This document shows positions 1 to 64,000 of a stretch of 64,000 nt of DNA, piece by piece. How positions within the stretch are numbered: the first letter of the stretch is position 1; every line of letters starts with the position of its first letter. The DNA comes from Accumulibacter sp. (lineage in GTDB: Bacteria; Pseudomonadota; Gammaproteobacteria; Burkholderiales; Rhodocyclaceae), in assembly GCF_029255285.1 (NCBI RefSeq), contig NZ_JAPUVI010000085.1, forward strand, positions 1-64,000, given 5' to 3'. The notes under the pieces were generated by a model. It did no database searches and was not told the DNA's origin. It was given only the letters and a program-made list of their open reading frames with translations. The position numbers were made by a program, and so were the translations under genes.

Positions 1-588
1 CTGGTGCGCGAACGGCGAAGGCGTGGTTTCCCGGCGAGCAAGGAGCGGGGAGAGAGGTTGAGGCGCGAGAACGGGATTCACGCCCGTCACAAGCGCCGCG
101 ACAAGGTGACGACGGATTCGCGCCATGCCCTGCCGGTGGCAGACAACCTGTGGGCTCGCCAGTTCACAACCACCGCACCCCATCAGCTCTGGACCTCGGA
201 CATCACGTATTTATGGACGGATGAAGGCTGGCTGTACCTGGCTATCGTGCTGGATTTGCTCAACCGGGAAGTCGTGGGCTGGTCACTCAAACCCCGCCTG
301 ACGGCAGGCATCGTGACTGACGCCCTGACCATGGCGTGCTTCCGCCGCCGGCCTTTCCCGGGTCTGATGCCTCACTCCGACCGCGGTAGCCAGTACGCCA
401 GCCCTGCGTTTCAGGACGAGCTCAAGGCGTACGGCATGGTCTGTTCGATGAGCCACCAGGGCAATTGCTGGGATAACGCGTTCACCGAGAGCGGATTCAA
501 CCGCTTCAAGAAGGAGCGGGTACATGGCGTACGTCATGCCAGCCATGCCGCCATGAAGGCCACCCGCGTTGAAAAACAGGTAGCATGA
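1..588 (+). CDS. IS3-family transposase OrfB, truncated at both ends
   Basis: This is the catalytic (rve, retroviral-integrase-like) part of an IS3-type transposase, which cuts and joins insertion-sequence ends. The reading frame is open from the window edge, so the N-terminus lies upstream. The DDE triad is visible: Asp in TSDITY (codon at 199), Asp in HSDRGSQYAS, and Glu in NAFTESGFN, with the last two 35 residues apart as expected for DD35E enzymes. After the HGVRHASHAAMKA segment the usual family ending (a FDYIE...RRHS-like stretch) is missing; the frame runs instead into ATRVEKQVA and stops. That suggests the 3' end of the element has been lost and the frame fused to foreign DNA. No terminal inverted repeat is recognisable. 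Probably non-functional. Confidence 0.8.
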   Translation: MVRERRRRGFPASKERGERLRRENGIHARHKRRDKVTTDSRHALPVADNLWARQFTTTAPHQLWTSDITYLWTDEGWLYLAIVLDLLNREVVGWSLKPRLTAGIVTDALTMACFRRRPFPGLMPHSDRGSQYASPAFQDELKAYGMVCSMSHQGNCWDNAFTESGFNRFKKERVHGVRHASHAAMKATRVEKQVA

Positions 589-958
589 ACCCCACCCTTT
601 GGAAGACGAAAAACCGAGGGAAGCTCACCCGGCAAGCACTGGTGCAAGCGGCCGAGCTCTTCGCACAGGCCATGCGCGCGCTCGCCGTCGGCGACCGGGT
701 GGCCGCCCGACGCCAGCTCGACGCCAGCTCGACGCGTCCTTGTCCTTGCGCAGGCAGCGATTGGGCGAGGCGATTGGCCAGTGGCTCGATCTCGGCGCGA
801 CCGAAGACGGGAGTCGGGAGGCGGCCGGCAGGCCAGCGCCAGAGCAGCCGCTCGTCGCCCAGTCCGGCGACATCGGAGTGGATTGGCCCGACCAGAGCGA
901 CGCGATGGTGCTGAGCGCGTCGGCCGGCGAGTCCGGTTTCTCGTCGCGCCGGCCCTAG
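585..958 (+). pseudogene. Small hypothetical gene frameshifted by an 11-bp tandem duplication
   Basis: An ATG at 585 overlaps the transposase stop (ATGA). The first about 45 codons look like a helical, Ala/Arg-rich protein (KLTRQALVQAAELFAQAM), but the frame then changes character after two perfect copies of GACGCCAGCTC (709-719, 720-730). Removing one copy in silico joins this frame to the frame that reads SLSLRRQRLGEAIGQWLDLG and ends at the TAG at 956-958, giving about 120 residues. The duplicated unit is 11 bp, so its gain or loss switches the reading frame. I do not recognise the protein family. The gene is either a recent pseudogene or slippage-switched. Nothing else is evident between the transposase and the GST. 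Confidence 0.5.
709..730 (+). repeat. 11-bp perfect tandem duplication
   Basis: Two adjacent identical copies of GACGCCAGCTC, followed by a partial third copy (GACGC). The unit length is not a multiple of three, and the two flanking open frames become one when a single copy is removed. Confidence 0.85.
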
Positions 959-1575
959 GCGGCGGCGCTGCGGCGTTCGGCGATGCGCTCCCGGTAAGCT
1001 TGCAAGTGCGGCATGCCTTCCTCGCCCGGGCGGAACTTCATCAGCCCGCGCGCGAACTCCAGCGCGCAAAAGGCGGTGATGTCGGCAATCGTGAAGCGCT
1101 GTCCGGCAAGGTACGGCTGCGTGGCGAGTTCGCGATCAAGCCAGTGCGCCACCGCGCGCAGCTTCTCGCCCTGCGAGCGACCGAAATCGGGAAACTGCGG
1201 CTGCTCGAGCGGTGCCAGTCCGGGGTGGCAGTGACGGATCCAGTTGGCGATACCGCCAAACAGATAAAGTTCGACGCGACGATCCGCCATCTCGATGAAT
1301 GCCCGCTCTTCGTAGTCGCGCCCCATCAGGTTGGGGTCCGGTGCCAGACCCTCAAGATAGGTGCAGATGGCACGCGTTTCGCCAAGACAGCGGCCGTCGT
1401 CGAGTTCGAGAACCGGAACCTTGGCCAACGGGCTCTTGGCGCGAAATTTGTCGCTCCGGTGCTCGCCAGTGGTCAGGTCGACGACTTCGTGCGTGATGCC
1501 GGACAAGCCTTTCTCGGCAATGAACATCAGTACACGGCGTGGGTTGGGTGCTCTGGGTGAGACGAAAAGCTTCAT
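955..1575 (-). CDS. Glutathione S-transferase
   Basis: A 206-residue cytosolic GST. The N-terminal thioredoxin-like domain (about residues 1-80) starts MKLFVSPRAPNPRRV and contains the cis-proline segment KVPVLEL, where glutathione binds, followed by an ETRAICTYLE segment. The all-helical C-terminal domain runs to about 200, with the conserved FTIADIT capping motif near 150. A GAGGA ribosome-binding site precedes the ATG. It lies 49 bp downstream of a second GST on the same strand, so the two are probably co-transcribed. The substrate cannot be told from sequence; the family covers detoxification, dehalogenation and peroxide reduction. Confidence 0.85.
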   Translation of the reverse strand: MKLFVSPRAPNPRRVLMFIAEKGLSGITHEVVDLTTGEHRSDKFRAKSPLAKVPVLELDDGRCLGETRAICTYLEGLAPDPNLMGRDYEERAFIEMADRRVELYLFGGIANWIRHCHPGLAPLEQPQFPDFGRSQGEKLRAVAHWLDRELATQPYLAGQRFTIADITAFCALEFARGLMKFRPGEEGMPHLQAYRERIAERRSAAA

Positions 1576-1624
1576 GGTGTCCTCGCGGCTGGCAGACCTG
1601 CTTTGTGAATCGGAAAGTGTCGCT

Positions 1625-2332
1625 TCAGACGCCGGCGTCGCGTGATTGACCGGTTTCGACCATGCGGCGTGCCTCGGCGGCGAATTTTAGCGCTTGCTCG
1701 CCGTCGGCGTCGCGATCGAGAGCCGACGGCGGCGTGCTGATCCCTCTTTGTACGGCCGGACGCGAACGAATCTGGCGGCACCAGCGGGCGAGCTGCGGCA
1801 AGTCGTCGATCTCGATGCCCGACCAGCGATGCGTGCGCACCCAGGCCCAGTTGGCGATATCGGCAATCGAGTAGTCATCGGCCAGATACTCGTGTTCCTT
1901 GAGATGGCCGTCGAGCACCCGGAACAGCCGCTTGCATTCGCCCTGATAGCGGTCGATCGCGGGCTGGATCTTCTCTAGAAAATAGCGGAAAAACACGTTG
2001 GCCTGGCCCATCATCGGGCCGATGCCGCCCATCTGAAACATCAGCCACTGGATGACGCGCGACCGACCCTTGGGGTCCGGCGGCAGAAGCTGGCCGGTCT
2101 TCTCGGCGAGGTAGAGCAGAATGGCGCCGGATTCGAAAACGGCGAAGTCGTCTGCGTCCCGATCGACGATCGCCGGAATGCGCCCGTTCGGGTTGATCGC
2201 CAGAAACCAGGGCTGCTTCTGCTCGCTGGCCGCCAGATTCAGCTCGTGTACCGCATAGGGCAGCGCGAGTTCCTCGAGGGCAATCGAGATTTTGTGCCCA
2301 TTCGGGGTGGCCGCGGTGTAGAGATCGATCAT
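1625..2332 (-). CDS. Glutathione S-transferase, YghU/YfcG-like (Nu class)
   Basis: About 235 residues. The N-terminus [16 protein letters not shown] carries the TPNGHK signature typical of the E. coli YghU/YfcG disulfide-bond reductase group, and [11 protein letters not shown] is the cis-proline loop. The C-terminal helical domain contains YSIADIANW. The start at 2332 was chosen because AGGAGG (complement of 2341-2346) lies 8 nt ahead of it; another ATG two codons earlier is too close to that site. The frame stays open further upstream, but that extension does not resemble a GST. It is the first gene of a two-GST unit. Members of this group reduce disulfides and organic hydroperoxides with glutathione; the role here is inferred. 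Confidence 0.85.
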
Positions 2333-2549
2333 GGTCATTGCCTCCTGATGGAAATAGGCACGCCAGCCAAGCGCTGCGTAGCGGGGGCATGATCGAGCAA
2401 TGTCGTCGCGTTGGCAACTCCTGCCACCGGCCGCTGGCCGAGCAGGCGTTGCCATTCGGTAGAGCCTTCGGTCTGCGCGCCGTGTTCTTTCACCGGCCGA
2501 TCTTTCGGGCTATCATCGTCGCAGGATGTTGCCGGAGGCTCGATCGCCA

Positions 2550-4883
2550 ATGAGTTCGATGACTGCGCCGTCAGGCCGTGCCAGCGCCAACGTTCGGGAA
2601 GCCCTCTCGTTGCCGGCTGGGGCGGGCGCACCGGCGGACACTTCCGGCAACCCCAATCCCTACCCAGGTCTTGCCGCGTACAAACCGGAGGCGCACCACC
2701 TCTTCTTCGGGCGTGACGAGGACGTCGCGCGTGCGAGCGAACGCTTGGCACGGACTCGACTGCTCAGCGTCGTTGGCCGCTCAGGTACCGGAAAGTCGTC
2801 ACTGGTCGCCGCCGGCATCGTCCCTCGCTTGCGCGAAATGCTCGGCGACATCGCCTATCGGCGCTGCGAGCCGCAGGCCGATCCATGCCGGCAGCTCGCC
2901 GAAGCGCTGTGTCGTGAGTTGCCGCGGAGTGAACGCGAGCAACAGCGCATCGACGAACTGCGGCGGGCAGTCAACGGCATCGTCGACATCGGCGCTCCCA
3001 ATTCGTCCGAAGAACGTCTGGCGTCTGCCATCGAACACTTCTTCGACCAGCCCGGTGAGCGGCTGGTCTTGCTGATCGACCAGTTCGAAGGGCTTTTCAC
3101 TCACGCCCCGGCTGCCTCGGGGCGGCGTTTTCGCGACCTGCTCGATGCCCTGCTCAGGGTCGATCGCCTCTATCTGGTACTGACGCTGCGCAGCGAATTC
3201 ACGGCCCGCTTGATGGAGTGGCTGGGGGAGGAGCTTTTCCGCGAGTCTCTCATGGTGCTCGAGCCGATCACCGGGCGAGAGCAGTTGCACGCCATCATCA
3301 CCGGTCCGGCTGAGGCGTATGGCGTGCCGGTACAGAAGGAACTGCTGGCCCGACTCGTGATGGCGGCGAGCGTCAGCAGCGGCGCGTTGCCGCTGATTGC
3401 TCTCAGTCTCGAGAAACTGTTCGAGCAGCGCGACCCCGAGCGGGGCCTGACGCTCGAAGCCTACCAGCAGATGGGTGGCCTGGAGAGCATCGTCGAGAGC
3501 GCCGCAGCGAGCATCGAGCGATTGATCGTCAGTGAGCCCGAGTTGGAGCTTGCTTGTGTTCGCCTGTTCGCCGAGCTGGCGACCGTGGTCGACGAACTGC
3601 CGACCCGCCGTACCGTCGAGATCGCGCCGCTGCGAGCCGATCCGCTGCTCGGTCGGTTGGTCGATGCCTTGCGCAGCCAGGGCTTTCTGGCCGATCCCGA
3701 CGACCGGCACGTCGAGCTTGCCCACGAAACGTTGCTCAGCCATTGGCCACGCCTGCGTCAATGGTGCGACCGCTATCGTGCCAGTCTGGCGCTGCGCCGG
3801 CAGGCGAAACAGGCGGCGAGGGACTGGCTGCAGGCGGTCGAGCACGACGAGGCGTTGCCCGCCAGCGGTCAGGCCCGGCGCGCCGACGCGCTGCGTTGGG
3901 GCTGGGAAAGGCAGAGGCCGGTGCTGCTCGCCTTGCTCGATCTGGGCAACCGGTCGGCGCCCGTCGAACCGGACTTCGACGATTCCGGCATCGACGCCTG
4001 GCGGGTGCTCGAGAGCAGCTTGGAGAAAGGCTTGCGCCGTTTTCTCCAGCCGGAGCCGCTGACGCTGCTCGACGAACTGAGCGGTGACGAGACGGCGCAT
4101 CATCGACGCGAGGAAATCGGTTTGCGGCTCAATCAGATGGGGGATCCGCGGCGCGGCGTCGGTTTGGCGGCCAGCGGTCTTCCCGAAATCGCCTGGGTCG
4201 ACGTGACGGCCGGCGAAGTTCAGCTCGAAGGCAAAGGTAGTCAGGTTTTCGCGGTCGACGCGTTGCGTATCGCGCGATATCCGGTCACCTGGCAACAGTA
4301 CAATGCCTTCGTCAATGCGGAAGACGGCTATCGTGACCGGCGCTGGTGGCGAAAACTGAAGCAAAGGAAGCAGCCCGGCGAGGCGCGCTGGGGTTTTCTG
4401 AACTACCCGGCGATCAACGTCTGCTGGAGCGACGCGATCGCCTTTTGCCGCTGGCTCAACGAGCAGTTCGGGTCGCACGGGCCAGATGTCATTCGCTTGC
4501 CGACCGAATGGGAATGGCAATGGGTTGCCCAGTCCGGCGCCGCCAGGCGGAAGTACCCATGGTCCGAAGAATGGAATCCAGCACGCGCCAACAGCCACGA
4601 AAGCGGCGTTGGCCGGACGATGGCCGTCGGCATGTATCCCGCGGGGGCGCCGGACGGATCGCTGGTGGCTGATCTGGCTGGAAACGTGTGGGAATGGTGT
4701 CTCAACGAGTATCACCAGCCGGCCAACACGCAGATTGGTGGTGATCAGCCGCGAGCGATGCGCGGAGGTTCCTGGCTCGACTATCCGGGTGATTTGCGGG
4801 CGGCCAAACGCGAGTATTTTGCGCCCGACGACCGCGACGGCGACATCGGCTTTCGCATCGTTCTGGCGCCGCCGCTTGACTAG
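2550..4883 (+). CDS. STAND NTPase fused to formylglycine-enzyme (FGE-sulfatase) domain
   Basis: A 777-residue fusion. The N-terminal part opens with NPYPGLAAYKPEAHHLFFGR, the hallmark entry of the nSTAND1 family, followed by Walker A GRSGTGKSS (about 76-84) and Walker B LVLLIDQFE (about 172-180). The middle is helical and resembles winged-helix and linker regions of STAND proteins. From about 570 to the end it is an FGE-sulfatase/C-type-lectin fold (YPVTWQQYNAF, RLPTEWEWQWVA, DLAGNVWEW, RGGSW and GFRIVLAP). The start at 2550 follows GGAGG at 2534-2538; an ATG at 2526 is possible. No WD40 or caspase domain is present. Such proteins act as ATP-driven sensors or immune switches, and the lectin-fold part is a common target of diversity-generating retroelements. 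The role here is inferred. Confidence 0.85.
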   Translation: MSSMTAPSGRASANVREALSLPAGAGAPADTSGNPNPYPGLAAYKPEAHHLFFGRDEDVARASERLARTRLLSVVGRSGTGKSSLVAAGIVPRLREMLGDIAYRRCEPQADPCRQLAEALCRELPRSEREQQRIDELRRAVNGIVDIGAPNSSEERLASAIEHFFDQPGERLVLLIDQFEGLFTHAPAASGRRFRDLLDALLRVDRLYLVLTLRSEFTARLMEWLGEELFRESLMVLEPITGREQLHAIITGPAEAYGVPVQKELLARLVMAASVSSGALPLIALSLEKLFEQRDPERGLTLEAYQQMGGLESIVESAAASIERLIVSEPELELACVRLFAELATVVDELPTRRTVEIAPLRADPLLGRLVDALRSQGFLADPDDRHVELAHETLLSHWPRLRQWCDRYRASLALRRQAKQAARDWLQAVEHDEALPASGQARRADALRWGWERQRPVLLALLDLGNRSAPVEPDFDDSGIDAWRVLESSLEKGLRRFLQPEPLTLLDELSGDETAHHRREEIGLRLNQMGDPRRGVGLAASGLPEIAWVDVTAGEVQLEGKGSQVFAVDALRIARYPVTWQQYNAFVNAEDGYRDRRWWRKLKQRKQPGEARWGFLNYPAINVCWSDAIAFCRWLNEQFGSHGPDVIRLPTEWEWQWVAQSGAARRKYPWSEEWNPARANSHESGVGRTMAVGMYPAGAPDGSLVADLAGNVWEWCLNEYHQPANTQIGGDQPRAMRGGSWLDYPGDLRAAKREYFAPDDRDGDIGFRIVLAPPLD

Positions 4884-4913
4884 CGCCGCGCGCGTGACGG
4901 GTGTGGCCGGCGA

Positions 4914-4937
4914 CCCGGCGGATCGCCGGGGGGTTTT
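4914..4937 (+). terminator. Possible intrinsic terminator or cruciform after the STAND-FGE gene
   Basis: CCCGGCG and CGCCGGG form a 7-bp stem around a GAT loop, followed by GGG and four T residues, about 30 bp after the stop codon. The T tract is short for a terminator. A GC-rich inverted repeat just after a lectin-fold target gene is also what diversity-generating retroelements use. Confidence 0.4.
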
Positions 4938-5002
4938 CTGCTCGTCTGCCGGAGCAACGCGAAAAAAATCTCCCAAAGACCCCTTCGATGACCGGCAAGC
5001 GA

Positions 5003-5032
5003 TTGAACTTTCTGAGTTATCGGCGCTATCAT
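5003..5032 (+). promoter_or_regulatory. Sigma70-type promoter for ppk2
   Basis: TTGAAC (5003-5008) and TATCAT (5027-5032) are separated by 18 bp, predicting a start near 5039 and a leader of about 60 nt before the PPK2 ATG. No Pho box was recognised. Confidence 0.5.
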
Positions 5033-5098
5033 GATAAATGCCGCCGATCGTCGATCAGGCGACAGATCTGTAGAACATATCCACTTGGAGAGAGATAG

Positions 5099-6367
5099 AT
5101 GGACAAGAGAACGCCGCCGCCCGCACCTTCTTCCGACAGCGTCACGTCGGGCGGGACTGCACCCGTCGACGCCGTCGAGACACCGGTCGGCAAGCCGGCA
5201 GGGCGAGCGCCGAGGGCGCGCGCCGCTTCGGCGGCCACGCGGGCGGCGCAGCCACGCCGGGCGTCGGCCGGCGACGTGGCTCCGGCGCGTACGCCGGCCG
5301 CCATGGAGGCGTATGACGTTGCCGAAGCGGCCAGTTCGGCCATCGAGCAGAAGAAGGTGGCCCTGAGCGACATCATCGCCCATGTCTCGGTGGGCGATAC
5401 GGCATCATTGGCCAAGACGCTGGAAGCGATCATGACCGGCTCGTCGCCGGACGATGCGCAGGCCTTGCGCAAGGCGCTGCTCGGCAAGGAAGAAGCGCCG
5501 GCGGCGAAACCGGCGAGCAGCCCGGACGACGAACTGGCGACGAGCTGGCGCGACACGAATTCCTACCCCTACCGCAACCTGATGTCGCGCCGGGCCTACG
5601 AGAAGCAGAAATACCGCTTGCAGGTCGAACTTCTCAAGCTGCAGAACTGGGTCAAAGAGACCGGGCAACGTGTCGTGATCATCTTCGAAGGGCGCGATGC
5701 CGCCGGCAAGGGCGGCGCCATCAAGCGCTTCACCGAGCACCTCAACCCGCGCGGCGGACGCGTCGTGGCGCTCGAGAAGCCGAGCGAACTGGAGCGTGGC
5801 CAGTGGTATTTTCAGCGCTACGTCAAGCATTTGCCAACAGCCGGCGAGATCGTGTTCTGCGACCGCTCGTGGTACAACCGGGCCGGCGTCGAGCGCGTCA
5901 TGGGCTTTTGCACGGACGACGAGTATACCGAGTTCATGCGCCAGACGCCCGAAGTCGAGCGGACCCTGGTGCGTAGCGGCATCCACCTGATCAAGTTCTG
6001 GTTCTCGGTCAGCCGCAAGGAGCAGCGGCGTCGCTTCAAGGAGCGCGAAGTGCATCCGCTCAAGCAGTGGAAACTGTCGCCGATCGACCTTGCCTCGCTC
6101 GACAAGTGGGACGACTACACCAAGGCCAAGGAGGCGATGTTCTTCCACACCGACACGGCCGAAACCCCCTGGACGGTGATCAAGTCGGATTGCAAGAAAC
6201 GCGCTCGATTGAACGCGATGCGTTACGTGCTGCATAAGCTGAACTACGTCGGCAAGGACGTCGACGCCATCGGGCCGATCGACCCGCTGCTCGTCGGTCG
6301 CCCGCACGTGGTTTACGAGCCCAGCGGTTCGGCGCTGCCGGCCGGCACGCATACGCCGATCCTGTAG
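5099..6367 (+). CDS. ppk2: Polyphosphate kinase 2 (class I PPK2)
   Basis: PPK2 transfers phosphate between polyphosphate and nucleoside diphosphates, mostly making GTP/ATP from polyP. The catalytic domain occupies about residues 150-400: NSYPYRNLMSRRAYE at its start, Walker A FEGRDAAGKGG (about 196-206), the Walker-B region CDRSWYNRAGVERVMGF, and the lid region with EQRRRFKERE and KQWKLSPID. About 140 N-terminal residues are Ala/Pro/Thr-rich, low in complexity, and add to the usual roughly 300-residue core. A GGAGAGAG site lies just ahead of the ATG. It stands alone, divergent from maiA's end, with its own promoter. It would link polyP stores to nucleotide energy charge. Confidence 0.93.
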   Translation: MDKRTPPPAPSSDSVTSGGTAPVDAVETPVGKPAGRAPRARAASAATRAAQPRRASAGDVAPARTPAAMEAYDVAEAASSAIEQKKVALSDIIAHVSVGDTASLAKTLEAIMTGSSPDDAQALRKALLGKEEAPAAKPASSPDDELATSWRDTNSYPYRNLMSRRAYEKQKYRLQVELLKLQNWVKETGQRVVIIFEGRDAAGKGGAIKRFTEHLNPRGGRVVALEKPSELERGQWYFQRYVKHLPTAGEIVFCDRSWYNRAGVERVMGFCTDDEYTEFMRQTPEVERTLVRSGIHLIKFWFSVSRKEQRRRFKEREVHPLKQWKLSPIDLASLDKWDDYTKAKEAMFFHTDTAETPWTVIKSDCKKRARLNAMRYVLHKLNYVGKDVDAIGPIDPLLVGRPHVVYEPSGSALPAGTHTPIL

Positions 6368-6495
6368 TCCCGACGCTTGGTCTTGCAATGGGCATCCGGG
6401 GCGCGGGCGCGCTTCCGATGCCCGTCGTCGTTGGGCGTAGCGGCCACGATGCCAGCGTGAAGGCGCTTCCGCTGGTCTTCTTGCCCCGCGCTGGT

Positions 6496-7143
6496 TTATT
6501 CGCTGTCGGGTTGGCGTGCCGGGTGTGCCGCCGCAAAAGCTTCCAGTTCGACACAAAGGCGATTGATGCGGCGGATCGTCGGGTAGGGAGTCAAGTCCAC
6601 CGAGAAGCGTTCGGCGTTGAAAACCTGGGGGATCAGGCAGCAGTCGGCGAGCGTCGGCTGGTCGCCGTGGCAGAAGTCGCCGGTGTGCTCGTCGCGCGCC
6701 AAATGCGTCTCGATGGCGCGAAACCCTTCCTCGATCCAGTGCCGGTACCAGGCCGCCTTTTCTTCCTCGGACACCCGCAGCGTGTTACCGAGATACTTGA
6801 GGACGCGTAGATTGTTGATCGGATGGATATCGCAGGCGACGATCAGCGCCAGCGCGCGGACTCTCGCCCGCCCCGCTGGGTCGGCCGGGAGCAGCGCTCT
6901 GCCGGGGTAAGCTTCGTCGAGGTAGTCGAGAATCGCCAGCGACTGGCTGATTGTGATCTCGCCATCCTGCAGGCAGGGCAACAGGGCCCCCGGGTTGATA
7001 GCGCGGTAGCCGGCTTGCAGGTGTTCGCCGCCGTGGCGCAGCAGATGCACCGGCATGGTTTCGTAGGCCAGATCCTTGAGTTGCAGTCCGAGGCGCACGC
7101 GGTAGGCGGCAGAGCTGCGGAAGTAGCTGTAGAGCTTGAGCAT
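6496..7143 (-). CDS. maiA: Maleylacetoacetate isomerase (zeta-class GST)
   Basis: 215 residues, the normal size for MaiA, which uses glutathione to isomerise maleylacetoacetate or maleylpyruvate to the fumaryl form in tyrosine, homogentisate or gentisate breakdown. The zeta-class active-site motif SSAAYRVRLGL is at residues 10-20, and NPGALLPCLQDG carries the cis-proline. The C-terminal domain has DIHPINNLRVLKYL and QPTLADCCLIPQ, both typical of MaiA. It is the last of three minus-strand genes (VOC dioxygenase, FAH family, MaiA), which would catalyse successive steps of aromatic-ring catabolism. The homogentisate dioxygenase itself is not in the window. Confidence 0.9.
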   Translation of the reverse strand: MLKLYSYFRSSAAYRVRLGLQLKDLAYETMPVHLLRHGGEHLQAGYRAINPGALLPCLQDGEITISQSLAILDYLDEAYPGRALLPADPAGRARVRALALIVACDIHPINNLRVLKYLGNTLRVSEEEKAAWYRHWIEEGFRAIETHLARDEHTGDFCHGDQPTLADCCLIPQVFNAERFSVDLTPYPTIRRINRLCVELEAFAAAHPARQPDSE

Positions 7144-7218
7144 GGCCGTTCCTTGCTGGTCGATGGGTGTGGCGCCGGGCGGCCTCCCGGCGCAGGGTGC
7201 TGGCGCGGCGTGCCCGTT

Positions 7219-8241
7219 TCACTGCGCCGCCGCCCAGGGCGCCACGGCCTGTTCGATGGCGCCGAAAACGCTGCGACCGTCGCGGTCGAGCATCTCGATC
7301 CGGACACGGTCGCCGAACTTCAGGAAGCCGGTCTGCGGAGCGCCTTTTTCCAGGGTTTCGTACATCCGCAACTCGGCCAGGCAGCAATAGCCGACGCCGC
7401 CGTCGCCGATGCTCGAGCCATGCGTCGCCATCTGCCGGTTGGAGACCGTTCCCGACCCGATGATCGACCCGGCCTCCAGCTCGCGTGTCCGGGCGGCGTG
7501 CGCGATCAGTCGGGTGAAGTCGAATGTCATGTCGAGGCCGGCATTCGGCTGGCCGAAGAGCCGGCCGTTGATATGCACCAGCAAGGGCAGATGGACCTTG
7601 CCGCCGTGCCAGGCGTCGCCCAGTTCGTCGGGTGTCACGGCCACGGGCGAGAAGGCGGTGGCCGGTTTCGACTGGAAGAAGCCGAAACCCTTGGCCAGTT
7701 CCTCAGGGATCAGATGGCGCAGCGACACGTCGTTGGCCAGCATCAGCAGGCGGATGGCCGCCGCGCATTCGTCTGCCCCGGCGCCCATCGGCACGTCGCC
7801 GGTGATGACCGCCAATTCCGCCTCGAGATCGATTCCCCAGTCCTCGGAGAGCGCCCGTATCGGGTCGCGCGGACCGACGAAGGAATCGGATCCGCCCTGG
7901 TAGATCAGCGGGTCGCTGCGCAAAGAAGCCGGCAGTTCGGCTCCACGCGCCCGGCGCACCAGTTCCACGTGGTTGATGTACGCTGATCCGTCGGCCCATT
8001 GGTAGGCCCGCGGCAGCGGCGAATGGCAGCGCTCCTCGGCGAAAGGCTGGGCGTGCCGCGCGGCGCCGTTGTTCAGGCCGACATAGACCTCGCTTAGCTG
8101 CGGCGCGCAGTCCGACCAGTCGTCGAGGGCTTGCTGAAGCGTGCGGGCGATGCCTGCAACCGGCTGGCAGCGAGTCAGGTCACGGCTGACCACGACCAGC
8201 GTGCCATCGCGGCCGCCCGATTTCAGGGTGGCAAGTTTCAT
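7219..8241 (-). CDS. Fumarylacetoacetate hydrolase family protein
   Basis: About 340 residues. FAH-family enzymes hydrolyse or decarboxylate beta-diketo acids at a Mg2+/Ca2+ site. The metal-binding region is seen in DLEAELAVITGDVP, with the catalytic-core features LRHLIPEELAKGFGFFQSKP and the family ending SIIGSGTVSNR. The start MKLATLKSGGRDGTL at 8241 has a GGAGGA site eight nt ahead; the open frame further upstream is GC-rich and unlike protein. It lies 75 bp before maiA on the same strand, so together they would turn maleylacetoacetate (or maleylpyruvate) into fumarate plus acetoacetate (or pyruvate). The exact substrate is inferred from this neighbour. Confidence 0.87.
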   Translation of the reverse strand: MKLATLKSGGRDGTLVVVSRDLTRCQPVAGIARTLQQALDDWSDCAPQLSEVYVGLNNGAARHAQPFAEERCHSPLPRAYQWADGSAYINHVELVRRARGAELPASLRSDPLIYQGGSDSFVGPRDPIRALSEDWGIDLEAELAVITGDVPMGAGADECAAAIRLLMLANDVSLRHLIPEELAKGFGFFQSKPATAFSPVAVTPDELGDAWHGGKVHLPLLVHINGRLFGQPNAGLDMTFDFTRLIAHAARTRELEAGSIIGSGTVSNRQMATHGSSIGDGGVGYCCLAELRMYETLEKGAPQTGFLKFGDRVRIEMLDRDGRSVFGAIEQAVAPWAAAQ

Positions 8242-8337
8242 CGCTCGATTCCTCCGTTGTCTCGTCTGCTGTCCGAGGTACGGCAGCAGAGCCCTGCGCC
8301 GCCCGGCGCGGCGCACGCTCGGACCCGCGGGCGCCGC

Positions 8338-8874
8338 TCAGGCGCCATGACTGCCGTCGTGCATCCAGGCGGCGTGTTTCGGTGCCCGGCGCGTCCTCGC
8401 CCATTCGTTCAACATCTCCCACTTGACGGCGTCCAGCCGCTGCATCATTTCCGGCGTCGCGGTGTTCCAGGCCAGTTCGAGGCGATGGCCGCTCGGGTCG
8501 AAGAAATAGATCGACTGGAAAATCGTGTGGTTGGTAACGCCCACCACCTCGATGCCATCCGCCATCAGGCGCTCCTTGGTGGCCAGGAGTTCGTCGTGCG
8601 ATCCGACCTCGAAAGCGATGTGCTGCGTCCAGATCGGCGTGTTGCGGTCGCGGTCCATCGGCGGCTTGGTCGGCAGTTCGAAGAAGGCGAGGACGTTGCC
8701 GTCGCCGGCGTCGAGAAAGACATGCATATAGGGGTCCGGTTCGCCCGTCGAGGGCACCTTGTCCTCCGCGATGGCGAGGATGAAATCCATGCCGAGGTAC
8801 TTGCCGTACCACTCGACGGTCTGTTTGGCGTCGCGGCAGCGGTAGGCGACATGATGGATCTTGCGCAGCTTCAT
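8338..8874 (-). CDS. VOC-family ring-cleavage dioxygenase/glyoxalase-like protein
   Basis: 178 residues with vicinal-oxygen-chelate architecture: two paired beta-alpha-beta-beta-beta modules. Candidate metal ligands are His in KIHHVAYRCRD (N-terminal strand), His in WTQHIAFEVGS and Glu in HRLELAWN, the usual two-His one-Glu set of extradiol dioxygenases. The start at 8874 was chosen for the GGGAGA upstream and because the domain begins at once. A tail of about 35 residues follows the VOC fold. As first gene of the set with an FAH-family enzyme and MaiA it may open an aromatic ring, but glyoxalase or other VOC activity is possible. It is too short for 4-hydroxyphenylpyruvate dioxygenase. Confidence 0.8.
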   Translation of the reverse strand: MKLRKIHHVAYRCRDAKQTVEWYGKYLGMDFILAIAEDKVPSTGEPDPYMHVFLDAGDGNVLAFFELPTKPPMDRDRNTPIWTQHIAFEVGSHDELLATKERLMADGIEVVGVTNHTIFQSIYFFDPSGHRLELAWNTATPEMMQRLDAVKWEMLNEWARTRRAPKHAAWMHDGSHGA

Positions 8875-9084
8875 CTTCTTCTCCCGTGACGGTTGGTCGG
8901 CGCACAATCAGGCGGAATGCGGAGCGGGCGAAATCCGGTACGCGGCATTTGCCGCTCAGCCCATTAATACCGAACTCGAGTTCGGATGGCAACGTTTACG
9001 CCTACAATCGTCGCTCGCGCCGATCTGCCCGGCAAGTTCGCCGGCGCTTCGACCTTTTTTCCATCGCTTCGGGAGCACCGAGAC

Positions 9085-9690
9085 TTGGCTGCCTTGCGTC
9101 TTCGTCAGTTCGTCACGCGGCACGTTGGTCCGATCGAACTTGCGGTCGCGGGTGGCGAATGCGTCTGTATCGAGGGGGCTTCCGGAAGCGGCAAGACGCT
9201 TTTGTTGCGCGCCATCGCCGACCTTGATCCCTGCCGCGGCGAAGCGTCGCTCGACGGCACCTCCTGCGCCAGCGTGCCACCCCCGCTCTGGCGGCGTTCG
9301 GTGGCGCTGGTCGCGGCCGAGAGCCAGTGGTGGTCGGAACGCGTAGGCGACCATTTCGAACACGGGCTAGACCCGGTTTGGCTGGAACAGCTCGCTCTGC
9401 CGGTGGCTTCGCTGGACTGGGAGGTTGGCCGTTGCTCGACCGGCGAGCGGCAACGGCTGGCCCTTTTGCGAAGCTTGATGCTCGGTCCGGCGGCCTTGCT
9501 GCTCGACGAACCGACCGCGAGTCTCGACCAGGATACGACGCGACGCGTCGAAGCCTTGCTCGACGACTATCGCCGCCAGCGGCAGGCGGCTGTGCTATGG
9601 GTCAGCCATGACGCCGGTCAGATTGGACGTGTGGCACAGCGTCGCTTCATCCTGCGCGATGGCCGGCTGGAAGAGGGCGGGTCGGCATGA
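9085..9690 (+). CDS. ABC transporter ATP-binding protein, FetA/YbbL-like
   Basis: Nucleotide-binding subunit of a small ABC exporter. Walker A is GASGSGKT, the signature loop is a diverged CSTGERQRLAL (normally LSGGQ), Walker B is AALLLDEPTASLD, and the switch His sits in VLWVSHD. Its stop overlaps the start of a permease of the FetB/YbbM family by four bases, so the two form one transporter. In E. coli FetAB exports iron and protects against oxidative stress. The start is uncertain: I chose TTG at 9085, nine nt after GGGAG, giving 201 residues; an ATG at 8986 in the same frame has no ribosome-binding site and would add a stretch unlike the family. Confidence 0.83.
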   Translation: MAALRLRQFVTRHVGPIELAVAGGECVCIEGASGSGKTLLLRAIADLDPCRGEASLDGTSCASVPPPLWRRSVALVAAESQWWSERVGDHFEHGLDPVWLEQLALPVASLDWEVGRCSTGERQRLALLRSLMLGPAALLLDEPTASLDQDTTRRVEALLDDYRRQRQAAVLWVSHDAGQIGRVAQRRFILRDGRLEEGGSA

Positions 9691-10490
9691 AAGCGATCGT
9701 CCTGGCGCCCGTCGACCTGGCTCTTGCCGCATTGCTGATCGTTGCCCTCGCTGGGCTGTCGCGCCGAATGCGACTCGGCATCGAAGGGCAGTTGCTGTCC
9801 TCGGCGGCGCGCAGCACGATTCAGTTGCTGCTCATCGGACTGGTGCTCAAGGTTCTGTTCGACAATGCCCACTTGGCTTGGGTGGCGCTGATGGCGGGGG
9901 TGATGATCGGCGTTGCCGGGCGCGAGGTGATGGTCCGTCAGAAACTCCGATTCCTTGGCTGGTGGGGATTCGGCCTGGGAAGCCTGGCGATGTTCGTTTC
10001 CTCCTTCACGGTTACCGTGCTGGCCCTGGTGCTGGTGATCGGTAGCCACCCGTGGTATGCACCACAATACGCCATACCGCTGCTCGGCATGATTCTCGGC
10101 AACACGATGAACGGAATTTCCTTGGCGCTCGACCGTCTGACCCAGGAGGCACTACAGAAACGTCAGATCATCGAGACCCGGCTGGCGCTCGGGCAGCCCT
10201 GCCGGCAGGCGATTTCGGACAGTCGTCGCGAAGCGATCCGGGTCGGCCTGATTCCGATCATCAACGCCATGGCGGCGGCCGGCATCGTCAGCCTGCCGGG
10301 CATGATGACCGGCCAGATACTTGCCGGAACGCCACCGGTAGAAGCGGTCAAGTATCAGATTCTGGTCATGTTCCTGATCGCCGGCGGTACTGGATTCGGC
10401 ACCGTGGTGGCGGTCAGCCTGGCCGCCCGACGGCTGTTCGACGAGCGCCAGCGCTTGCGCATCGATCGCCTGCGCCAGCCCGGAAGTTGA
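9687..10490 (+). CDS. fetB: ABC transporter permease, FetB/YbbM-like
   Basis: A 267-residue integral membrane protein of the UPF0014/FetB family, with seven or so hydrophobic segments. Family features include SSAARSTIQLLLIGLVLK near residue 45, the conserved GNTMNGISLALDRL, the cytoplasmic loop RLALGQPCRQA, and the SLPGMMTGQILAG segment before the last helices. The ATG overlaps the stop of the ATP-binding gene (ATGA), implying translational coupling. The pair likely exports iron or another metal; this is inferred from E. coli FetAB. There is no recognisable Fur box in the short region upstream. Confidence 0.87.
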   Translation: MKAIVLAPVDLALAALLIVALAGLSRRMRLGIEGQLLSSAARSTIQLLLIGLVLKVLFDNAHLAWVALMAGVMIGVAGREVMVRQKLRFLGWWGFGLGSLAMFVSSFTVTVLALVLVIGSHPWYAPQYAIPLLGMILGNTMNGISLALDRLTQEALQKRQIIETRLALGQPCRQAISDSRREAIRVGLIPIINAMAAAGIVSLPGMMTGQILAGTPPVEAVKYQILVMFLIAGGTGFGTVVAVSLAARRLFDERQRLRIDRLRQPGS

Positions 10491-10755
10491 TTCGGCGACG
10501 TCGACCCGCCGGTTGCTGAATGGCATCGCCTGCTGCGCGTTTGGCCGCTTGTCGGCCGGCCCCGGCGCCGGCCGGCGGGGCGAAAACGCTCCCGAACCGA
10601 AAATTGCCTTACAGTTACGGCCTGTCGCATCGTCCCGACTGCTGGAGGAGATTACGTTTGGATGGCAGATCGATCGTCGGCCCGGTGTCCGCTAGGCTTT
10701 TCGCCGCCGAGTCATCGTTCCGAATGTGCACCGCGCGGCGGCCTGCAGGCGCCTG

Positions 10756-13700
10756 ATGGTCGCCGCGCACCGCTCACTTGAGGGCAGATCGTCGGCCCGC
10801 CCATTGTGGTCGTGGTTGGCGTGGCGATTCGCGGCGGCGGCGATGCTGCCGCTCCTGCTGGTCGCCGTGCTCGTCTTGTGCGTTCTGCTGCCACAGTTGC
10901 GGGTAGACATCGAAGCACGTCATCAGTCGCTGGCGCGCGCCGTTGCCGCGCAGATTGAAGCGCAACTGTTCGGCGCGGGACGTGAACTGTCGGCGCTGGC
11001 GGCCTATCTCGGTCGGCGAGGCGAGCGTTCGGCGTCCGTCTGGTACGAACCGCTCGATGCACATACCGGATCGGGCGACGTCTTCGCGGCGATCTACATC
11101 GTCGGCCCGGATGGTCGGGTCAATGCCGTCGGCCTGCCATCGAGGCAGCGCGACCGGCGGGCTGATCTGGTGGGCACCGACTTGTCCCGCTGGGCGGCGC
11201 TGAGCGAAGCGCGCGGGCAGCGCAAGGCGGTATGGTCCGAGGTCTTCCGGTCGACGATCAGCGGCCGGCTGGTGACGAGTTTGACGATTCCGTTGGCCGA
11301 CGACGTACTGGTCGGCGAGGTCGCCATCGATCATCTGACCGAGTTTCTCCGCCGCTTGCCGAGCGCGGTGGCGAGCTTGACACTCGTTCTTGACCGCCGC
11401 GGTCAGGTCATCGCGCATTCCCAAAGCGATACCCGTGTCCAGGACATCGATCCATCTTCCCTGCCGGTGCTCGGCAACGCCCTGCTCGAGCGACTGGCGA
11501 CGCAGGAACTCGAACTCGACGGCGTGCCTTTCGTCGGGACGCGGATTGCTGTGCCGCAACTTGGCTGGACTGTGCTGGTCGCGCAGACGCGGTACGAGGC
11601 GCTGAAGCCCTTTCTGTCGACCTTGTGGGTACTGGCTGCCGGTGCGCTGGTCGCCGTACTTTTGGCGGCGACTGGCACGCTGATCCTGGTGCGCGGCCTG
11701 GCTCGGCGTATCAGCGGCTACACCGATCAGGCGCAGGCGATTGCCGATGGCGACTACGACCAACCGTGGCCCGCCTCACGGATCCGTGAGTTCGAACGTC
11801 TGGCCGACGAACTCGATCGCATGTCGCGGGCGATTCGCCAGCGCGAAGGGGAACTGGCGGCCAGCGAGGCACGCTACCGGTCGGTGATCAGCAACGCGCC
11901 CGTGGTGATTTTTCAGTTTGACGAGGACGGGGTGTTCTCGCTCAGCGAAGGCAAGGGCCTGGCAAGCGTCGGCCTGGTGGCGGGGCAGGTGGTAGGCCGG
12001 TCGTTGTTCAGCCTCTACCGGGACTACACCGAGCTTTGCGAACAGGCCAGACGTGCCATCGCCGGAGAAACGCGGCACCACGTCTTGCGCATCGGCGATA
12101 CCGTTTTCGATACCTATCTCAACCCAGTGCGCGATGCCGCCGGAGCAATCCAGGTGATGGGTGTCGCGGTGGACATCACCGGGCGTCTGAGGGCCGAGGA
12201 GGAACTGCGGCAAGCGAACCTGGTGGTCGAGAACAGCCCGGCGATACTGTTCCGCTGGCGGGCCGTGGAGGGTTGGCCGACGGTATTCGTGTCGCGCAAT
12301 GTGAGCCAGCTTGGCTACTCGCCCGAAGACTTGCTGAACGGTTCCACCTCCTTCGTCTCGCTGATACACCCCGATGACCGGCAGCGGGTTGCCGACGAAG
12401 TGCGAGCCCATGCCGACAGCCGGACCGATCATTTCGAGCAGGAGTATCGGATTGTCACCCGTAACGGCGCCGTGCGCTGGGTGGACGACCGTACCGCCGC
12501 CGAACGGAATGCCGCTGGCGAGATCACGCACTATCAGGGTATTCTGATCGATACCAGCGAGCGCAAACGGGCCGAGGAAGCACTCCGCCAGGTCAATCGG
12601 CAGTTGCGGATGATGAGCGACTGCAACCAGGCGCTGATTCGCAGCAGCGACGAGACCGACCTGCTGAATACGGTTTGCCGGATCGTCGTGCAGACCGGTG
12701 GCTATCGGATGGCTTGGGTAGGCTACGCGCAGTACGACGCGGCACGGACGGTCGAGCCGGCGGCCTGGGCCGGTCACGAGGAGGGCTATCTCGAGGGTCT
12801 CGACACGACGTGGGGTGACGACGAACGCGGGCAAGGCGGCAACGGCACGGCGATTCGCAGCGGGATGCCTTGTGTGATTCAGAACTTGGCCAGCGATCCG
12901 CGCTTTGCGCCGTGGCACGCGCGCGCCGCCGAGCGCGGCTATGGCGCCCTGTGCTCCTTGCCGCTGCGGGCGGCGGGGCTGATTTTCGGCGCCTTGAGTA
13001 TCTATTCGTCGGCCCCCGACGCATTCGATACTCAGGAAGTCGTGCTGTTGAGCGAACTGGCGGGCGATCTGGCCTTCGGCATCAACGTGCTGCGCACCCG
13101 GAACGAACGCGAACTGGCCGATCGGGCACTGCGCGAAAGCGAACTTCTGCTGCGCAGGTCGCAAGAGGTCGGCGACCTTGGCTCGTTCTGCCTGGACGCC
13201 GACTCCGGAAGGTGGGTGAGTTCGGAGAAGCTCGATCGGATCTTCGGCATCGACGAGTCTTTCCCCAAAACGCTGGACGGATGGATGGCACTGGTTCATC
13301 CCGACGAACGAGAGGAGATTCGGCAGTATCTGACTGCTCACGTTCTTGCCGGGTGGCAGCGCTTCGATCGGGAGTACCGCATCATTCGCCGACACGATGG
13401 CGACGAACGCTGGGTGCATGGACTCGGCGAAGTCGAGTTCGACGACCGAGGGGTGCCGGTCAAGATGATAGGCACGATCCGCGACATCACCCAGAGCAGG
13501 CTGGCGGAGCAGGCCCTGCATGAGAGCGAGGCGCGCTACCGCGTGCTGTTCGACAGCAATCCGCACCCGATGTGGGTCTATGACCTGAAGACGCTCGCTT
13601 TTCTGACCGTCAACGATGCCGCCGTGCGGCGCTACGGCTATTCGCGCGACGAATTCCTGCGCATGACCATCATGGATATCCGGCCACGAGAGACCATCCC

Positions 13701-15516
13701 ACTGTTACTCGAGGATGTCGTTGCCGTCGAAGAAGGGATCGGTGACGCGGGTTTTTCCCAACACATCCGGAAGGACGGCTCGCTGGTCGATGTCGAGATT
13801 ACTAGCCATACACTGACTTTCGAGGGACGACCGGCCGAACTGGTGCTGGCCAACGACATTACGGAGCGGTTGCGCTATGAGCAGGCCTTGCTACAAAGCG
13901 AGCTGAAGTATCGCGAGCTCGTCGAAAACGCGAATAGCATCATCCTGCGCTGGAACCAGCGGGGTGAGATCACTTTCATCAACGAGTTCGGACTGAAGTA
14001 CTTCGCTTATCAGGAAGACGAACTGCTGGGTCGGCACGTCGTCGGCACCATCGTCCCGGGCGATGATAGCGACGGTACGGATCTGCGCCGGCTGATGGAC
14101 GAAATCTGTGCCCATCCCGAACGCTTCGAGCACAACATCAATCAGAACATGCGTCGCGATGGCGAGCGCGTCTGGGTTTCGTGGACCAACAAGGCGATCC
14201 TCGATGCCAGCGGACAGGTGTGCGAGGTTTTCAGCATCGGCTCGGATATTACCGAGCGCAAGCGGGCGGAAGCCGCTTTGCGCGAAAGCGAGGAGCGCTT
14301 CGCCACGGCTTTCCGCGCCAGCCCGGCGCCGATGGCGATCACGGACATCGAGACCGGTCGTTTCATCGACGTGAACGCACAACTGCAGCGCATGTTCGGC
14401 TATGCCCGGGAAGAGTTGATCGGCCATACGTCGCGCGAACTCGGTGTTTGGGCCGACGCCGGACATCGCGAAAGGATGGTCGCCCAGTTGCGTGCCGAAG
14501 GCTTCGTCCGCGAGGCGCCGACGCGCTTCGCCACCCGCACCGGGGATATTCGCGAAGCGCTCTGGTCGGGCGAAGTGATTCGGCTTGGCGATCAAGACGT
14601 CATGTTGTCCCTGATCTTCGACATTACCGAGCGGCGGCACGCCGAGGAGCAACTCCGGCAGTACCGTGAGCACCTGGAGGAACTCGTGGCCGAGCGAACG
14701 ACCGAATTGCAGCGCGCCAACGAGGAGTTGCGCCAGGCGATGGCGCAACTCGTGCAGGCCGAAAAGCTGGCGGCGCTCGGCAATCTGGTCGCCGGAGTGG
14801 CGCACGAACTGAGCACGCCGTTAGGCAATACGCGGGTCGTTGCCAGCCTGCTCGGCGAACAGTTGAGCGAATTCGCCGGTGCCGTCGAGGCGGGTGCCTT
14901 GCGTCGTTCGCAGGTCGAGGCGTTTCTTGGTCGAAGCCGCGAAGCGGTCGACTTGCTCGAGCGCAATTCGGCCCGCGCCGCCGACCTGATCGGTCACTTC
15001 AAGCAAGTGGCGGTGGACCAGAGCAGTGCGCGGCGCCGCTGCTTCGACTTGCGCCAGACGGTCGAGGAAATGCTGGTCACGTTGCGACCGTCGTTCAAGG
15101 GTTCTCGCCATCGAATCGAGGTGGACATCGCCGACGGGCTGCAAATGGACAGCTATCCGGGTCCGCTCGAACAGGTCGTCGCCAATCTCGTCGGCAACTC
15201 GCTGACGCATGGCTTTGTCGGCATAGACGAAGGCTGCATTGAACTGCGTGCCGAAACCGCCGGTGCGACGCACGTCGCTCTCCGCTGCGCCGATAACGGC
15301 GTCGGTATTTCACCGGCGACGGTGAACCGTATCTTCGAACCGTTCTTCACCACTCGCCTCGGCCAGGGTGGCAGCGGCCTGGGTTTGTACATTGTCTACA
15401 ACCTGGTGACCGGAGTACTGGGCGGTACGATCGAGGTGGACAGTTCACCGGCAGGAGGAACGGTGTTCACCCTTCTGTTGCCGCGCACAGCACCGGAATG
15501 CAAACCGACGGACTAG
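10756..15516 (+). CDS. Membrane sensor histidine kinase with six PAS domains and one GAF domain
   Basis: A very large (1586-residue) sensor kinase. Two membrane helices (about 20-48 and 288-315) enclose a periplasmic Cache-like sensor domain, followed by a HAMP region. The order is then PAS (about 373-490), PAS (490-610), GAF (620-770), PAS (800-915), PAS (927-1040), PAS (1050-1170), PAS (1180-1295) and a coiled coil. HisKA has the phospho-acceptor His1350 in VAHELSTPLGN, and HATPase_c has N box NLVGNSLTHG and G boxes DNGVGIS and GSGLGLYIV. No receiver domain and no adjacent response regulator gene are seen, so it is an orphan. A GTG at 10726 is an alternative start. Inputs are unknown; PAS domains may bind haem, flavin or small ligands. 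Confidence 0.9.
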   Translation: MVAAHRSLEGRSSARPLWSWLAWRFAAAAMLPLLLVAVLVLCVLLPQLRVDIEARHQSLARAVAAQIEAQLFGAGRELSALAAYLGRRGERSASVWYEPLDAHTGSGDVFAAIYIVGPDGRVNAVGLPSRQRDRRADLVGTDLSRWAALSEARGQRKAVWSEVFRSTISGRLVTSLTIPLADDVLVGEVAIDHLTEFLRRLPSAVASLTLVLDRRGQVIAHSQSDTRVQDIDPSSLPVLGNALLERLATQELELDGVPFVGTRIAVPQLGWTVLVAQTRYEALKPFLSTLWVLAAGALVAVLLAATGTLILVRGLARRISGYTDQAQAIADGDYDQPWPASRIREFERLADELDRMSRAIRQREGELAASEARYRSVISNAPVVIFQFDEDGVFSLSEGKGLASVGLVAGQVVGRSLFSLYRDYTELCEQARRAIAGETRHHVLRIGDTVFDTYLNPVRDAAGAIQVMGVAVDITGRLRAEEELRQANLVVENSPAILFRWRAVEGWPTVFVSRNVSQLGYSPEDLLNGSTSFVSLIHPDDRQRVADEVRAHADSRTDHFEQEYRIVTRNGAVRWVDDRTAAERNAAGEITHYQGILIDTSERKRAEEALRQVNRQLRMMSDCNQALIRSSDETDLLNTVCRIVVQTGGYRMAWVGYAQYDAARTVEPAAWAGHEEGYLEGLDTTWGDDERGQGGNGTAIRSGMPCVIQNLASDPRFAPWHARAAERGYGALCSLPLRAAGLIFGALSIYSSAPDAFDTQEVVLLSELAGDLAFGINVLRTRNERELADRALRESELLLRRSQEVGDLGSFCLDADSGRWVSSEKLDRIFGIDESFPKTLDGWMALVHPDEREEIRQYLTAHVLAGWQRFDREYRIIRRHDGDERWVHGLGEVEFDDRGVPVKMIGTIRDITQSRLAEQALHESEARYRVLFDSNPHPMWVYDLKTLAFLTVNDAAVRRYGYSRDEFLRMTIMDIRPRETIPLLLEDVVAVEEGIGDAGFSQHIRKDGSLVDVEITSHTLTFEGRPAELVLANDITERLRYEQALLQSELKYRELVENANSIILRWNQRGEITFINEFGLKYFAYQEDELLGRHVVGTIVPGDDSDGTDLRRLMDEICAHPERFEHNINQNMRRDGERVWVSWTNKAILDASGQVCEVFSIGSDITERKRAEAALRESEERFATAFRASPAPMAITDIETGRFIDVNAQLQRMFGYAREELIGHTSRELGVWADAGHRERMVAQLRAEGFVREAPTRFATRTGDIREALWSGEVIRLGDQDVMLSLIFDITERRHAEEQLRQYREHLEELVAERTTELQRANEELRQAMAQLVQAEKLAALGNLVAGVAHELSTPLGNTRVVASLLGEQLSEFAGAVEAGALRRSQVEAFLGRSREAVDLLERNSARAADLIGHFKQVAVDQSSARRRCFDLRQTVEEMLVTLRPSFKGSRHRIEVDIADGLQMDSYPGPLEQVVANLVGNSLTHGFVGIDEGCIELRAETAGATHVALRCADNGVGISPATVNRIFEPFFTTRLGQGGSGLGLYIVYNLVTGVLGGTIEVDSSPAGGTVFTLLLPRTAPECKPTD

Positions 15517-15595
15517 CCCGTCGTGCCAGCGTTGTGGGGGCCACTTCTGGCTGCCGAGAGCGCTCTTCCCCGACATTTTTTCCTCCGCGGGCCGT

Positions 15596-15624
15596 TTGGT
15601 TCCAGAGTCCTGTTGCCTTACAAT
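15596..15624 (+). promoter_or_regulatory. Sigma70-type promoter for the desaturase-dsbB unit
   Basis: TTGGTT (15596-15601) and TACAAT (15619-15624) are spaced 17 bp apart. The predicted start near 15631 leaves a leader of about 22 nt that contains GGGAGGG before the desaturase ATG. Confidence 0.5.
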
Positions 15625-15652
15625 CGAGGGTCGGATCTCGGGAGGGCAAGCT

Positions 15653-16816
15653 ATGCACGCAGGACTGGTCGATTGGCCTTGGTGGGCCTACGTCTTGACT
15701 ACACTGGCCTTGACGCACGTGACCATTGCCTCGGTGACCATCTTCCTGCACCGGCACCAGGCCCACCGCGCACTTGATCTGCATCCCGTAGTGGCGCACT
15801 TTTTTCGTCTGTGGTTGTGGTTGAGTACCGGCATGGTGACCAAAGAGTGGGCGGCCATCCATCGCAAGCACCACGCCAAGTGCGACACGGCCGATGATCC
15901 GCACAGTCCCCAGATGTTCGGCATCAACCGCGTGCTCTGGGGCGGCGTTTTCCTTTACGTCAAAGAAGCGCGGAATGCCGAAACGCTGCAGCGTTACGGC
16001 CGTGGGACGCCGGACGACTGGCTGGAAAATCACCTCTACTCCCCATGGCACAAGCTGGGCATTGTGATCATGCTGGCAATCGACACGGCGGTTTTCGGTG
16101 CACTAGCCGGGCCGCTGATCTGGGCCGTTCAGATGGTCTGGATTCCGTTCTGGGCGGCGGGGGTAATCAACGGCCTCGGACATTTCTGGGGTTACCGGAA
16201 TTTCAGCCCGGCCGACGCGAGCACCAACCTCTGCCCCTGGGGGATTTTTATCGGTGGCGAGGAACTGCACAACAATCACCACACCTTCGCCACGTCGGCG
16301 AAGTTGTCTATCCACTGGTACGAATTCGACATCGGTTGGCTTTATATCCGTATCCTCGCTGCCTTGCACTTGGCTCAGGTCAAGAAGGTGGCGCCGCGGC
16401 CACGACTCGGCACGCTGCGCCCGGTGGTCGATTTCGATACCCTGCAAGCGGTGATCGTCTATCGTTACGATGTCCTTTCGCGCTATGCGGAGTCGCTGAA
16501 GCAGGTTTACCGGGAAGAACTCGCCAAGCGGCATGACGGGGATCGCTTTAGGGGTCTCAAGCGTTGGCTGGCGGCCGACGCCGGGGCGGTGCCACAGGAA
16601 TTGCGGGAACGCCTCGAATCCCTGCTCGGCGAGAGTCGAGCGCTGAAAACGGCGTACAGCATGCGTCAGGAACTGGCGGCGGTGTGGGAACGTTCGAATG
16701 CTTCCGGCGAGCAGCTTGTCAAGGCGCTGCAGGATTGGTGCGAGCGGGCCGAAAGCTCGGGCGTGCGCCAGTTGCGGGAGCTGTCGATGCGCTTGCGCAG
16801 CTATGCGCCGGCCTGA
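15653..16816 (+). CDS. Fatty acid (acyl) desaturase, DesA family
   Basis: A membrane-bound di-iron desaturase that introduces a double bond into acyl chains and so controls membrane fluidity. All three His clusters are present: HRHQAH (about 33-38), HRKHH (about 70-74) and HNNHH (about 205-209), between four hydrophobic segments. The ATG at 15653 is preceded by GGGAGGG at 7-nt spacing. The desaturase core ends near residue 255. The remaining about 130 residues are helical and charged, ending LQDWCERAESSGVRQLREL; this extension occurs in betaproteobacterial homologues and, to my eye, resembles the C-terminus of ISL3-type transposases. dsbB begins within 12 bp of the stop. Confidence 0.9.
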   Translation: MHAGLVDWPWWAYVLTTLALTHVTIASVTIFLHRHQAHRALDLHPVVAHFFRLWLWLSTGMVTKEWAAIHRKHHAKCDTADDPHSPQMFGINRVLWGGVFLYVKEARNAETLQRYGRGTPDDWLENHLYSPWHKLGIVIMLAIDTAVFGALAGPLIWAVQMVWIPFWAAGVINGLGHFWGYRNFSPADASTNLCPWGIFIGGEELHNNHHTFATSAKLSIHWYEFDIGWLYIRILAALHLAQVKKVAPRPRLGTLRPVVDFDTLQAVIVYRYDVLSRYAESLKQVYREELAKRHDGDRFRGLKRWLAADAGAVPQELRERLESLLGESRALKTAYSMRQELAAVWERSNASGEQLVKALQDWCERAESSGVRQLRELSMRLRSYAPA

Positions 16817-16828
16817 TTGGGGCGGCTG

Positions 16829-17317
16829 ATGGACTTTCCTCGGCGCCTCCATTTTGGTCTGTTGGCCTTGGCCGCTGTCGGGTTGACGGGCGCCGCGCTG
16901 GTAATCGGTGAAGCGATGAAGGTGCAGCCTTGTCCGCTGTGCATCTTTCAACGCCTGCTCTACCTGCTGATCGGCGGCTTGGCGCTGGCGGGCGTCGTGT
17001 TGCCCGGTTGGTGGCGTTTGTGGAGCGCGCTGCTCGGCCTCACGGCGCTCGGTGGGTTGGCGAGCGCGGGCTACCAGAGCTGGTTGCAGTACTTTCCCAG
17101 CGCGAGCAAAGAGTGCGGTTTTGGCGATCCGACGCTGATCGAGCAGATCGTCGACTGGTTCGGTGTGCGCTGGCCGGCCATGTTCATGGCCACCGGTTTC
17201 TGCTCGAGCAAGGACTGGGTTTTCCTTGGCTTGTCGATGGCCAACTGGTCGGGCATCTGTTTTGCCGGTTTTGCCGTTGCCGCTCTGCGCCTTCTGGCGA
17301 GACCCGAGCCGCGTTGA
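16829..17317 (+). CDS. dsbB: Disulfide bond formation protein B
   Basis: DsbB is the inner-membrane quinone reductase that reoxidises periplasmic DsbA. The protein has four transmembrane helices over about 162 residues. The first periplasmic redox pair is CPLC (in VQPCPLCIFQR) and the second pair is Cys in KECGFGDP and Cys in ATGFCSSKD, as in the family. The ATG at 16829 is preferred; an in-frame TTG directly after the desaturase stop (16817) would add four residues. Its placement right behind a desaturase suggests one transcript, but no functional link is known. The convergent dut gene follows after 39 bp. Confidence 0.9.
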   Translation: MDFPRRLHFGLLALAAVGLTGAALVIGEAMKVQPCPLCIFQRLLYLLIGGLALAGVVLPGWWRLWSALLGLTALGGLASAGYQSWLQYFPSASKECGFGDPTLIEQIVDWFGVRWPAMFMATGFCSSKDWVFLGLSMANWSGICFAGFAVAALRLLARPEPR

Positions 17318-17356
17318 GCCGCTGCGGAGGCGTTCAGGCGTTCGCTGCGACGCGCC

Positions 17357-17821
17357 TCAGGATCGACCGGTGCTGCCGAAACCACCGTCGCCGCGCGGGC
17401 TGGCGGTGAATTCTTCGACGATGTTGAACGTCGCGCGCAGCACGGGAACGATTACTAGTTGCGCCAGCCGTTCGAGGGGCTGCAGCGTAAAGGCTACCGT
17501 ACTGCGGTTCCAGGTCGAGACCATGATCTCGCCCTGATAATCCGAGTCGATCAGTCCGGTCAGGTTGCCGAGAACGATTCCGTGTTTGTGGCCGAGGCCG
17601 GAGCGCGGCAGGATGATCGCGGCGAGGCCCGGGTCGGCGAGATGAATCGCGATTCCCGTGGGAATCAGCCGCGTTTCGCCGGGCTTGATTTCCACGGCCG
17701 TCGCGATGCAGGCCCGCAGATCAAGACCTGCCGCGCCGGCAGTGGCGTAGTGCGGCGGCTGCTCGTGCAGGCGAGCATCGAGCAGTTTGACGTCTATCGT
17801 CCGGTGGCCGGTACTTGGCAT
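17357..17821 (-). CDS. dut: dUTP diphosphatase
   Basis: Trimeric dUTPase that hydrolyses dUTP to dUMP, keeping uracil out of DNA and feeding thymidylate synthesis. At 154 residues it has the normal size and all five motifs: [33 protein letters not shown] (with the catalytic Asp), RLAQLVIVP, and the flexible C-terminal [10 protein letters not shown]. The ATG overlaps the coaBC stop by one base in an ATGA junction, so the two are translationally coupled. coaBC-dut is a common proteobacterial gene pair. Confidence 0.95.
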
Positions 17822-19014
17822 CAGCGTTTCTCGAGTAATGCGGCGATGCGTGCCACGAGCAGGCGCGCGAGTGCGATCTTGGGCGCCGGCGGCAAGGGGT
17901 GCTGGCCGTCGTCGTCAAACAGGGTCAGCGTATTTTGCTCTCCGCCGAAGCCGTCGGCGATCAGGTTGCCGACGATCAAGGGGATACGCTTGCTGCGCCG
18001 CTTGCTCTCGGCGTACTCGGCCAGCCTTTCGCTTTCGGCAGCGAAACCGACGCACAGCGGCGGCTGGGGAAGCGCCGCGATGTCACCGAGAATGTCCGGG
18101 TTCTGCCGCAGCTCGATGGCGGGTGGCTGGGTTTGCGCTCCTTTCTTGATCTTCTGGTCGAGCGGCCGCGCGGGACGGTAATCGGCCACCGCCGCGACGG
18201 CGACAAAAACGTCGTTGCCGGCGATCTGGCGATGAACCTCCGCATGCATTTCCAGGGCGCTGGTCACGGCAATGCGTTTGACGCCTGGCGGGCAGGACAG
18301 CGCCACCGGGCCGGAAACCAGCGTCACCTGGGCGCCGGCTTCGCGGGCGGCGCGCGCGATGGCGTAGCCCATCTTTCCGGTGGACAAGTTGGTGATGCCG
18401 CGTACCGGGTCGATCGCCTCGAAGGTCGGGCCGGCGGTCAGCAGCAGCCGTTTGCCGGCCAAGTGTTTCGGCTGGAAGTGGCTGATCACCTCGCCCAGAA
18501 TCTCTTCCGGTTCGAGCATCCGCCCCGGTCCCGTCTCGCCGCAAGCCTGGTCGCCGCAGGCCGGACCGAAGATGTTGACGCCATCGGCGCGCAGCGTCGC
18601 CAGATTGCGGATCGTTGCCGGGTTTTCCCACATCTGGCGATTCATCGCCGGCGCCACGTGCAGCGCGCAGTCGCGGGCCAGAACCATGGTCGTCAGCAGG
18701 TCGTCGGCCAGGCCGTTGGCCAGTTTGGCGAGACAGTCGGCTGAGGCGGGGGCGATCAATAGCGCATCGGCTGTCCGCGAGAGCTCGATATGCGCCATGT
18801 TGTTGGCGATGCGCGGATCCCACTGGTCGGTGAACACTGGCCTGCCGGAGAGCGCCTGAAAGGTGACCGGGGTGACGAAATGGGTCGCGGCTTCGGTCAT
18901 CACGACCTGAACCGAGGCCCCTTCCCGGACCAGAAGGCGAACCAGTTCGGCGGCCTTGTAAGCGGCGATGCCGCCAGTCACACCGAGGACGAGGCATTTT
19001 TCGGCGAGTTCCAT
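17821..19014 (-). CDS. coaBC: Bifunctional phosphopantothenoylcysteine decarboxylase/synthetase
   Basis: Two steps of coenzyme A synthesis in one 397-residue protein: ligation of cysteine to 4'-phosphopantothenate (CoaB) and FMN-dependent decarboxylation (CoaC). The N-terminal flavodoxin-like CoaC domain (1-185) starts [19 protein letters not shown] and has the active-site His in MAHIELS, the PAMNRQMW substrate-recognition motif, and the catalytic Cys in [10 protein letters not shown]. The CoaB domain begins [19 protein letters not shown], followed by [10 protein letters not shown], with the lysine-containing KIKKGA loop later. It is followed by an overlapping dut gene. Confidence 0.95.
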
Positions 19015-19150
19015 GGGCGGTGATTTTCAGTTCGGTGAGAAAGCCTGGTGGCGGATTCTACCCGATTCACATCGCGCGGGCCGCCGGCCGAGGCGAAGGG
19101 GCGTGGGCAAGCCACCGTCTGCCTTGGGTTGCGGCCGGTAATCGGTCGTC

Positions 19151-19885
19151 CTACAGCATGGCGAAAGGGTTTGGCGTACCGGAAAAGAGGTCTGCCAACA
19201 GTGCCTGTTCCTTGCCGTCGATCGAATCGAGAAACTCGGTGGCCGAACCCATGCCGCGAAAGGCGCTGAAGCCGGAATCGAGAAAAGTGTGCAAGTCGCC
19301 TAGTCCGGCAAGGTGTGCCGGACCGCGCATCAGTTTGAGGAGGGTGCTCAACAGGGGCTTTCTGGCCAGCCTGTCGAGCGCTTCTCCGGTCTGTCGTATC
19401 AACATGATTTGCCGTTCGCGCTCGGCTCGACAACCGACCCGACGGTAAGCCGCGGCGTAGGCATCCTCATCGATGGCGTCGATCATCCCGTCCCGGCAGA
19501 GTTCGGCGACCATCGCCGAATCGAGCTGCTCGGTCAGCGCATCGACTTCGACAGCCAGTGCAACGGTGCGCAGCGCCGACGCCGGCAACATGCTGATCAG
19601 CATGGGAAGGATTCGCTCGACTTCCTGGTCGCGGCTGCTGAAGTCCTTCGGACCGTAGAGGTCGGAGAGAAAAAACTGTGCTGCCGGCCCGAAGCGTTCG
19701 CTGGCCAGCAGATCGGCGTGGCTGCGCGCCAGGCGTGCCGCCTGCCATTCACGCAGCCGCAGTCGCTTGGCCGCCGCCGCGGGATCGACGTTGGCTTGCT
19801 GGCGCAGGAGTTTGGCCGCCTTGAGGTGTCGCCGCAAAGCGTCGGCACTGTGCTGCTTGGCGTTGACGTCGGTCAGTTCGTCCAT
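19151..19885 (-). CDS. FFLEELY-motif protein (conserved hypothetical)
   Basis: A soluble, mostly alpha-helical protein of 244 residues. It carries the sequence AAQFFLSDLYGPKDFSSRD (about 68-86), matching the conserved FFLEELY-type motif of an uncharacterised proteobacterial family; here the motif reads FFLSDLY. No signal peptide, membrane segment or catalytic motif is apparent. It lies upstream of coaBC on the same strand with a 136-bp gap and is divergent from the aldehyde dehydrogenase gene. Function unknown. Confidence 0.75.
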   Translation of the reverse strand: MDELTDVNAKQHSADALRRHLKAAKLLRQQANVDPAAAAKRLRLREWQAARLARSHADLLASERFGPAAQFFLSDLYGPKDFSSRDQEVERILPMLISMLPASALRTVALAVEVDALTEQLDSAMVAELCRDGMIDAIDEDAYAAAYRRVGCRAERERQIMLIRQTGEALDRLARKPLLSTLLKLMRGPAHLAGLGDLHTFLDSGFSAFRGMGSATEFLDSIDGKEQALLADLFSGTPNPFAML

Positions 19886-19996
19886 GCGACCGAATTATGC
19901 GCCGCCAGGTCTACGCTGTTTAGAGGCCAGGCACTAACAGCCGGTCGCGGCAACGCCTACACTTGCTCTCGAAGCCGACCCAGAAAGGAGCCGTGC

Positions 19997-21415
19997 ATGC
20001 CTCATCCCGATTCGCTGGCGAACCGCTTTGCGCGCTTGCAGCTTGCTGCGCGCGGCGATCCGCATCCGCTGCGGGCGGTGCGCGAGCGCCGCTTGCTGGC
20101 ACTTGACCGGCTGTTGCTCGACAACGAGGCAGCGATCGCCGATGCCGTGCGGCGCGATTTCGGTCATCGTTCGCCGGCCGAGACGCGCTTGCTCGAGCTG
20201 TTTCCGAGCCACGAGGCGATTGCTTACGCGCGCCGGCATCTGGCGCGCTGGATGCGGCCGCAGGCGCGCTCGGTGTCACTTTGGTTCCAGCCAGGCAGGG
20301 CCGAGGTACGTTACCAGCCGCTCGGCGCGGTGGGTATCATCGTTCCGTGGAACTATCCGGTTTTTCTCGCGGCAGCACCGCTCGCGGCAGCGCTGGCGGC
20401 GGGCAATCGGGTGCTGGTCAAGATGTCCGAGAACAGCCCGGCAACCGCTTCGTTGTTTGCCGAACTGGTCGCCAGGTCCTTTGCCGACGACGAGCTGTCG
20501 ATCGTCGAGGGCGATGTCCGCGTGGCGCAGGAGTTCGCGCAGCTCCCCTTCGATCACTTGTTGTTCACCGGGTCGACGGCCGTCGGTCGGCACGTGATGC
20601 GCGCCGCGGCCGACAATCTGACGCCGGTGACGCTCGAACTGGGCGGCAAGTCGCCGGCCATCATCGGTCCCGGTGCGGTAGCGGCTGGTCATTTCGCCCG
20701 TGCCGTCGAACGCATCGTCGTCGGCAAGTGCCTCAACGCGGGACAAACCTGCATCGCGCCCGACTACGTCCTGTTGCCCGTCGGGCACGAGCAGGCGTTC
20801 ATCGATCGTGCCCGGCAGGTCGTTGCCGCCTGCTATCCGGACATCGCGCACAGCGCGGACTATTCGACGATTGTCGATCAGCGCCAGTACGTGCGCCTCG
20901 TGAGCTACATCGACGAGGCGCGGGCGCGCGGCGCGCAGGTCGTCGATCTGGCGCCGGGCGCGCTTGCCGACCCACGGACGCGCCGGCTGCCGCCGCTGGT
21001 CTTTCTTCAGGCCGGCGACGATCTGCGCGTGATGCGTGAGGAAATCTTCGGGCCGCTGCTGCCGCTCGTTCCCTACTCCAATCTCGAGGCGGCGATTGGC
21101 TACGTCAATGGTCGGCCAAGGCCGCTGGCGCTGTACTATTTCGACCACGAGCGCGTCAACATCGAGCGCGTTCTGAACGAAACGGTTTCCGGCGGGGTGA
21201 CGGTCAACGACACCATCCTGCATATTGCCCAGGACGATCTGCCGTTCGGCGGCGTCGGTCCGAGTGGCATGGGCTGCTATCATGGCCTGGCGGGCTTCGA
21301 GACCTTCTCGGTACGGAAAGCGGTTTTTCGGCAGTCGCGGCTGTCCGCCGTCGGCCTGTTCAGTCCGCCCTATGGTGCCTTGTTCGATCGCTTGACGAGG
21401 ATCCTGCTGCGATGA
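19997..21415 (+). CDS. Aldehyde dehydrogenase (coniferyl-aldehyde-dehydrogenase type; LaoC-like)
   Basis: NAD(P)-dependent oxidation of an aldehyde to its acid. At 472 residues it matches the short, class-3-like ALDHs called coniferyl aldehyde dehydrogenase. Seen are the Rossmann entry IIVPWNYP, the NAD contact FTGSTAVGRHVM, the general-base Glu in TLELGGKSP, the nucleophilic Cys in NAGQTCIAPDYV, and EEIFGPLLPL. AAAGGAG sits 6 nt ahead of the ATG at 19997; the same frame is open far upstream but that part overlaps another gene antisense. The next genes (Tat protein, GMC oxidoreductase) match the LaoB/LaoA set known in Pseudomonas for long-chain alcohol oxidation, so this likely handles the resulting fatty aldehyde. 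Confidence 0.9.
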   Translation: MPHPDSLANRFARLQLAARGDPHPLRAVRERRLLALDRLLLDNEAAIADAVRRDFGHRSPAETRLLELFPSHEAIAYARRHLARWMRPQARSVSLWFQPGRAEVRYQPLGAVGIIVPWNYPVFLAAAPLAAALAAGNRVLVKMSENSPATASLFAELVARSFADDELSIVEGDVRVAQEFAQLPFDHLLFTGSTAVGRHVMRAAADNLTPVTLELGGKSPAIIGPGAVAAGHFARAVERIVVGKCLNAGQTCIAPDYVLLPVGHEQAFIDRARQVVAACYPDIAHSADYSTIVDQRQYVRLVSYIDEARARGAQVVDLAPGALADPRTRRLPPLVFLQAGDDLRVMREEIFGPLLPLVPYSNLEAAIGYVNGRPRPLALYYFDHERVNIERVLNETVSGGVTVNDTILHIAQDDLPFGGVGPSGMGCYHGLAGFETFSVRKAVFRQSRLSAVGLFSPPYGALFDRLTRILLR

Positions 21416-21915
21416 TGCTCAACCGGAGGCAGTTCATCAGGGCCGGTCTGGCCGGCAGCGCGTTGCTGGCCTTTGCCGGCTGGCTCAACGCCGCTGGGCA
21501 GCGCGCGCTGAACGACGCCGAGCGCGACATGCTGGCCGCGGTGGTCAACGCATTGCTCGACGGCGCGCTGCCGGGCGACAGCGGGCAGCGTCGCCGCTTG
21601 GTGGCCTTGACGGTAGATGGTATTGCCGTCGAGGTGGCCGGTTTTTCGCTGGCCACCCAAAAGGAGATCGGCGAGCTGTTCGGCCTGTTGGTGGCCGCTC
21701 CGGGGCGGTGGCTGTTGGCCGGTGTCGGCAAGGCGTGGCGGGAAGCCAGTGTGACGGATGTTTCCGACTTCTTGCAGGCCTGGCGGACAAGTCGTCTGGA
21801 CCTTCTGCAGGGTGCCTACGCCGCGCTGCACGATCTGACCTTTGGCGCCTGGTATGCGCGTCCGGAAACCTGGGAGGCGATTGGCTATCCTGGTCCACCA
21901 AAGGGGTATTTCTGA
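21412..21915 (+). CDS. Tat-signal accessory subunit of GMC alcohol dehydrogenase (LaoB-like)
   Basis: A 167-residue protein with an N-terminal twin-arginine signal: NRRQFIRAG followed by a hydrophobic segment and an Ala-rich cleavage region. The rest is helical (EAERDMLAAVVNALLDG-like pattern) and ends GYPGPPKGYF, typical of small subunits of gluconate-2-dehydrogenase-type and GMC-type membrane dehydrogenases. The start overlaps the aldehyde dehydrogenase stop by four bases, and its own stop overlaps the next start (TGATG), so it is translated in a tight chain. By position and type it corresponds to LaoB of Pseudomonas aeruginosa, a Tat-exported partner required by the alcohol dehydrogenase. 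Alternative: an uncharacterised exported protein. Confidence 0.75.
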   Translation: MMLNRRQFIRAGLAGSALLAFAGWLNAAGQRALNDAERDMLAAVVNALLDGALPGDSGQRRRLVALTVDGIAVEVAGFSLATQKEIGELFGLLVAAPGRWLLAGVGKAWREASVTDVSDFLQAWRTSRLDLLQGAYAALHDLTFGAWYARPETWEAIGYPGPPKGYF

Positions 21916-23522
21916 TGCAAGACCCGATCAAGCTTGGCCTGGCTGCCGGCTGGAAGCACTTCGACGCTTCGGCACTGGCCAGGAGCCAGACGATCGAAGC
22001 AGACGTCGTCATCGTCGGTAGCGGGGCTGGCGGCGGAGTGAGCGCCGACATTCTCAGCGACGCCGGGTTGCGCGTCGTGCTGGTCGAGGAAGGGCCTTTG
22101 CGCTCATCGACCGATTTCAGAATGCGCGAGTCGGAGGCCTATCCAGAGTTGTATCAGGAGTCGGGAGCGCGCAAGACGGCCGACAAGGCGATCAACATCC
22201 TGCAGGGGCGCTGTGTCGGCGGCTCGACGACGGTGAACTGGACCAGCAGCTTTCGCACTCCGCCCGAGGTCTTCGCGTACTGGCAACGGCAGTTCGGTTT
22301 GCGGCAACTCAGCAGCGAGGCGATGAGTTCGTGGTTTGCGGTGATGGAGCACAAATTGTCGGTGCGCTCCTGGGATACTCCACCCAACCCGAACAACCAG
22401 TTGCTGCTTGCCGGTGGCGAGAAGCTCGGGGTCGACGTCGGCCTTATCAAGCGCAACGTCAAAGCCTGCTGGAACCTTGGCTATTGCGGTCTGGGCTGCC
22501 CGACCAACGCCAAACAGTCGATGCTGATAACGACCATTCCGGCCGCGCTGAGCCGTGGCGCCGTACTGTATTCGCGGTTGCGCGCCGAGCGTCTGCGCTT
22601 TGCCGGCAACCAGGTGGCGGCTCTCGATTGCCAGGCGCTGCAGCCGGACGGTATCCGTCCATCGGGCAAGCGGGTGCAGTTGCGCGCTCGCCACTTCATC
22701 GTCGCCGGCGGTGCCATAGGCAGCCCGGCTTTGCTGATGCGCAGCGGGGTTCCCGATCCGTATCGGCGGCTCGGCAAACGTACCTTCTTGCACCCGGTCA
22801 TCATTTCAGCGGCACTGATGCCGGATCGTGTCGATGCCTACGCCGGTGCGCCGCAGTCGATCTATTCCGATCACTTTCTGCATCAGGCACCGATCGATGG
22901 CCCGCTCGGCTTCAAACTGGAAGCCGCGCCGCTGCATCCCGTGCTGTTCGCGACGACGCTGCAGGGCTATGGCCAGGCGCATGCCCGCCTGATGCGCGAA
23001 TTCACCCAGGCCAGCGTCGCGCTGGCATTGCTGCGCGACGGTTTCCATCCGGCGAGCGTTGGTGGCCAGGTGCGTTTGGGGGCCAATGGTCTGCCGGTGC
23101 TCGACTACCCGCTCGGCGACGTGATCTGGGAAGCCGCCCGGCGTGCGCTGCTGGCGATGGCCGAGATCCAGTTTGCCGCCGGAGCGCGCTGGGTCACCCC
23201 GGTGCACGAATCGACTCCGGGGTATACCAGTTGGGCCGAAGCGCGCCGGGGAATCGCCGAACTGCCGCTCAAACCCTTCGTCTGCCGGGTGGTCAGTGCG
23301 CACGTCATGGGTGGCTGCGCGATGGCTGACGCGCCACAGCGCGGTGTCGTCGACCATCGCGGGCGGCACTTCTGGCTCGGCAACCTGTCCGTCCATGACG
23401 GTTCGGTTTTCCCGACCAGCCTGGGCGTCAATCCGCAACTCTCGATCTACGGACTGGTCGCCCGCAACGCCAGCCTGCTTGCCGCCGAATTGTCGGGCCG
23501 GCCGGTGCCGGCGATTCCCTGA
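21915..23522 (+). CDS. GMC-family FAD-dependent alcohol dehydrogenase (LaoA-like)
   Basis: A 535-residue flavoprotein of the glucose-methanol-choline family. The FAD-binding dinucleotide motif GSGAGGG lies at 35-41, in VVIVGSGAGGGVSADIL, followed by the second FAD contact RCVGGSTTVNW. The C-terminal catalytic region has SAHVMGGCAM (His), LSVHDGSVFPTSLGVNPQLS (Asn/Pro of the GMC signature 2 area), and DYPLG beforehand. A CGLGCPTNAKQS segment with two Cys is typical of the long-chain alcohol oxidase branch. It has no signal of its own; the Tat-tagged gene in front may carry it across the membrane (inference). The start codon overlaps the previous stop. Confidence 0.88.
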   Translation: MQDPIKLGLAAGWKHFDASALARSQTIEADVVIVGSGAGGGVSADILSDAGLRVVLVEEGPLRSSTDFRMRESEAYPELYQESGARKTADKAINILQGRCVGGSTTVNWTSSFRTPPEVFAYWQRQFGLRQLSSEAMSSWFAVMEHKLSVRSWDTPPNPNNQLLLAGGEKLGVDVGLIKRNVKACWNLGYCGLGCPTNAKQSMLITTIPAALSRGAVLYSRLRAERLRFAGNQVAALDCQALQPDGIRPSGKRVQLRARHFIVAGGAIGSPALLMRSGVPDPYRRLGKRTFLHPVIISAALMPDRVDAYAGAPQSIYSDHFLHQAPIDGPLGFKLEAAPLHPVLFATTLQGYGQAHARLMREFTQASVALALLRDGFHPASVGGQVRLGANGLPVLDYPLGDVIWEAARRALLAMAEIQFAAGARWVTPVHESTPGYTSWAEARRGIAELPLKPFVCRVVSAHVMGGCAMADAPQRGVVDHRGRHFWLGNLSVHDGSVFPTSLGVNPQLSIYGLVARNASLLAAELSGRPVPAIP

Positions 23523-23535
23523 GGACTGCCTGGCC

Positions 23536-24483
23536 ATGCTCGCCCGTGCTCTCCGCCTGGCGCTGCTCGTCGAGGTCACGCTCTACGTGGTGCTCGCTCG
23601 GTACGCTTGCGAAGCCTCGCCCGCCGCCGCCGGGCTGCTGGCCGTGCTGGGCGTGCTGGCGCTGCGCGCCGCCCTCGTCGGGCTGACTTATGCCTACGCC
23701 TGGGCCCATCGTTCGCCGGCGCCACGGCTTGCGTGGTGGCAATGGGTGCGCATGCTGGTCGGCGAGTATGCGGCCTTCGTGTTCACTTTCGTCGTGCTGT
23801 TTCCTCTCGCAGGCGGCTGGATGCGCGCCGACTGCCTGCGGCCAAGGGCGGTGGCGAACGGCGGGCGGTCCGGGGAGAGCCCGCCGGTCCTGCTGATTCA
23901 CGGCTATGGCTGTGCGCGCCCGGCCTGGTGGTACTTGTCGCATCGGCTGCAGACTGCCGGTTGGGTGGTGGCGACGATCGATCTCGAACCGGTTTACGCC
24001 AGCATCGACGACTACCTCGCTCCGCTGGCACGCCGCATCGAAACCGTCCTCGCCGAGACGGGTGCCGACCAACTGATTCTCGTCGGACATAGCATGGGCG
24101 GGCTGGTGGCCCGTGCCTATCTGCAGCGTTTTGGCATCGCGCGCGTGGCCGGGCTGGTGACGCTGGGTACGCCGCACCAAGGCAGCCGACTGGCGCACAT
24201 CGGCCTGGGCAGGAACGCGTATCAGATGCGACCAGGCAGCGCTTGGCTGCAGTCCATCGCCACTTCCCCCGTGCGATCCGACACGGTGGTCATCTACAGT
24301 CCGCACGACAATTTCGTCATGCCGCAAAGCAACCTGGTACTGCAGGGCGCGCAGAACCAGCAGATCGAAGGTCTCGGTCATCTGGCGATGCTCTATTCGC
24401 CGCGCGTCGCGCGGGCGTTGCTGCTGGCGCTGGAGTCGGGCGATAAGCAGGGCAGGGCGGCGCGCTACGGCACGGCAGCCTGA
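23536..24483 (+). CDS. Alpha/beta-hydrolase, triacylglycerol-lipase type
   Basis: 315 residues. Three or so hydrophobic segments occupy the first about 100 residues (LALLVEVTLYVVLARYA; FVFTFVVLFPLAGGW), so the enzyme is probably membrane-anchored. The hydrolase domain then starts PPVLLIHGYG (oxyanion strand). Ser186 is in the nucleophile elbow GHSMGG, Asp in YSPHDNFVMP, and His in EGLGHLAML, completing a catalytic triad. It follows the GMC gene after 13 bp, so is likely in the same operon. Esters cleaved here could yield the alcohols and acids used by the preceding genes, which is inference. Confidence 0.85.
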   Translation: MLARALRLALLVEVTLYVVLARYACEASPAAAGLLAVLGVLALRAALVGLTYAYAWAHRSPAPRLAWWQWVRMLVGEYAAFVFTFVVLFPLAGGWMRADCLRPRAVANGGRSGESPPVLLIHGYGCARPAWWYLSHRLQTAGWVVATIDLEPVYASIDDYLAPLARRIETVLAETGADQLILVGHSMGGLVARAYLQRFGIARVAGLVTLGTPHQGSRLAHIGLGRNAYQMRPGSAWLQSIATSPVRSDTVVIYSPHDNFVMPQSNLVLQGAQNQQIEGLGHLAMLYSPRVARALLLALESGDKQGRAARYGTAA

Positions 24484-24682
24484 TCGCGATCGACCGAAAC
24501 TCGCCGGCTTCGCCCGAAGATTCCTCGGCCGCTGCCGACCTGCCATTTTCCACGCCCTACATCGCGCTTGCGCGGCGAGCCGGCAAGGGTATGATTGGAC
24601 GCGCGATCATTCTCCTTGAGCGGGACAATCCTGCGGCCGACCTCGCCTTGACTTTCGCCTTTTGATGGAGTAGGTTTTTTCG

Positions 24683-25141
24683 ATGAAACACGCCTCCCAA
24701 GCCAAGCGCTCCGGCTTTACCCTGATCGAACTGATGATCGTCGTGGTGATCATCGGTATTCTGCTGTCCATCGCCGTTCCGGCCTACAGCGATTACATCC
24801 GACGCGCCCATCGTGCCGCCGCCCAGCAGTTCCTGCTCGATGTCGCGCAACGCCAGGAGCAGTATCTGCTCGACAACCGTCAGTACGCGACGGTTTTCGG
24901 CGCCGGGGCTGGCGGACTCGGAATGACTCTGCCGGCCGACATCTCACCCTACTATGCGGCTCCCAATTTCGCCGGCGTGAACAATGCGGCGACGCCTCCG
25001 TCCTTCCTGCTGTTCATGGCGCCGGTGGTGGGTGGCAGGCTGGACGGTGACGGCAACCTGGTGATCACCAACACCACCCAGAAATGGCGCGATACCGACC
25101 TCGACAATGTCTATACCGCGGGGACGGACAAGGCATGGTAG
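24683..25141 (+). CDS. pilE: Type IV minor pilin, PilE/ComP-like
   Basis: A 152-residue prepilin. The class III leader is [11 protein letters not shown], cut before Phe; the mature protein begins [15 protein letters not shown], with Glu5 present. The following helix and a short beta domain ([15 protein letters not shown]...[13 protein letters not shown]) match PilE-type minor pilins found with PilV/W/X in betaproteobacteria. It is the first gene of a six-gene cluster that ends in pilY1. The fimT start lies inside its 3' end. Minor pilins initiate or tip the pilus with PilY1. A sigma54-type promoter was looked for upstream but none is convincing. Confidence 0.85.
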
Positions 25142-25716
25142 CCTTCGGCCGGCCCGCACTGAACGGTGGCTTCAGCCTGATCGAGTTGCTGATCGTAGTC
25201 GTCATCATGGGCATTCTGTTGAGCATGGCCGCACTGCCGTTCCAGGAGTTGCTGGCCAACCAGCGGCTGCGCTCGGTGACCTCCGATCTGGTGGCCGATC
25301 TTGCCTTGGCACGCGCCGAAGCGATCAAGCGCAGCAGCCGCGTCGGCATCGCGCGCACCACCGCCGATTGGACGGGCGGCTGGCTGGTCTTCGATGACCT
25401 CAATCGCGACGGTACTTTCGATCCCGAAACCGATGGCGATGGTCTGTGCGAGGCGGGCGAGGAATGCGTCATCATCTCCCGCCCGGCGCTCAACGAAACC
25501 GTCAGGGTCTGCGGCGTCGGGGCGGCCTTCGACGTTCTGACCTTCGGTGCCGATGGCGCGGTTCGCGCCTATAACGGTGGCGCCCTTTCGGCCGTCGTGC
25601 CATCGATCGCGGTCAGTTCGACGCTGGTCTCTCCGGGCGTCCCGGCGCGTGGGCTGGAGTTCAGCCCGAGCGGTCGTGTCACGGTCGTCACCTCGGGTGT
25701 TGCCGCTTGTCCGTGA
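25135..25716 (+). CDS. fimT: Type IV pilus minor pilin FimT/GspH-like
   Basis: 193 residues. The prepilin cleavage site is in [23 protein letters not shown], with Glu5 after processing, followed by the GspH-type domain: [27 protein letters not shown], then [18 protein letters not shown], a segment typical of FimT. The ATG at 25135 overlaps the preceding pilE stop; a longer frame from 25084 would add a stretch unlike a pilin leader. It is part of the minor-pilin cluster. The protein is probably an assembly-priming component, and FimT homologues are also linked to DNA uptake (family knowledge). Confidence 0.88.
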
Positions 25717-25727
25717 GGAAGCCGCCA

Positions 25728-26351
25728 ATGTTTTTCCGCGATCGTTCGCAGCGTGGCTTTACCCTCCTCGAGGTGCTGATTTCCTTGCTCATTCTGCTGA
25801 TCGGCCTGTTGGGCATCGCGGTCCTGATGCTCCGAGGCCAAAGAGCCTCGTTCGAGGCCTATCAGCGTCAGCAGGCACTGGCCATGGCGCAGGAAATGGT
25901 CGAGAAGATTCGGGCCAATCAGGGAGCCGCGGCGTCGTATGTGACGGGGACGACCGAAGACGCGAACCTCCCCGGCGGTGGAGCGCGATTCTCCGCCTAC
26001 CAGTCGCTGTCCACCGACGGGAAGTGCTTGACCGCCACTTGTACCCCGGTACAAGTGGCGCAGAACGACGTGGCGCGATGGGATGGCGTGCTTCGTGGAG
26101 CCTCCGAGACGAAGGATGCGGCGGCGAATCGTGTGGGCGGCATCATCAGTGCGCGCGGCTGCATCGAACAGCCCGACGCGACTCAGCCGCTGTTCTGGGT
26201 CAGCGTGGCCTGGCAGGGTGAGGGCGATACCGGCGCTCCGCCGGCAACCGCCTCGACCTGCGGCGCGGGCCTCTATGGCGCCGAAACACGTCGTCGGCTG
26301 GTCACCCTCAACCTCACCACCTGCCAACTCGTTGGCGGAGCATGCTCGTGA
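25728..26351 (+). CDS. pilV: Type IV pilus modification protein PilV
   Basis: 207 residues. The prepilin leader ends DRSQRG, then FTLLEVLISLLILLIGLLGIAVL, followed by RGQRASFEAYQRQQALAMAQEMVEKIRANQGAA, the characteristic PilV N-terminal helix. A Cys-containing globular part (ISARGCIEQ, STCGAGLYG and LTTCQLVGGACS) follows. GAGGAAG precedes the ATG at 25728 by 7 nt. The stop overlaps the pilW start. PilV, PilW and PilX form the minor pilin complex that presents PilY1 at the tip (family knowledge). Confidence 0.9.
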   Translation: MFFRDRSQRGFTLLEVLISLLILLIGLLGIAVLMLRGQRASFEAYQRQQALAMAQEMVEKIRANQGAAASYVTGTTEDANLPGGGARFSAYQSLSTDGKCLTATCTPVQVAQNDVARWDGVLRGASETKDAAANRVGGIISARGCIEQPDATQPLFWVSVAWQGEGDTGAPPATASTCGAGLYGAETRRRLVTLNLTTCQLVGGACS

Positions 26352-27424
26352 GCCGGCGCCGACCCTGCGGCCCGGCGATATCGTCGCCTCAGTTCGGCCT
26401 GACCCTGGTCGAGGTGATGGTCGCCATGGCGGTCGGCATCATCCTGCTGCTCGCCCTGGGCACTTTGTTTGCCAATTCGACGCGTATTTTCAAGGCCAAT
26501 GACGACTTCTCGCGCATGCAGGAGAACGGCGCCTACGCCCTGAACACGATTGGCGCCGATCTGCGCATGGCCGGCTTCTACGGCTACCTGGCGTCGAATG
26601 GCGTCCTTATTCCGCCTGGGGCGAGCATCACCATGACCAGCGATTGCGGGCCTGGCTGGGCGACCACCTTTGGCGAACCGCTGGCGGGTTTTTTCAATGT
26701 GTCGGCGTCGGAGGCGCACACGAAGCTGGCTTGCATTCCGGCCGCCAACTTCATCACCACGGCCGCCAACCGTCCGAGCTTCATTCTTATCGTGCGCGGT
26801 GCGGCCGGCGGGCGGGTTCTTCCGGCAGATCTCGATTTGGCAACGGTTTATGTGCAGTCGGATGCGGGTGGCGGGATCGCGTTTTATGGAAAAGAGCAGT
26901 ACGAGGGCTTGGCGGTGACGGCGAAGCGTTATCTCCCCGGCGCGATCGAGGCACCGATTTTCCCGTATCACGCCAGGGCCTACTACCTGCGTCCTTGCAG
27001 TCGTCCCACGGGCACCGACGGTGTCTGCCTGGCGAGCGACGACGGCAATCAGCCGATTCCCACCTTGGTTCGCCAGGAACTCGTCGGGACGATCATGACC
27101 GAACGCGCCGTCGCCGAAGGGATCGAGGCGGCACGGATACTGTACGGCGTCGACAACGGCGGTGACGGCATTCCGGACATTTACACCGAGGCCCCGACCG
27201 CCGCCCAGTTTTCGCAGGTCGTCACGGTTCGAGTTTCGGTTCTCGTGCGCTCGCCGCAGCCGGCCAACGGATACGACGACAGTAGCCGCTCGTACGATGT
27301 CGATGGCGACGGGACTGCCGAGCTGAACTGTACGGCGGACGCGCTGCCGTGCAACTATCATCGGCACGTGTTCACGCAGTCCTTTCAAGTGCGCAATGTC
27401 GCCCAACGGCTCGAAACCTTCTGA
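26342..27424 (+). CDS. pilW: Type IV pilus assembly protein PilW
   Basis: 360 residues. The prepilin site is within SSPQFGLTLVEVMVAMAVGII, cut after the Gly, with Glu in the conserved position. The N-terminal helix continues NSTRIFKANDDFSRMQENGAYAL, a PilW hallmark. The globular part contains several Cys (DCGPGW; KLACIPA; LRPCSRP; LNCTADALPCNYH) that could form disulfides. The ATG overlaps the pilV stop. It is followed by pilX after 2 bp. The cluster order pilV-pilW-pilX-pilY1 is standard in Pseudomonas and betaproteobacteria. Confidence 0.9.
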   Translation: MLVSRRRPCGPAISSPQFGLTLVEVMVAMAVGIILLLALGTLFANSTRIFKANDDFSRMQENGAYALNTIGADLRMAGFYGYLASNGVLIPPGASITMTSDCGPGWATTFGEPLAGFFNVSASEAHTKLACIPAANFITTAANRPSFILIVRGAAGGRVLPADLDLATVYVQSDAGGGIAFYGKEQYEGLAVTAKRYLPGAIEAPIFPYHARAYYLRPCSRPTGTDGVCLASDDGNQPIPTLVRQELVGTIMTERAVAEGIEAARILYGVDNGGDGIPDIYTEAPTAAQFSQVVTVRVSVLVRSPQPANGYDDSSRSYDVDGDGTAELNCTADALPCNYHRHVFTQSFQVRNVAQRLETF

Positions 27425-27426
27425 CG

Positions 27427-27921
27427 ATGAATAACAGAGCCCATCCGCAAGACGGCGTGGTCCTGGTGACCAGCCTGATCATGCTCGTCGTCATGACGCT
27501 GCTCGTTATTTCGCTGGTACGCACGAGCGTCATCGAGCTGAAGATCGGGGGCGCCAATCAGGTGGCCGCGCAGAATCTGGCTAACGCCGAAGCGTCGATC
27601 TGGGCCTTCATGAACGCGAACCAGGGAAAGTTTGCCCACAACGCGACCTTCCACCCGGTTGGCGGTCAGGTCGATTTCTCCGGCGACTACAGCCCGAGCG
27701 TAGCCAAGTACGCCTATCTGAAATCGGATCGGCTGATCATGACGGTCACCGAGGTGGGCTGTGGTCCGGATGCTGCCCGGGGAAGCGGCCACGACCCGAC
27801 GACGGCCCCGCACGCGGTCCTTTTCGATGTCCGGGCGGAGGCCCGGGACGTGGTTTTTGGCGGACGAAGCGTCGTCCATCAAGGCGTGCGATCCATTTTG
27901 CCACCCGGTTCCTGCCCTTAG
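27427..27921 (+). CDS. pilX: Type IV pilus assembly protein PilX
   Basis: 164 residues. The N-terminal PilX segment is NRAHPQDGVVLVTSLIMLVV, followed by a transmembrane helix and IELKIGGANQVAAQNLANAEAS, the PilX_N signature. Glu5 of ordinary pilins is not present after the leader, as is usual for this group. The C-terminal domain is short with GSC near the end. The gene starts 2 bp after pilW and is followed 33 bp later by pilY1. Its product is expected to sit with PilV, PilW and PilY1 at the pilus base or tip. Confidence 0.85.
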   Translation: MNNRAHPQDGVVLVTSLIMLVVMTLLVISLVRTSVIELKIGGANQVAAQNLANAEASIWAFMNANQGKFAHNATFHPVGGQVDFSGDYSPSVAKYAYLKSDRLIMTVTEVGCGPDAARGSGHDPTTAPHAVLFDVRAEARDVVFGGRSVVHQGVRSILPPGSCP

Positions 27922-27954
27922 AGTGCACCCATTGACTGTGAGCGAGGTCTGACC

Positions 27955-30900
27955 ATGCGGAATACCGACCCTTCACCAGCTACCACCCTGCGGCCATGGC
28001 AACGGCGTCTCGCGTGGACGCTGGTCGCCGCGTTGACCAATCCGGCGAGCGTTCTGCCGTTCTCCTTTTATTCGTCAGTGGCTTCGGCGCGAGATACCGA
28101 CATCTACCTGTCGACGACCTACGCCGGTAGTACGGCCGAGCCGGCGATCATGCTGATCCTCGACACCTCGGACTCGATGAACGTAACCGAGGGATGGCGC
28201 GAGTATCCCGGCGCCTACGACTCGCATGTCGAGTATCTGTGGAACGACATCAATGTCATCAGCAACAGCGAGGTGACGGCGGCGGACGCCAACCGGATCA
28301 GCACGGCGGCCGCGCCGGTGTTGACCACGTACGGATCGTGGGCCGGCGAGACGCTGGCGCAGCGCCAGGCGTTGTGGACCGCAGCGAAGAATTACGCCAA
28401 CGCGACCGAGGCCGGTGATCCCGGCGCGCGCAACACCTATCGCAACTATAACAACGCCAACTGGATTTTCTGGTTGCCGGCCGGTACCGATGAGTCGGAC
28501 AAGCGACTGTGGTCGAACGCTTTCAATCGTTGGGCCGGCGGGGTCCAGCAGAGCAATTTTCCGGCCCAGGTGCGTGGCGGCATCGATTACGGGAGCGCCA
28601 GCGATTGGCGCTCGTACAACAAGTGCACCGATTCGCTGGAGAAGCTCCTTCCCTCGACGGTTTTTGCGCCGACGCCCTATCCGCGCAATACCGGCAAGTA
28701 TTTGAACCAGCAGTGGCAGCGCTGGGAACGTTTCCTCGATCTGACCGACGGGCGGGCGTTCAACGGTGACACGACCTACCCGACGACCCTTGGCGCAACG
28801 CAGATCCCGAGCGCCACCGGTACGCTGACGATATCGGCCGGCAGCACGGTCGGCTCAGTGGGCAGCAACATCCGGGCGCGCAGCGAGTTCCTGGGTACGG
28901 CGGGTGGTGTGGCGCCCTACCCGGTGCGTGACAGCTATCCGCGCTCCTCTTCCGCCACGCCGGCCCTCGGCACCTATTTCGGCAACAATACCGATATCGG
29001 TGACCAGGGGCAGCCGATTCGTACGCAAGCCACCGCCTCGCGCTCCGGATGGACCGATCTGAAGGCCGACCTGGGCGGTTTCAATTTCCAGCCGTTCGTC
29101 AATGGCCTGGCGGCCGCTCAACTGGTCAACGTGCTCAACCTCTACGACATCGCTTCCGATACGACGACGGCGAAGCACAAGGCCTGGAAAGGCAATCGCG
29201 ACGCCAGTCCGGCTCCGGCTTTCGGCAAGGTGACGGGAACACCGGCTTACTACGATTTCCCGGGATCGCTGCTCAAACTGCCTGCCGGGACGTCGACCTC
29301 CACGACGCTGTGCACCCGTACCTGCGAAATCGATGCCGATCCCGTAGCCGCCGGCAAGCAGACGGTTTTTTCGGCACACGATTCGGGTACGCCGCCCAGG
29401 GATGGCGCCAACGCCACCAAGTATTGGGTCAAGAGCGGCGCCACCTGCGTCAGCACGAGTGTCTCCGGTAGCGACTGCAGCACCGAGCCGGCCGCCTGTG
29501 CGGCTATTCCCGGCCTCAACAATACGTATACGACGAGCAACGCCACCGCTTGCCAATGGTCGGGTCGCAGTTCGATCAACGTCGAGGGCGTGGGTACCTA
29601 TTATTATGGCGGCACCTGCAGTGGCTCCTGTCGTGGCCAGGGTAACGTCCTTGGCGCGGCGACTTGCACGTCCGGAGCGACGAGCAGCGACTACTGCACC
29701 GAAAGCCTTCCCGACTTGACCATCGGTTCGACCGTTTACCCGAACGCGGCGCTCTCCAGTGGCAATGGCTCGACCAACGGGTGCACCGACAAGGCTGATA
29801 CGACAAGCACCTGCGAGGCGCGCGAGGGTTCCCCTGCCTGTCGTTACGTCGGTTCGACCAACACCTGCGTCAACCAGGTGAGGAGCTTGACGAGCCCGGA
29901 CCCCGGAACAGCCGATTACACGGTCTACCCGATGGCGGCCAGAACCGATTACCTGGAACACGATTGCAAGGCGGATAACGGAACCGCCGGCAACCCCGGC
30001 AGCGGATATCTGACCGCCGCCACCAATCGCAACTTCGGTCAGATCTGGAACGCCACCAGCTCGTCCGGTGGGACGACGGCGTCCTATACACCGAGCGACC
30101 CGTCGGCGAGCTATCCGGCGGTCGATATGTATTCGGTCAACTATCTCAACTGGAAGTTCGGCCCGAAAGGTCCGACTGGCGCTCCGATCGGCCGCAAGAC
30201 GCGTTTGCAGATCGCCAAGGATGCCTTGACCGATCTGGTCACGACGACCAACGGCGTCCGCTTCGGCCTCACCGTTTACAACCGGATGCCGAACGATGTC
30301 GGAGTCAAGCTCACCGAGGGCAGCCAGGGCGGCAACGTCGCCTACGCGATCCGTCGCATGGGCGTCGACGCGGCGGACACCGACTACGGCAATCGCGCCA
30401 CGCTGGCGGCCGCCATCAACGCCGTGGTGGCGACGGGAACGACGCCACTGACCGAAGTCATGTACGAAACTTACCTCTATTTCCGCGGCGAAACTCCGGC
30501 GTTCGGGACCAATACGACGGCCGCCGTCGGCGGCGGCCAGGTTTCCGCCGGCAGGGATCTGACAGCGATCGGTACCGATGGAAAATACAAGTCGCCGATG
30601 ATGAGCAACCCGAATACCACGGAACCCGCGGCTTGCCAGAAGAACTATGTCGTCCTGGTTTCGGATGGCGGTCCCGAGAACGACAATCAGGCCGACACCC
30701 GGGTGCGGGCGCTGACGCAGGGCCCGCCTTTCCTCGCAGCCACGGTCAGTACGCTGCAGGCGACTACGACGCAGCAGTTCGAGGATGACTCTGGCATACC
30801 GTACGGCCCGACCGATATCGTTTACAACACGAACTACATCTGGCTGGACGAACTGACCTACTTCATGGCCAATGCCGACATGTCGCCCGGCGGAGGCTCC

Positions 30901-33471
30901 GCCGCTGACACACTGACTGGCCTGCAGTCGGTCAACACGTATACGATCGGTTTTGCCGGCGGCAATTCGCCTGTACTCGTCAACGCCGCGACGCGCGGCA
31001 AGGGCGCGAATTATCTGGCCGAGGATAGCGCCGCATTGGCGGCGGCGCTGACCGCCGCCATCGTCGCCATCCGCGACTGGAATCCGACTATCGCTGCACC
31101 GGCGGTGCCGATTTCGCCGACCACAGCCTCGGAAAACTCGGACGATGTCTTCCTGTCCTTCTTTGGTCCTTCCTTGCAGAAATGCTGGGACGGCACGGTC
31201 AAGAAGTTCAAGCTGAGCAACGATCCGGTGAAGTGCGGGACGGACCTCGACGGCAAAACTATTCCGTTGTGCATGATCGGGCAGACGGCCGTTTCGGGTA
31301 GCGTGATGAACGTCGTGGAAGAGTCCATCGACGCGAGCGGGAGGACGGCGAAGATACGTGATAACGCGGTGAGTTTCTGGAGCGACCCGACGAGTCCGGA
31401 TGCTGGGAAAGCGAACAAGGGTGGCACCGGTCATGTGCTGAAGACGGCGGCCGGCTCAACACCCGCAACGCGAAACGTCTACACCCATCTTTCGAGCAGC
31501 GTCTCCACCGATCTGACAGCCGCCAGCAACGCGGTAGCGGAAACCAACACCGCGATTACCAAGACAGTGCTCGGCGACGGCGCGATGACCGACGAAGCCA
31601 GGGCAGGGCTGTTGAATTTCGCGCGTGGAGGAGATCCGGCAAGCGCCGCATGTAACGACGCCGACCCGTCCACCACCTGTACGGCATGGCGCCTCTGGCC
31701 GCACGGCGACGTGCTGCATTCCACGCCGGCTACCCTGGCTTACGAGAAAGACGCCGACGGTGCGCCGAGCACGGTCGATCCGGTGGTCTACCTGTTCTAC
31801 CTGTCCAACGATGGCGTGCTGCACGCCGTGGATACGGAGACGGGCGTCGAACAATGGGCTTTCATGCCGGAAGAAAACCTCCCGCGATTGCAGGAGATGA
31901 AAGTGAACGCCGTAGGCGAGCATCTGATCGCGGCCGACGGCAGCCCAAGGATTTACGCTGTCGATGTCGATGGCGATGGGCGCATCACGTCTGGCGACAA
32001 GGCCTATCTGCTTTTCGGCATGCGTCGCGGTGGCCGTTCGATCTATGCGCTGGATATTTCGGAACGTGCGATACCGAAGTTCATGTGGAAGGTCGACAAC
32101 ACCACGACAGGTTTCGAGGAACTCGGCGAGACCTGGTCGAACCCCACTTTTGCCAGAATGCGCGCCAGCGCCGACCCGGTAGCCGTCTTCGGTGCCGGCT
32201 ATGACGCGGTGGCCAATGACCAGTTGACGGTGACGCTGACGCGCACCGGAACGACGGCAACGGTCACCACTCCGGTCGATCACGGGTATCTGAATGACCA
32301 GTCCGTACAGGTGTCTGGGGCCAGGGAAGCGGCATACAACGGGGCCAAGACGATCGTCGTGACCGGAGCCCGGAGCTTTACGTTCCCGGTGTCCGGTTCT
32401 CCGGCCACACCGGCGAGCGGGACGGTGCGGGTCGAGAGCAATGTGGCCGCTACCATGGGACGTGGGGTTTACTTCGTCAATGCACGCACCGGCGTGCTGA
32501 TCAGAAGCTTCACGCCGGCGGCCAGTGCGGGCGACAACACGCAGGTTCCGGGAATGGATTTCAGCATTCCGTCGGATACCAGGCCGGCGAACATGGACCT
32601 CGATGCCGTGGGTTACGTCGATCGCCTGTACCTCGGTGACCTGGGGGGGAACGTCTGGCGCTTCGACATCGACAGCGCCTCGCCGTCCGCCTGGACCGCG
32701 GTCAAGTTTGCCGACCTGACCAACGGCGCAATACCCAGGCGAAGGATTTTCTTCTCGCCCGCCATGGTCAAGCAGGATTTCCTGGGCCAGGTCTTCGATG
32801 CGGTCTACGTGGGTACCGGTGACAGGGAGAATCCCTTGCGTACCGACAACGTCGACTATATGTTCATGATCAAGGATACGAACATTGGTCTGACGATGCC
32901 GGCAACCTGGACGCCGATCGCTTTCAGCATCGGGCCGGGCAACTTCTACGATTTGACCAGCAATCTGATTCAGGTCGGCACGGCCGCCGAGCAGGCGGCC
33001 GCGCAGGAAGCACTCAAAGCTGCCAAGGGCTGGGTGATGCGACTGGAGATCGGTGGCGTCGTGGGCGAAAAGGTCGTCAATACGCCTTCGGTGTTTCGGA
33101 ACGTACTGCGTTTCGGCACGTATAGCCCGTTGGCCACGTCATCTGCCTGTGTGCCGCCAGGCAAGGGAACGACCTACACCATGAGCGCGCTGGATGGCCG
33201 TATCGTCTCCGATACCAACCACGACGGCGTGGTGACGACGAGCGACTCCCGGAATAGTGCCGACTCGATAAAGGGCTATCCGTCCGATAACGTTGTCATC
33301 TTCAAGAAGAATTTCATTGACCCCGGTGACCCCGATGAACCCGGTGGCGGCGGTGGACCATGCGGTACGACGGTCTACGCTCAAGCATGTGCCGACGGTG
33401 TATGCAAGCCGGTACCGATCGGCACGGCTTGTTCGGGCCAGCGTGTTTTCTGGTTCCAGGAACCGGAGTGA
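27955..33471 (+). CDS. pilY1: Type IV pilus tip adhesin/assembly factor PilY1
   Basis: 1838 residues, far longer than Pseudomonas PilY1 (about 1160). After a signal-like segment (RRLAWTLVAAL...VASARD), a von Willebrand A domain begins with the MIDAS motif LDTSDSMN (about 69-76), but its remainder (RLQIAKDALTDL; TTPLTEVMYETYLYF; VVLVSDGGPENDN) appears only from about 748. The roughly 670 residues between are rich in Ser/Thr/Gly and contain a Cys-dense block (about 440-720). The C-terminal PilY1 beta-propeller starts near 1246 and has a Ca-binding loop DVDGDGRITSGD (about 1337), a second DTNHDGVVTTSD near 1754, and an Ig-like inserted module at about 1421-1500. It is the last gene of the minor-pilin cluster. 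Confidence 0.92.
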   Translation: MRNTDPSPATTLRPWQRRLAWTLVAALTNPASVLPFSFYSSVASARDTDIYLSTTYAGSTAEPAIMLILDTSDSMNVTEGWREYPGAYDSHVEYLWNDINVISNSEVTAADANRISTAAAPVLTTYGSWAGETLAQRQALWTAAKNYANATEAGDPGARNTYRNYNNANWIFWLPAGTDESDKRLWSNAFNRWAGGVQQSNFPAQVRGGIDYGSASDWRSYNKCTDSLEKLLPSTVFAPTPYPRNTGKYLNQQWQRWERFLDLTDGRAFNGDTTYPTTLGATQIPSATGTLTISAGSTVGSVGSNIRARSEFLGTAGGVAPYPVRDSYPRSSSATPALGTYFGNNTDIGDQGQPIRTQATASRSGWTDLKADLGGFNFQPFVNGLAAAQLVNVLNLYDIASDTTTAKHKAWKGNRDASPAPAFGKVTGTPAYYDFPGSLLKLPAGTSTSTTLCTRTCEIDADPVAAGKQTVFSAHDSGTPPRDGANATKYWVKSGATCVSTSVSGSDCSTEPAACAAIPGLNNTYTTSNATACQWSGRSSINVEGVGTYYYGGTCSGSCRGQGNVLGAATCTSGATSSDYCTESLPDLTIGSTVYPNAALSSGNGSTNGCTDKADTTSTCEAREGSPACRYVGSTNTCVNQVRSLTSPDPGTADYTVYPMAARTDYLEHDCKADNGTAGNPGSGYLTAATNRNFGQIWNATSSSGGTTASYTPSDPSASYPAVDMYSVNYLNWKFGPKGPTGAPIGRKTRLQIAKDALTDLVTTTNGVRFGLTVYNRMPNDVGVKLTEGSQGGNVAYAIRRMGVDAADTDYGNRATLAAAINAVVATGTTPLTEVMYETYLYFRGETPAFGTNTTAAVGGGQVSAGRDLTAIGTDGKYKSPMMSNPNTTEPAACQKNYVVLVSDGGPENDNQADTRVRALTQGPPFLAATVSTLQATTTQQFEDDSGIPYGPTDIVYNTNYIWLDELTYFMANADMSPGGGSAADTLTGLQSVNTYTIGFAGGNSPVLVNAATRGKGANYLAEDSAALAAALTAAIVAIRDWNPTIAAPAVPISPTTASENSDDVFLSFFGPSLQKCWDGTVKKFKLSNDPVKCGTDLDGKTIPLCMIGQTAVSGSVMNVVEESIDASGRTAKIRDNAVSFWSDPTSPDAGKANKGGTGHVLKTAAGSTPATRNVYTHLSSSVSTDLTAASNAVAETNTAITKTVLGDGAMTDEARAGLLNFARGGDPASAACNDADPSTTCTAWRLWPHGDVLHSTPATLAYEKDADGAPSTVDPVVYLFYLSNDGVLHAVDTETGVEQWAFMPEENLPRLQEMKVNAVGEHLIAADGSPRIYAVDVDGDGRITSGDKAYLLFGMRRGGRSIYALDISERAIPKFMWKVDNTTTGFEELGETWSNPTFARMRASADPVAVFGAGYDAVANDQLTVTLTRTGTTATVTTPVDHGYLNDQSVQVSGAREAAYNGAKTIVVTGARSFTFPVSGSPATPASGTVRVESNVAATMGRGVYFVNARTGVLIRSFTPAASAGDNTQVPGMDFSIPSDTRPANMDLDAVGYVDRLYLGDLGGNVWRFDIDSASPSAWTAVKFADLTNGAIPRRRIFFSPAMVKQDFLGQVFDAVYVGTGDRENPLRTDNVDYMFMIKDTNIGLTMPATWTPIAFSIGPGNFYDLTSNLIQVGTAAEQAAAQEALKAAKGWVMRLEIGGVVGEKVVNTPSVFRNVLRFGTYSPLATSSACVPPGKGTTYTMSALDGRIVSDTNHDGVVTTSDSRNSADSIKGYPSDNVVIFKKNFIDPGDPDEPGGGGGPCGTTVYAQACADGVCKPVPIGTACSGQRVFWFQEPE

Positions 33472-33543
33472 CGAGAGATCGGTCGTGAGTACCCGTTTGA
33501 CAGGTCGCCGCTGCTGACACGCCAACTGGCGGCCTGTCTGCTT

Positions 33544-34137
33544 TTGTCGGCCATGCTGCATGCCGCCGTACTTTCCGGGCTGGGGCCCGCAAGGACCCCG
33601 GGCCTTCTGCTCGTCGGTCGCCTGGAGGTCAGGATCAAGGAATCCCCGCGGACAGTGCTCGCCGATCCCGAGCCGTCGGCCGAGACGGTTGCCGACCTGC
33701 CGACGCCAGCGGCGCCGAGCGTCGAAGCGGTCAGTGAAGCGCCTTCCGATTTGCCCGAGACGTCGTCACCGATCGAACTGCCGCTTCCCCCGGAGGTTTT
33801 CTTCAAGTCGTCGGAACTGGATCAGCAGCCGTATCCTTTGGTGGCCGTCAAGCCGGCCTATCCGCCACATGCCCGGGTACTCGAACTGGAGGGCTGGGTT
33901 CGGTTGTTGCTGCTGATCGACGAAACGGGACGGGTGATCCAACTCGAAGTGCTCGAAGCCAGTCCGGAAGGCATTTTCGATGAAGAGGCGCAGCTTGCCT
34001 TCCGCAGCGCGCCGTTTTCCCCAGGGCGCCGTGGAGGAGAGGCGGTCAAGAGCCGGATGATCGTCAAGGTCGAGTTCAAGAGTGAGGATAGGCAAACCGA
34101 GCGGGCGGAACAAGGCCGCCCGCGACAAGTTCCGTAG
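33544..34137 (+). CDS. TonB-like energy-transducer protein
   Basis: About 197 residues: an N-terminal hydrophobic segment (LAACLLLSAMLHAAVLSGLG), a Pro/Glu/Ser-rich linker (about 40-85) and a TonB_C-like domain (KPAYPPHARVLELEGWVRLLLLIDE...LEASPEGIFDEEA) that ends near residue 180. TonB domains pass energy from the inner membrane to outer-membrane receptors. No ATG lies at a sensible place: the hydrophobic segment begins before the TTG at 33544, and the frame continues upstream only to the pilY1 stop, with CTG codons at 33511 and 33514. A CTG or TTG start is possible. It follows pilY1 by about 70 bp. No ExbB/ExbD is nearby. Confidence 0.7.
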   Translation: MSAMLHAAVLSGLGPARTPGLLLVGRLEVRIKESPRTVLADPEPSAETVADLPTPAAPSVEAVSEAPSDLPETSSPIELPLPPEVFFKSSELDQQPYPLVAVKPAYPPHARVLELEGWVRLLLLIDETGRVIQLEVLEASPEGIFDEEAQLAFRSAPFSPGRRGGEAVKSRMIVKVEFKSEDRQTERAEQGRPRQVP

Positions 34138-34218
34138 GCGAGGCAAGCGGGCTGTGTGGCGAGGCACCTCGTGGGGTGGCGGTCGGCAGGAGGGGTTACC
34201 GGATTCGGCGCCCCGTAT

Positions 34219-35142
34219 TCAGGACTGCAATTCCCGCGGCAGCGCGAAAGTCACGTTTTCTTCCGCCCCGTCGAGCTGCGACACGCTCTCGTGATCGCCA
34301 CCAGAAAGCCGCCGGGCGACATCCTCGACCAGCACCTCGGGTGCCGAGGCGCCGGCCGTGACGCCGACGCGGCTGGCGCCCGCCAGCCACGCCGGGTCGA
34401 TCTGCCCAGCCTGGTCGATCAGGTAGGCGCGGGCGCCGATCAGTTCGGCAACCTCGCGCAGACGGTTGGAATTGGAACTCGACTGGCTGCCGACGACGAG
34501 GACGACATCGCTGATCTTCGCCAACTCCTTGACGGCATCCTGACGGTTCTGCGTCGCGTAGCAGATGTCGTCCTTCTTCGGGCCGACAATCTCCGGAAAG
34601 CGCTCCTTCAGGGCAGCGACGACCAGCGCCGCGTCGTCGACCGACAGCGTCGTCTGCGTGACGTAAGCCAATCGGGACGGAAACTCGACCTGCAACTGCC
34701 GGGCATCGGCCACGGTTTCGACGAGATACATGCCATCGGCGCTCTGACCCATGGTGCCCTCGACTTCCGGATGTCCCTTGTGGCCGACCATCACGATCTC
34801 GCGCCCTTCCTTGCGCATCCTGGCGACCTCGACGTGTACCTTGGTGACCAGCGGGCAGGTGGCATCGAAGACCTTGAGACCGCGTGCTGCGGCCTCTTCG
34901 AGAACGGCCTTGGCGACGCCGTGCGCGCTGAAGATTACCGTGCTGCCGGTCGGGACTTCGGCCAGCTCGTTCACGAAGATGGCTCCCTTGGCGCGCAGAT
35001 TGTCGCAGACGAAACGGTTATGGACGACCTCGTGACGCACGTAAATCGGTGCGCCGAGTCGCTCGATGGCGCGCTCGACGATGGCAATGGCGCGCTCGAC
35101 GCCGGCACAGAAGCCGCGCGGGTTGGCAAGAAGGATTTGCAT
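34219..35142 (-). CDS. ispH: 4-hydroxy-3-methylbut-2-enyl diphosphate reductase
   Basis: IspH (LytB) makes isopentenyl and dimethylallyl diphosphate in the last MEP-pathway step using a [4Fe-4S] cluster. 307 residues, normal size. The three cluster cysteines are seen in [24 protein letters not shown] and [10 protein letters not shown]; substrate-binding elements include [24 protein letters not shown] and [19 protein letters not shown] precedes the ATG at 35142. It is the last gene of the conserved operon ribF-ileS-lspA-fkpB-ispH; the fkpB stop is only 10 bp upstream. Confidence 0.96.
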
Positions 35143-35152
35143 GCCGTGCTCC

Positions 35153-35644
35153 TTACAGGATAGCGATGACTTCCACTTCGAAACGGATGGCCTTGCCGGC
35201 GAGCGGATGGTTGAAGTCGAAGAGCGCGCTGGTTTCGCTGACTTCGCGCAGGAAGCCCGCGAAACCACCGGTACCGCCGGGCGAGCTGAACTCGATCAGC
35301 GAGTTGGCCCGCAGTTCGATGTCCGGCGGCAGTGCGCTGCGCGCGATACGTTCGACGAGGCGCGGGTTGTGCGGGCCGAATGCCTGTTCGGCGGTGAGCT
35401 CGAAGACATGACGCCCACCTGCTGCCAGGCCGAGCAGGCAATGCTCCAGCGTTTCGGCAAGCTGACCGACGCCCATTTGCAGGGTCGCCGGCGACAGGTC
35501 GAAAGTGCTCACGTGCTCGTTGCCGTCGAGGTCCGACAGGCGGTAGTGCAAGGTCAGGAAGCTGTCCTCGCCCACCGTGTCGGTGGCTTTCGCCTCGGAC
35601 TCCTCGTGGGGTGAGGCCGGCGGAACGATCGGCTGGCCTCTCAC
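35153..35644 (-). CDS. fkpB: FKBP-type peptidyl-prolyl isomerase, FkpB/SlpA
   Basis: 163 residues. SlyD/FkpB-type FKBP domain with a short beta-hairpin: [22 protein letters not shown] at the start, [29 protein letters not shown] around the middle (the FKBP region that leads into the insert-in-flap domain) and [21 protein letters not shown] at the end. These enzymes isomerise Xaa-Pro bonds and act as chaperones; SlpA is a conserved neighbour of lspA and ispH. The start is GTG at 35644, overlapping the lspA stop by four bases. About 25 N-terminal residues precede the domain. Confidence 0.88.
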
Positions 35645-36162
35645 GGCTGCTCGTCCCGGCCAGCCTGGCGTTCGTCATGCCGCGCGGGTTTGGCGGCGAA
35701 CTGGTCCCAGGCCATCAGGACGGCTCCGACGCTGATTGCCGAGTCGGCGAGGTTGAAGGCTGGCCAATAGAATCCCGCGGCATGCCACTGGATGAAGTCC
35801 ACCACGGCGCCGAAGCGCAAGCGGTCGACGACGTTGCCAAGCGCGCCGCCGAGGATCAGCGTCAGCGCCAGCGACAGGCGGAACTCGCTGCTGTGCCGTG
35901 GCAGGAGGGTGACGATCCAGGCCGAGACGCCGAGCGCCAGGGCAGTGAAAAACCAGCGCTGCCAGCCACCGGCGTCGGAGAGAAAGCTGAACGCGGCGCC
36001 GGGGTTGAAGGTCAGAACCCAGTTGAAGAAGGGGGCGACGTAGATGCTGTCACCGGGCTGCAGCCAGGCGAGCGCCAGCCACTTGCTGATCTGGTCGAGG
36101 ACGATGATGACGCCAGCCAGCCACAGCCAGCGGTCGATCTTACGCGCAGGCACGCGCTTCAC
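35641..36162 (-). CDS. lspA: Lipoprotein signal peptidase (signal peptidase II)
   Basis: An aspartyl protease of the inner membrane that removes signal peptides from diacylglyceryl-modified prolipoproteins. 173 residues with four hydrophobic segments. The two catalytic Asp motifs are [11 protein letters not shown] and FNLADSAI; other family motifs are [11 protein letters not shown] at the first helix and [13 protein letters not shown]. The start region overlaps the last 23 bp of ileS, an arrangement found widely in proteobacteria, and the stop overlaps fkpB's GTG. A hydrophilic tail ([16 protein letters not shown]) follows the last helix. Confidence 0.95.
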
Positions 36163-38968
36163 CTTCGCCGTAAAGGTTGCTCACGCAGCGCCCGCACAGT
36201 CCGGGGTGCTCGGGCTGTCGCCCGACATCGTCGCGCACGTGCCAGCAGCGCTCGCACTTGGCGTGCGGCAGCGGTGCGCAGAACAATTGCTCGGTGGCGT
36301 CGTCGATCACCGCGGTCTGCGAGCAAATGAGGACGAAGCGCAGGTCGTCACGGAGCGAAGCCAGAATCGCGTATTTTTCGCCGTGGCAATGCAGGCGGAC
36401 TTCGGCCTGCAGCGACGAACCGATCTTGCCGTCGATGCGAAGATCTTCGAGCGCGCGCAGAACCTCCGCGCGATAGCCGCGGATCTTGCCCCATTTGTCG
36501 AGTAAGTCGCCTTCGTTGGCTGGCGCCGGCAACGGCTGCCAGGTCTGCAGCATGATCGACGGCGCCTGGCCGCCGCCCGCGAGCTGCCAGATCTCTTCGG
36601 CGGTGAACGAAAGAACCGGCGCCATCAGCTTGACGAAGCATTGCAGGATGTGCCACAGGGCACATTGCGCCGAACGGCGCGCCGCGGACCCGGCGGCCGT
36701 GGTGTAGAGCCGGTCCTTGAGGATGTCGAGATAGAAGCCGCCAAGGTCTTCCGAACAGAAAGTTTGCAGCGACTGGACGACGCGGTGGAATTCGAACTTT
36801 TCGTAATCGGCCGTGCACTGCGCTTGCAGCTGCCGCGTCATGGCCAGCGCGTAGCGGTCGATTTCCAGCCACTCTTCGATCGCCAGCATGTGCCGCGCGG
36901 GGTCGAAGTCGGAGGTGTTGGCGAGCAGAAAGCGCAGCGTGTTGCGGATGCGTCGATAGGCTTCGACGACGCGTTTGAGAATCTCGTCGGAGATCGACAA
37001 TTCGCCCGAGTAGTCGGTGGCGGCGACCCAGAGACGCAGAATGTCGGCGCCGAGCGTGTCGACGATCTTTTGTGGGGCGATCACGTTGCCCTTCGATTTC
37101 GACATCTTGAGGCCCTTGCCGTCGACCACAAAGCCGTGCGTCAGCAAAGCCTGGTACGGCGCGCGGCCATCCATCGCGCAGCCGATCAGCAGAGAACTCT
37201 GAAACCAGCCGCGATGCTGGTCGGAACCTTCGAGGTAGAGATCGGCCGGGTAGGCCAGTTCGGCCTCATGCGAGCCGCGCAGGACGCTCGAGTGCGTGGC
37301 GCCGGAATCGAACCAGACATCGAGCGTATCGTTCATCTTGCGATAGAGCGCCGCTTCGCTGCCCAACAGTTCGCTCGCTTCGAGGGCGAACCAGGCTTCG
37401 ATGCCTGCCTTCTCGACACGTTGCGCGACGGCTTCGGTCAACTCCGCCGTACGCGGATGCAAGGCACCCGTTTCGCGATGCAGGAAGAAGGGCAGAGGAA
37501 CCCCCCAGTTGCGCTGGCGGGAAACGCACCAGTCCGGGCGCGTCCTGATCATTGCTTCGAGACGCGCGCGGCCCCAGGTCGGGAAGAACTGCGTCTCGTC
37601 GACTGCCCGCTCGGCACACCAGCGCAGCGTCGGAGCTTCCTCATCGCAAGGTGACGACGACTCGCCGTGCGAAGTCGGCCGGTGCTCCATGCCGACGAAC
37701 CACTGTGTCGTCGCCCGGAAGATGATTGGCGTCTTGTGCCGCCAGCAGTGCGGGTAGCTGTGCTGGATCTGCTCCGTATGCAGCAGGCGTCCATTGGCCG
37801 CAAGCTCCTCGATGACCAAGGGGTTGGCGTCCCAGACGCTTCTTCCCGTGAGTTCGCCGACGCTCAGGGCCGGCGTGCCAGCGACGAAGTTGCCGTCGTC
37901 GGCGACCGGGTTGTTGACCGGAAGTCCGTAGGCTTTGCCGATCAGGTAGTCGTCGGTACCGTGCGCCGGCGCCGTATGCACCAGTCCGGTTCCCGCCTCG
38001 AGCGTCACGTGTCGGCCGCAAATGATCGCCACGTCGCGCGACTGGAAAGGGTGCTTGAGCAGGATCTGTTCGAGCGCCGTGCCTTTCGCCGAACCGAGCA
38101 CCATCCCGGTCAGCGAGTAGCGTTGCAGGCAGGCGCCGGCCAACTCGCGCGCCAGGATCAGCGCTCCTTTGCCGGTGTCGATCAGGTCGTAGTCGAAGTC
38201 GGGGTGGACGCTGATCGCCTCGTTGGCCGGCAAGGTCCAGGGAGTGGTCGTCCAGATCGGGGCGAAGGCCGGACCACGCAGGTGGGTCAGGCCGAAAGCC
38301 CGCGCCACCTTGTCGGCGTGATTGGCGTGGACTTCGAAGGCGACGTCGATGGCGGCCGATGTCTTGTCTTCGTACTCGACTTCCGCCTCGGCCAGCGCCG
38401 AACGGCAATCGAGACACCAGTTGACCGGTTTGAGGCCCTGGTAGAGGTAACCTTTGTCGAGGATCCGGCCGAGCGCACGGATTTCGTCGGCTTCGGTCCT
38501 GAAGTTCATCGTCAGGTAAGGCTGGTCCCAATCGCCGAGCACACCGAGGCGGATGAAATCCTTCTTCTGACGTTCGATCTGCTCGCCAGCGAAGGCGCGG
38601 CAAAGTTCGCGCACTTGCACGGCAGGCAGGTGCTTGCCGTGCAGTTTCTCGATCTGGTGTTCGATCGGCAGGCCATGGCAGTCCCAGCCCGGGACGTAGG
38701 GTGCGTCGAAGCCGGCCAGGGTTTTCGAACGGACGATGATGTCCTTGAGAATCTTGTTGACCGCGTGCCCGATATGGATGTCACCGTTGGCGTAAGGCGG
38801 ACCGTCGTGCAGAACGAAGCGCGGGCGCCCCTGCGAGGCTTGGCGGATGCTCTGATAGATTTGGTTTTCCTGCCAGGCGGCGACCCAGCGCGGCTCGCGT
38901 TTGGCGAGGTCGCCGCGCATCGGGAAGGGCGTGTCGGTCAGGTTGAGGGTTTTCTTGTAGTCGGCCAT
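36140..38968 (-). CDS. ileS: Isoleucyl-tRNA synthetase
   Basis: Charges tRNA-Ile, with editing of valine. About 942 residues, the normal bacterial size. The class I motifs are HIGH (in [12 protein letters not shown]) and KMSKS (in [10 protein letters not shown]). The editing domain lies between, with [14 protein letters not shown] and [10 protein letters not shown]. The C-terminal zinc-finger is [10 protein letters not shown]...CGRCVSN, which needs the Cys residues present here. An insertion rich in Ser, Glu and Pro lies between the editing domain and [11 protein letters not shown] (around 432-455). The preferred start is ATG at 38968. Transcribed from the ribF side, it overlaps lspA and is separated from ribF by 8 bp. 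Confidence 0.97.
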
Positions 38969-38976
38969 AGGGGTTC

Positions 38977-39900
38977 TCACAACTGGAAGTAGGCTTTCGC
39001 CGCTTCGACGTCGCGCGCGATCTGCGCTTTCAGTGCGTCGAAATCGGGAAATTTTGCTTCGTCACGCAGCTTGTGCAGGAAGCGGACGTTCAGATGAGCG
39101 CCATAGATGTCGCCACAGAAGTCGAGCAGGTGGACCTCGAGCAACGGGCGAACGACCTGGTTGGCCGTTGGCCGGTAGCCCAGGTTGGCGGCACCGCGCA
39201 GGGGTCCGCCGGGGAGTCCCTTGACTTCGACGGCGAACACGCCCTGCAGCGGCGGTCGCTCGTGCTTGATGCGGATGTTGGCCGTGGCGAACCCGAGTTG
39301 CCGCCCGAATTTGTCGCCATGGACGACGCGGCCGTCGATCGAGTAGGGCCGGCCGAGCAGACGCGCGGCATGTTCGAGCCGGCCTGCCTGGAGCGCATCG
39401 CGGACCGCCGAACTCGAAGCACGCTCGCCGTCCAGCGTGACGCTCGCCATGGCTTCCACTTGAAAGCCATGGTACTCACCGGCCTCGCGCAACAGCGCGA
39501 AATCACCGGATCGCCGGGCGCCGAAACGAAAGTCGTCGCCGACGATCAGATGCCTGACGCGCAGGGAATTGACCAGCACACGCTCGATGAACTGCTCGGG
39601 GCTCAAGGCGGCAAAACTCGCGTTGAAGTGGCAGACGCAAGCCAGATCGACCCCGTCGTCGGCGATCAGTTCGAGTTTTTCCCGCAGTGTGGACAAGCGC
39701 GAAGGCGCCGATTCGGGCGCGAAGAACTCCCGTGGGTGCGGCTCGAAAGTCAGCACGGCTGCCGGCAGGCCAGCCGTCGCCGCCACGGCCGTCAGGCGGG
39801 CAAGCAGCGCGCGGTGGCCGAGATGCACGCCATCGAAATTTCCTATGGTGAGTACGGTGGCACCGGGCGCTGCCTGTGAGAAGCCACGATAGACAAGCAT
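38977..39900 (-). CDS. ribF: Bifunctional riboflavin kinase/FAD synthetase
   Basis: Makes FMN and then FAD from riboflavin. 307 residues. The N-terminal adenylyltransferase (nucleotidyltransferase fold) has the [13 protein letters not shown] motif and [10 protein letters not shown], plus the [10 protein letters not shown] segment; the C-terminal riboflavin kinase has [13 protein letters not shown] and the [18 protein letters not shown] ending. The start was taken as ATG at 39900; a much longer upstream frame exists but runs into the opposite promoter region. First gene of the ribF-ileS-lspA-fkpB-ispH operon; divergent from ccoI with a 262-bp gap. Confidence 0.96.
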
Positions 39901-39931
39901 TGGAGGCTGGAGGCGACGGACAAAACATGCG

Positions 39932-39937
39932 ATTATA
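39932..39937 (-). promoter_or_regulatory. -10 element of the ribF operon promoter
   Basis: A perfect TATAAT on the minus strand, about 32 bp upstream of the ribF ATG. No good -35 hexamer is evident at 16-18 bp, so this would be a weak or activator-dependent promoter. Confidence 0.4.
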
Positions 39938-40136
39938 ACCGGCTTTACACGCCGCCGACGTGTATCGAGACGATGCCTCAGCGCTGCTCCGGGTGTTTCA
40001 GCACCACGGGCGGCCGGTATTTTTGTTGTCCCGCCAACGGTAACGGCGAAGCTGGACGCTCCCGACGATGAGAACCATGCCGCGTTTCGGTCATTCTGCC
40101 AAGCGCTTTTCCGCCAGTGGGCAAACGGCGTTCCCA

Positions 40137-40154
40137 GAGCCGCTTTGGCGGCTC
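40137..40154 (+). other. Hairpin just upstream of the ccoI start
   Basis: GAGCCGC and GCGGCTC pair around a TTTG loop, with the 3' arm ending 8 nt before the ccoI ATG. It overlaps the expected ribosome-binding region; no good Shine-Dalgarno sequence is otherwise seen. Confidence 0.5.
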
Positions 40155-40162
40155 GCCGATTC

Positions 40163-42625
40163 ATGACGATTGGCAATTGTTACCATTGTGGTCAGGCCGT
40201 GCCAAGCGGCGTCGAACTTGCCGTCAACATCGACGGTGAGCAGCGCCTGGTGTGCTGCGGCGGTTGTCAGGCAGTCGCCCAGGCGATCGTGGCGAACGGG
40301 CTGGCGGACTACTATCGGCACCGTGACGCCTTGCCCGATGCGCCGCGTGAGGCGCTGCCGGCGATCGTCGACCGCCTGCAACTCTATGATCACGCCGATT
40401 TCCAGAAGAGTTTCGTGCGTCTCGTCGCGGACGGTAGCGGCGAGCGTGAGGCGGCGCTGATTCTCGAAGGAATTACCTGCTCGGCCTGCATCTGGCTTAA
40501 TGAGCAGCATCTTTCTCAACTCGTCGGCGTCACCGCGGTCGATATCAACTACGCGACGCGGCGTGCCCGGGTGCGCTGGGACGAGCAGCGCATCAAGCTG
40601 TCAGCGATCCTGGCGGCGATCGCCGCGATCGGCTACCGCGCCTACCCCTACGATGCGGCAAGAAGCGAGGAACTGGCGCGCACGGAGCGACGCAAGGCGT
40701 TATGGCGGGTATTCGTCGCTGGTTTCGGCATGATGCAGGTCATGATGTACGCCGTTCCGGTGTATCTGGCCGGTGACGGTGAGATGACGCGGGAGGTCGA
40801 GCAACTGATGCGCTGGGCGAGCCTGGCGCTGACGCTGCCGGTTATCGGCTATTCAGCGGCGCCCTTTTTCGGCAATGCCTGGCGCGATCTTCGGCTGCAC
40901 CGTGTGGGCATGGACGTCCCCGTTGCTCTGGGAATCGGTGCCGCCTTTGCCGCCAGCGTATGGGCGACGCTGACCGCCAGCGGGGAGGTCTATTTCGACT
41001 CCGTGACGATGTTCATCTTCTTCTTGCTCAGCGGGCGTTTTTTGGAAATGACCGCTCGTCAGCGCGCGGTCAGCGTTACCGAGTCCTTGGCCAAGCTGAG
41101 GCCGAACATGGCGACGCGCCTGCCGGGCTTTCCCGCGCGACGCGAGGGCGAGCAGGTCGTGGCGGCCGATTTGCAGCCGGGGGACATCGTTCTGGTGCGG
41201 CCCGGCGAGACGATTCCGGCCGACGGGCAGGTGCTCGAAGGCGAGAGCCGCGCCGACGAAGCGCTGCTGACCGGCGAAAGCGTACCAGTCCGCAAGCGTC
41301 CGGGGGACGCCGTGACCGGTGGTGCGCTCAACATCGAAAGCCCTTTGCTGGTCGAAGTCACGCAGGTCGGCGAGGCGACGCGTCTGTCGGCCATCGTTCG
41401 TCTGATGGAGCGCGCGGCGACCGAGAAGCCCCGGATCGTCGAGCTCGCCGACCGGATTGCCGGTCGTTTCATCGTCAGCTTGCTGGTCCTCGCGACCGTC
41501 GTGGCGATTGTCTGGTCGTACGTCGATCCGGCACAGGCGCTGTGGGTAACCGTTTCCGTTCTCGTCGTGACCTGTCCCTGCGCGCTGTCGCTCGCCACCC
41601 CGGTAGCGCTAACGGTCGCCACGGGTGCGATGGCGAGGAGCGGCTTGCTAGTGACACGCAGTCATGCCGTCGAGACGCTGGCGCGCGCCAATCATTTCGT
41701 CTTCGACAAGACCGGCACGCTGACCAGCGGCCGCATGCGATTGCTGTCCGTCCTGACGCTTGGCAAGCTCGACCGGGAGGCTAGCCTGGCGCTGGCGGCC
41801 GCTCTCGAGCAGGCGTCGGAGCATCCGATAGGCGCCGCGCTGCGGGAGGCAAGCCTGGGGCGTGACTTGCCGAAGCTCGATTCGCTGATCAACGAGCCCG
41901 GTTGCGGGATCAGCGCCATCCATGACGGTCGCCACCTTCGCCTTGGCCGGACGGATTACGTCGGTGCCTTGCACGACGAACCCCTGCCGGAGGCCGCACA
42001 GATCATGCTCGGACTGGGCGACACAGTGATCGCTCTGGGTGACGAGGCGGGGTGGATGGCGCTCTTTCGCTTGGGTGACGAATTGCGGCCGGAAGCGGCG
42101 GGCATGGTCGCGGCTTTACGGCAAGCTGGTCTGCGGGTGGCCTTGCTGACTGGCGACGCAGCGCCGGCTGCCCGCCGCGTAGCGCTGGCGCTGAGGATAG
42201 ACGAGCTGCAGGCGGAGGCGTCGCCACAGGCCAAGCAGGACTACGTCCGCCGCTTGCAGGCAAACGGCGCCATCGTGGCGATGATCGGTGACGGCGTGAA
42301 TGACGCGCCGGTGCTGGCACAGGCGCAGGTGTCGGTGGCCATGGGCAGCGGCTCACAGTTGGCGCGTACGCAGGCCGACCTGGTGCTGCTTTCCGAAAAC
42401 CTCGATCACCTGCGCCGAGGTTTGCTCCTGGCTCGCCGGGCGCTGCGGATCCTCCGGCAGAATCTGATCTGGTCGTTCGTTTACAATCTGGTAGCACTGC
42501 CGCTCGCGATGACCGGCTTCATCACGCCATGGATGGCAGGCATAGGTATGTCTGCGAGTTCCCTGCTGGTGGTGGCGAATTCGCTACGCTTGCAGAAGAT
42601 CGGTGGCCGCAGAATCGATTGCTGA
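40163..42625 (+). CDS. ccoI: Cu+ P-type ATPase CcoI/FixI (cbb3 oxidase copper loading)
   Basis: CcoI delivers copper for the CcoN haem-copper site of cbb3 oxidase. 820 residues. An N-terminal metal-binding region with CYHCG and CCGGCQAV is followed by an HMA domain with GITCSAC. Then come helices, the copper-translocating CPC (TCPCALSLATP, about 469-479), the phosphorylation site DKTGTLT (about 514), and the ATP-binding hinge GDGVNDAP (about 709). A TTG at 40145 would add six residues. The order ccoI-ccoS-ccoNOQP-ccoG-ccoH places it at the head of the locus, ending in overlap with ccoS. No FNR box was found in front of it. Confidence 0.93.
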   Translation: MTIGNCYHCGQAVPSGVELAVNIDGEQRLVCCGGCQAVAQAIVANGLADYYRHRDALPDAPREALPAIVDRLQLYDHADFQKSFVRLVADGSGEREAALILEGITCSACIWLNEQHLSQLVGVTAVDINYATRRARVRWDEQRIKLSAILAAIAAIGYRAYPYDAARSEELARTERRKALWRVFVAGFGMMQVMMYAVPVYLAGDGEMTREVEQLMRWASLALTLPVIGYSAAPFFGNAWRDLRLHRVGMDVPVALGIGAAFAASVWATLTASGEVYFDSVTMFIFFLLSGRFLEMTARQRAVSVTESLAKLRPNMATRLPGFPARREGEQVVAADLQPGDIVLVRPGETIPADGQVLEGESRADEALLTGESVPVRKRPGDAVTGGALNIESPLLVEVTQVGEATRLSAIVRLMERAATEKPRIVELADRIAGRFIVSLLVLATVVAIVWSYVDPAQALWVTVSVLVVTCPCALSLATPVALTVATGAMARSGLLVTRSHAVETLARANHFVFDKTGTLTSGRMRLLSVLTLGKLDREASLALAAALEQASEHPIGAALREASLGRDLPKLDSLINEPGCGISAIHDGRHLRLGRTDYVGALHDEPLPEAAQIMLGLGDTVIALGDEAGWMALFRLGDELRPEAAGMVAALRQAGLRVALLTGDAAPAARRVALALRIDELQAEASPQAKQDYVRRLQANGAIVAMIGDGVNDAPVLAQAQVSVAMGSGSQLARTQADLVLLSENLDHLRRGLLLARRALRILRQNLIWSFVYNLVALPLAMTGFITPWMAGIGMSASSLLVVANSLRLQKIGGRRIDC

Positions 42626-42831
42626 TGGAAACACTGTACCTGTTGATACCCATTTCGGTGCTCCTCGTCTTTCTGATCGGTATCGCGTTCTGGTGGTCCT
42701 TGCGTAGCGGTCAGTTCGACGACCTGGAAGGGCCAGCCTACCGCATCCTGATGGACGACGATCGACCGCCAACGGAATCGTCGACGGATCCGCCGGCCCA
42801 GTCGTTCGATACGCGGCGCGAAGCAGACTGA
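42625..42831 (+). CDS. ccoS: cbb3-type oxidase assembly protein CcoS
   Basis: A 68-residue single-span membrane protein starting METLYLLIPISVLLVFLIGIAF, with WWSLRSGQFDDLEGPAYRIL right after the helix: the canonical CcoS segment. CcoS is needed for maturation (haem and copper incorporation) of cbb3 oxidase. Its ATG overlaps the ccoI stop (TGATG), giving translational coupling. A longer frame from 42529 exists but lies inside ccoI. The tail of about 25 residues is Pro/Ser/Asp-rich. Confidence 0.92.
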   Translation: METLYLLIPISVLLVFLIGIAFWWSLRSGQFDDLEGPAYRILMDDDRPPTESSTDPPAQSFDTRREAD

Positions 42832-42862
42832 AGGCGGCCGCCGACAGCAATCGGAGCATCTC

Positions 42863-42904
42863 TTGACCTAGGTCAAGACCTGTCGCCGCTTGGGTCGGGA
42901 TAAT
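42863..42904 (+). promoter_or_regulatory. FNR/ANR-type box with -10 element (P1)
   Basis: TTGACCTAGGTCAA (42863-42876) is a perfect palindrome close to the FNR consensus TTGAT-N4-ATCAA. GATAAT lies at 42899-42904, exactly 22 bp further, which centres the box near -41.5 as in class II FNR promoters. Predicted start about 42911. There is no protein gene before a strong terminator. Confidence 0.65.
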
Positions 42905-42910
42905 CCGCCC

Positions 42911-43004
42911 CATTGTCAGCGTCGTTGTTCCGCTTTTGGTCGCTGGGGTGGTAGAGGTCTTTCTCTGTTGGGGTTCGGGTGCGTTTCGACGCACCCCTTT
43001 TTTT
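42911..43004 (+). ncRNA. Candidate FNR-controlled small RNA
   Basis: The stretch between the P1 start and the terminator is about 94 nt long, with no plausible open frame (only a GTG start without a ribosome-binding site). The body contains U/C-rich segments such as TCTTTCTCT, which can form a small hairpin with the AGAG before it and which is complementary to Shine-Dalgarno-like AGAGAAAGA. It ends in a Rho-independent terminator with a UUCG loop and seven Ts, the usual 3' end of an Hfq-type sRNA. An alternative is an attenuated leader or the terminator of the ccoIS transcript. Confidence 0.5.
42977..43004 (+). terminator. Rho-independent terminator with UUCG tetraloop
   Basis: GGGTGCGT (42977-42984) and ACGCACCC (42989-42996) form an 8-bp stem around TTCG, followed by C and seven Ts. 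This is a very strong intrinsic terminator. Confidence 0.85.
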
Positions 43005-43039
43005 GCCTGCCCGTAACCCTTGCCTTGCGGTCGGGTCGC

Positions 43040-43081
43040 TTGATCTGTGTCAAATTGGCTTCCTGAAGGGTAGAATAGCAT
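43040..43081 (+). promoter_or_regulatory. FNR/ANR-type box and -10 for ccoNOQP (P2)
   Basis: TTGATCTGTGTCAA (43040-43053) matches TTGAT-N4-GTCAA. TAGCAT at 43076-43081 is 22 bp downstream; an overlapping TAGAAT at 43071-43076 is an alternative. Predicted start about 43088, with a leader of about 70 nt to ccoN. Low-oxygen induction of the high-affinity oxidase is expected. Confidence 0.65.
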
Positions 43082-43157
43082 CTCTAAAGTCAGTGCTCAG
43101 GATAAGGGCATTTGGGGCGGTGAAAGCCGGTTAATTGGTCGAGAAAGAGGTGAGTCC

Positions 43158-44585
43158 ATGTCGGTAACTCAGTCAACATACAACTACAAAGTCGTGCGGC
43201 AGTTCGCCGTGATGACCGTCATCTGGGGAATTGTCGGAATGCTGGTCGGCGTCATCATCGCTGCCCAACTGGTCTGGCCCGAGCTGAATTTGGGTTGGCT
43301 GCATTTCGGTCGACTACGCCCACTTCATACCAATGCGGTGATTTTTGCCTTCGGTGGCAGCGCGCTCTTTGCGACCTCTTACTATGTTGTCCAGCGCACC
43401 TGTCACACACGGATCTTCTCGGACGGCCTGGCGGCTTTCACTTTCTGGGGTTGGCAGTTGATTATCGTTCTGGCCGCCGTGACGTTGCCGTTGGGTATCA
43501 CGTCCGGCAAAGAGTATGCCGAACTCGAGTGGCCGATCGACATCCTGATCACTCTGGTCTGGGTTGCCTACGCCGTCGTTTTTTTCGGCACCATTGCCAA
43601 ACGCAAGGTCAGCCATATCTACGTCGCCAACTGGTTTTACGGCGGCTTCATTCTGGCCGTGGCTCTGCTGCATGTCGTCAATAGTGCCGCCATCCCGGTT
43701 TCGCTGACCAAGTCTTACTCGGCCTACGCCGGGGTACAGGATGCGATGGTTCAGTGGTGGTATGGCCATAATGCGGTCGGCTTTTTCCTCACCGCCGGCT
43801 TTCTCGGCATGATGTACTACTTCGTCCCGAAGCAGGCCGGGCGGCCGGTGTATTCGTATCGCTTGTCGGTGGTTCACTTCTGGGCGCTGATCTTCACCTA
43901 CATGTGGGCCGGTCCGCACCACCTGCACTACACCGCGCTGCCTGACTGGACCCAGTCCGTCGGCATGCTGTTCTCGCTGATTCTGCTCGCACCTTCATGG
44001 GGCGGCATGATCAACGGCGTAATGACTCTGTCGGGCGCTTGGCACAAGCTGCGTGACGATCCAATTCTCAAGTTCCTGATCACGTCGCTGTCGTTCTACG
44101 GCATGTCGACCTTCGAAGGCCCGATGATGGCCATCAAGACCGTCAACGCCTTGTCGCATTACACCGACTGGACGGTCGGTCACGTGCATTCGGGCGCCTT
44201 GGGTTGGGTGGCGATGGTTTCCATCGGCGCCATTTACTATCTCCTGCCGCGTCTGTTTGGCAAGCCCGAGATGTTCAGCGTCAAGTTGATCACCGTGCAC
44301 TTCTGGGTTGCGACGATCGGCGTCGTGCTGTACATCGCCTCGATGTGGATTGCTGGCGTCATGCAGGGACTGATGTGGCGGGCGGTCAACATCGACGGCA
44401 CACTGACCTACAGCTTCGTCGAATCGGTCAAGGCTTCGTATCCGTTCTGGGCGATCCGTTTTCTCGGGGGCCTTCTCTTCCTGGTCGGCATGTTGATCAT
44501 GGCCTACAACATGGTCAAGACGATCGCCGGTGGCCGGACAGTCGATGATGCGCTCGTCCTGCAACCCGCCGCTCATCACGCCTGA
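43158..44585 (+). CDS. ccoN: cbb3-type cytochrome c oxidase subunit I
   Basis: The catalytic haem-copper subunit, which reduces O2 to water with high affinity and pumps protons. 475 residues with about 12 transmembrane helices. The His ligands are visible: [41 protein letters not shown] and [14 protein letters not shown]. The long cbb3-specific helix end [14 protein letters not shown] is present. AGAGGTGA precedes the ATG. It is the first structural gene of ccoNOQP, 12 bp ahead of ccoO, and lies under the FNR-type promoter P2. Confidence 0.97.
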
Positions 44586-44597
44586 GAGGGAATCGAA

Positions 44598-45212
44598 ATG
44601 AAACTTACGCAAGATGCAATCGAACGCAATGTCGCGTTGATGGTGCTTCTGGTCCTTCTCGTCGTCAGCGTCGGTGGCCTGGTCGAAATCGTGCCGCTTT
44701 TTTTCCAGAAATCGACCACCGAGCCGGTGACCGGGCTCAAGCCCTATGACCCGGTCCGCTTGACGGGGCGTGACGTCTATATCCGCGAAGGCTGCTTCCT
44801 TTGCCACTCGCAGATGATTCGTCCCTTCCGCGCTGAAACCGAGCGCTACGGGCACTATTCGGTGGCCGGCGAGTTCGTCTACGATCATCCGTTCCAGTGG
44901 GGTTCGAAGCGTACGGGTCCCGATTTACACCGAGTCGGCGGCCGGTACTCCGATGAATGGCACCGCGCCCACCTGATCAACCCGCGTGACGTCGTTCCGG
45001 AATCCAATATGCCCGCGTTCGCTTTCCTTGAGAAGGCGCCGGCTGACGCAAACAGTATCGAGGGCAAGATGCGTGCCCTACGTGCGGTCGGTGTTCCCTA
45101 TTCCGACGAGGAGATCGCCGGAGCCAGGAAGCAGCTCGAGGGCAAGAGCGAACTCGACGCCCTGGTGGCCTACCTGCAGGGTATGGGCCTCGAAATGAAG
45201 AACGTGAAGTAG
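44598..45212 (+). CDS. ccoO: cbb3-type cytochrome c oxidase subunit II (mono-haem cytochrome c)
   Basis: 204 residues with an N-terminal membrane anchor ([23 protein letters not shown]) and one haem c site CFLCH (about residue 66, in [17 protein letters not shown]). The axial Met is probably in ESNMPAF. It passes electrons from CcoP's haems toward haem b in CcoN. The gene sits 12 bp after ccoN and 8 bp before ccoQ, with GAGAGGGA as ribosome-binding site. Length and motifs are standard. Confidence 0.97.
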
Positions 45213-45220
45213 GCGCGCGC

Positions 45221-45412
45221 ATGGACATCAACGATCTGCGCTCGATCGTAACAGTCGTTTCACTGTTGACCTTCCTGGGTGTGGTTTGGTGGGCCTACGG
45301 TGTGAAAGGCAACAAGCAGCGCTTCGAAGAGGCGGCCCAGCTGCCGTTCTTGGATGAGGCCGCGGACCGGGCCGAACTCGGCCTGGATCGCAACGGACAA
45401 AGGAAAGCATGA
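45221..45412 (+). CDS. ccoQ: cbb3-type oxidase subunit CcoQ/FixQ
   Basis: A 63-residue single-helix protein, MDINDLRSIVTVVSLLTFLG with a hydrophobic span to VVWWAYGVKGNK, then a polar tail. This is the usual CcoQ pattern; the subunit stabilises the cbb3 complex. It lies between ccoO and ccoP, and its TGA overlaps the ccoP ATG. The ribosome-binding site is weak, so translation probably couples to ccoO. Confidence 0.9.
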   Translation: MDINDLRSIVTVVSLLTFLGVVWWAYGVKGNKQRFEEAAQLPFLDEAADRAELGLDRNGQRKA

Positions 45413-46308
45413 TGAACGACTTTGTGAATCAGTTCTGGAACTGGTACGTAATCCTTTTGGTGCTGCTCAGCATCGTTGCCTGTGGCGTGATGCTATGGTC
45501 GCAAAGTACTCCGCCACCTGCCGAGGTCGATACCACCGGGCACGTTTGGGACGAAACGCTCGAGGAATACAACAACCCGCTGCCGAAGTGGTGGATGTGG
45601 CTGTTCTATCTTACGGTCATCTTCTCGTTGGTTTACTGTGCCCTCTATCCGACGCTCGGCAGTTACCAGGGTGTCTTGGGCTGGTCTTCCAGCGGGCAAC
45701 TTGCCAAGGAAGTCGCTAAGGCCGAGGAACAGACCAAACCGCTCTACGACAAGTACATGAAGATGGATTTGCCGGCGCTGGCCGCCGACAAGGAAGGAGT
45801 AGAGACCGGCAAGAGACTCTACCTGACCTACTGCATGCAATGTCACGGCGCCGATGGGCGCGGTTCGAAGGGCTTTCCGAATCTGGCCGACAACGACTGG
45901 CAGTGGGGTGGCGAGCCGGCGGCGATCGTCGAAACGATCAGCAATGGCCGGATGGGCGTCATGCCGCCGCACGCCCAGCTCGGTGCCGAAACGGTGAAAG
46001 ATCTCGCCCACTACGTACGTTCGCTGTCGGGCCTGCCGGCGGATTCGGTGCGCGTCACCAAGGGGCAGGAGGCTTTCGGTACGGTGGGATGCTCTGGCTG
46101 CCACGGTCCGGACGGCAAAGGCATGCACGCCGTGGGAGCACCCAACCTGACTGACAAGATCTGGCTTTACGGTAGTTCGGAAGCAACGATTATCGAGACG
46201 ATTACCAAAGGGCGTACGAACCAGATGCCAGCGTGGAAAGATTTTCTCGGTGAGGGCAAGGTGCATGTTTTGTCCGCCTACGTCCTTAGTCTGAGCGGCG
46301 GCAAGTAG
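45409..46308 (+). CDS. ccoP: cbb3-type cytochrome c oxidase subunit III (di-haem cytochrome c)
   Basis: 299 residues. Two N-terminal transmembrane helices (WYVILLVLLSIVACGVM; WWMWLFYLTVIFSLVYCA) are followed by two c-type haem sites: CMQCH (about 142) in TYCMQCHGADGRG, and CSGCH (about 227) in GCSGCHGPDGKG. It receives electrons from soluble cytochrome c or the bc1 complex and passes them to CcoO. The ATG at 45409 overlaps ccoQ's stop; a second ATG follows at 45412. A strong intrinsic terminator lies 16 bp after the stop, closing the ccoNOQP unit. Confidence 0.97.
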   Translation: MMNDFVNQFWNWYVILLVLLSIVACGVMLWSQSTPPPAEVDTTGHVWDETLEEYNNPLPKWWMWLFYLTVIFSLVYCALYPTLGSYQGVLGWSSSGQLAKEVAKAEEQTKPLYDKYMKMDLPALAADKEGVETGKRLYLTYCMQCHGADGRGSKGFPNLADNDWQWGGEPAAIVETISNGRMGVMPPHAQLGAETVKDLAHYVRSLSGLPADSVRVTKGQEAFGTVGCSGCHGPDGKGMHAVGAPNLTDKIWLYGSSEATIIETITKGRTNQMPAWKDFLGEGKVHVLSAYVLSLSGGK

Positions 46309-46323
46309 GCGGGAGCGGGATCG

Positions 46324-46364
46324 ACGGAGCGGCGGGGGACACCCCAAACCGCTCCGTTTTTTTT
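46324..46364 (+). terminator. Rho-independent terminator of ccoNOQP
   Basis: ACGGAGCGG (46324-46332) pairs with CCGCTCCGT (46349-46357) over a 16-nt loop, and the stem runs into a run of eight Ts ending at 46364. Confidence 0.8.
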
Positions 46365-46425
46365 GTTCAGCGTACTTTCGGTATAGCCTCTAGGGTGGCA
46401 AGGCGGTGTGGCAATTGCTCCGTGG

Positions 46426-46466
46426 CTGATTCATATCAAGATCATAATCGCGCCAAGAGGTAGTAT
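46426..46466 (+). promoter_or_regulatory. FNR/ANR-type box and -10 for ccoGH (P3)
   Basis: CTGATTCATATCAA (46426-46439) matches TTGAT-N4-ATCAA at all but the first base; TAGTAT (46461-46466) lies 21 bp later. Predicted start about 46473. GGAG is 8 nt before the ccoG ATG at 46508. Confidence 0.6.
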
Positions 46467-46507
46467 TAGAGTTTGGTGTAATTCTGAAATGGATCGGAGC
46501 TGAGATC

Positions 46508-47923
46508 ATGGACCAAGCGGCCGGCAGCAAGGCCAAGACAATTCCCATCAAGGTCGACGGTTTGTACGAGAAGCACAAGACCGTCTACGCCCGCAGCGTC
46601 ACAGGGGTCTTCAACAATTGGCGCTGGGCGATGGTTCTTCTTACCCAGGCCTTGTTTTACGGGTTGTGCTGGATCGACTGGGGTGGTCGGCAGGCAGTCC
46701 TCTTTCATCTCGTTGAACGTAAGTTCTACATTTTTGGCCTCGTTTTCTGGCCACAGGACGTAATTTACCTGGCCGTACTGCTCGTGATCTCCGCCTATGG
46801 CCTGTTTCTCGTCACGGCCGTCGGCGGCCGCCTGTTCTGCGGCTATGCCTGTCCGCAGACGGTTTACACCGAGATCCTGATGTGGATCGAACGTAAGATC
46901 GAGGGCGAACGCCCGGCGCGCATCAAGCTTGACGCACAACCGATGAACGCGCGAAAGTTTCGACTCAAGCTCCTTAAGCATTCACTCTGGCTGCTGATCG
47001 CCCTTTGGACGGGCATTACCTTTGTCGGGTATTTCACCCCGATCAAGGAACTCCTCGGCGAGTTCGCCGCTTTCAATCTGGGACCTTGGGAGGCTTTCTG
47101 GATTTTCTTCTACGCTGGCTTTCTCTACCTGATGGCCGGCTTCATGCGCGAACAGGTGTGCAAGTACATGTGTCCCTATGCCCGCTTTCAGGGGGTGATG
47201 TTCGACCCGGACACCCTGATCATCAGCTACGACCCGGAGCGAGGCGAGCCGCGCGGTTCACGCAGGAAAGGTGTCGGCGCGAAAGCCCAGCCTGTGGGTG
47301 ATTGTGTCGATTGCAGCATCTGTGTTCAGGTCTGCCCGACGGGAATTGATATCCGTAACGGTCTGCAACTCGAGTGTATTGCCTGTGCGGCGTGTATCGA
47401 CGCCTGCGATCAGGTGATGGATAAGGTCGGTTCGCCGCGTGGTCTGATTCGCTACTCGACCGAGAACGCGCTGGAGAAGCACTACACGTCACGCGAGATG
47501 TTTGCGCACCTGTTGCGCTTCAGGACACTTCTGTACACCAGCATTCTCCTGGCGATCATCCTGGCGACAGCCTGGAGTCTCGCGCATCGTGTGCCGCTCA
47601 AGGTCGATGTCCTGCGTGACCGTTCGACCCTATCGCGAGAGGCCGACGATGGAAGGATAGAGAACGTGTTCCGCCTGGTCATCTCGAACATCGACGATTC
47701 GACGCACCGCTATTCGATCGCGGTGAGCGGTATCGACGGCATAGACATCGTTGGCCAGCGTACGGTCGAGGTTTCCGCCGCCTCATCGACCACCGTCGCG
47801 CTTTCAGCACGTGTCGAACCGGGAACGGGCAAGAAAGGATCGAACCCGATCTTCTTCGACATCCGAGCGGATGATCGCGAGACCATCGCTGTGCGCGAAA
47901 AAGCGAGTTTTTTCCTGCCATGA
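46508..47923 (+). CDS. ccoG: cbb3 oxidase accessory ferredoxin/cupric reductase CcoG/FixG
   Basis: 471 residues with about five membrane helices and two 4Fe-4S cluster motifs: CVDCSICVQVCPTG and CIACAACIDACD (about 266-300). The Cys pairs CGYACPQ and CKYMCPYARFQG, typical of RdxA/CcoG, are also present. The C-terminal part is a periplasmic Ig-like domain. CcoG reduces Cu2+ to Cu+ for supply to CcoI in Rhodobacter (family knowledge). It overlaps ccoH by four bases and has its own FNR-type promoter, after the ccoP terminator. Confidence 0.94.
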   Translation: MDQAAGSKAKTIPIKVDGLYEKHKTVYARSVTGVFNNWRWAMVLLTQALFYGLCWIDWGGRQAVLFHLVERKFYIFGLVFWPQDVIYLAVLLVISAYGLFLVTAVGGRLFCGYACPQTVYTEILMWIERKIEGERPARIKLDAQPMNARKFRLKLLKHSLWLLIALWTGITFVGYFTPIKELLGEFAAFNLGPWEAFWIFFYAGFLYLMAGFMREQVCKYMCPYARFQGVMFDPDTLIISYDPERGEPRGSRRKGVGAKAQPVGDCVDCSICVQVCPTGIDIRNGLQLECIACAACIDACDQVMDKVGSPRGLIRYSTENALEKHYTSREMFAHLLRFRTLLYTSILLAIILATAWSLAHRVPLKVDVLRDRSTLSREADDGRIENVFRLVISNIDDSTHRYSIAVSGIDGIDIVGQRTVEVSAASSTTVALSARVEPGTGKKGSNPIFFDIRADDRETIAVREKASFFLP

Positions 47924-48474
47924 GTGGCAAACCGAAGGCTGACGTCCAACCCTGGTACCGCGAACCTTGGCCGTGGTTGCTGATGCTCGGCCCATTGGTA
48001 GTGATCGTCGCCGGGGTGATCACCACCTATTTGGCGGTGGTCAGCAACGACGGGCTGGTGGAGGACGACTATTACAAGCAGGGACTGACGGTGAATCAGC
48101 GCACTGAACGCGATCGCCGTGCCGGCGAGTTGGGTGTGGCGGTCGAGTTCGTTCTGAGTGGCGATGGCCAACGAATCAGGGCCTTGCTACGCGCTCGAGA
48201 AGGAGTGGCTTTGCCGGACGCGCTTGCCTTGCGCATCACGCATCCGACGCGTTCGGGTCTTGACCAAAGCGTCATGCTGCAAGCGGAAGGCGCTGGCCTC
48301 TACACTGGTGCGTTGTCCCCCTTGCCTGATGGTCGCTGGCACATCAGTGTCGAGGACGACAAACGCCAATGGCGTCTGTTAGGGGATTGGGTCAGGCATG
48401 GACAGTCGGGACTGCAGTGGACGGCGTCAGCCAGGGTGAAGTCCGAGGTCGATTGGCGTACTAACGGGAGATAG
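47920..48474 (+). CDS. ccoH: FixH-family protein CcoH
   Basis: 184 residues: a cytoplasmic N-terminus with YREPWPWLLMLGPLVVIVAG entering a single transmembrane helix, then the family segment SNDGLVEDDYYKQGL and a beta-rich periplasmic domain. CcoH is a small assembly factor that stays with the cbb3 complex. The ATG overlaps the ccoG stop (ATGA) and the stop is 3 bp before a small DUF3149-type gene. Together ccoGH and the small gene form a second cbb3 transcript. Confidence 0.88.
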   Translation: MSGKPKADVQPWYREPWPWLLMLGPLVVIVAGVITTYLAVVSNDGLVEDDYYKQGLTVNQRTERDRRAGELGVAVEFVLSGDGQRIRALLRAREGVALPDALALRITHPTRSGLDQSVMLQAEGAGLYTGALSPLPDGRWHISVEDDKRQWRLLGDWVRHGQSGLQWTASARVKSEVDWRTNGR

Positions 48475-48477
48475 GAG

Positions 48478-48618
48478 ATGGCTTGGGATCTGTTGTTTTC
48501 GAGTGACTACGGGCTGTTCAGCCTGTTCGTGATCGTTTTCGTGATCGGCATGGCGTTCTGGTTTTCGTCGTTTTACAGCAAGAAAATGCGTGAGGACGAG
48601 GCGCAAGCCAGAAAGTAG
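48478..48618 (+). CDS. DUF3149-type small membrane protein
   Basis: 46 residues, MAWDLLFSSDYGLFSLFVIVF..., with one hydrophobic helix (about 11-33) then KKMREDEAQARK. The ATG at 48478 is preceded by GATAGGAG (the tail of ccoH is 3 bp away), so it is cotranslated with ccoGH. It matches the short DUF3149 family found behind ccoH in beta- and gammaproteobacteria; function unknown. A role in cbb3 assembly or stability is plausible from position only. Confidence 0.72.
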   Translation: MAWDLLFSSDYGLFSLFVIVFVIGMAFWFSSFYSKKMREDEAQARK

Positions 48619-48682
48619 GCTGGCCTTCCGCTGCCGGTGACCGGCACTTGATGGCGGTAGCAGGACGGCGGCACGAAGAGCC

Positions 48683-49360
48683 ATGCTTGGTCAGCCGATG
48701 CGCCGCCTGTGGCTGGCGCTGGGCGTGTCCTTGCTGGCGCATGTCGCGCTCCTCGTGGGCTTGCCCACGGTATTGCCGTTGCGCTTTGCCGCAGCGGGGA
48801 GCGGTATCCAGGCGTCAATCAAGGTTCGCGATCGGGCGATTGCCGGCGAGACGCCGCAGCCGGTGCCGATTGGCGTCACACCGGCGCCTTCTCCCATGGC
48901 CGCGCGTGCCAAGGCGCCGGTGCACTCGCCAGGCGGCGGGAAATCGCTTCGCCAGCCAAAGCCTGCTGCCTCGGCGACAGCCGTTGCTGGGCAAGCACCG
49001 CTGTCTGCCGTCACTCCCGCGCTCGGTGGCCAGGCGGTAGCGCGTGCCGAGGTCAACCCCGACGATCTGCGCCAGTATCGCGTCGCCCTGGCGGTCGCCG
49101 CCCGCCGCTTCAAACGCTACCCGCCGCTGGCACGGGAGAATGGCTGGCAAGGTAGGGTCGAGGTTGAACTCAGCATGAGTGTTGGGGAGTATGTTCCTGC
49201 GCTGTCGGTGGCGCGTTCCAGTGGGCGGAGTGTACTCGATAGGCAAGCGCTGTCGATGATCGAACAGGCAAGCGCTTCTACGGTGCTTCCCGAAAGCATG
49301 CGAGGCAGAAGCTTTCGGCTGCTGTTGCCGATCGAGTTCTCACTTGATCCCGGCGACTAG
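48683..49360 (+). CDS. TonB-family energy transducer
   Basis: 225 residues with an N-terminal transmembrane helix (LWLALGVSLLAHVALLVGL), a Pro/Ala-rich periplasmic linker (about 50-120) and a TonB_C domain (about 130-220): KRYPPLARENGWQGRVEVEL, and SVGEYVPALSVARSSGRSVLD. It would transduce proton-motive force to outer-membrane receptors. There is no ExbB/ExbD or receptor gene beside it. It ends in a 21-bp overlap with the convergent NUDIX gene. The ATG at 48683 was chosen; an ATG five codons on is possible. Confidence 0.85.
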   Translation: MLGQPMRRLWLALGVSLLAHVALLVGLPTVLPLRFAAAGSGIQASIKVRDRAIAGETPQPVPIGVTPAPSPMAARAKAPVHSPGGGKSLRQPKPAASATAVAGQAPLSAVTPALGGQAVARAEVNPDDLRQYRVALAVAARRFKRYPPLARENGWQGRVEVELSMSVGEYVPALSVARSSGRSVLDRQALSMIEQASASTVLPESMRGRSFRLLLPIEFSLDPGD

Positions 49361-49897
49361 ACCACCCGGGGGCCAGAGTTCGTCTTCGTGAAAGGTGAAG
49401 CGCCCGGCCTTGCGGTCGGCGAAGTAGGCTTGCAGGCAGCGGGTGACGGTCTGGAAGGCCAGATTTTGCCACGGGATCGCTTCTTCCTCAAAAAGCGCCG
49501 TTTCCAGGGTTTCGAGACCGGCGGCGAAGTCTTTATGGCGCAGTCTGGCGCGGTAGAACAGGTGTACCTGGTTGATGTGCGGCACGCTGAGCATGGCGAA
49601 GGGCTGGCGGATCTCGACCTGAGCGCACGCTTCTTCAAGAGTCTCTCGCCGAGCGGCGGCGGCCGTCGACTCACCGTTCTCCATGAAACCGGCGGGCAGT
49701 GTCCACAGGCCATATCGTGGCTCGATCGACCGCCGGCAGAGCAGGATCTGATCGTGCCATTCGGCAATGCAGCCGACGACGAGCTTGGGGTTCAGGTAAT
49801 GGATTGCGCCACACTTGCCGCACACGTGGCGAGGCAGGTTGTCTCCGTCGGGAATCAGCACGCTGAGCGCCGCGCCACAGTGACTGCAGAACTTCAT
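49340..49897 (-). CDS. NUDIX hydrolase with zinc-ribbon domain
   Basis: 185 residues. The first 35 residues form a four-Cys zinc ribbon (CSHCGA and CGKCGA). The NUDIX core has the box GFMENGESTAAAARRETLEEA, with the catalytic Glu residues present but the usual final Gly replaced (REtlEEaCa). GGGAG lies ahead of the ATG at 49897. Such proteins hydrolyse nucleoside diphosphate derivatives such as NADH, ADP-ribose or NDP-sugars; NudC-like but smaller. The substrate is not predictable. Its end overlaps the convergent TonB gene. Confidence 0.85.
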   Translation of the reverse strand: MKFCSHCGAALSVLIPDGDNLPRHVCGKCGAIHYLNPKLVVGCIAEWHDQILLCRRSIEPRYGLWTLPAGFMENGESTAAAARRETLEEACAQVEIRQPFAMLSVPHINQVHLFYRARLRHKDFAAGLETLETALFEEEAIPWQNLAFQTVTRCLQAYFADRKAGRFTFHEDELWPPGGLVAGIK

Positions 49898-50086
49898 TGG
49901 CGAAACTCCCTTGCACCTTGCTTGATCGTGTGCGGCTAGTTTATCCATGATTGCGCCGCGAAGAAACCAGCCCTTGTGTCGTCGCCCACTAGACGCCTGG
50001 TACGCTGCCTGAGTTGCCCAATCTCGCTACAATGTTGATCTTCGGCGAGTGCTTTTTTCAGCGCACGCAGTGACAAGGGGAAGTGG

Positions 50087-50944
50087 ATGTTTCTGATCGT
50101 AGGCTACGTGGTTATTCTGGCGGCGGCCCTGGGGACTTACTCGGTGCACGGCAGCCTGGCGGCGCTTTGGGTGCCTCTCGAATACATCGCCATCGTTGGC
50201 CTGACGATTGGTGGCTTTGTCGCGTCGAACGATATCAAGGTCATCAAAACGACGGTGGGTGCGTTGCCGGGGATTTTCAAGGGATCGAAGTTTACCAAGG
50301 CGCTCTATGTCGATCTGTTGGCGATGCTTTTTGAGATTCTCGCCAAGGTGCGCAAGGAAGGGCTGATGTCGATCGAGAACGATGTCGAAAACCCGCACGA
50401 TAGCCCGATATTCAGCAAGTACCCGTCGCTCGCGAGCGACCATCACGTGATGGAGTTCATCACCGACTACCTACGCATGATGGTTGGCGGCAATCTCAAT
50501 GCGATCGAAATCGAGAACCTGATGGATATCGAAATCGAAACGCATCATCACGAAGTGGAAACGCCCGGCCATGTGGTTTCCAAAGTGGCGGATGCCGTTC
50601 CGGCTTTCGGTATCATCGTAGCGGTGATGGGCGTGGTCAACGTCATGGGGTCGGTCGGCGAACCGCCAGCGGTGCTCGGAAAGATGATTGGCGGGGCGCT
50701 CGTAGGTACTTTCCTCGGTATTCTGATTGCTTATGGCTTCGTCTCACCGGTGGCCAGTCTCCTGGAACAGAAGGCGCAGGATGGAGCCAAGATCTTTCAG
50801 GTGATCAAGGTGGTCTTGCTGGCCTCGATGTCGGGCTACGCGCCGCAGGTGGCGGTCGAGTTTGGGCGCAAGACACTCGTTTCCGGGCTTCGTCCGACAT
50901 TCCGCGAACTTGAGGACGAACTCAAGGCGCGCAAGGGCAAGTGA
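50087..50944 (+). CDS. motA: Flagellar motor stator protein MotA
   Basis: 285 residues with four transmembrane helices. The proton-channel subunit carries the family start FLIVGYVVILAAALGTYSVHG, the cytoplasmic loop with charged residues SIENDVENPHDSPIFSKYP, and the terminal helices AVPAFGIIVAVMGVVNVMGSV and GTFLGILIAYGFVSPVAS with conserved Pro. It works with the downstream motB (30-bp gap) to drive flagellar rotation. No other flagellar gene is in this window, so the rest lie elsewhere. No sigma28 promoter was found in front of it. Confidence 0.94.
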   Translation: MFLIVGYVVILAAALGTYSVHGSLAALWVPLEYIAIVGLTIGGFVASNDIKVIKTTVGALPGIFKGSKFTKALYVDLLAMLFEILAKVRKEGLMSIENDVENPHDSPIFSKYPSLASDHHVMEFITDYLRMMVGGNLNAIEIENLMDIEIETHHHEVETPGHVVSKVADAVPAFGIIVAVMGVVNVMGSVGEPPAVLGKMIGGALVGTFLGILIAYGFVSPVASLLEQKAQDGAKIFQVIKVVLLASMSGYAPQVAVEFGRKTLVSGLRPTFRELEDELKARKGK

Positions 50945-50974
50945 AGCGTGTTGCTGCTTGAGCAGGAGTGAGTG

Positions 50975-51937
50975 ATGGACGATGTACGGCCGATAGTCAT
51001 CAAACGAATCAAGAAGGTCGCCGGCGCTCACCACGGTGGCGCGTGGAAGATCGCCTATGCTGATTTCGTGACCGCAATGATGGCCTTTTTTCTTCTCATG
51101 TGGTTGCTCGGTTCGACGTCCAGTGGTGATCTCAAAGGGATAGCGGATTTTTTTCAGAATCCGCTGAAGATCGCGTCGAGTGGAGGTTCCGGAACGGGCG
51201 ACAGCTCAAGCGTACTGAAGGGCGGCGGCAAAGACTTGACGCGCCGTTCGGGCCAGGTCAAGAGTGGCGATATCGAGGCAAAGAGCAAGACGGTAAACCT
51301 CAAGGAAACCAATGCCGAGCAGATGCGCAAGGAGTTTGAGGAACGTGAGAAGGCGCTGCTCGGCGAACTCAAAGCGAGCATCGAGAAGCTCATCGAAAGC
51401 AATCCGGCGCTTCGGCAGTTCAAGAGTCAGCTCTTGATCGACATCACCAGCGAAGGTCTGCGAATTCAGATTGTCGACGAGCAGAACCGCCCGATGTTTG
51501 ATACCAGTAGCGCCGAGCTGAAGCCACATGCGCGAGTGATCCTGCGCGAGATCGGCAAGGCGCTGAATGCGGTACCCAACAAATTGAGCCTCTCTGGCCA
51601 CACCGATGCGGCACAGTACGGGGGAGGCGAGAAGGGCTTCTCGAACTGGGAGCTTTCGGCGAATCGTGCGAACGCTTCCCGGCGCGAGTTGATTGCGGGT
51701 GGCATGGACGAGCACAAGGTGTTGCGTGTCGTTGGCCTGGCTTCCACCGTGCTGTTCGACAAGAACGATCCCCTGAGTTCGATCAATCGACGAATCAGCA
51801 TTATCGTGCTGAACAAGCGCGCAGAAGAGTCTCTGTTACAGGAGGACAACAAGTCCGATGCGGTGGACGTCGGTGGTCAAGACAAAGACGCTTCGGTGAC
51901 CGACTCGCCGGCGATGGCGGGCCACAAGGGCGGGTGA
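50975..51937 (+). CDS. motB: Flagellar motor protein MotB
   Basis: 320 residues. One N-terminal transmembrane helix contains the proton-binding Asp in IAYADFVTAMMAFFLLMWLL, followed by a plug-linker region (about 55-140) and an OmpA/MotB peptidoglycan-binding domain: LSLSGHTDAAQYG, NWELSANRANASRREL and DPLSSINRRISIIVLN. It anchors the stator to the cell wall. The preferred ATG is 50975, right after a GTG at 50972, with AGGAGTGA upstream. The tail of about 40 residues is polar. Confidence 0.93.
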   Translation: MDDVRPIVIKRIKKVAGAHHGGAWKIAYADFVTAMMAFFLLMWLLGSTSSGDLKGIADFFQNPLKIASSGGSGTGDSSSVLKGGGKDLTRRSGQVKSGDIEAKSKTVNLKETNAEQMRKEFEEREKALLGELKASIEKLIESNPALRQFKSQLLIDITSEGLRIQIVDEQNRPMFDTSSAELKPHARVILREIGKALNAVPNKLSLSGHTDAAQYGGGEKGFSNWELSANRANASRRELIAGGMDEHKVLRVVGLASTVLFDKNDPLSSINRRISIIVLNKRAEESLLQEDNKSDAVDVGGQDKDASVTDSPAMAGHKGG

Positions 51938-52055
51938 ATCAGGGTTCGCCGGGCGTTTCCGAGCGGTTTGCTCTATCGCCTCAGGCGTGTGGCCCCCTCC
52001 GCTCGCGTGGGAAATCGGGCACAGGGTGGTAGGCAGAACGGTGTGGAATTGGCGC

Positions 52056-52664
52056 TCAGGCCTGCGGGACGGTTTCCACGAAAGCAGAACGCCGCATCAG
52101 CTTGTCGTACAGGCGTGCGAGGTTGGAGTGCTTGTTCTGCCAGTCGATTTCGGGAAAGCGAAACCTCAGGTAGCCCAGTGCGCAACCAACGGTGACATCG
52201 GCGAGCGAGAAATGTGTCCCCATGCACCAGCCGTTTTCACCAAGCTCGTCGGACATGAACTCAAGGCTACGAATGATCTTGTCTTCCTGCCGAGCGATCC
52301 AGTCGGAGCTCTGCTGGATCGGCGGCCGCTTTTTCTCGAGAAAGACCAGGGCAGCCGCGTCGCATACGCCGTCCGCCAGAGCTTCCCAGCGTTTGATTTC
52401 GCTTCGCTCGCGATTCGGACCGGGCATCAACTTGTTGTTGGGGGCAACGTTGTCGAGGTACTCGACAATGACGCGTGAATCGAAAAGGACGGTGTTGTCG
52501 TCGAGAACGAGAATCGGGATCTTGCCCAGCGGATTGACGTTGGTCACCTCGGTTTCTGGTGCCCAGGGAGAGTCGACCTCGAAATCGTAGTCGATCTTCT
52601 TCTCGGCCAGTACGATACGCGCCTTGCGGACGTAGGGGCTGGTCAATGATCCAATAAGCTTCAT
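52056..52664 (-). CDS. Glutathione S-transferase
   Basis: 202 residues with MKLIGSLTSPYVRKARIVLAE as the thioredoxin-like start and NPLGKIPILVLDD (cis-Pro loop), then FDSRVIVEYLD. The C-terminal helical domain has SLADVTVGCALGYLRFRFPE. These are typical of YibF-like bacterial GSTs. It stands alone between motB and purB. Substrate unknown; one of four GST-fold genes in the window. Confidence 0.87.
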   Translation of the reverse strand: MKLIGSLTSPYVRKARIVLAEKKIDYDFEVDSPWAPETEVTNVNPLGKIPILVLDDNTVLFDSRVIVEYLDNVAPNNKLMPGPNRERSEIKRWEALADGVCDAAALVFLEKKRPPIQQSSDWIARQEDKIIRSLEFMSDELGENGWCMGTHFSLADVTVGCALGYLRFRFPEIDWQNKHSNLARLYDKLMRRSAFVETVPQA

Positions 52665-52746
52665 GTGCTTCCTGACTGTGGAACCTGAAGGGAATTATAG
52701 CATTGCTGTCGCATCCAGTTTACGGGCGGACTGCTCACACGCGTAA

Positions 52747-54155
<1,409 letters not shown>

Positions 54156-54156
<1 letters not shown>

Positions 54157-54488
54157 TGCGTACTGAGGGTGGGTCGTTCGATGCCGCGCCACATTCGACC
54201 GTTCGGACGGCTGCCGAAACGATTATTTGCCCAAGTTGCGAGCGGCAAGTCGCGGCTGGCTCGCTGTACTGCCCCTACTGTTGTGGCGAGGACGGGCGGC
54301 GCGGCGCGACGAAGCGGGGCGCTTTCGTCGGTGGCGTCTTCGGGTTGCTGGCTGGCGGCCTGCTGACCGCCCTCTGGTCGTCGGTCGTCGGACCTGAAAA
54401 GGCGACTTGGGGAGTCGTTTTCGCGATCACTATTGGCGGTGGAGTCTTCGGGATGGTCGTCGGGGCGATCAGCAATCGTTGGCGATAA
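54156..54488 (+). CDS. Small membrane protein with zinc ribbon
   Basis: 110 residues: a four-Cys zinc-ribbon (CPSCERQ...CPYCC) near 25-45, then two hydrophobic Gly-rich segments (FVGGVFGLLAGGLLTALWS; VVFAITIGGGVFGMVVG), the second ending with a basic NRWR tail. Translation couples to purB by a TGATG overlap. The function is unknown; it has no enzymatic motif. Confidence 0.7.
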
Positions 54489-54499
54489 GGATAACGCAG

Positions 54500-54820
54500 G
54501 TGACACGGTTTTCCGACAATATCAAGAAACTTCCCGGAATTTCGCACCTCGCCGCGATTCGACTGCTCAATGCCGATGGTCAGGTGCTGGCAGCCATCGA
54601 GAACAAATCCGGTAGTCAGGGGTCGCTGGCGGTCTACAATCATCTGGCGCAGACTTTCGGAGCGATTACTCCCGAGGCGGCAAGAATGGGTCTGGAGATA
54701 TTCGCCGAACAGGCCGAGGATGCTCGTGCCAACCCCGGAAAGCACCCCAACATCGATCGCCTGCTGACCTTGCTGGAGGAACGGAAGACTTTGCTTACCA
54801 AGCACGTCTTCGTCGTTTGA
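54500..54820 (+). CDS. DUF2322-family protein
   Basis: 106 residues, soluble. It starts at GTG 54500 (AAGGA about 8 nt upstream) with VTRFSDNIKKLPGISHLAAI, and has KSGSQGSLAVYNHLAQTFG and ARANPGKHPNIDRLL, the segments I associate with DUF2322. It lies 11 bp after the zinc-ribbon gene, probably in the purB transcript. There is no known function or catalytic motif. Confidence 0.7.
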   Translation: MTRFSDNIKKLPGISHLAAIRLLNADGQVLAAIENKSGSQGSLAVYNHLAQTFGAITPEAARMGLEIFAEQAEDARANPGKHPNIDRLLTLLEERKTLLTKHVFVV

Positions 54821-54965
54821 TGTGGTAGCTTGGCGCTCGGTAGACTCTTCGGTGACCCCGGTCACTGACGGTTGTTGTGAAGTTCTATAGAATCCAGATT
54901 CGATGGGATATCCCGCCGCCGGTGTTTGTTGCCCATCTTGTCGTCAACCCTAATGGAGAGAAAAG

Positions 54966-55421
54966 ATGAAAAAAGTCGTGGCTGCCCTGATGCTTACCAG
55001 TTTTGCCGGCACTGTTCTCGCGCAGCAGGCCTTGAAGCCGGAGGAAATGATCAAGTACCGCAAGGCGGGCTACAGCTTCATGGCTTGGAACATGGGCAAG
55101 ATCAAGGCCAATCTCGAAGGGACGTACAACAAGGAACAGGTTATCGCGGCGGCCAATGTCGTTGCCGCAACGGCAAATTCGGGAATGGGTGCGCTCTTTG
55201 GTCCAGGGACCGACAAGGAGGTCGGTGGTCAGAAGACGCGCGTCAAGCCTGAATTCTTCAAGGAGCAGGACAAGGTCAAGGAACTAGCGATGGCTTACAT
55301 CAAGGAAGCCAACGAATTGCAGAAGGCCGCCGCCAGCGGCGACGCCGCTGCCGTCAAGGTGCAGTTCGGGAAGACCGGTGAAAGCTGCAAGGCCTGTCAC
55401 GACAAGTACCGCAACGACTGA
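54966..55421 (+). CDS. Cytochrome c' (periplasmic)
   Basis: 151 residues. An N-terminal signal peptide (VVAALMLTSFAGTVLAQQ) with a probable cut after LAQ or near it precedes a four-helix bundle. The haem site is at the C-terminus, CKACH (in GESCKACHDKYRND), as in the cytochrome c' family, with the haem Fe high-spin and open for NO. Roles in NO detoxification or electron transfer are known for the family. It faces a cytochrome b561 gene on the other strand, with a shared 68-bp gap containing a terminator. Confidence 0.9.
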   Translation: MKKVVAALMLTSFAGTVLAQQALKPEEMIKYRKAGYSFMAWNMGKIKANLEGTYNKEQVIAAANVVAATANSGMGALFGPGTDKEVGGQKTRVKPEFFKEQDKVKELAMAYIKEANELQKAAASGDAAAVKVQFGKTGESCKACHDKYRND

Positions 55422-55435
55422 ATCCTGAGCCACAC

Positions 55436-55489
55436 GGTAGCGCTGGCGCGGCGAAAGGCGGCAACTTAGGCGTAGGCGCTGCCTTTTTT
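55436..55489 (+). terminator. Rho-independent terminator after the cytochrome c' gene
   Basis: GGTAGCGC (55436-55443) pairs with GCGCTGCC (55476-55483), with one G-U wobble, over an AG-rich loop, followed by six Ts up to 55489. The cytochrome b561 stop on the other strand starts at 55490. Confidence 0.6.
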
Positions 55490-56191
55490 CTACCAGGCCG
55501 GCGTAGTGCTCGGTGTGGCTACTGGCGACGACGGTGTCGGCAGCCAAGCGCCCGAGCCACCATAGACCGCCGCGACAGCGACCAGCAGGGCAACGATGAG
55601 GGCCAGCGGACCACCACCAGTCGCCGATCCGCCTTCGCCAGGATCGACCTCCTTCCAGCCCGTCAACATGGGCTTGACCAGATTGTCCTTCTTGACGCGG
55701 GCGTAGAACAGAATGGCGGAGACATGCAGTGCAACGAGGGCGATCAGCAGGTTTACGGAAAGCTTGTGCCAGCCCGTCAGGCGGTCGCTCAGATCCTTGC
55801 CGATCAGATCGTACAAGTAACCGCGGAAAGCGATGTCGTCGTTGCCGAAAAGGCCGCTAACGACCTGGAAAGCGAGTAGGCCCAATAGGCCGAAGACCGA
55901 GAACGCGCCAAGCGGGTTGTGGCCCAGGCCTCGCCATTCGCCGCGGAGATACGCAGCCACGGTCGCCGGTGTAGGGAAAAAGCTGGCAAAGCGTGCATAG
56001 GTCGAGCCGACGATCCCCCAGATCAGACGAAAGGCCAACAGGCCGAGAATCGCAAGGCCGCACTTGCCGTGCCATTCCATCGCGTTGCCACCGATCTTGC
56101 CGCTGATGAAAGAAGTCAGTACGAGCATGACCAGCAACCAGTGGAAGAGGCGGGTTGGCAGATCCCAAAGCCGAATCCGTTGCTTGTTCAT
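55490..56191 (-). CDS. Cytochrome b561-family membrane protein
   Basis: About 233 residues with four or five membrane helices. RLWDLPTRLFHWLLVMLVLTS begins the family domain, with His in FHW and in MEWHGKCGLAILGLLAF; TGWHKLSVNLLIALVALHVSAI gives more probable haem-b ligands, and then a Gly/Pro-rich C-terminus with one more helix. The start at 56191 follows GGAG; an ATG 8 codons upstream is possible. It probably passes electrons between quinol and periplasmic carriers. Its placement opposite cytochrome c' suggests a redox partner (inference). Confidence 0.87.
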   Translation of the reverse strand: MNKQRIRLWDLPTRLFHWLLVMLVLTSFISGKIGGNAMEWHGKCGLAILGLLAFRLIWGIVGSTYARFASFFPTPATVAAYLRGEWRGLGHNPLGAFSVFGLLGLLAFQVVSGLFGNDDIAFRGYLYDLIGKDLSDRLTGWHKLSVNLLIALVALHVSAILFYARVKKDNLVKPMLTGWKEVDPGEGGSATGGGPLALIVALLVAVAAVYGGSGAWLPTPSSPVATPSTTPAW

Positions 56192-56319
56192 GAGCTTCTC
56201 CATCCGAGTGTTCAAAGGTTTCCCGAACAGTCCTGCCGTTGTGCCCGCCTCGTACGTTCCTCGATCAGGTCGGTATCACGGGCACGAACGTGCTTGACCG
56301 ACGAGGTCAGCGCAGGTTG

Positions 56320-57264
56320 TTAGACCACGGCGCCATCCTCGTTGGCCCCTTCGATCTGCTTCTTCGGCCTGACGAACTGCTCGCGCGAGACGCCAAGCCA
56401 CATCACCAGCGGGCTCGCGACCAGCACCGACGAGTAGATTCCGAAACAGATGCCGATGGTCAGCGCCAGCGCGAAGTAGTACAACGTCTCGCCACCGAAG
56501 AGCAGCATCGAGAGGACCATCATCTGGGTCGAACCGTGCGTGATGATGGTACGCGAGATGGTGCTGGTAATGGCGTGGTCGAGGACCTGTGGCGTCGTCA
56601 GTCCGCGCACTTTCCGGAAGGTCTCTCGGACGCGGTCGAAAACGACGACCGACTCATTGACGGAATAGCCAAGCACGGCGAGCACCGCTGCCAAGACCGA
56701 AAGCGAAAATTCCCACTGGAAGAACGCGAAGAAGCCCAGGATGATGATCACGTCGTGCAGGTTGGCGATGATGGCCGAGACCGAAAAGCGCCACTCGAAG
56801 CGGAACGCCAGGTAGACAACGATGCCTATAACGACCAACAAGAGCGCCAGGGCACCATTTTCCGCCAGTTCCTTCCCTACCTGAGGGCCGACGAACTCGA
56901 CCCGGCGCAGCGAAGCTCCCGATGCCTCGGCGTCGAGGGCCTGCAATACCGATTCGCCGATCTTGGTCGTGTTCTGATCCGCGCGCAGCGGTAGACGGAT
57001 CAGCACGTCCTGACTGGAGCCGAAGTTTTGCACCGAGAAGTCGCTGTAGCCGGCCTTGCCGAGGCCTTCGCGGACTTTTTCCAGGTCTGCCGCCTGCGTG
57101 TAGCTGAGTTCAATCAACGTTCCACCGGTGAATTCGACCGAAAGATGTAGGCCGCGACTGACGAGGAAGAACACGGCGAGCAGGAAAGTGAGTAGCGACA
57201 CGACATTGAACACCAAGGCGTGACGCATGAACGGGATGTCTTTGCGGATGCGGAAGAATTCCAT
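56320..57264 (-). CDS. secF: Protein translocase subunit SecF
   Basis: 314 residues with six membrane helices. After the first helix comes VEFTGGTLIELSYTQAA (the FTGG region). The RND fold follows with VGKELAENGALALLLVVIGIVVY, and GYSVNESVVVFDRVRE in the cytoplasmic-facing half carries the conserved Asp/Arg. The C-terminal LVASPLVMWLGVSRE ends in a polar tail. SecDF uses proton flow to complete protein export after SecA. It is 12 bp after secD and last of the tgt-yajC-secD-secF group. Confidence 0.96.
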   Translation of the reverse strand: MEFFRIRKDIPFMRHALVFNVVSLLTFLLAVFFLVSRGLHLSVEFTGGTLIELSYTQAADLEKVREGLGKAGYSDFSVQNFGSSQDVLIRLPLRADQNTTKIGESVLQALDAEASGASLRRVEFVGPQVGKELAENGALALLLVVIGIVVYLAFRFEWRFSVSAIIANLHDVIIILGFFAFFQWEFSLSVLAAVLAVLGYSVNESVVVFDRVRETFRKVRGLTTPQVLDHAITSTISRTIITHGSTQMMVLSMLLFGGETLYYFALALTIGICFGIYSSVLVASPLVMWLGVSREQFVRPKKQIEGANEDGAVV

Positions 57265-57276
57265 CTGGATGCTCTC

Positions 57277-59148
57277 CTATTGCGCGGCGGCCGTGTTACC
57301 AGGTTTCCAGATCTGGCCGATGGCCAGCGACTCGATCTTGCGGCGGTTGCCGTAGATCAGGTTGATCATGGCGCGCGAGACGACCACCGCCGAGAAAAGT
57401 GAGGTCAGAATTCCGAGGCAGTGTACGACGGCGAAGCCGCGTACCGGGCCAGAGCCGAAAATGAGCAGGGCGATGCCGGCAATCAGGGTCGTGATGTTGG
57501 AATCGAGAATGGTGCCAAAAGCTCGCTCGTAACCCGTGTGGATCGCCAACTGCGGCGACGAACCGTTGCGCAACTCCTCGCGGATTCGCTCGTTGATCAG
57601 AACGTTGGCGTCGATGGCCATGCCGAGCGCGAGGGCGATGGCGGCGATACCGGGCAAGGTCAGCGTGGCCTGCAAAAGCGAGAGCAGGGCGACCAGGAAG
57701 AGCAGGTTGGCGGCCAGGGCGACCACCGATACGAGCCCGAACAGTAGATAGTAGGCGGTCATGAAGACGGCGATCGCCGCGAAACCCCACATCGTCGAGT
57801 GGAAGCCCTTCCGAATGTTTTCGGCTCCGAGGCTGGGGCCGATCGCCCGTTCCTCGATGATTTCCATCGGTGCGGCGAGCGACCCGGCACGCAGCAAAAG
57901 CGCCGTATCGTTGGCTTCCATGGTGCTCATCCGGCCGGAAATCTGTACTCGGCCGCCGCCGATCTCCGCCCTGATCACCGGCGCCGTGACCACCTCGCCC
58001 TTGCCTTTCTCGATCAGCACAATCGCCATACGTTTGCCGACGTTGTCGCGCGTGACATCCTTGAAGATACGTGCGCCGGCGGAGTCGAGAGTCAGGTGGA
58101 CGGCCGGCTCCTGAGTCTGACTGTCGAAACCCGGTTGTGCGTCCGTCAGTCGGTCGCCGGTCAGCACGACTTGTTTCTTGACCAGCAGCGGAACGCCACC
58201 GCGTTCGACGTAGAGCTCGGCGCCAAAAGGAACTTGCCCGGCTTGCGCCGCCTCGAGCGCACCCGCCGTCTCGTCGACCATGCGGATTTCGAGGGTCGCC
58301 GTACGGCCGAGGATGTCCTTCGCCTTGCCGGGGTCCTGTACGCCCGGCAACTGTACGACGATGCGATCGGCGCCTTGCTGCGCAATGACCGGCTCGGCGA
58401 CGCCGAGTTCGTTGATCCGGTTATTCAGCGTTCCCATGTTCTGTTTGACCGCGAATTCCTGGATGCGCTTGATCGCCTCCGGCTTCAGCGTCGCGACCAG
58501 CCTAAGGTCGTCGCCTTCTCCCTGCTCGGCGAGTGATAGATCGGACTGGTTGCTTTCCAAAACACTGCGCGCTTTGCTTCGAATGTCGTTGTCGCGGAAG
58601 CGAATGATCAGCCGGTCGCCCTCCCGGTTGATTCCCGAGTGACGAACATTCTTGTCGCGTAGCAGACTGCGCAGGTCACCGCTGATCGAATCGAGGCGCT
58701 TGGTCAGCGCGCCTTTCATGTCCACCTGGAGAAGGAAATGCACACCGCCACGCAGGTCGAGGCCGAGGTACATCGGCAGGGCATGCAAACTCGTCAGCCA
58801 TTGCGGCGAACTGGAGAGCAGGTTCAGCGCGACGACATACTGGGGGTCAGCCGGGTCGGGATTGAACTGTCGCTCCAGAATATCCTTCGCTTGCAACTGG
58901 CTGTCCGAGTTGTGCAGGCGAACCTTGACGCCGGTAGCGTCGAGGAAGATGCCGTTGATCGCGACGCCGGCGCTCTGCAAGGTGATGGCGACACGCTCGC
59001 GGGTTTTTTCATCGACCTTGAGCGTGGCCTTGGCGCTGGAAACCTGGACGGCGGGCGATTCGCCGAAAAAATTCGGCAAGGTATACACCAGGCTGACTAG
59101 CAGCGCGACGGCGACGGTGACGTATTTCCAGAGCGGATAGCGATTCAT
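57277..59148 (-). CDS. secD: Protein translocase subunit SecD
   Basis: 623 residues, normal length. One helix at the N-terminus (LWKYVTVAVALLVSLVYTL) leads to a long periplasmic P1 domain with DLRGGVHFLLQVDM and PGVQDPGKAKDILGRTATLEIRMV. Further on, the membrane portion is LVALAANLLFLVALLS with GMAIDANVLINERIREEL, containing the conserved Asp, and ERAFGTILDSNITTLIAGI. It works with SecF and YajC in export. The gene follows yajC by 58 bp. Confidence 0.96.
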   Translation of the reverse strand: MNRYPLWKYVTVAVALLVSLVYTLPNFFGESPAVQVSSAKATLKVDEKTRERVAITLQSAGVAINGIFLDATGVKVRLHNSDSQLQAKDILERQFNPDPADPQYVVALNLLSSSPQWLTSLHALPMYLGLDLRGGVHFLLQVDMKGALTKRLDSISGDLRSLLRDKNVRHSGINREGDRLIIRFRDNDIRSKARSVLESNQSDLSLAEQGEGDDLRLVATLKPEAIKRIQEFAVKQNMGTLNNRINELGVAEPVIAQQGADRIVVQLPGVQDPGKAKDILGRTATLEIRMVDETAGALEAAQAGQVPFGAELYVERGGVPLLVKKQVVLTGDRLTDAQPGFDSQTQEPAVHLTLDSAGARIFKDVTRDNVGKRMAIVLIEKGKGEVVTAPVIRAEIGGGRVQISGRMSTMEANDTALLLRAGSLAAPMEIIEERAIGPSLGAENIRKGFHSTMWGFAAIAVFMTAYYLLFGLVSVVALAANLLFLVALLSLLQATLTLPGIAAIALALGMAIDANVLINERIREELRNGSSPQLAIHTGYERAFGTILDSNITTLIAGIALLIFGSGPVRGFAVVHCLGILTSLFSAVVVSRAMINLIYGNRRKIESLAIGQIWKPGNTAAAQ

Positions 59149-59206
59149 GGAGGCAGACAGTCGGATGTGGACGGCGCTGCCTGAGGGCAGGCAGCCCGGC
59201 GGGTGA

Positions 59207-59533
59207 TTAGAGCGCTTTCAGCGTGCCCTTTGGGAGTAGTAGCGTAACGGCCTGTTTCTGAACCTGGATTTCCACTGTGTCAGCGACCTCGAGGGTGATG
59301 AAATTGTCACTGACCTTGGTGATCCGGCCGGCGATTCCGCCACCGGTGACGATTTCGTCGCCTTTGGTGAGGGCCTCGATCAGAGCTTTGTGTTCCTTGG
59401 CCCGCTTCATTTGCGGTCGAATCATCAGGAAATAGAGAACGACGAACATCAGAATGATCGGCAACAGTTGCATGAAACCACCGGTCGGATCGGTGGCTGC
59501 AGCCGTTTGGGCGTGGGCGGTGCTGATCAGCAC
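59207..59533 (-). CDS. yajC: Preprotein translocase subunit YajC
   Basis: 108 residues. A short N-terminal stretch with FMQLLPIILMFVVLYFLMIRPQMKRAKEH gives the single membrane helix and basic edge; the rest (ALTKGDEIVTGGGIAGRITKVSDNF) is the family's SH3-like cytoplasmic domain. The start is GTG at 59533 with AGGAGA ahead; an ATG at 59535 is out of frame and closes after two codons. It belongs to the SecDF-YajC complex, in the usual position between tgt and secD. Confidence 0.93.
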   Translation of the reverse strand: MLISTAHAQTAAATDPTGGFMQLLPIILMFVVLYFLMIRPQMKRAKEHKALIEALTKGDEIVTGGGIAGRITKVSDNFITLEVADTVEIQVQKQAVTLLLPKGTLKAL

Positions 59534-59581
59534 ATCAGTCTCCTAAAGCAGGTTGTTTGAATGGAACCGATAATTGTACCA

Positions 59582-63635
<4,054 letters not shown>

Positions 63636-63666
63636 AAATACCTCGCGGGTTGGGGAAGAGAGGAAA

Positions 63667-63695
63667 GACACTCCGAGCGCAACGCTCGAAGTGTC
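63667..63695 (-). other. Hairpin between the ferredoxin-domain gene and ppdK
   Basis: GACACTCCGAGCG and CGCTCGAAGTGTC form a 13-bp stem with one mismatch and a CAA loop. On the minus strand the following stretch is only moderately T-rich (TTTCCTCTCTTCC). It may be the upstream gene's terminator or a stable leader structure of ppdK mRNA, about 32 nt before its start. Confidence 0.45.
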
Positions 63696-63799
63696 GCTAC
63701 AGTGGGCGACCCGGATGTCCGCACCGGGCCGGGGTTGTTGTTGCGCGCTTACGGTGACGGAAAACCGAGCGGTGCAGCCGTCACGGACGAGGCCTCAGC

Positions 63800-64000
63800 T
63801 CAGATCTCTTCGGCCTCCATCTTGATCGCGCCGCACGGGCATTCGGCGACGCACACGCCGCAGCCCTTGCAATAATCGTAGTTGAACTCGAACCGCTTGC
63901 CGGGACCGAGCTTGATCACTGCATTGTCGGGGCAGACGCCGTAGCAGTTGTCGCATTCGAAGCAGTTGCCACAGGAGAGGCAGCGGCGGGCTTCGAAGAG
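63800..64000 (-). CDS. C-terminal 2x[4Fe-4S] ferredoxin domain of a larger oxidoreductase (partial)
   Basis: 66 residues visible, cut by the window end. They hold two 4Fe-4S motifs: an N-terminal CLSCGNCFECDNCYGVCP (extra cysteines included) and CKGCGVCVAECPCGAI, followed by a short KMEAEEI tail. This is how the ferredoxin-type ends of NAD(P)-dependent glutamate-synthase-like small subunits or of pyruvate:ferredoxin oxidoreductase partners look. It sits upstream of ppdK on the same strand with a 164-bp gap. The family cannot be fixed without the rest of the gene. Confidence 0.8.
   Translation of the reverse strand, partial: LFEARRCLSCGNCFECDNCYGVCPDNAVIKLGPGKRFEFNYDYCKGCGVCVAECPCGAIKMEAEEI

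Follow-up and report, generated by a model that had tools for sequence, protein, structure and literature searches.

AniS of Neisseria is an FNR-controlled RNA of a betaproteobacterial lineage, and FnrS lies at a genomic place other than the interval between ccoS and ccoN. In the part of the published account considered here, FnrS of Escherichia coli and its relatives represses genes that are dispensable without oxygen, oxidative-stress genes included, and PaiI of Pseudomonas aeruginosa is an anaerobically induced RNA in a denitrifier that needs NarXL and, most likely indirectly, ANR (PMC8139620). The nearest known RNA by position is HRC-8-4 of the Rhodobacterales, which the available portion of its description presents as a conserved, terminator-like RNA element where ccoNOQP meets ccoGHIS, usually after ccoP and before ccoG, with conserved letters at the tip of the terminator stem; that portion names no FNR box (PMC8632094). 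For Accumulibacter, FNR motifs upstream of the cbb3 genes are known and have been assigned to protein genes, and an FNR switch has been inferred from motifs upstream of such genes; the word 'noncoding' is absent from the main text of that source, as far as it was available (PMC6446978).

The window, by which we mean the whole 64-kb stretch of DNA that was analysed, has the gene order ccoI, ccoS, RNA, ccoN, ccoO, ccoQ, ccoP, ccoG and ccoH, where RNA denotes the predicted small RNA gene and ccoQ is a small ORF assigned by its position. It belongs to a Rhodocyclaceae genome, and the nearest matches of its CcoN (98% and 95%) point to proximity to Candidatus Accumulibacter. The original prediction had placed an FNR box, a -10 element 22 nt further on, an RNA of about 94 nt and a terminator with seven Ts between ccoS and ccoN, and all of these are found where it put them (Table 1).

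Table 1. Coordinates of the predicted small RNA gene, its parts and its neighbours within the window.
Feature	Position	Strand	Basis or remark
FNR-type box TTGACCTAGGTCAA	42863-42876	+	Perfect 14-bp palindrome; proposed promoter of the RNA
-10 element GATAAT	42899-42904	+	22 nt past the box, class II spacing
Predicted small RNA, about 94 nt	42911-43004	+	Start inferred from the -10 element, end from the T run
Variable 5' body of the RNA	42911-42961	+	Structured, sequence not conserved
Nearly invariant core TCTCTGTTGGGGTT, proposed seed	42962-42975	+	Conservation across loci
Intrinsic terminator	42977-43004	+	Stem-loop 42977-42996 with 8-bp stem and UUCG loop; then C and seven T
Second FNR box TTGATCTGTGTCAA, proposed ccoN promoter, outside the RNA	43040-43053	+	Pattern match
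Putative ccoN -10 element TAGCAT	43076-43081	+	22 nt past the second box; sequence reading
ccoS (FixS), upstream neighbour	42625-42831	+	Pfam FixS, 82.5 bits
ccoN, downstream neighbour	43158-44585	+	Pfam COX1, 402.6 bits

Like FnrS, as far as the partial account of it goes, the RNA is predicted to be FNR-activated, terminated and of Hfq type, and one of its candidate targets is a superoxide dismutase; it is FnrS-like in logic and stands outside the family, as neither the window nor seven relatives match the fnrS covariance model of Rfam. In particular, no Rfam family reaches its gathering score in the window, fnrS is absent from the two matches found up to E = 5, and the seven relatives hold no member of any family. 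The best of the weak matches, SorY (RF02651), scores 20 bits at 42955-43004 against a gathering score of 111, so that the RNA is no member of it. Compared with the available description of HRC-8-4, the RNA differs in place, lineage and conserved letters: it follows ccoS and precedes ccoN, its terminator loop is variable and its conserved letters lie before the stem, and none of the three features described for HRC-8-4 (stem-tip letters, a host in the Rhodobacterales, the place between ccoP and ccoG) is found. Likened by partial description to PaiI, it shares anaerobic induction, which is predicted here; PaiI depends on NarXL.

At up to two mismatches, TTGACCTAGGTCAA has a single match in the 64 kb (chance mean 0.10, with at least one match in 10 of 100 shuffles), and the general FNR pattern TTGAYNNNNRTCAA has two matches (42863 and 43040) where 0.15 would be expected, a count that none of 100 shuffles reaches. 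Terminator-like sites are not rare in themselves (two found versus 2.2 expected in the 2 kb around the locus), and the single-sequence fold of the window's RNA is only mildly better than that of its shuffles (z of -1.54). What exceeds chance at this locus is conservation.

Two sets of loci were compared. A DNA search with 42832-43157 yielded 124 loci in 123 of 199 Rhodocyclaceae genomes, all of which were read; outside the window's own genus, the matched part was mostly 42960-43009, so the promoter was mostly no part of locus selection, and the core was part of it. Since selection by DNA similarity could be biased towards exact cores, a covariance model (R2) supplied a second set; it matches in 158 of the 199 family genomes, a few of them weakly, including 35 that the DNA search had missed. 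Loci from 28 of these 35 form the second set; one more genome (G046) was treated separately as locus L208, and the other six stand outside the count. The core TCTCTGTTGGGGTT is exact in 122 of the 124 first-set loci, the exceptions being L005 with three mismatches and L186 with one; moreover, an exact core and a perfect FNR box occur together in 28 of 28 second-set loci, and L208 gives the same result. Across the 124 loci, the mean column identity (the sum of squared letter frequencies, ungapped and anchored on the core) is 0.995 within the core, versus 0.26-0.31 in seven 14-nt stretches either side.

A lack of conservation beyond box and terminator would have spoken against the original prediction. 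The nearly invariant 14-nt core removes this objection, although the sequence of the remaining body is not conserved; the U/C-rich stretch that had been singled out, TCTTTCTCT, gives way to TCTCTGTTGGGGTT as the conserved stretch. The family-wide search proposed at that time finds box, core and terminator recurring in Rhodocyclaceae loci, mostly between ccoS and ccoN.

The predicted promoter is shared as widely as the core. A perfect TTGAYNNNNRTCAA box lies within 240 nt directly upstream of the core in 122 of 124 first-set loci, and the best -10 element stands at class II distance from it, with a spacing of 21 or 22, in 116 of these 122 (ties broken towards 22) and in 27 of 28 second-set loci. 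A hexamer with at least four matches to TATAAT is present at these spacings in 106 of the 122 loci, compared to 5% of shuffled spacers. With a box in 122/124 and 28/28 loci, the comparison strongly supports the proposal that a separate, putatively FNR-driven small RNA with its own terminator precedes ccoN. The 124 loci contain further perfect boxes, 119 of them within 450 nt past the core and two elsewhere; the latter two come from L143 and L178, the only loci to lack a direct box, and lie upstream of ompW. In both genomes, the ompW gene (Pfam OmpW; L143:159-842 and L178:885-1544) separates the perfect FNR box from the core, its stop codon being 8 nt short of the latter, and the RNA is probably the 3' end of an FNR-driven ompW mRNA. 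As these loci keep a box upstream, FNR control seems to be retained even with the unit split, and they amount to a natural experiment on how small RNAs change their mode of production. Further, the predicted RNA length in relatives ranges from 39 to 207 nt (median 98.5). At the lower end, in L163, L186 and L202, the box is so near that the predicted RNA runs from the second core letter on and measures 39-40 nt; these versions hold nearly the whole core and the terminator, which suggests that the function resides there.

The terminator stem pairs in 97.2% of cells and has changes on both sides at six of its eight pairs (91 sequences), a level of covariation reached by none of 500 shuffles, which do not account for kinship; the covariation analysis suggested with the original prediction thus finds compensatory changes in this stem. 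A run of seven to nine Ts follows in 121 of 124 loci. The UUCG tetraloop, by comparison, does not generalise from the window, since only 21 of the 124 loci have TTCG in the terminator region and the loop varies among the 91 sequences. Sequence and comparison together predict a discrete transcript with an intrinsic terminator and no conserved reading frame. The terminators of Hfq-dependent RNAs typically end in a long U tail, of some seven residues at least, and here a predicted U tail of at least about seven goes together with Hfq, which was found in all eight genomes looked at.

The 5' bodies are structured and free in sequence: 116 of them have a mean folding z of -1.74 versus mononucleotide shuffles. 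In a subgroup of 11, a body hairpin has paired letters in 80.5% of cells, and four of its seven pairs have changed on both sides; 18 of 500 shuffles reach four pairs and none reaches the covariation score, and at least two rows of this subgroup seem out of register. The core itself can form a weak UCUC/GGGG hairpin, which dominates the predicted folds and shows no covariation, a lack that speaks neither for nor against it. Across the folds of 119 RNAs, the mean unpaired probability is 0.12-0.46 in UCUC and GGGG and 0.76-0.80 in the loop UGUU; with UCUC and GGGG mostly paired, the seed may not be open.

The best explanation of the locus, and one that we consider likely, is the gene of an FNR-activated, probably Hfq-dependent, base-pairing small RNA. 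Under oxygen limitation, an FNR-type regulator would bind the box at 42863 and activate the class II promoter (-10 element at 42899), yielding a transcript of about 94 nt that would start near 42911 and stop at the terminator, at 43004. As the transcript would end there, ccoN, with its own FNR promoter, would not be reached. The working part would be the 3' module (UCUCUGUUGGGGUU, terminator and U tail), to which the 5' body would add an exchangeable structured leader, and the core, aided by Hfq, would most likely pair around the translation starts of several mRNAs and repress them at low oxygen. Comparison between loci shows that the predicted promoter layout, the core and the terminator are conserved and that the unit can occur apart from ccoN; transcription, FNR dependence, Hfq binding and repression of mRNAs are inferred.

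The usual position of the RNA, upstream of ccoN and on the same strand in 116 of 124 first-set loci, would also suit a conditional terminator or leader of ccoNOQP, akin to an attenuator or riboswitch, in which the FNR promoter reads into ccoN once the terminator is opened; such a switch has been speculated for HRC-8-4, the other terminator-like motif at cbb3 genes, in the available portion of its description (PMC8632094). However, a perfect box lies between the core and ccoN in 110 of these 116 loci and in 18 of 21 of the second set, in agreement with the earlier proposal that ccoN is on its own FNR promoter. The unit is also found before other genes: an Rrf2 regulator gene (L118 by Pfam; L152 by resemblance), a Usp gene on the opposite strand (L126) and, in Thauera phenolivorans, where the RNA follows ccoIS away from ccoN, genes read as a ferredoxin and an aldehyde:ferredoxin oxidoreductase. 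In all, eight of the 124 loci have no ccoN in the fetched stretch, two of which (L135 and L200) end shortly after the RNA, and seven of the 28 second-set loci have no ccoN match in theirs, the same seven being without a second box. Because the unit also occurs apart from ccoN, and ccoN has a box of its own, a ccoN leader is unlikely; the 39-40 nt versions, moreover, would leave scant room for a sensor. A somewhat better prospect, and still an improbable one, is that the core is a protein-binding site in RNA, and that the transcript acts as a sponge or cofactor for an RNA-binding protein and not as an antisense RNA. Its 14 letters are indeed nearly invariant without covariation, and seed complementarity at start codons is at most mildly enriched; against this, the core is without GGA, the motif of CsrA/RsmA, the terminator carries the long U tail typical of Hfq-dependent RNAs, and two genomes contain very long antisense matches.

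The remaining two explanations dispense with a small RNA gene. As ccoS precedes the unit in most loci, and in all 28 of the second set, the structure could merely end the ccoIS mRNA, the FNR box in front of it being there by chance. Transcripts that read through from ccoIS to the terminator would account for neither the box nor the core: the perfect box is directly upstream of the core in 150 of 152 loci from both sets together, the core is nearly invariant against unconserved flanks, and it follows ompW in two loci, all of which make this account very improbable. Even less credence is due to a short peptide encoded by the region. Mechanical ORFs do run across it (42890-43066, 58 aa), but, whatever the frame, no codon position of the core shows more than slight variation, the body is free in both length and sequence, and the 39-40 nt versions, beginning at the second core letter, have no room before it for a ribosome site.

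The predicted FNR-activated small RNA has a narrow distribution. A search by CcoN similarity gave 80 loci, of which 14 carry the exact core with the terminator, including those of Candidatus Accumulibacter contiguus, a Dechloromonas MAG and Denitromonas halophila; when eight genomes were checked for the RNA away from ccoN, two (L046 and L066) were without it. In 399 genomes of the order, a model of core and terminator matches 58 at E <= 0.001, and the matches above 60 bits fall in 13 Rhodocyclaceae and in G369 and G388, followed by a next match at 40 bits. All of the loci above 60 bits, G369 and G388 included, have ccoN and ccoS near the RNA, which may set it apart from AniS. Of the weak hits outside the family, 15 loci were read (L220-L234), none of which has an adjacent ccoN or ccoS, and a check on seven of them revealed no perfect box. 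With strong matches nearly confined to the Rhodocyclaceae, this looks like a family-level RNA and not a general feature of cbb3 loci. As far as the searches show, the loci represent a real and apparently new family of predicted FNR-activated small RNAs; no description of the RNA was found in open-licence texts and best-ranked results, and one elsewhere is possible.

Candidate targets were sought by complementarity to the core. The ccoN mRNA was rejected as a target, as its leader shows no special complementarity: the median pairing energy is -10.4 kcal/mol in 116 loci, versus -10.9 kcal/mol for 53 other ORF starts. With one mismatch allowed, the word CCCCAACAGAGA has 26 matches in four genomes, four of these matches being the RNA itself; the reversed word, as a control, has 22. 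Of the 22 non-self places, 12 are no more than 40 nt ahead of a mechanical ORF start, a count without a matched control for a word that holds the Shine-Dalgarno-like AGAGA. In 198 genomes, CCCCAACAGAG before an ATG gives 40 matches, of which 28 are non-self and 12 are the RNA gene read from the opposite strand, compared to 21 rows (19 distinct places) for a permuted word and nine for the reversed word. In four Accumulibacter genomes, CAACAGAG before an ATG gives 32 matches versus 26 for the permuted word, one of the 32 being the RNA itself and several a repeat in one genome (G079). An ORF of at least 100 aa follows in 11 of 30 loci read for CAACAGAG versus 10 of 26 for its permutation, and no gene recurs between genomes among the ORFs compared. 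Overall, seed matches before start codons exceed controls at most mildly, and the pattern searches yielded no convincing target in the window's own genome. Pairing with Shine-Dalgarno sequences, which the original prediction had envisaged, is unsupported as a general rule and finds support only at single genes in some genera.

Several of these single genes have long matches. At the sodC start in G073 (L270:988-1503), 21 nt are an exact complement to the core of the same genome's RNA, with a predicted energy of -48.6 kcal/mol, and sodC in G121 reaches -38.4 kcal/mol with the consensus core. In G044, the leader of a gene on the minus strand (L256:1276-1467), whose 64-aa product reads as a 4Fe-4S ferredoxin, matches over 17 nt exactly, then one mismatch and six more, 45 nt before the ATG, and pairs with the same genome's RNA at -50.3 kcal/mol. 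A dsrC-like gene in G010 matches over 14 nt (-44.3 kcal/mol with the consensus core), and the same match string occurs in G073. By their sequence, sodC, the ferredoxin gene and the dsrC-like gene are thus target candidates in single genera. SodC is found at E <= 1e-15 in 70 of 198 genomes, the window's own genome having no match at that threshold, and 30 sodC loci were read; the match is present in two of the three genomes of one genus and absent from the other 27 loci. With a complement in 2 of 30 loci, sodC was rejected as a family-wide target and is at most a lineage-specific one. Unusually for a pairing site, the sodC and the ferredoxin match both continue into the 5' strand of the terminator stem; these sites may be targets, or else descendants of inverted copies of the RNA gene. 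A second copy of the RNA considered at L256 was rejected, having neither box nor T run, and its opposite strand is the ferredoxin leader. It is thus no more than a plausible inference that the RNA turns down oxygen-linked enzymes.

A seed complement just before the start codon was also observed at hppD (4-hydroxyphenylpyruvate dioxygenase) in three genomes of one genus (L280-L282), and at an allantoicase gene in two genomes of one genus (L283 and L284).

A broader proposition, which we advance tentatively and rate slightly below an even chance, is that most Rhodocyclaceae have this hitherto undescribed RNA family as a constant member of their FNR regulon. It would consist of a unit of about 40 nt (core and terminator) whose production shifts between its own FNR promoter with a variable body, a bare core, and the 3' end of an FNR-driven ompW mRNA, and whose core serves many lineage-specific targets or a conserved RNA-binding protein. 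Among the Rhodocyclaceae are Accumulibacter and Thauera-type denitrifiers, on which wastewater plants depend for the removal of phosphorus and nitrogen and which there alternate between anoxic and oxic phases. With a deeply conserved low-oxygen RNA, the FNR switch inferred for Accumulibacter would gain a post-transcriptional layer, and the RNA probably helps the cells to retune their metabolism; its nearly invariant core makes the question of its targets directly testable.

In L380, the RNA is followed by an Rrf2-like gene and an FNR-like gene with a cyclic-nucleotide-binding domain. In an Accumulibacter relative (G018, L005), the RNA at 1652-1696 on the minus strand has the changed core GCTTTGTTGGGGTG together with a perfect FNR box and a T run, and may be a decaying or retuned copy.
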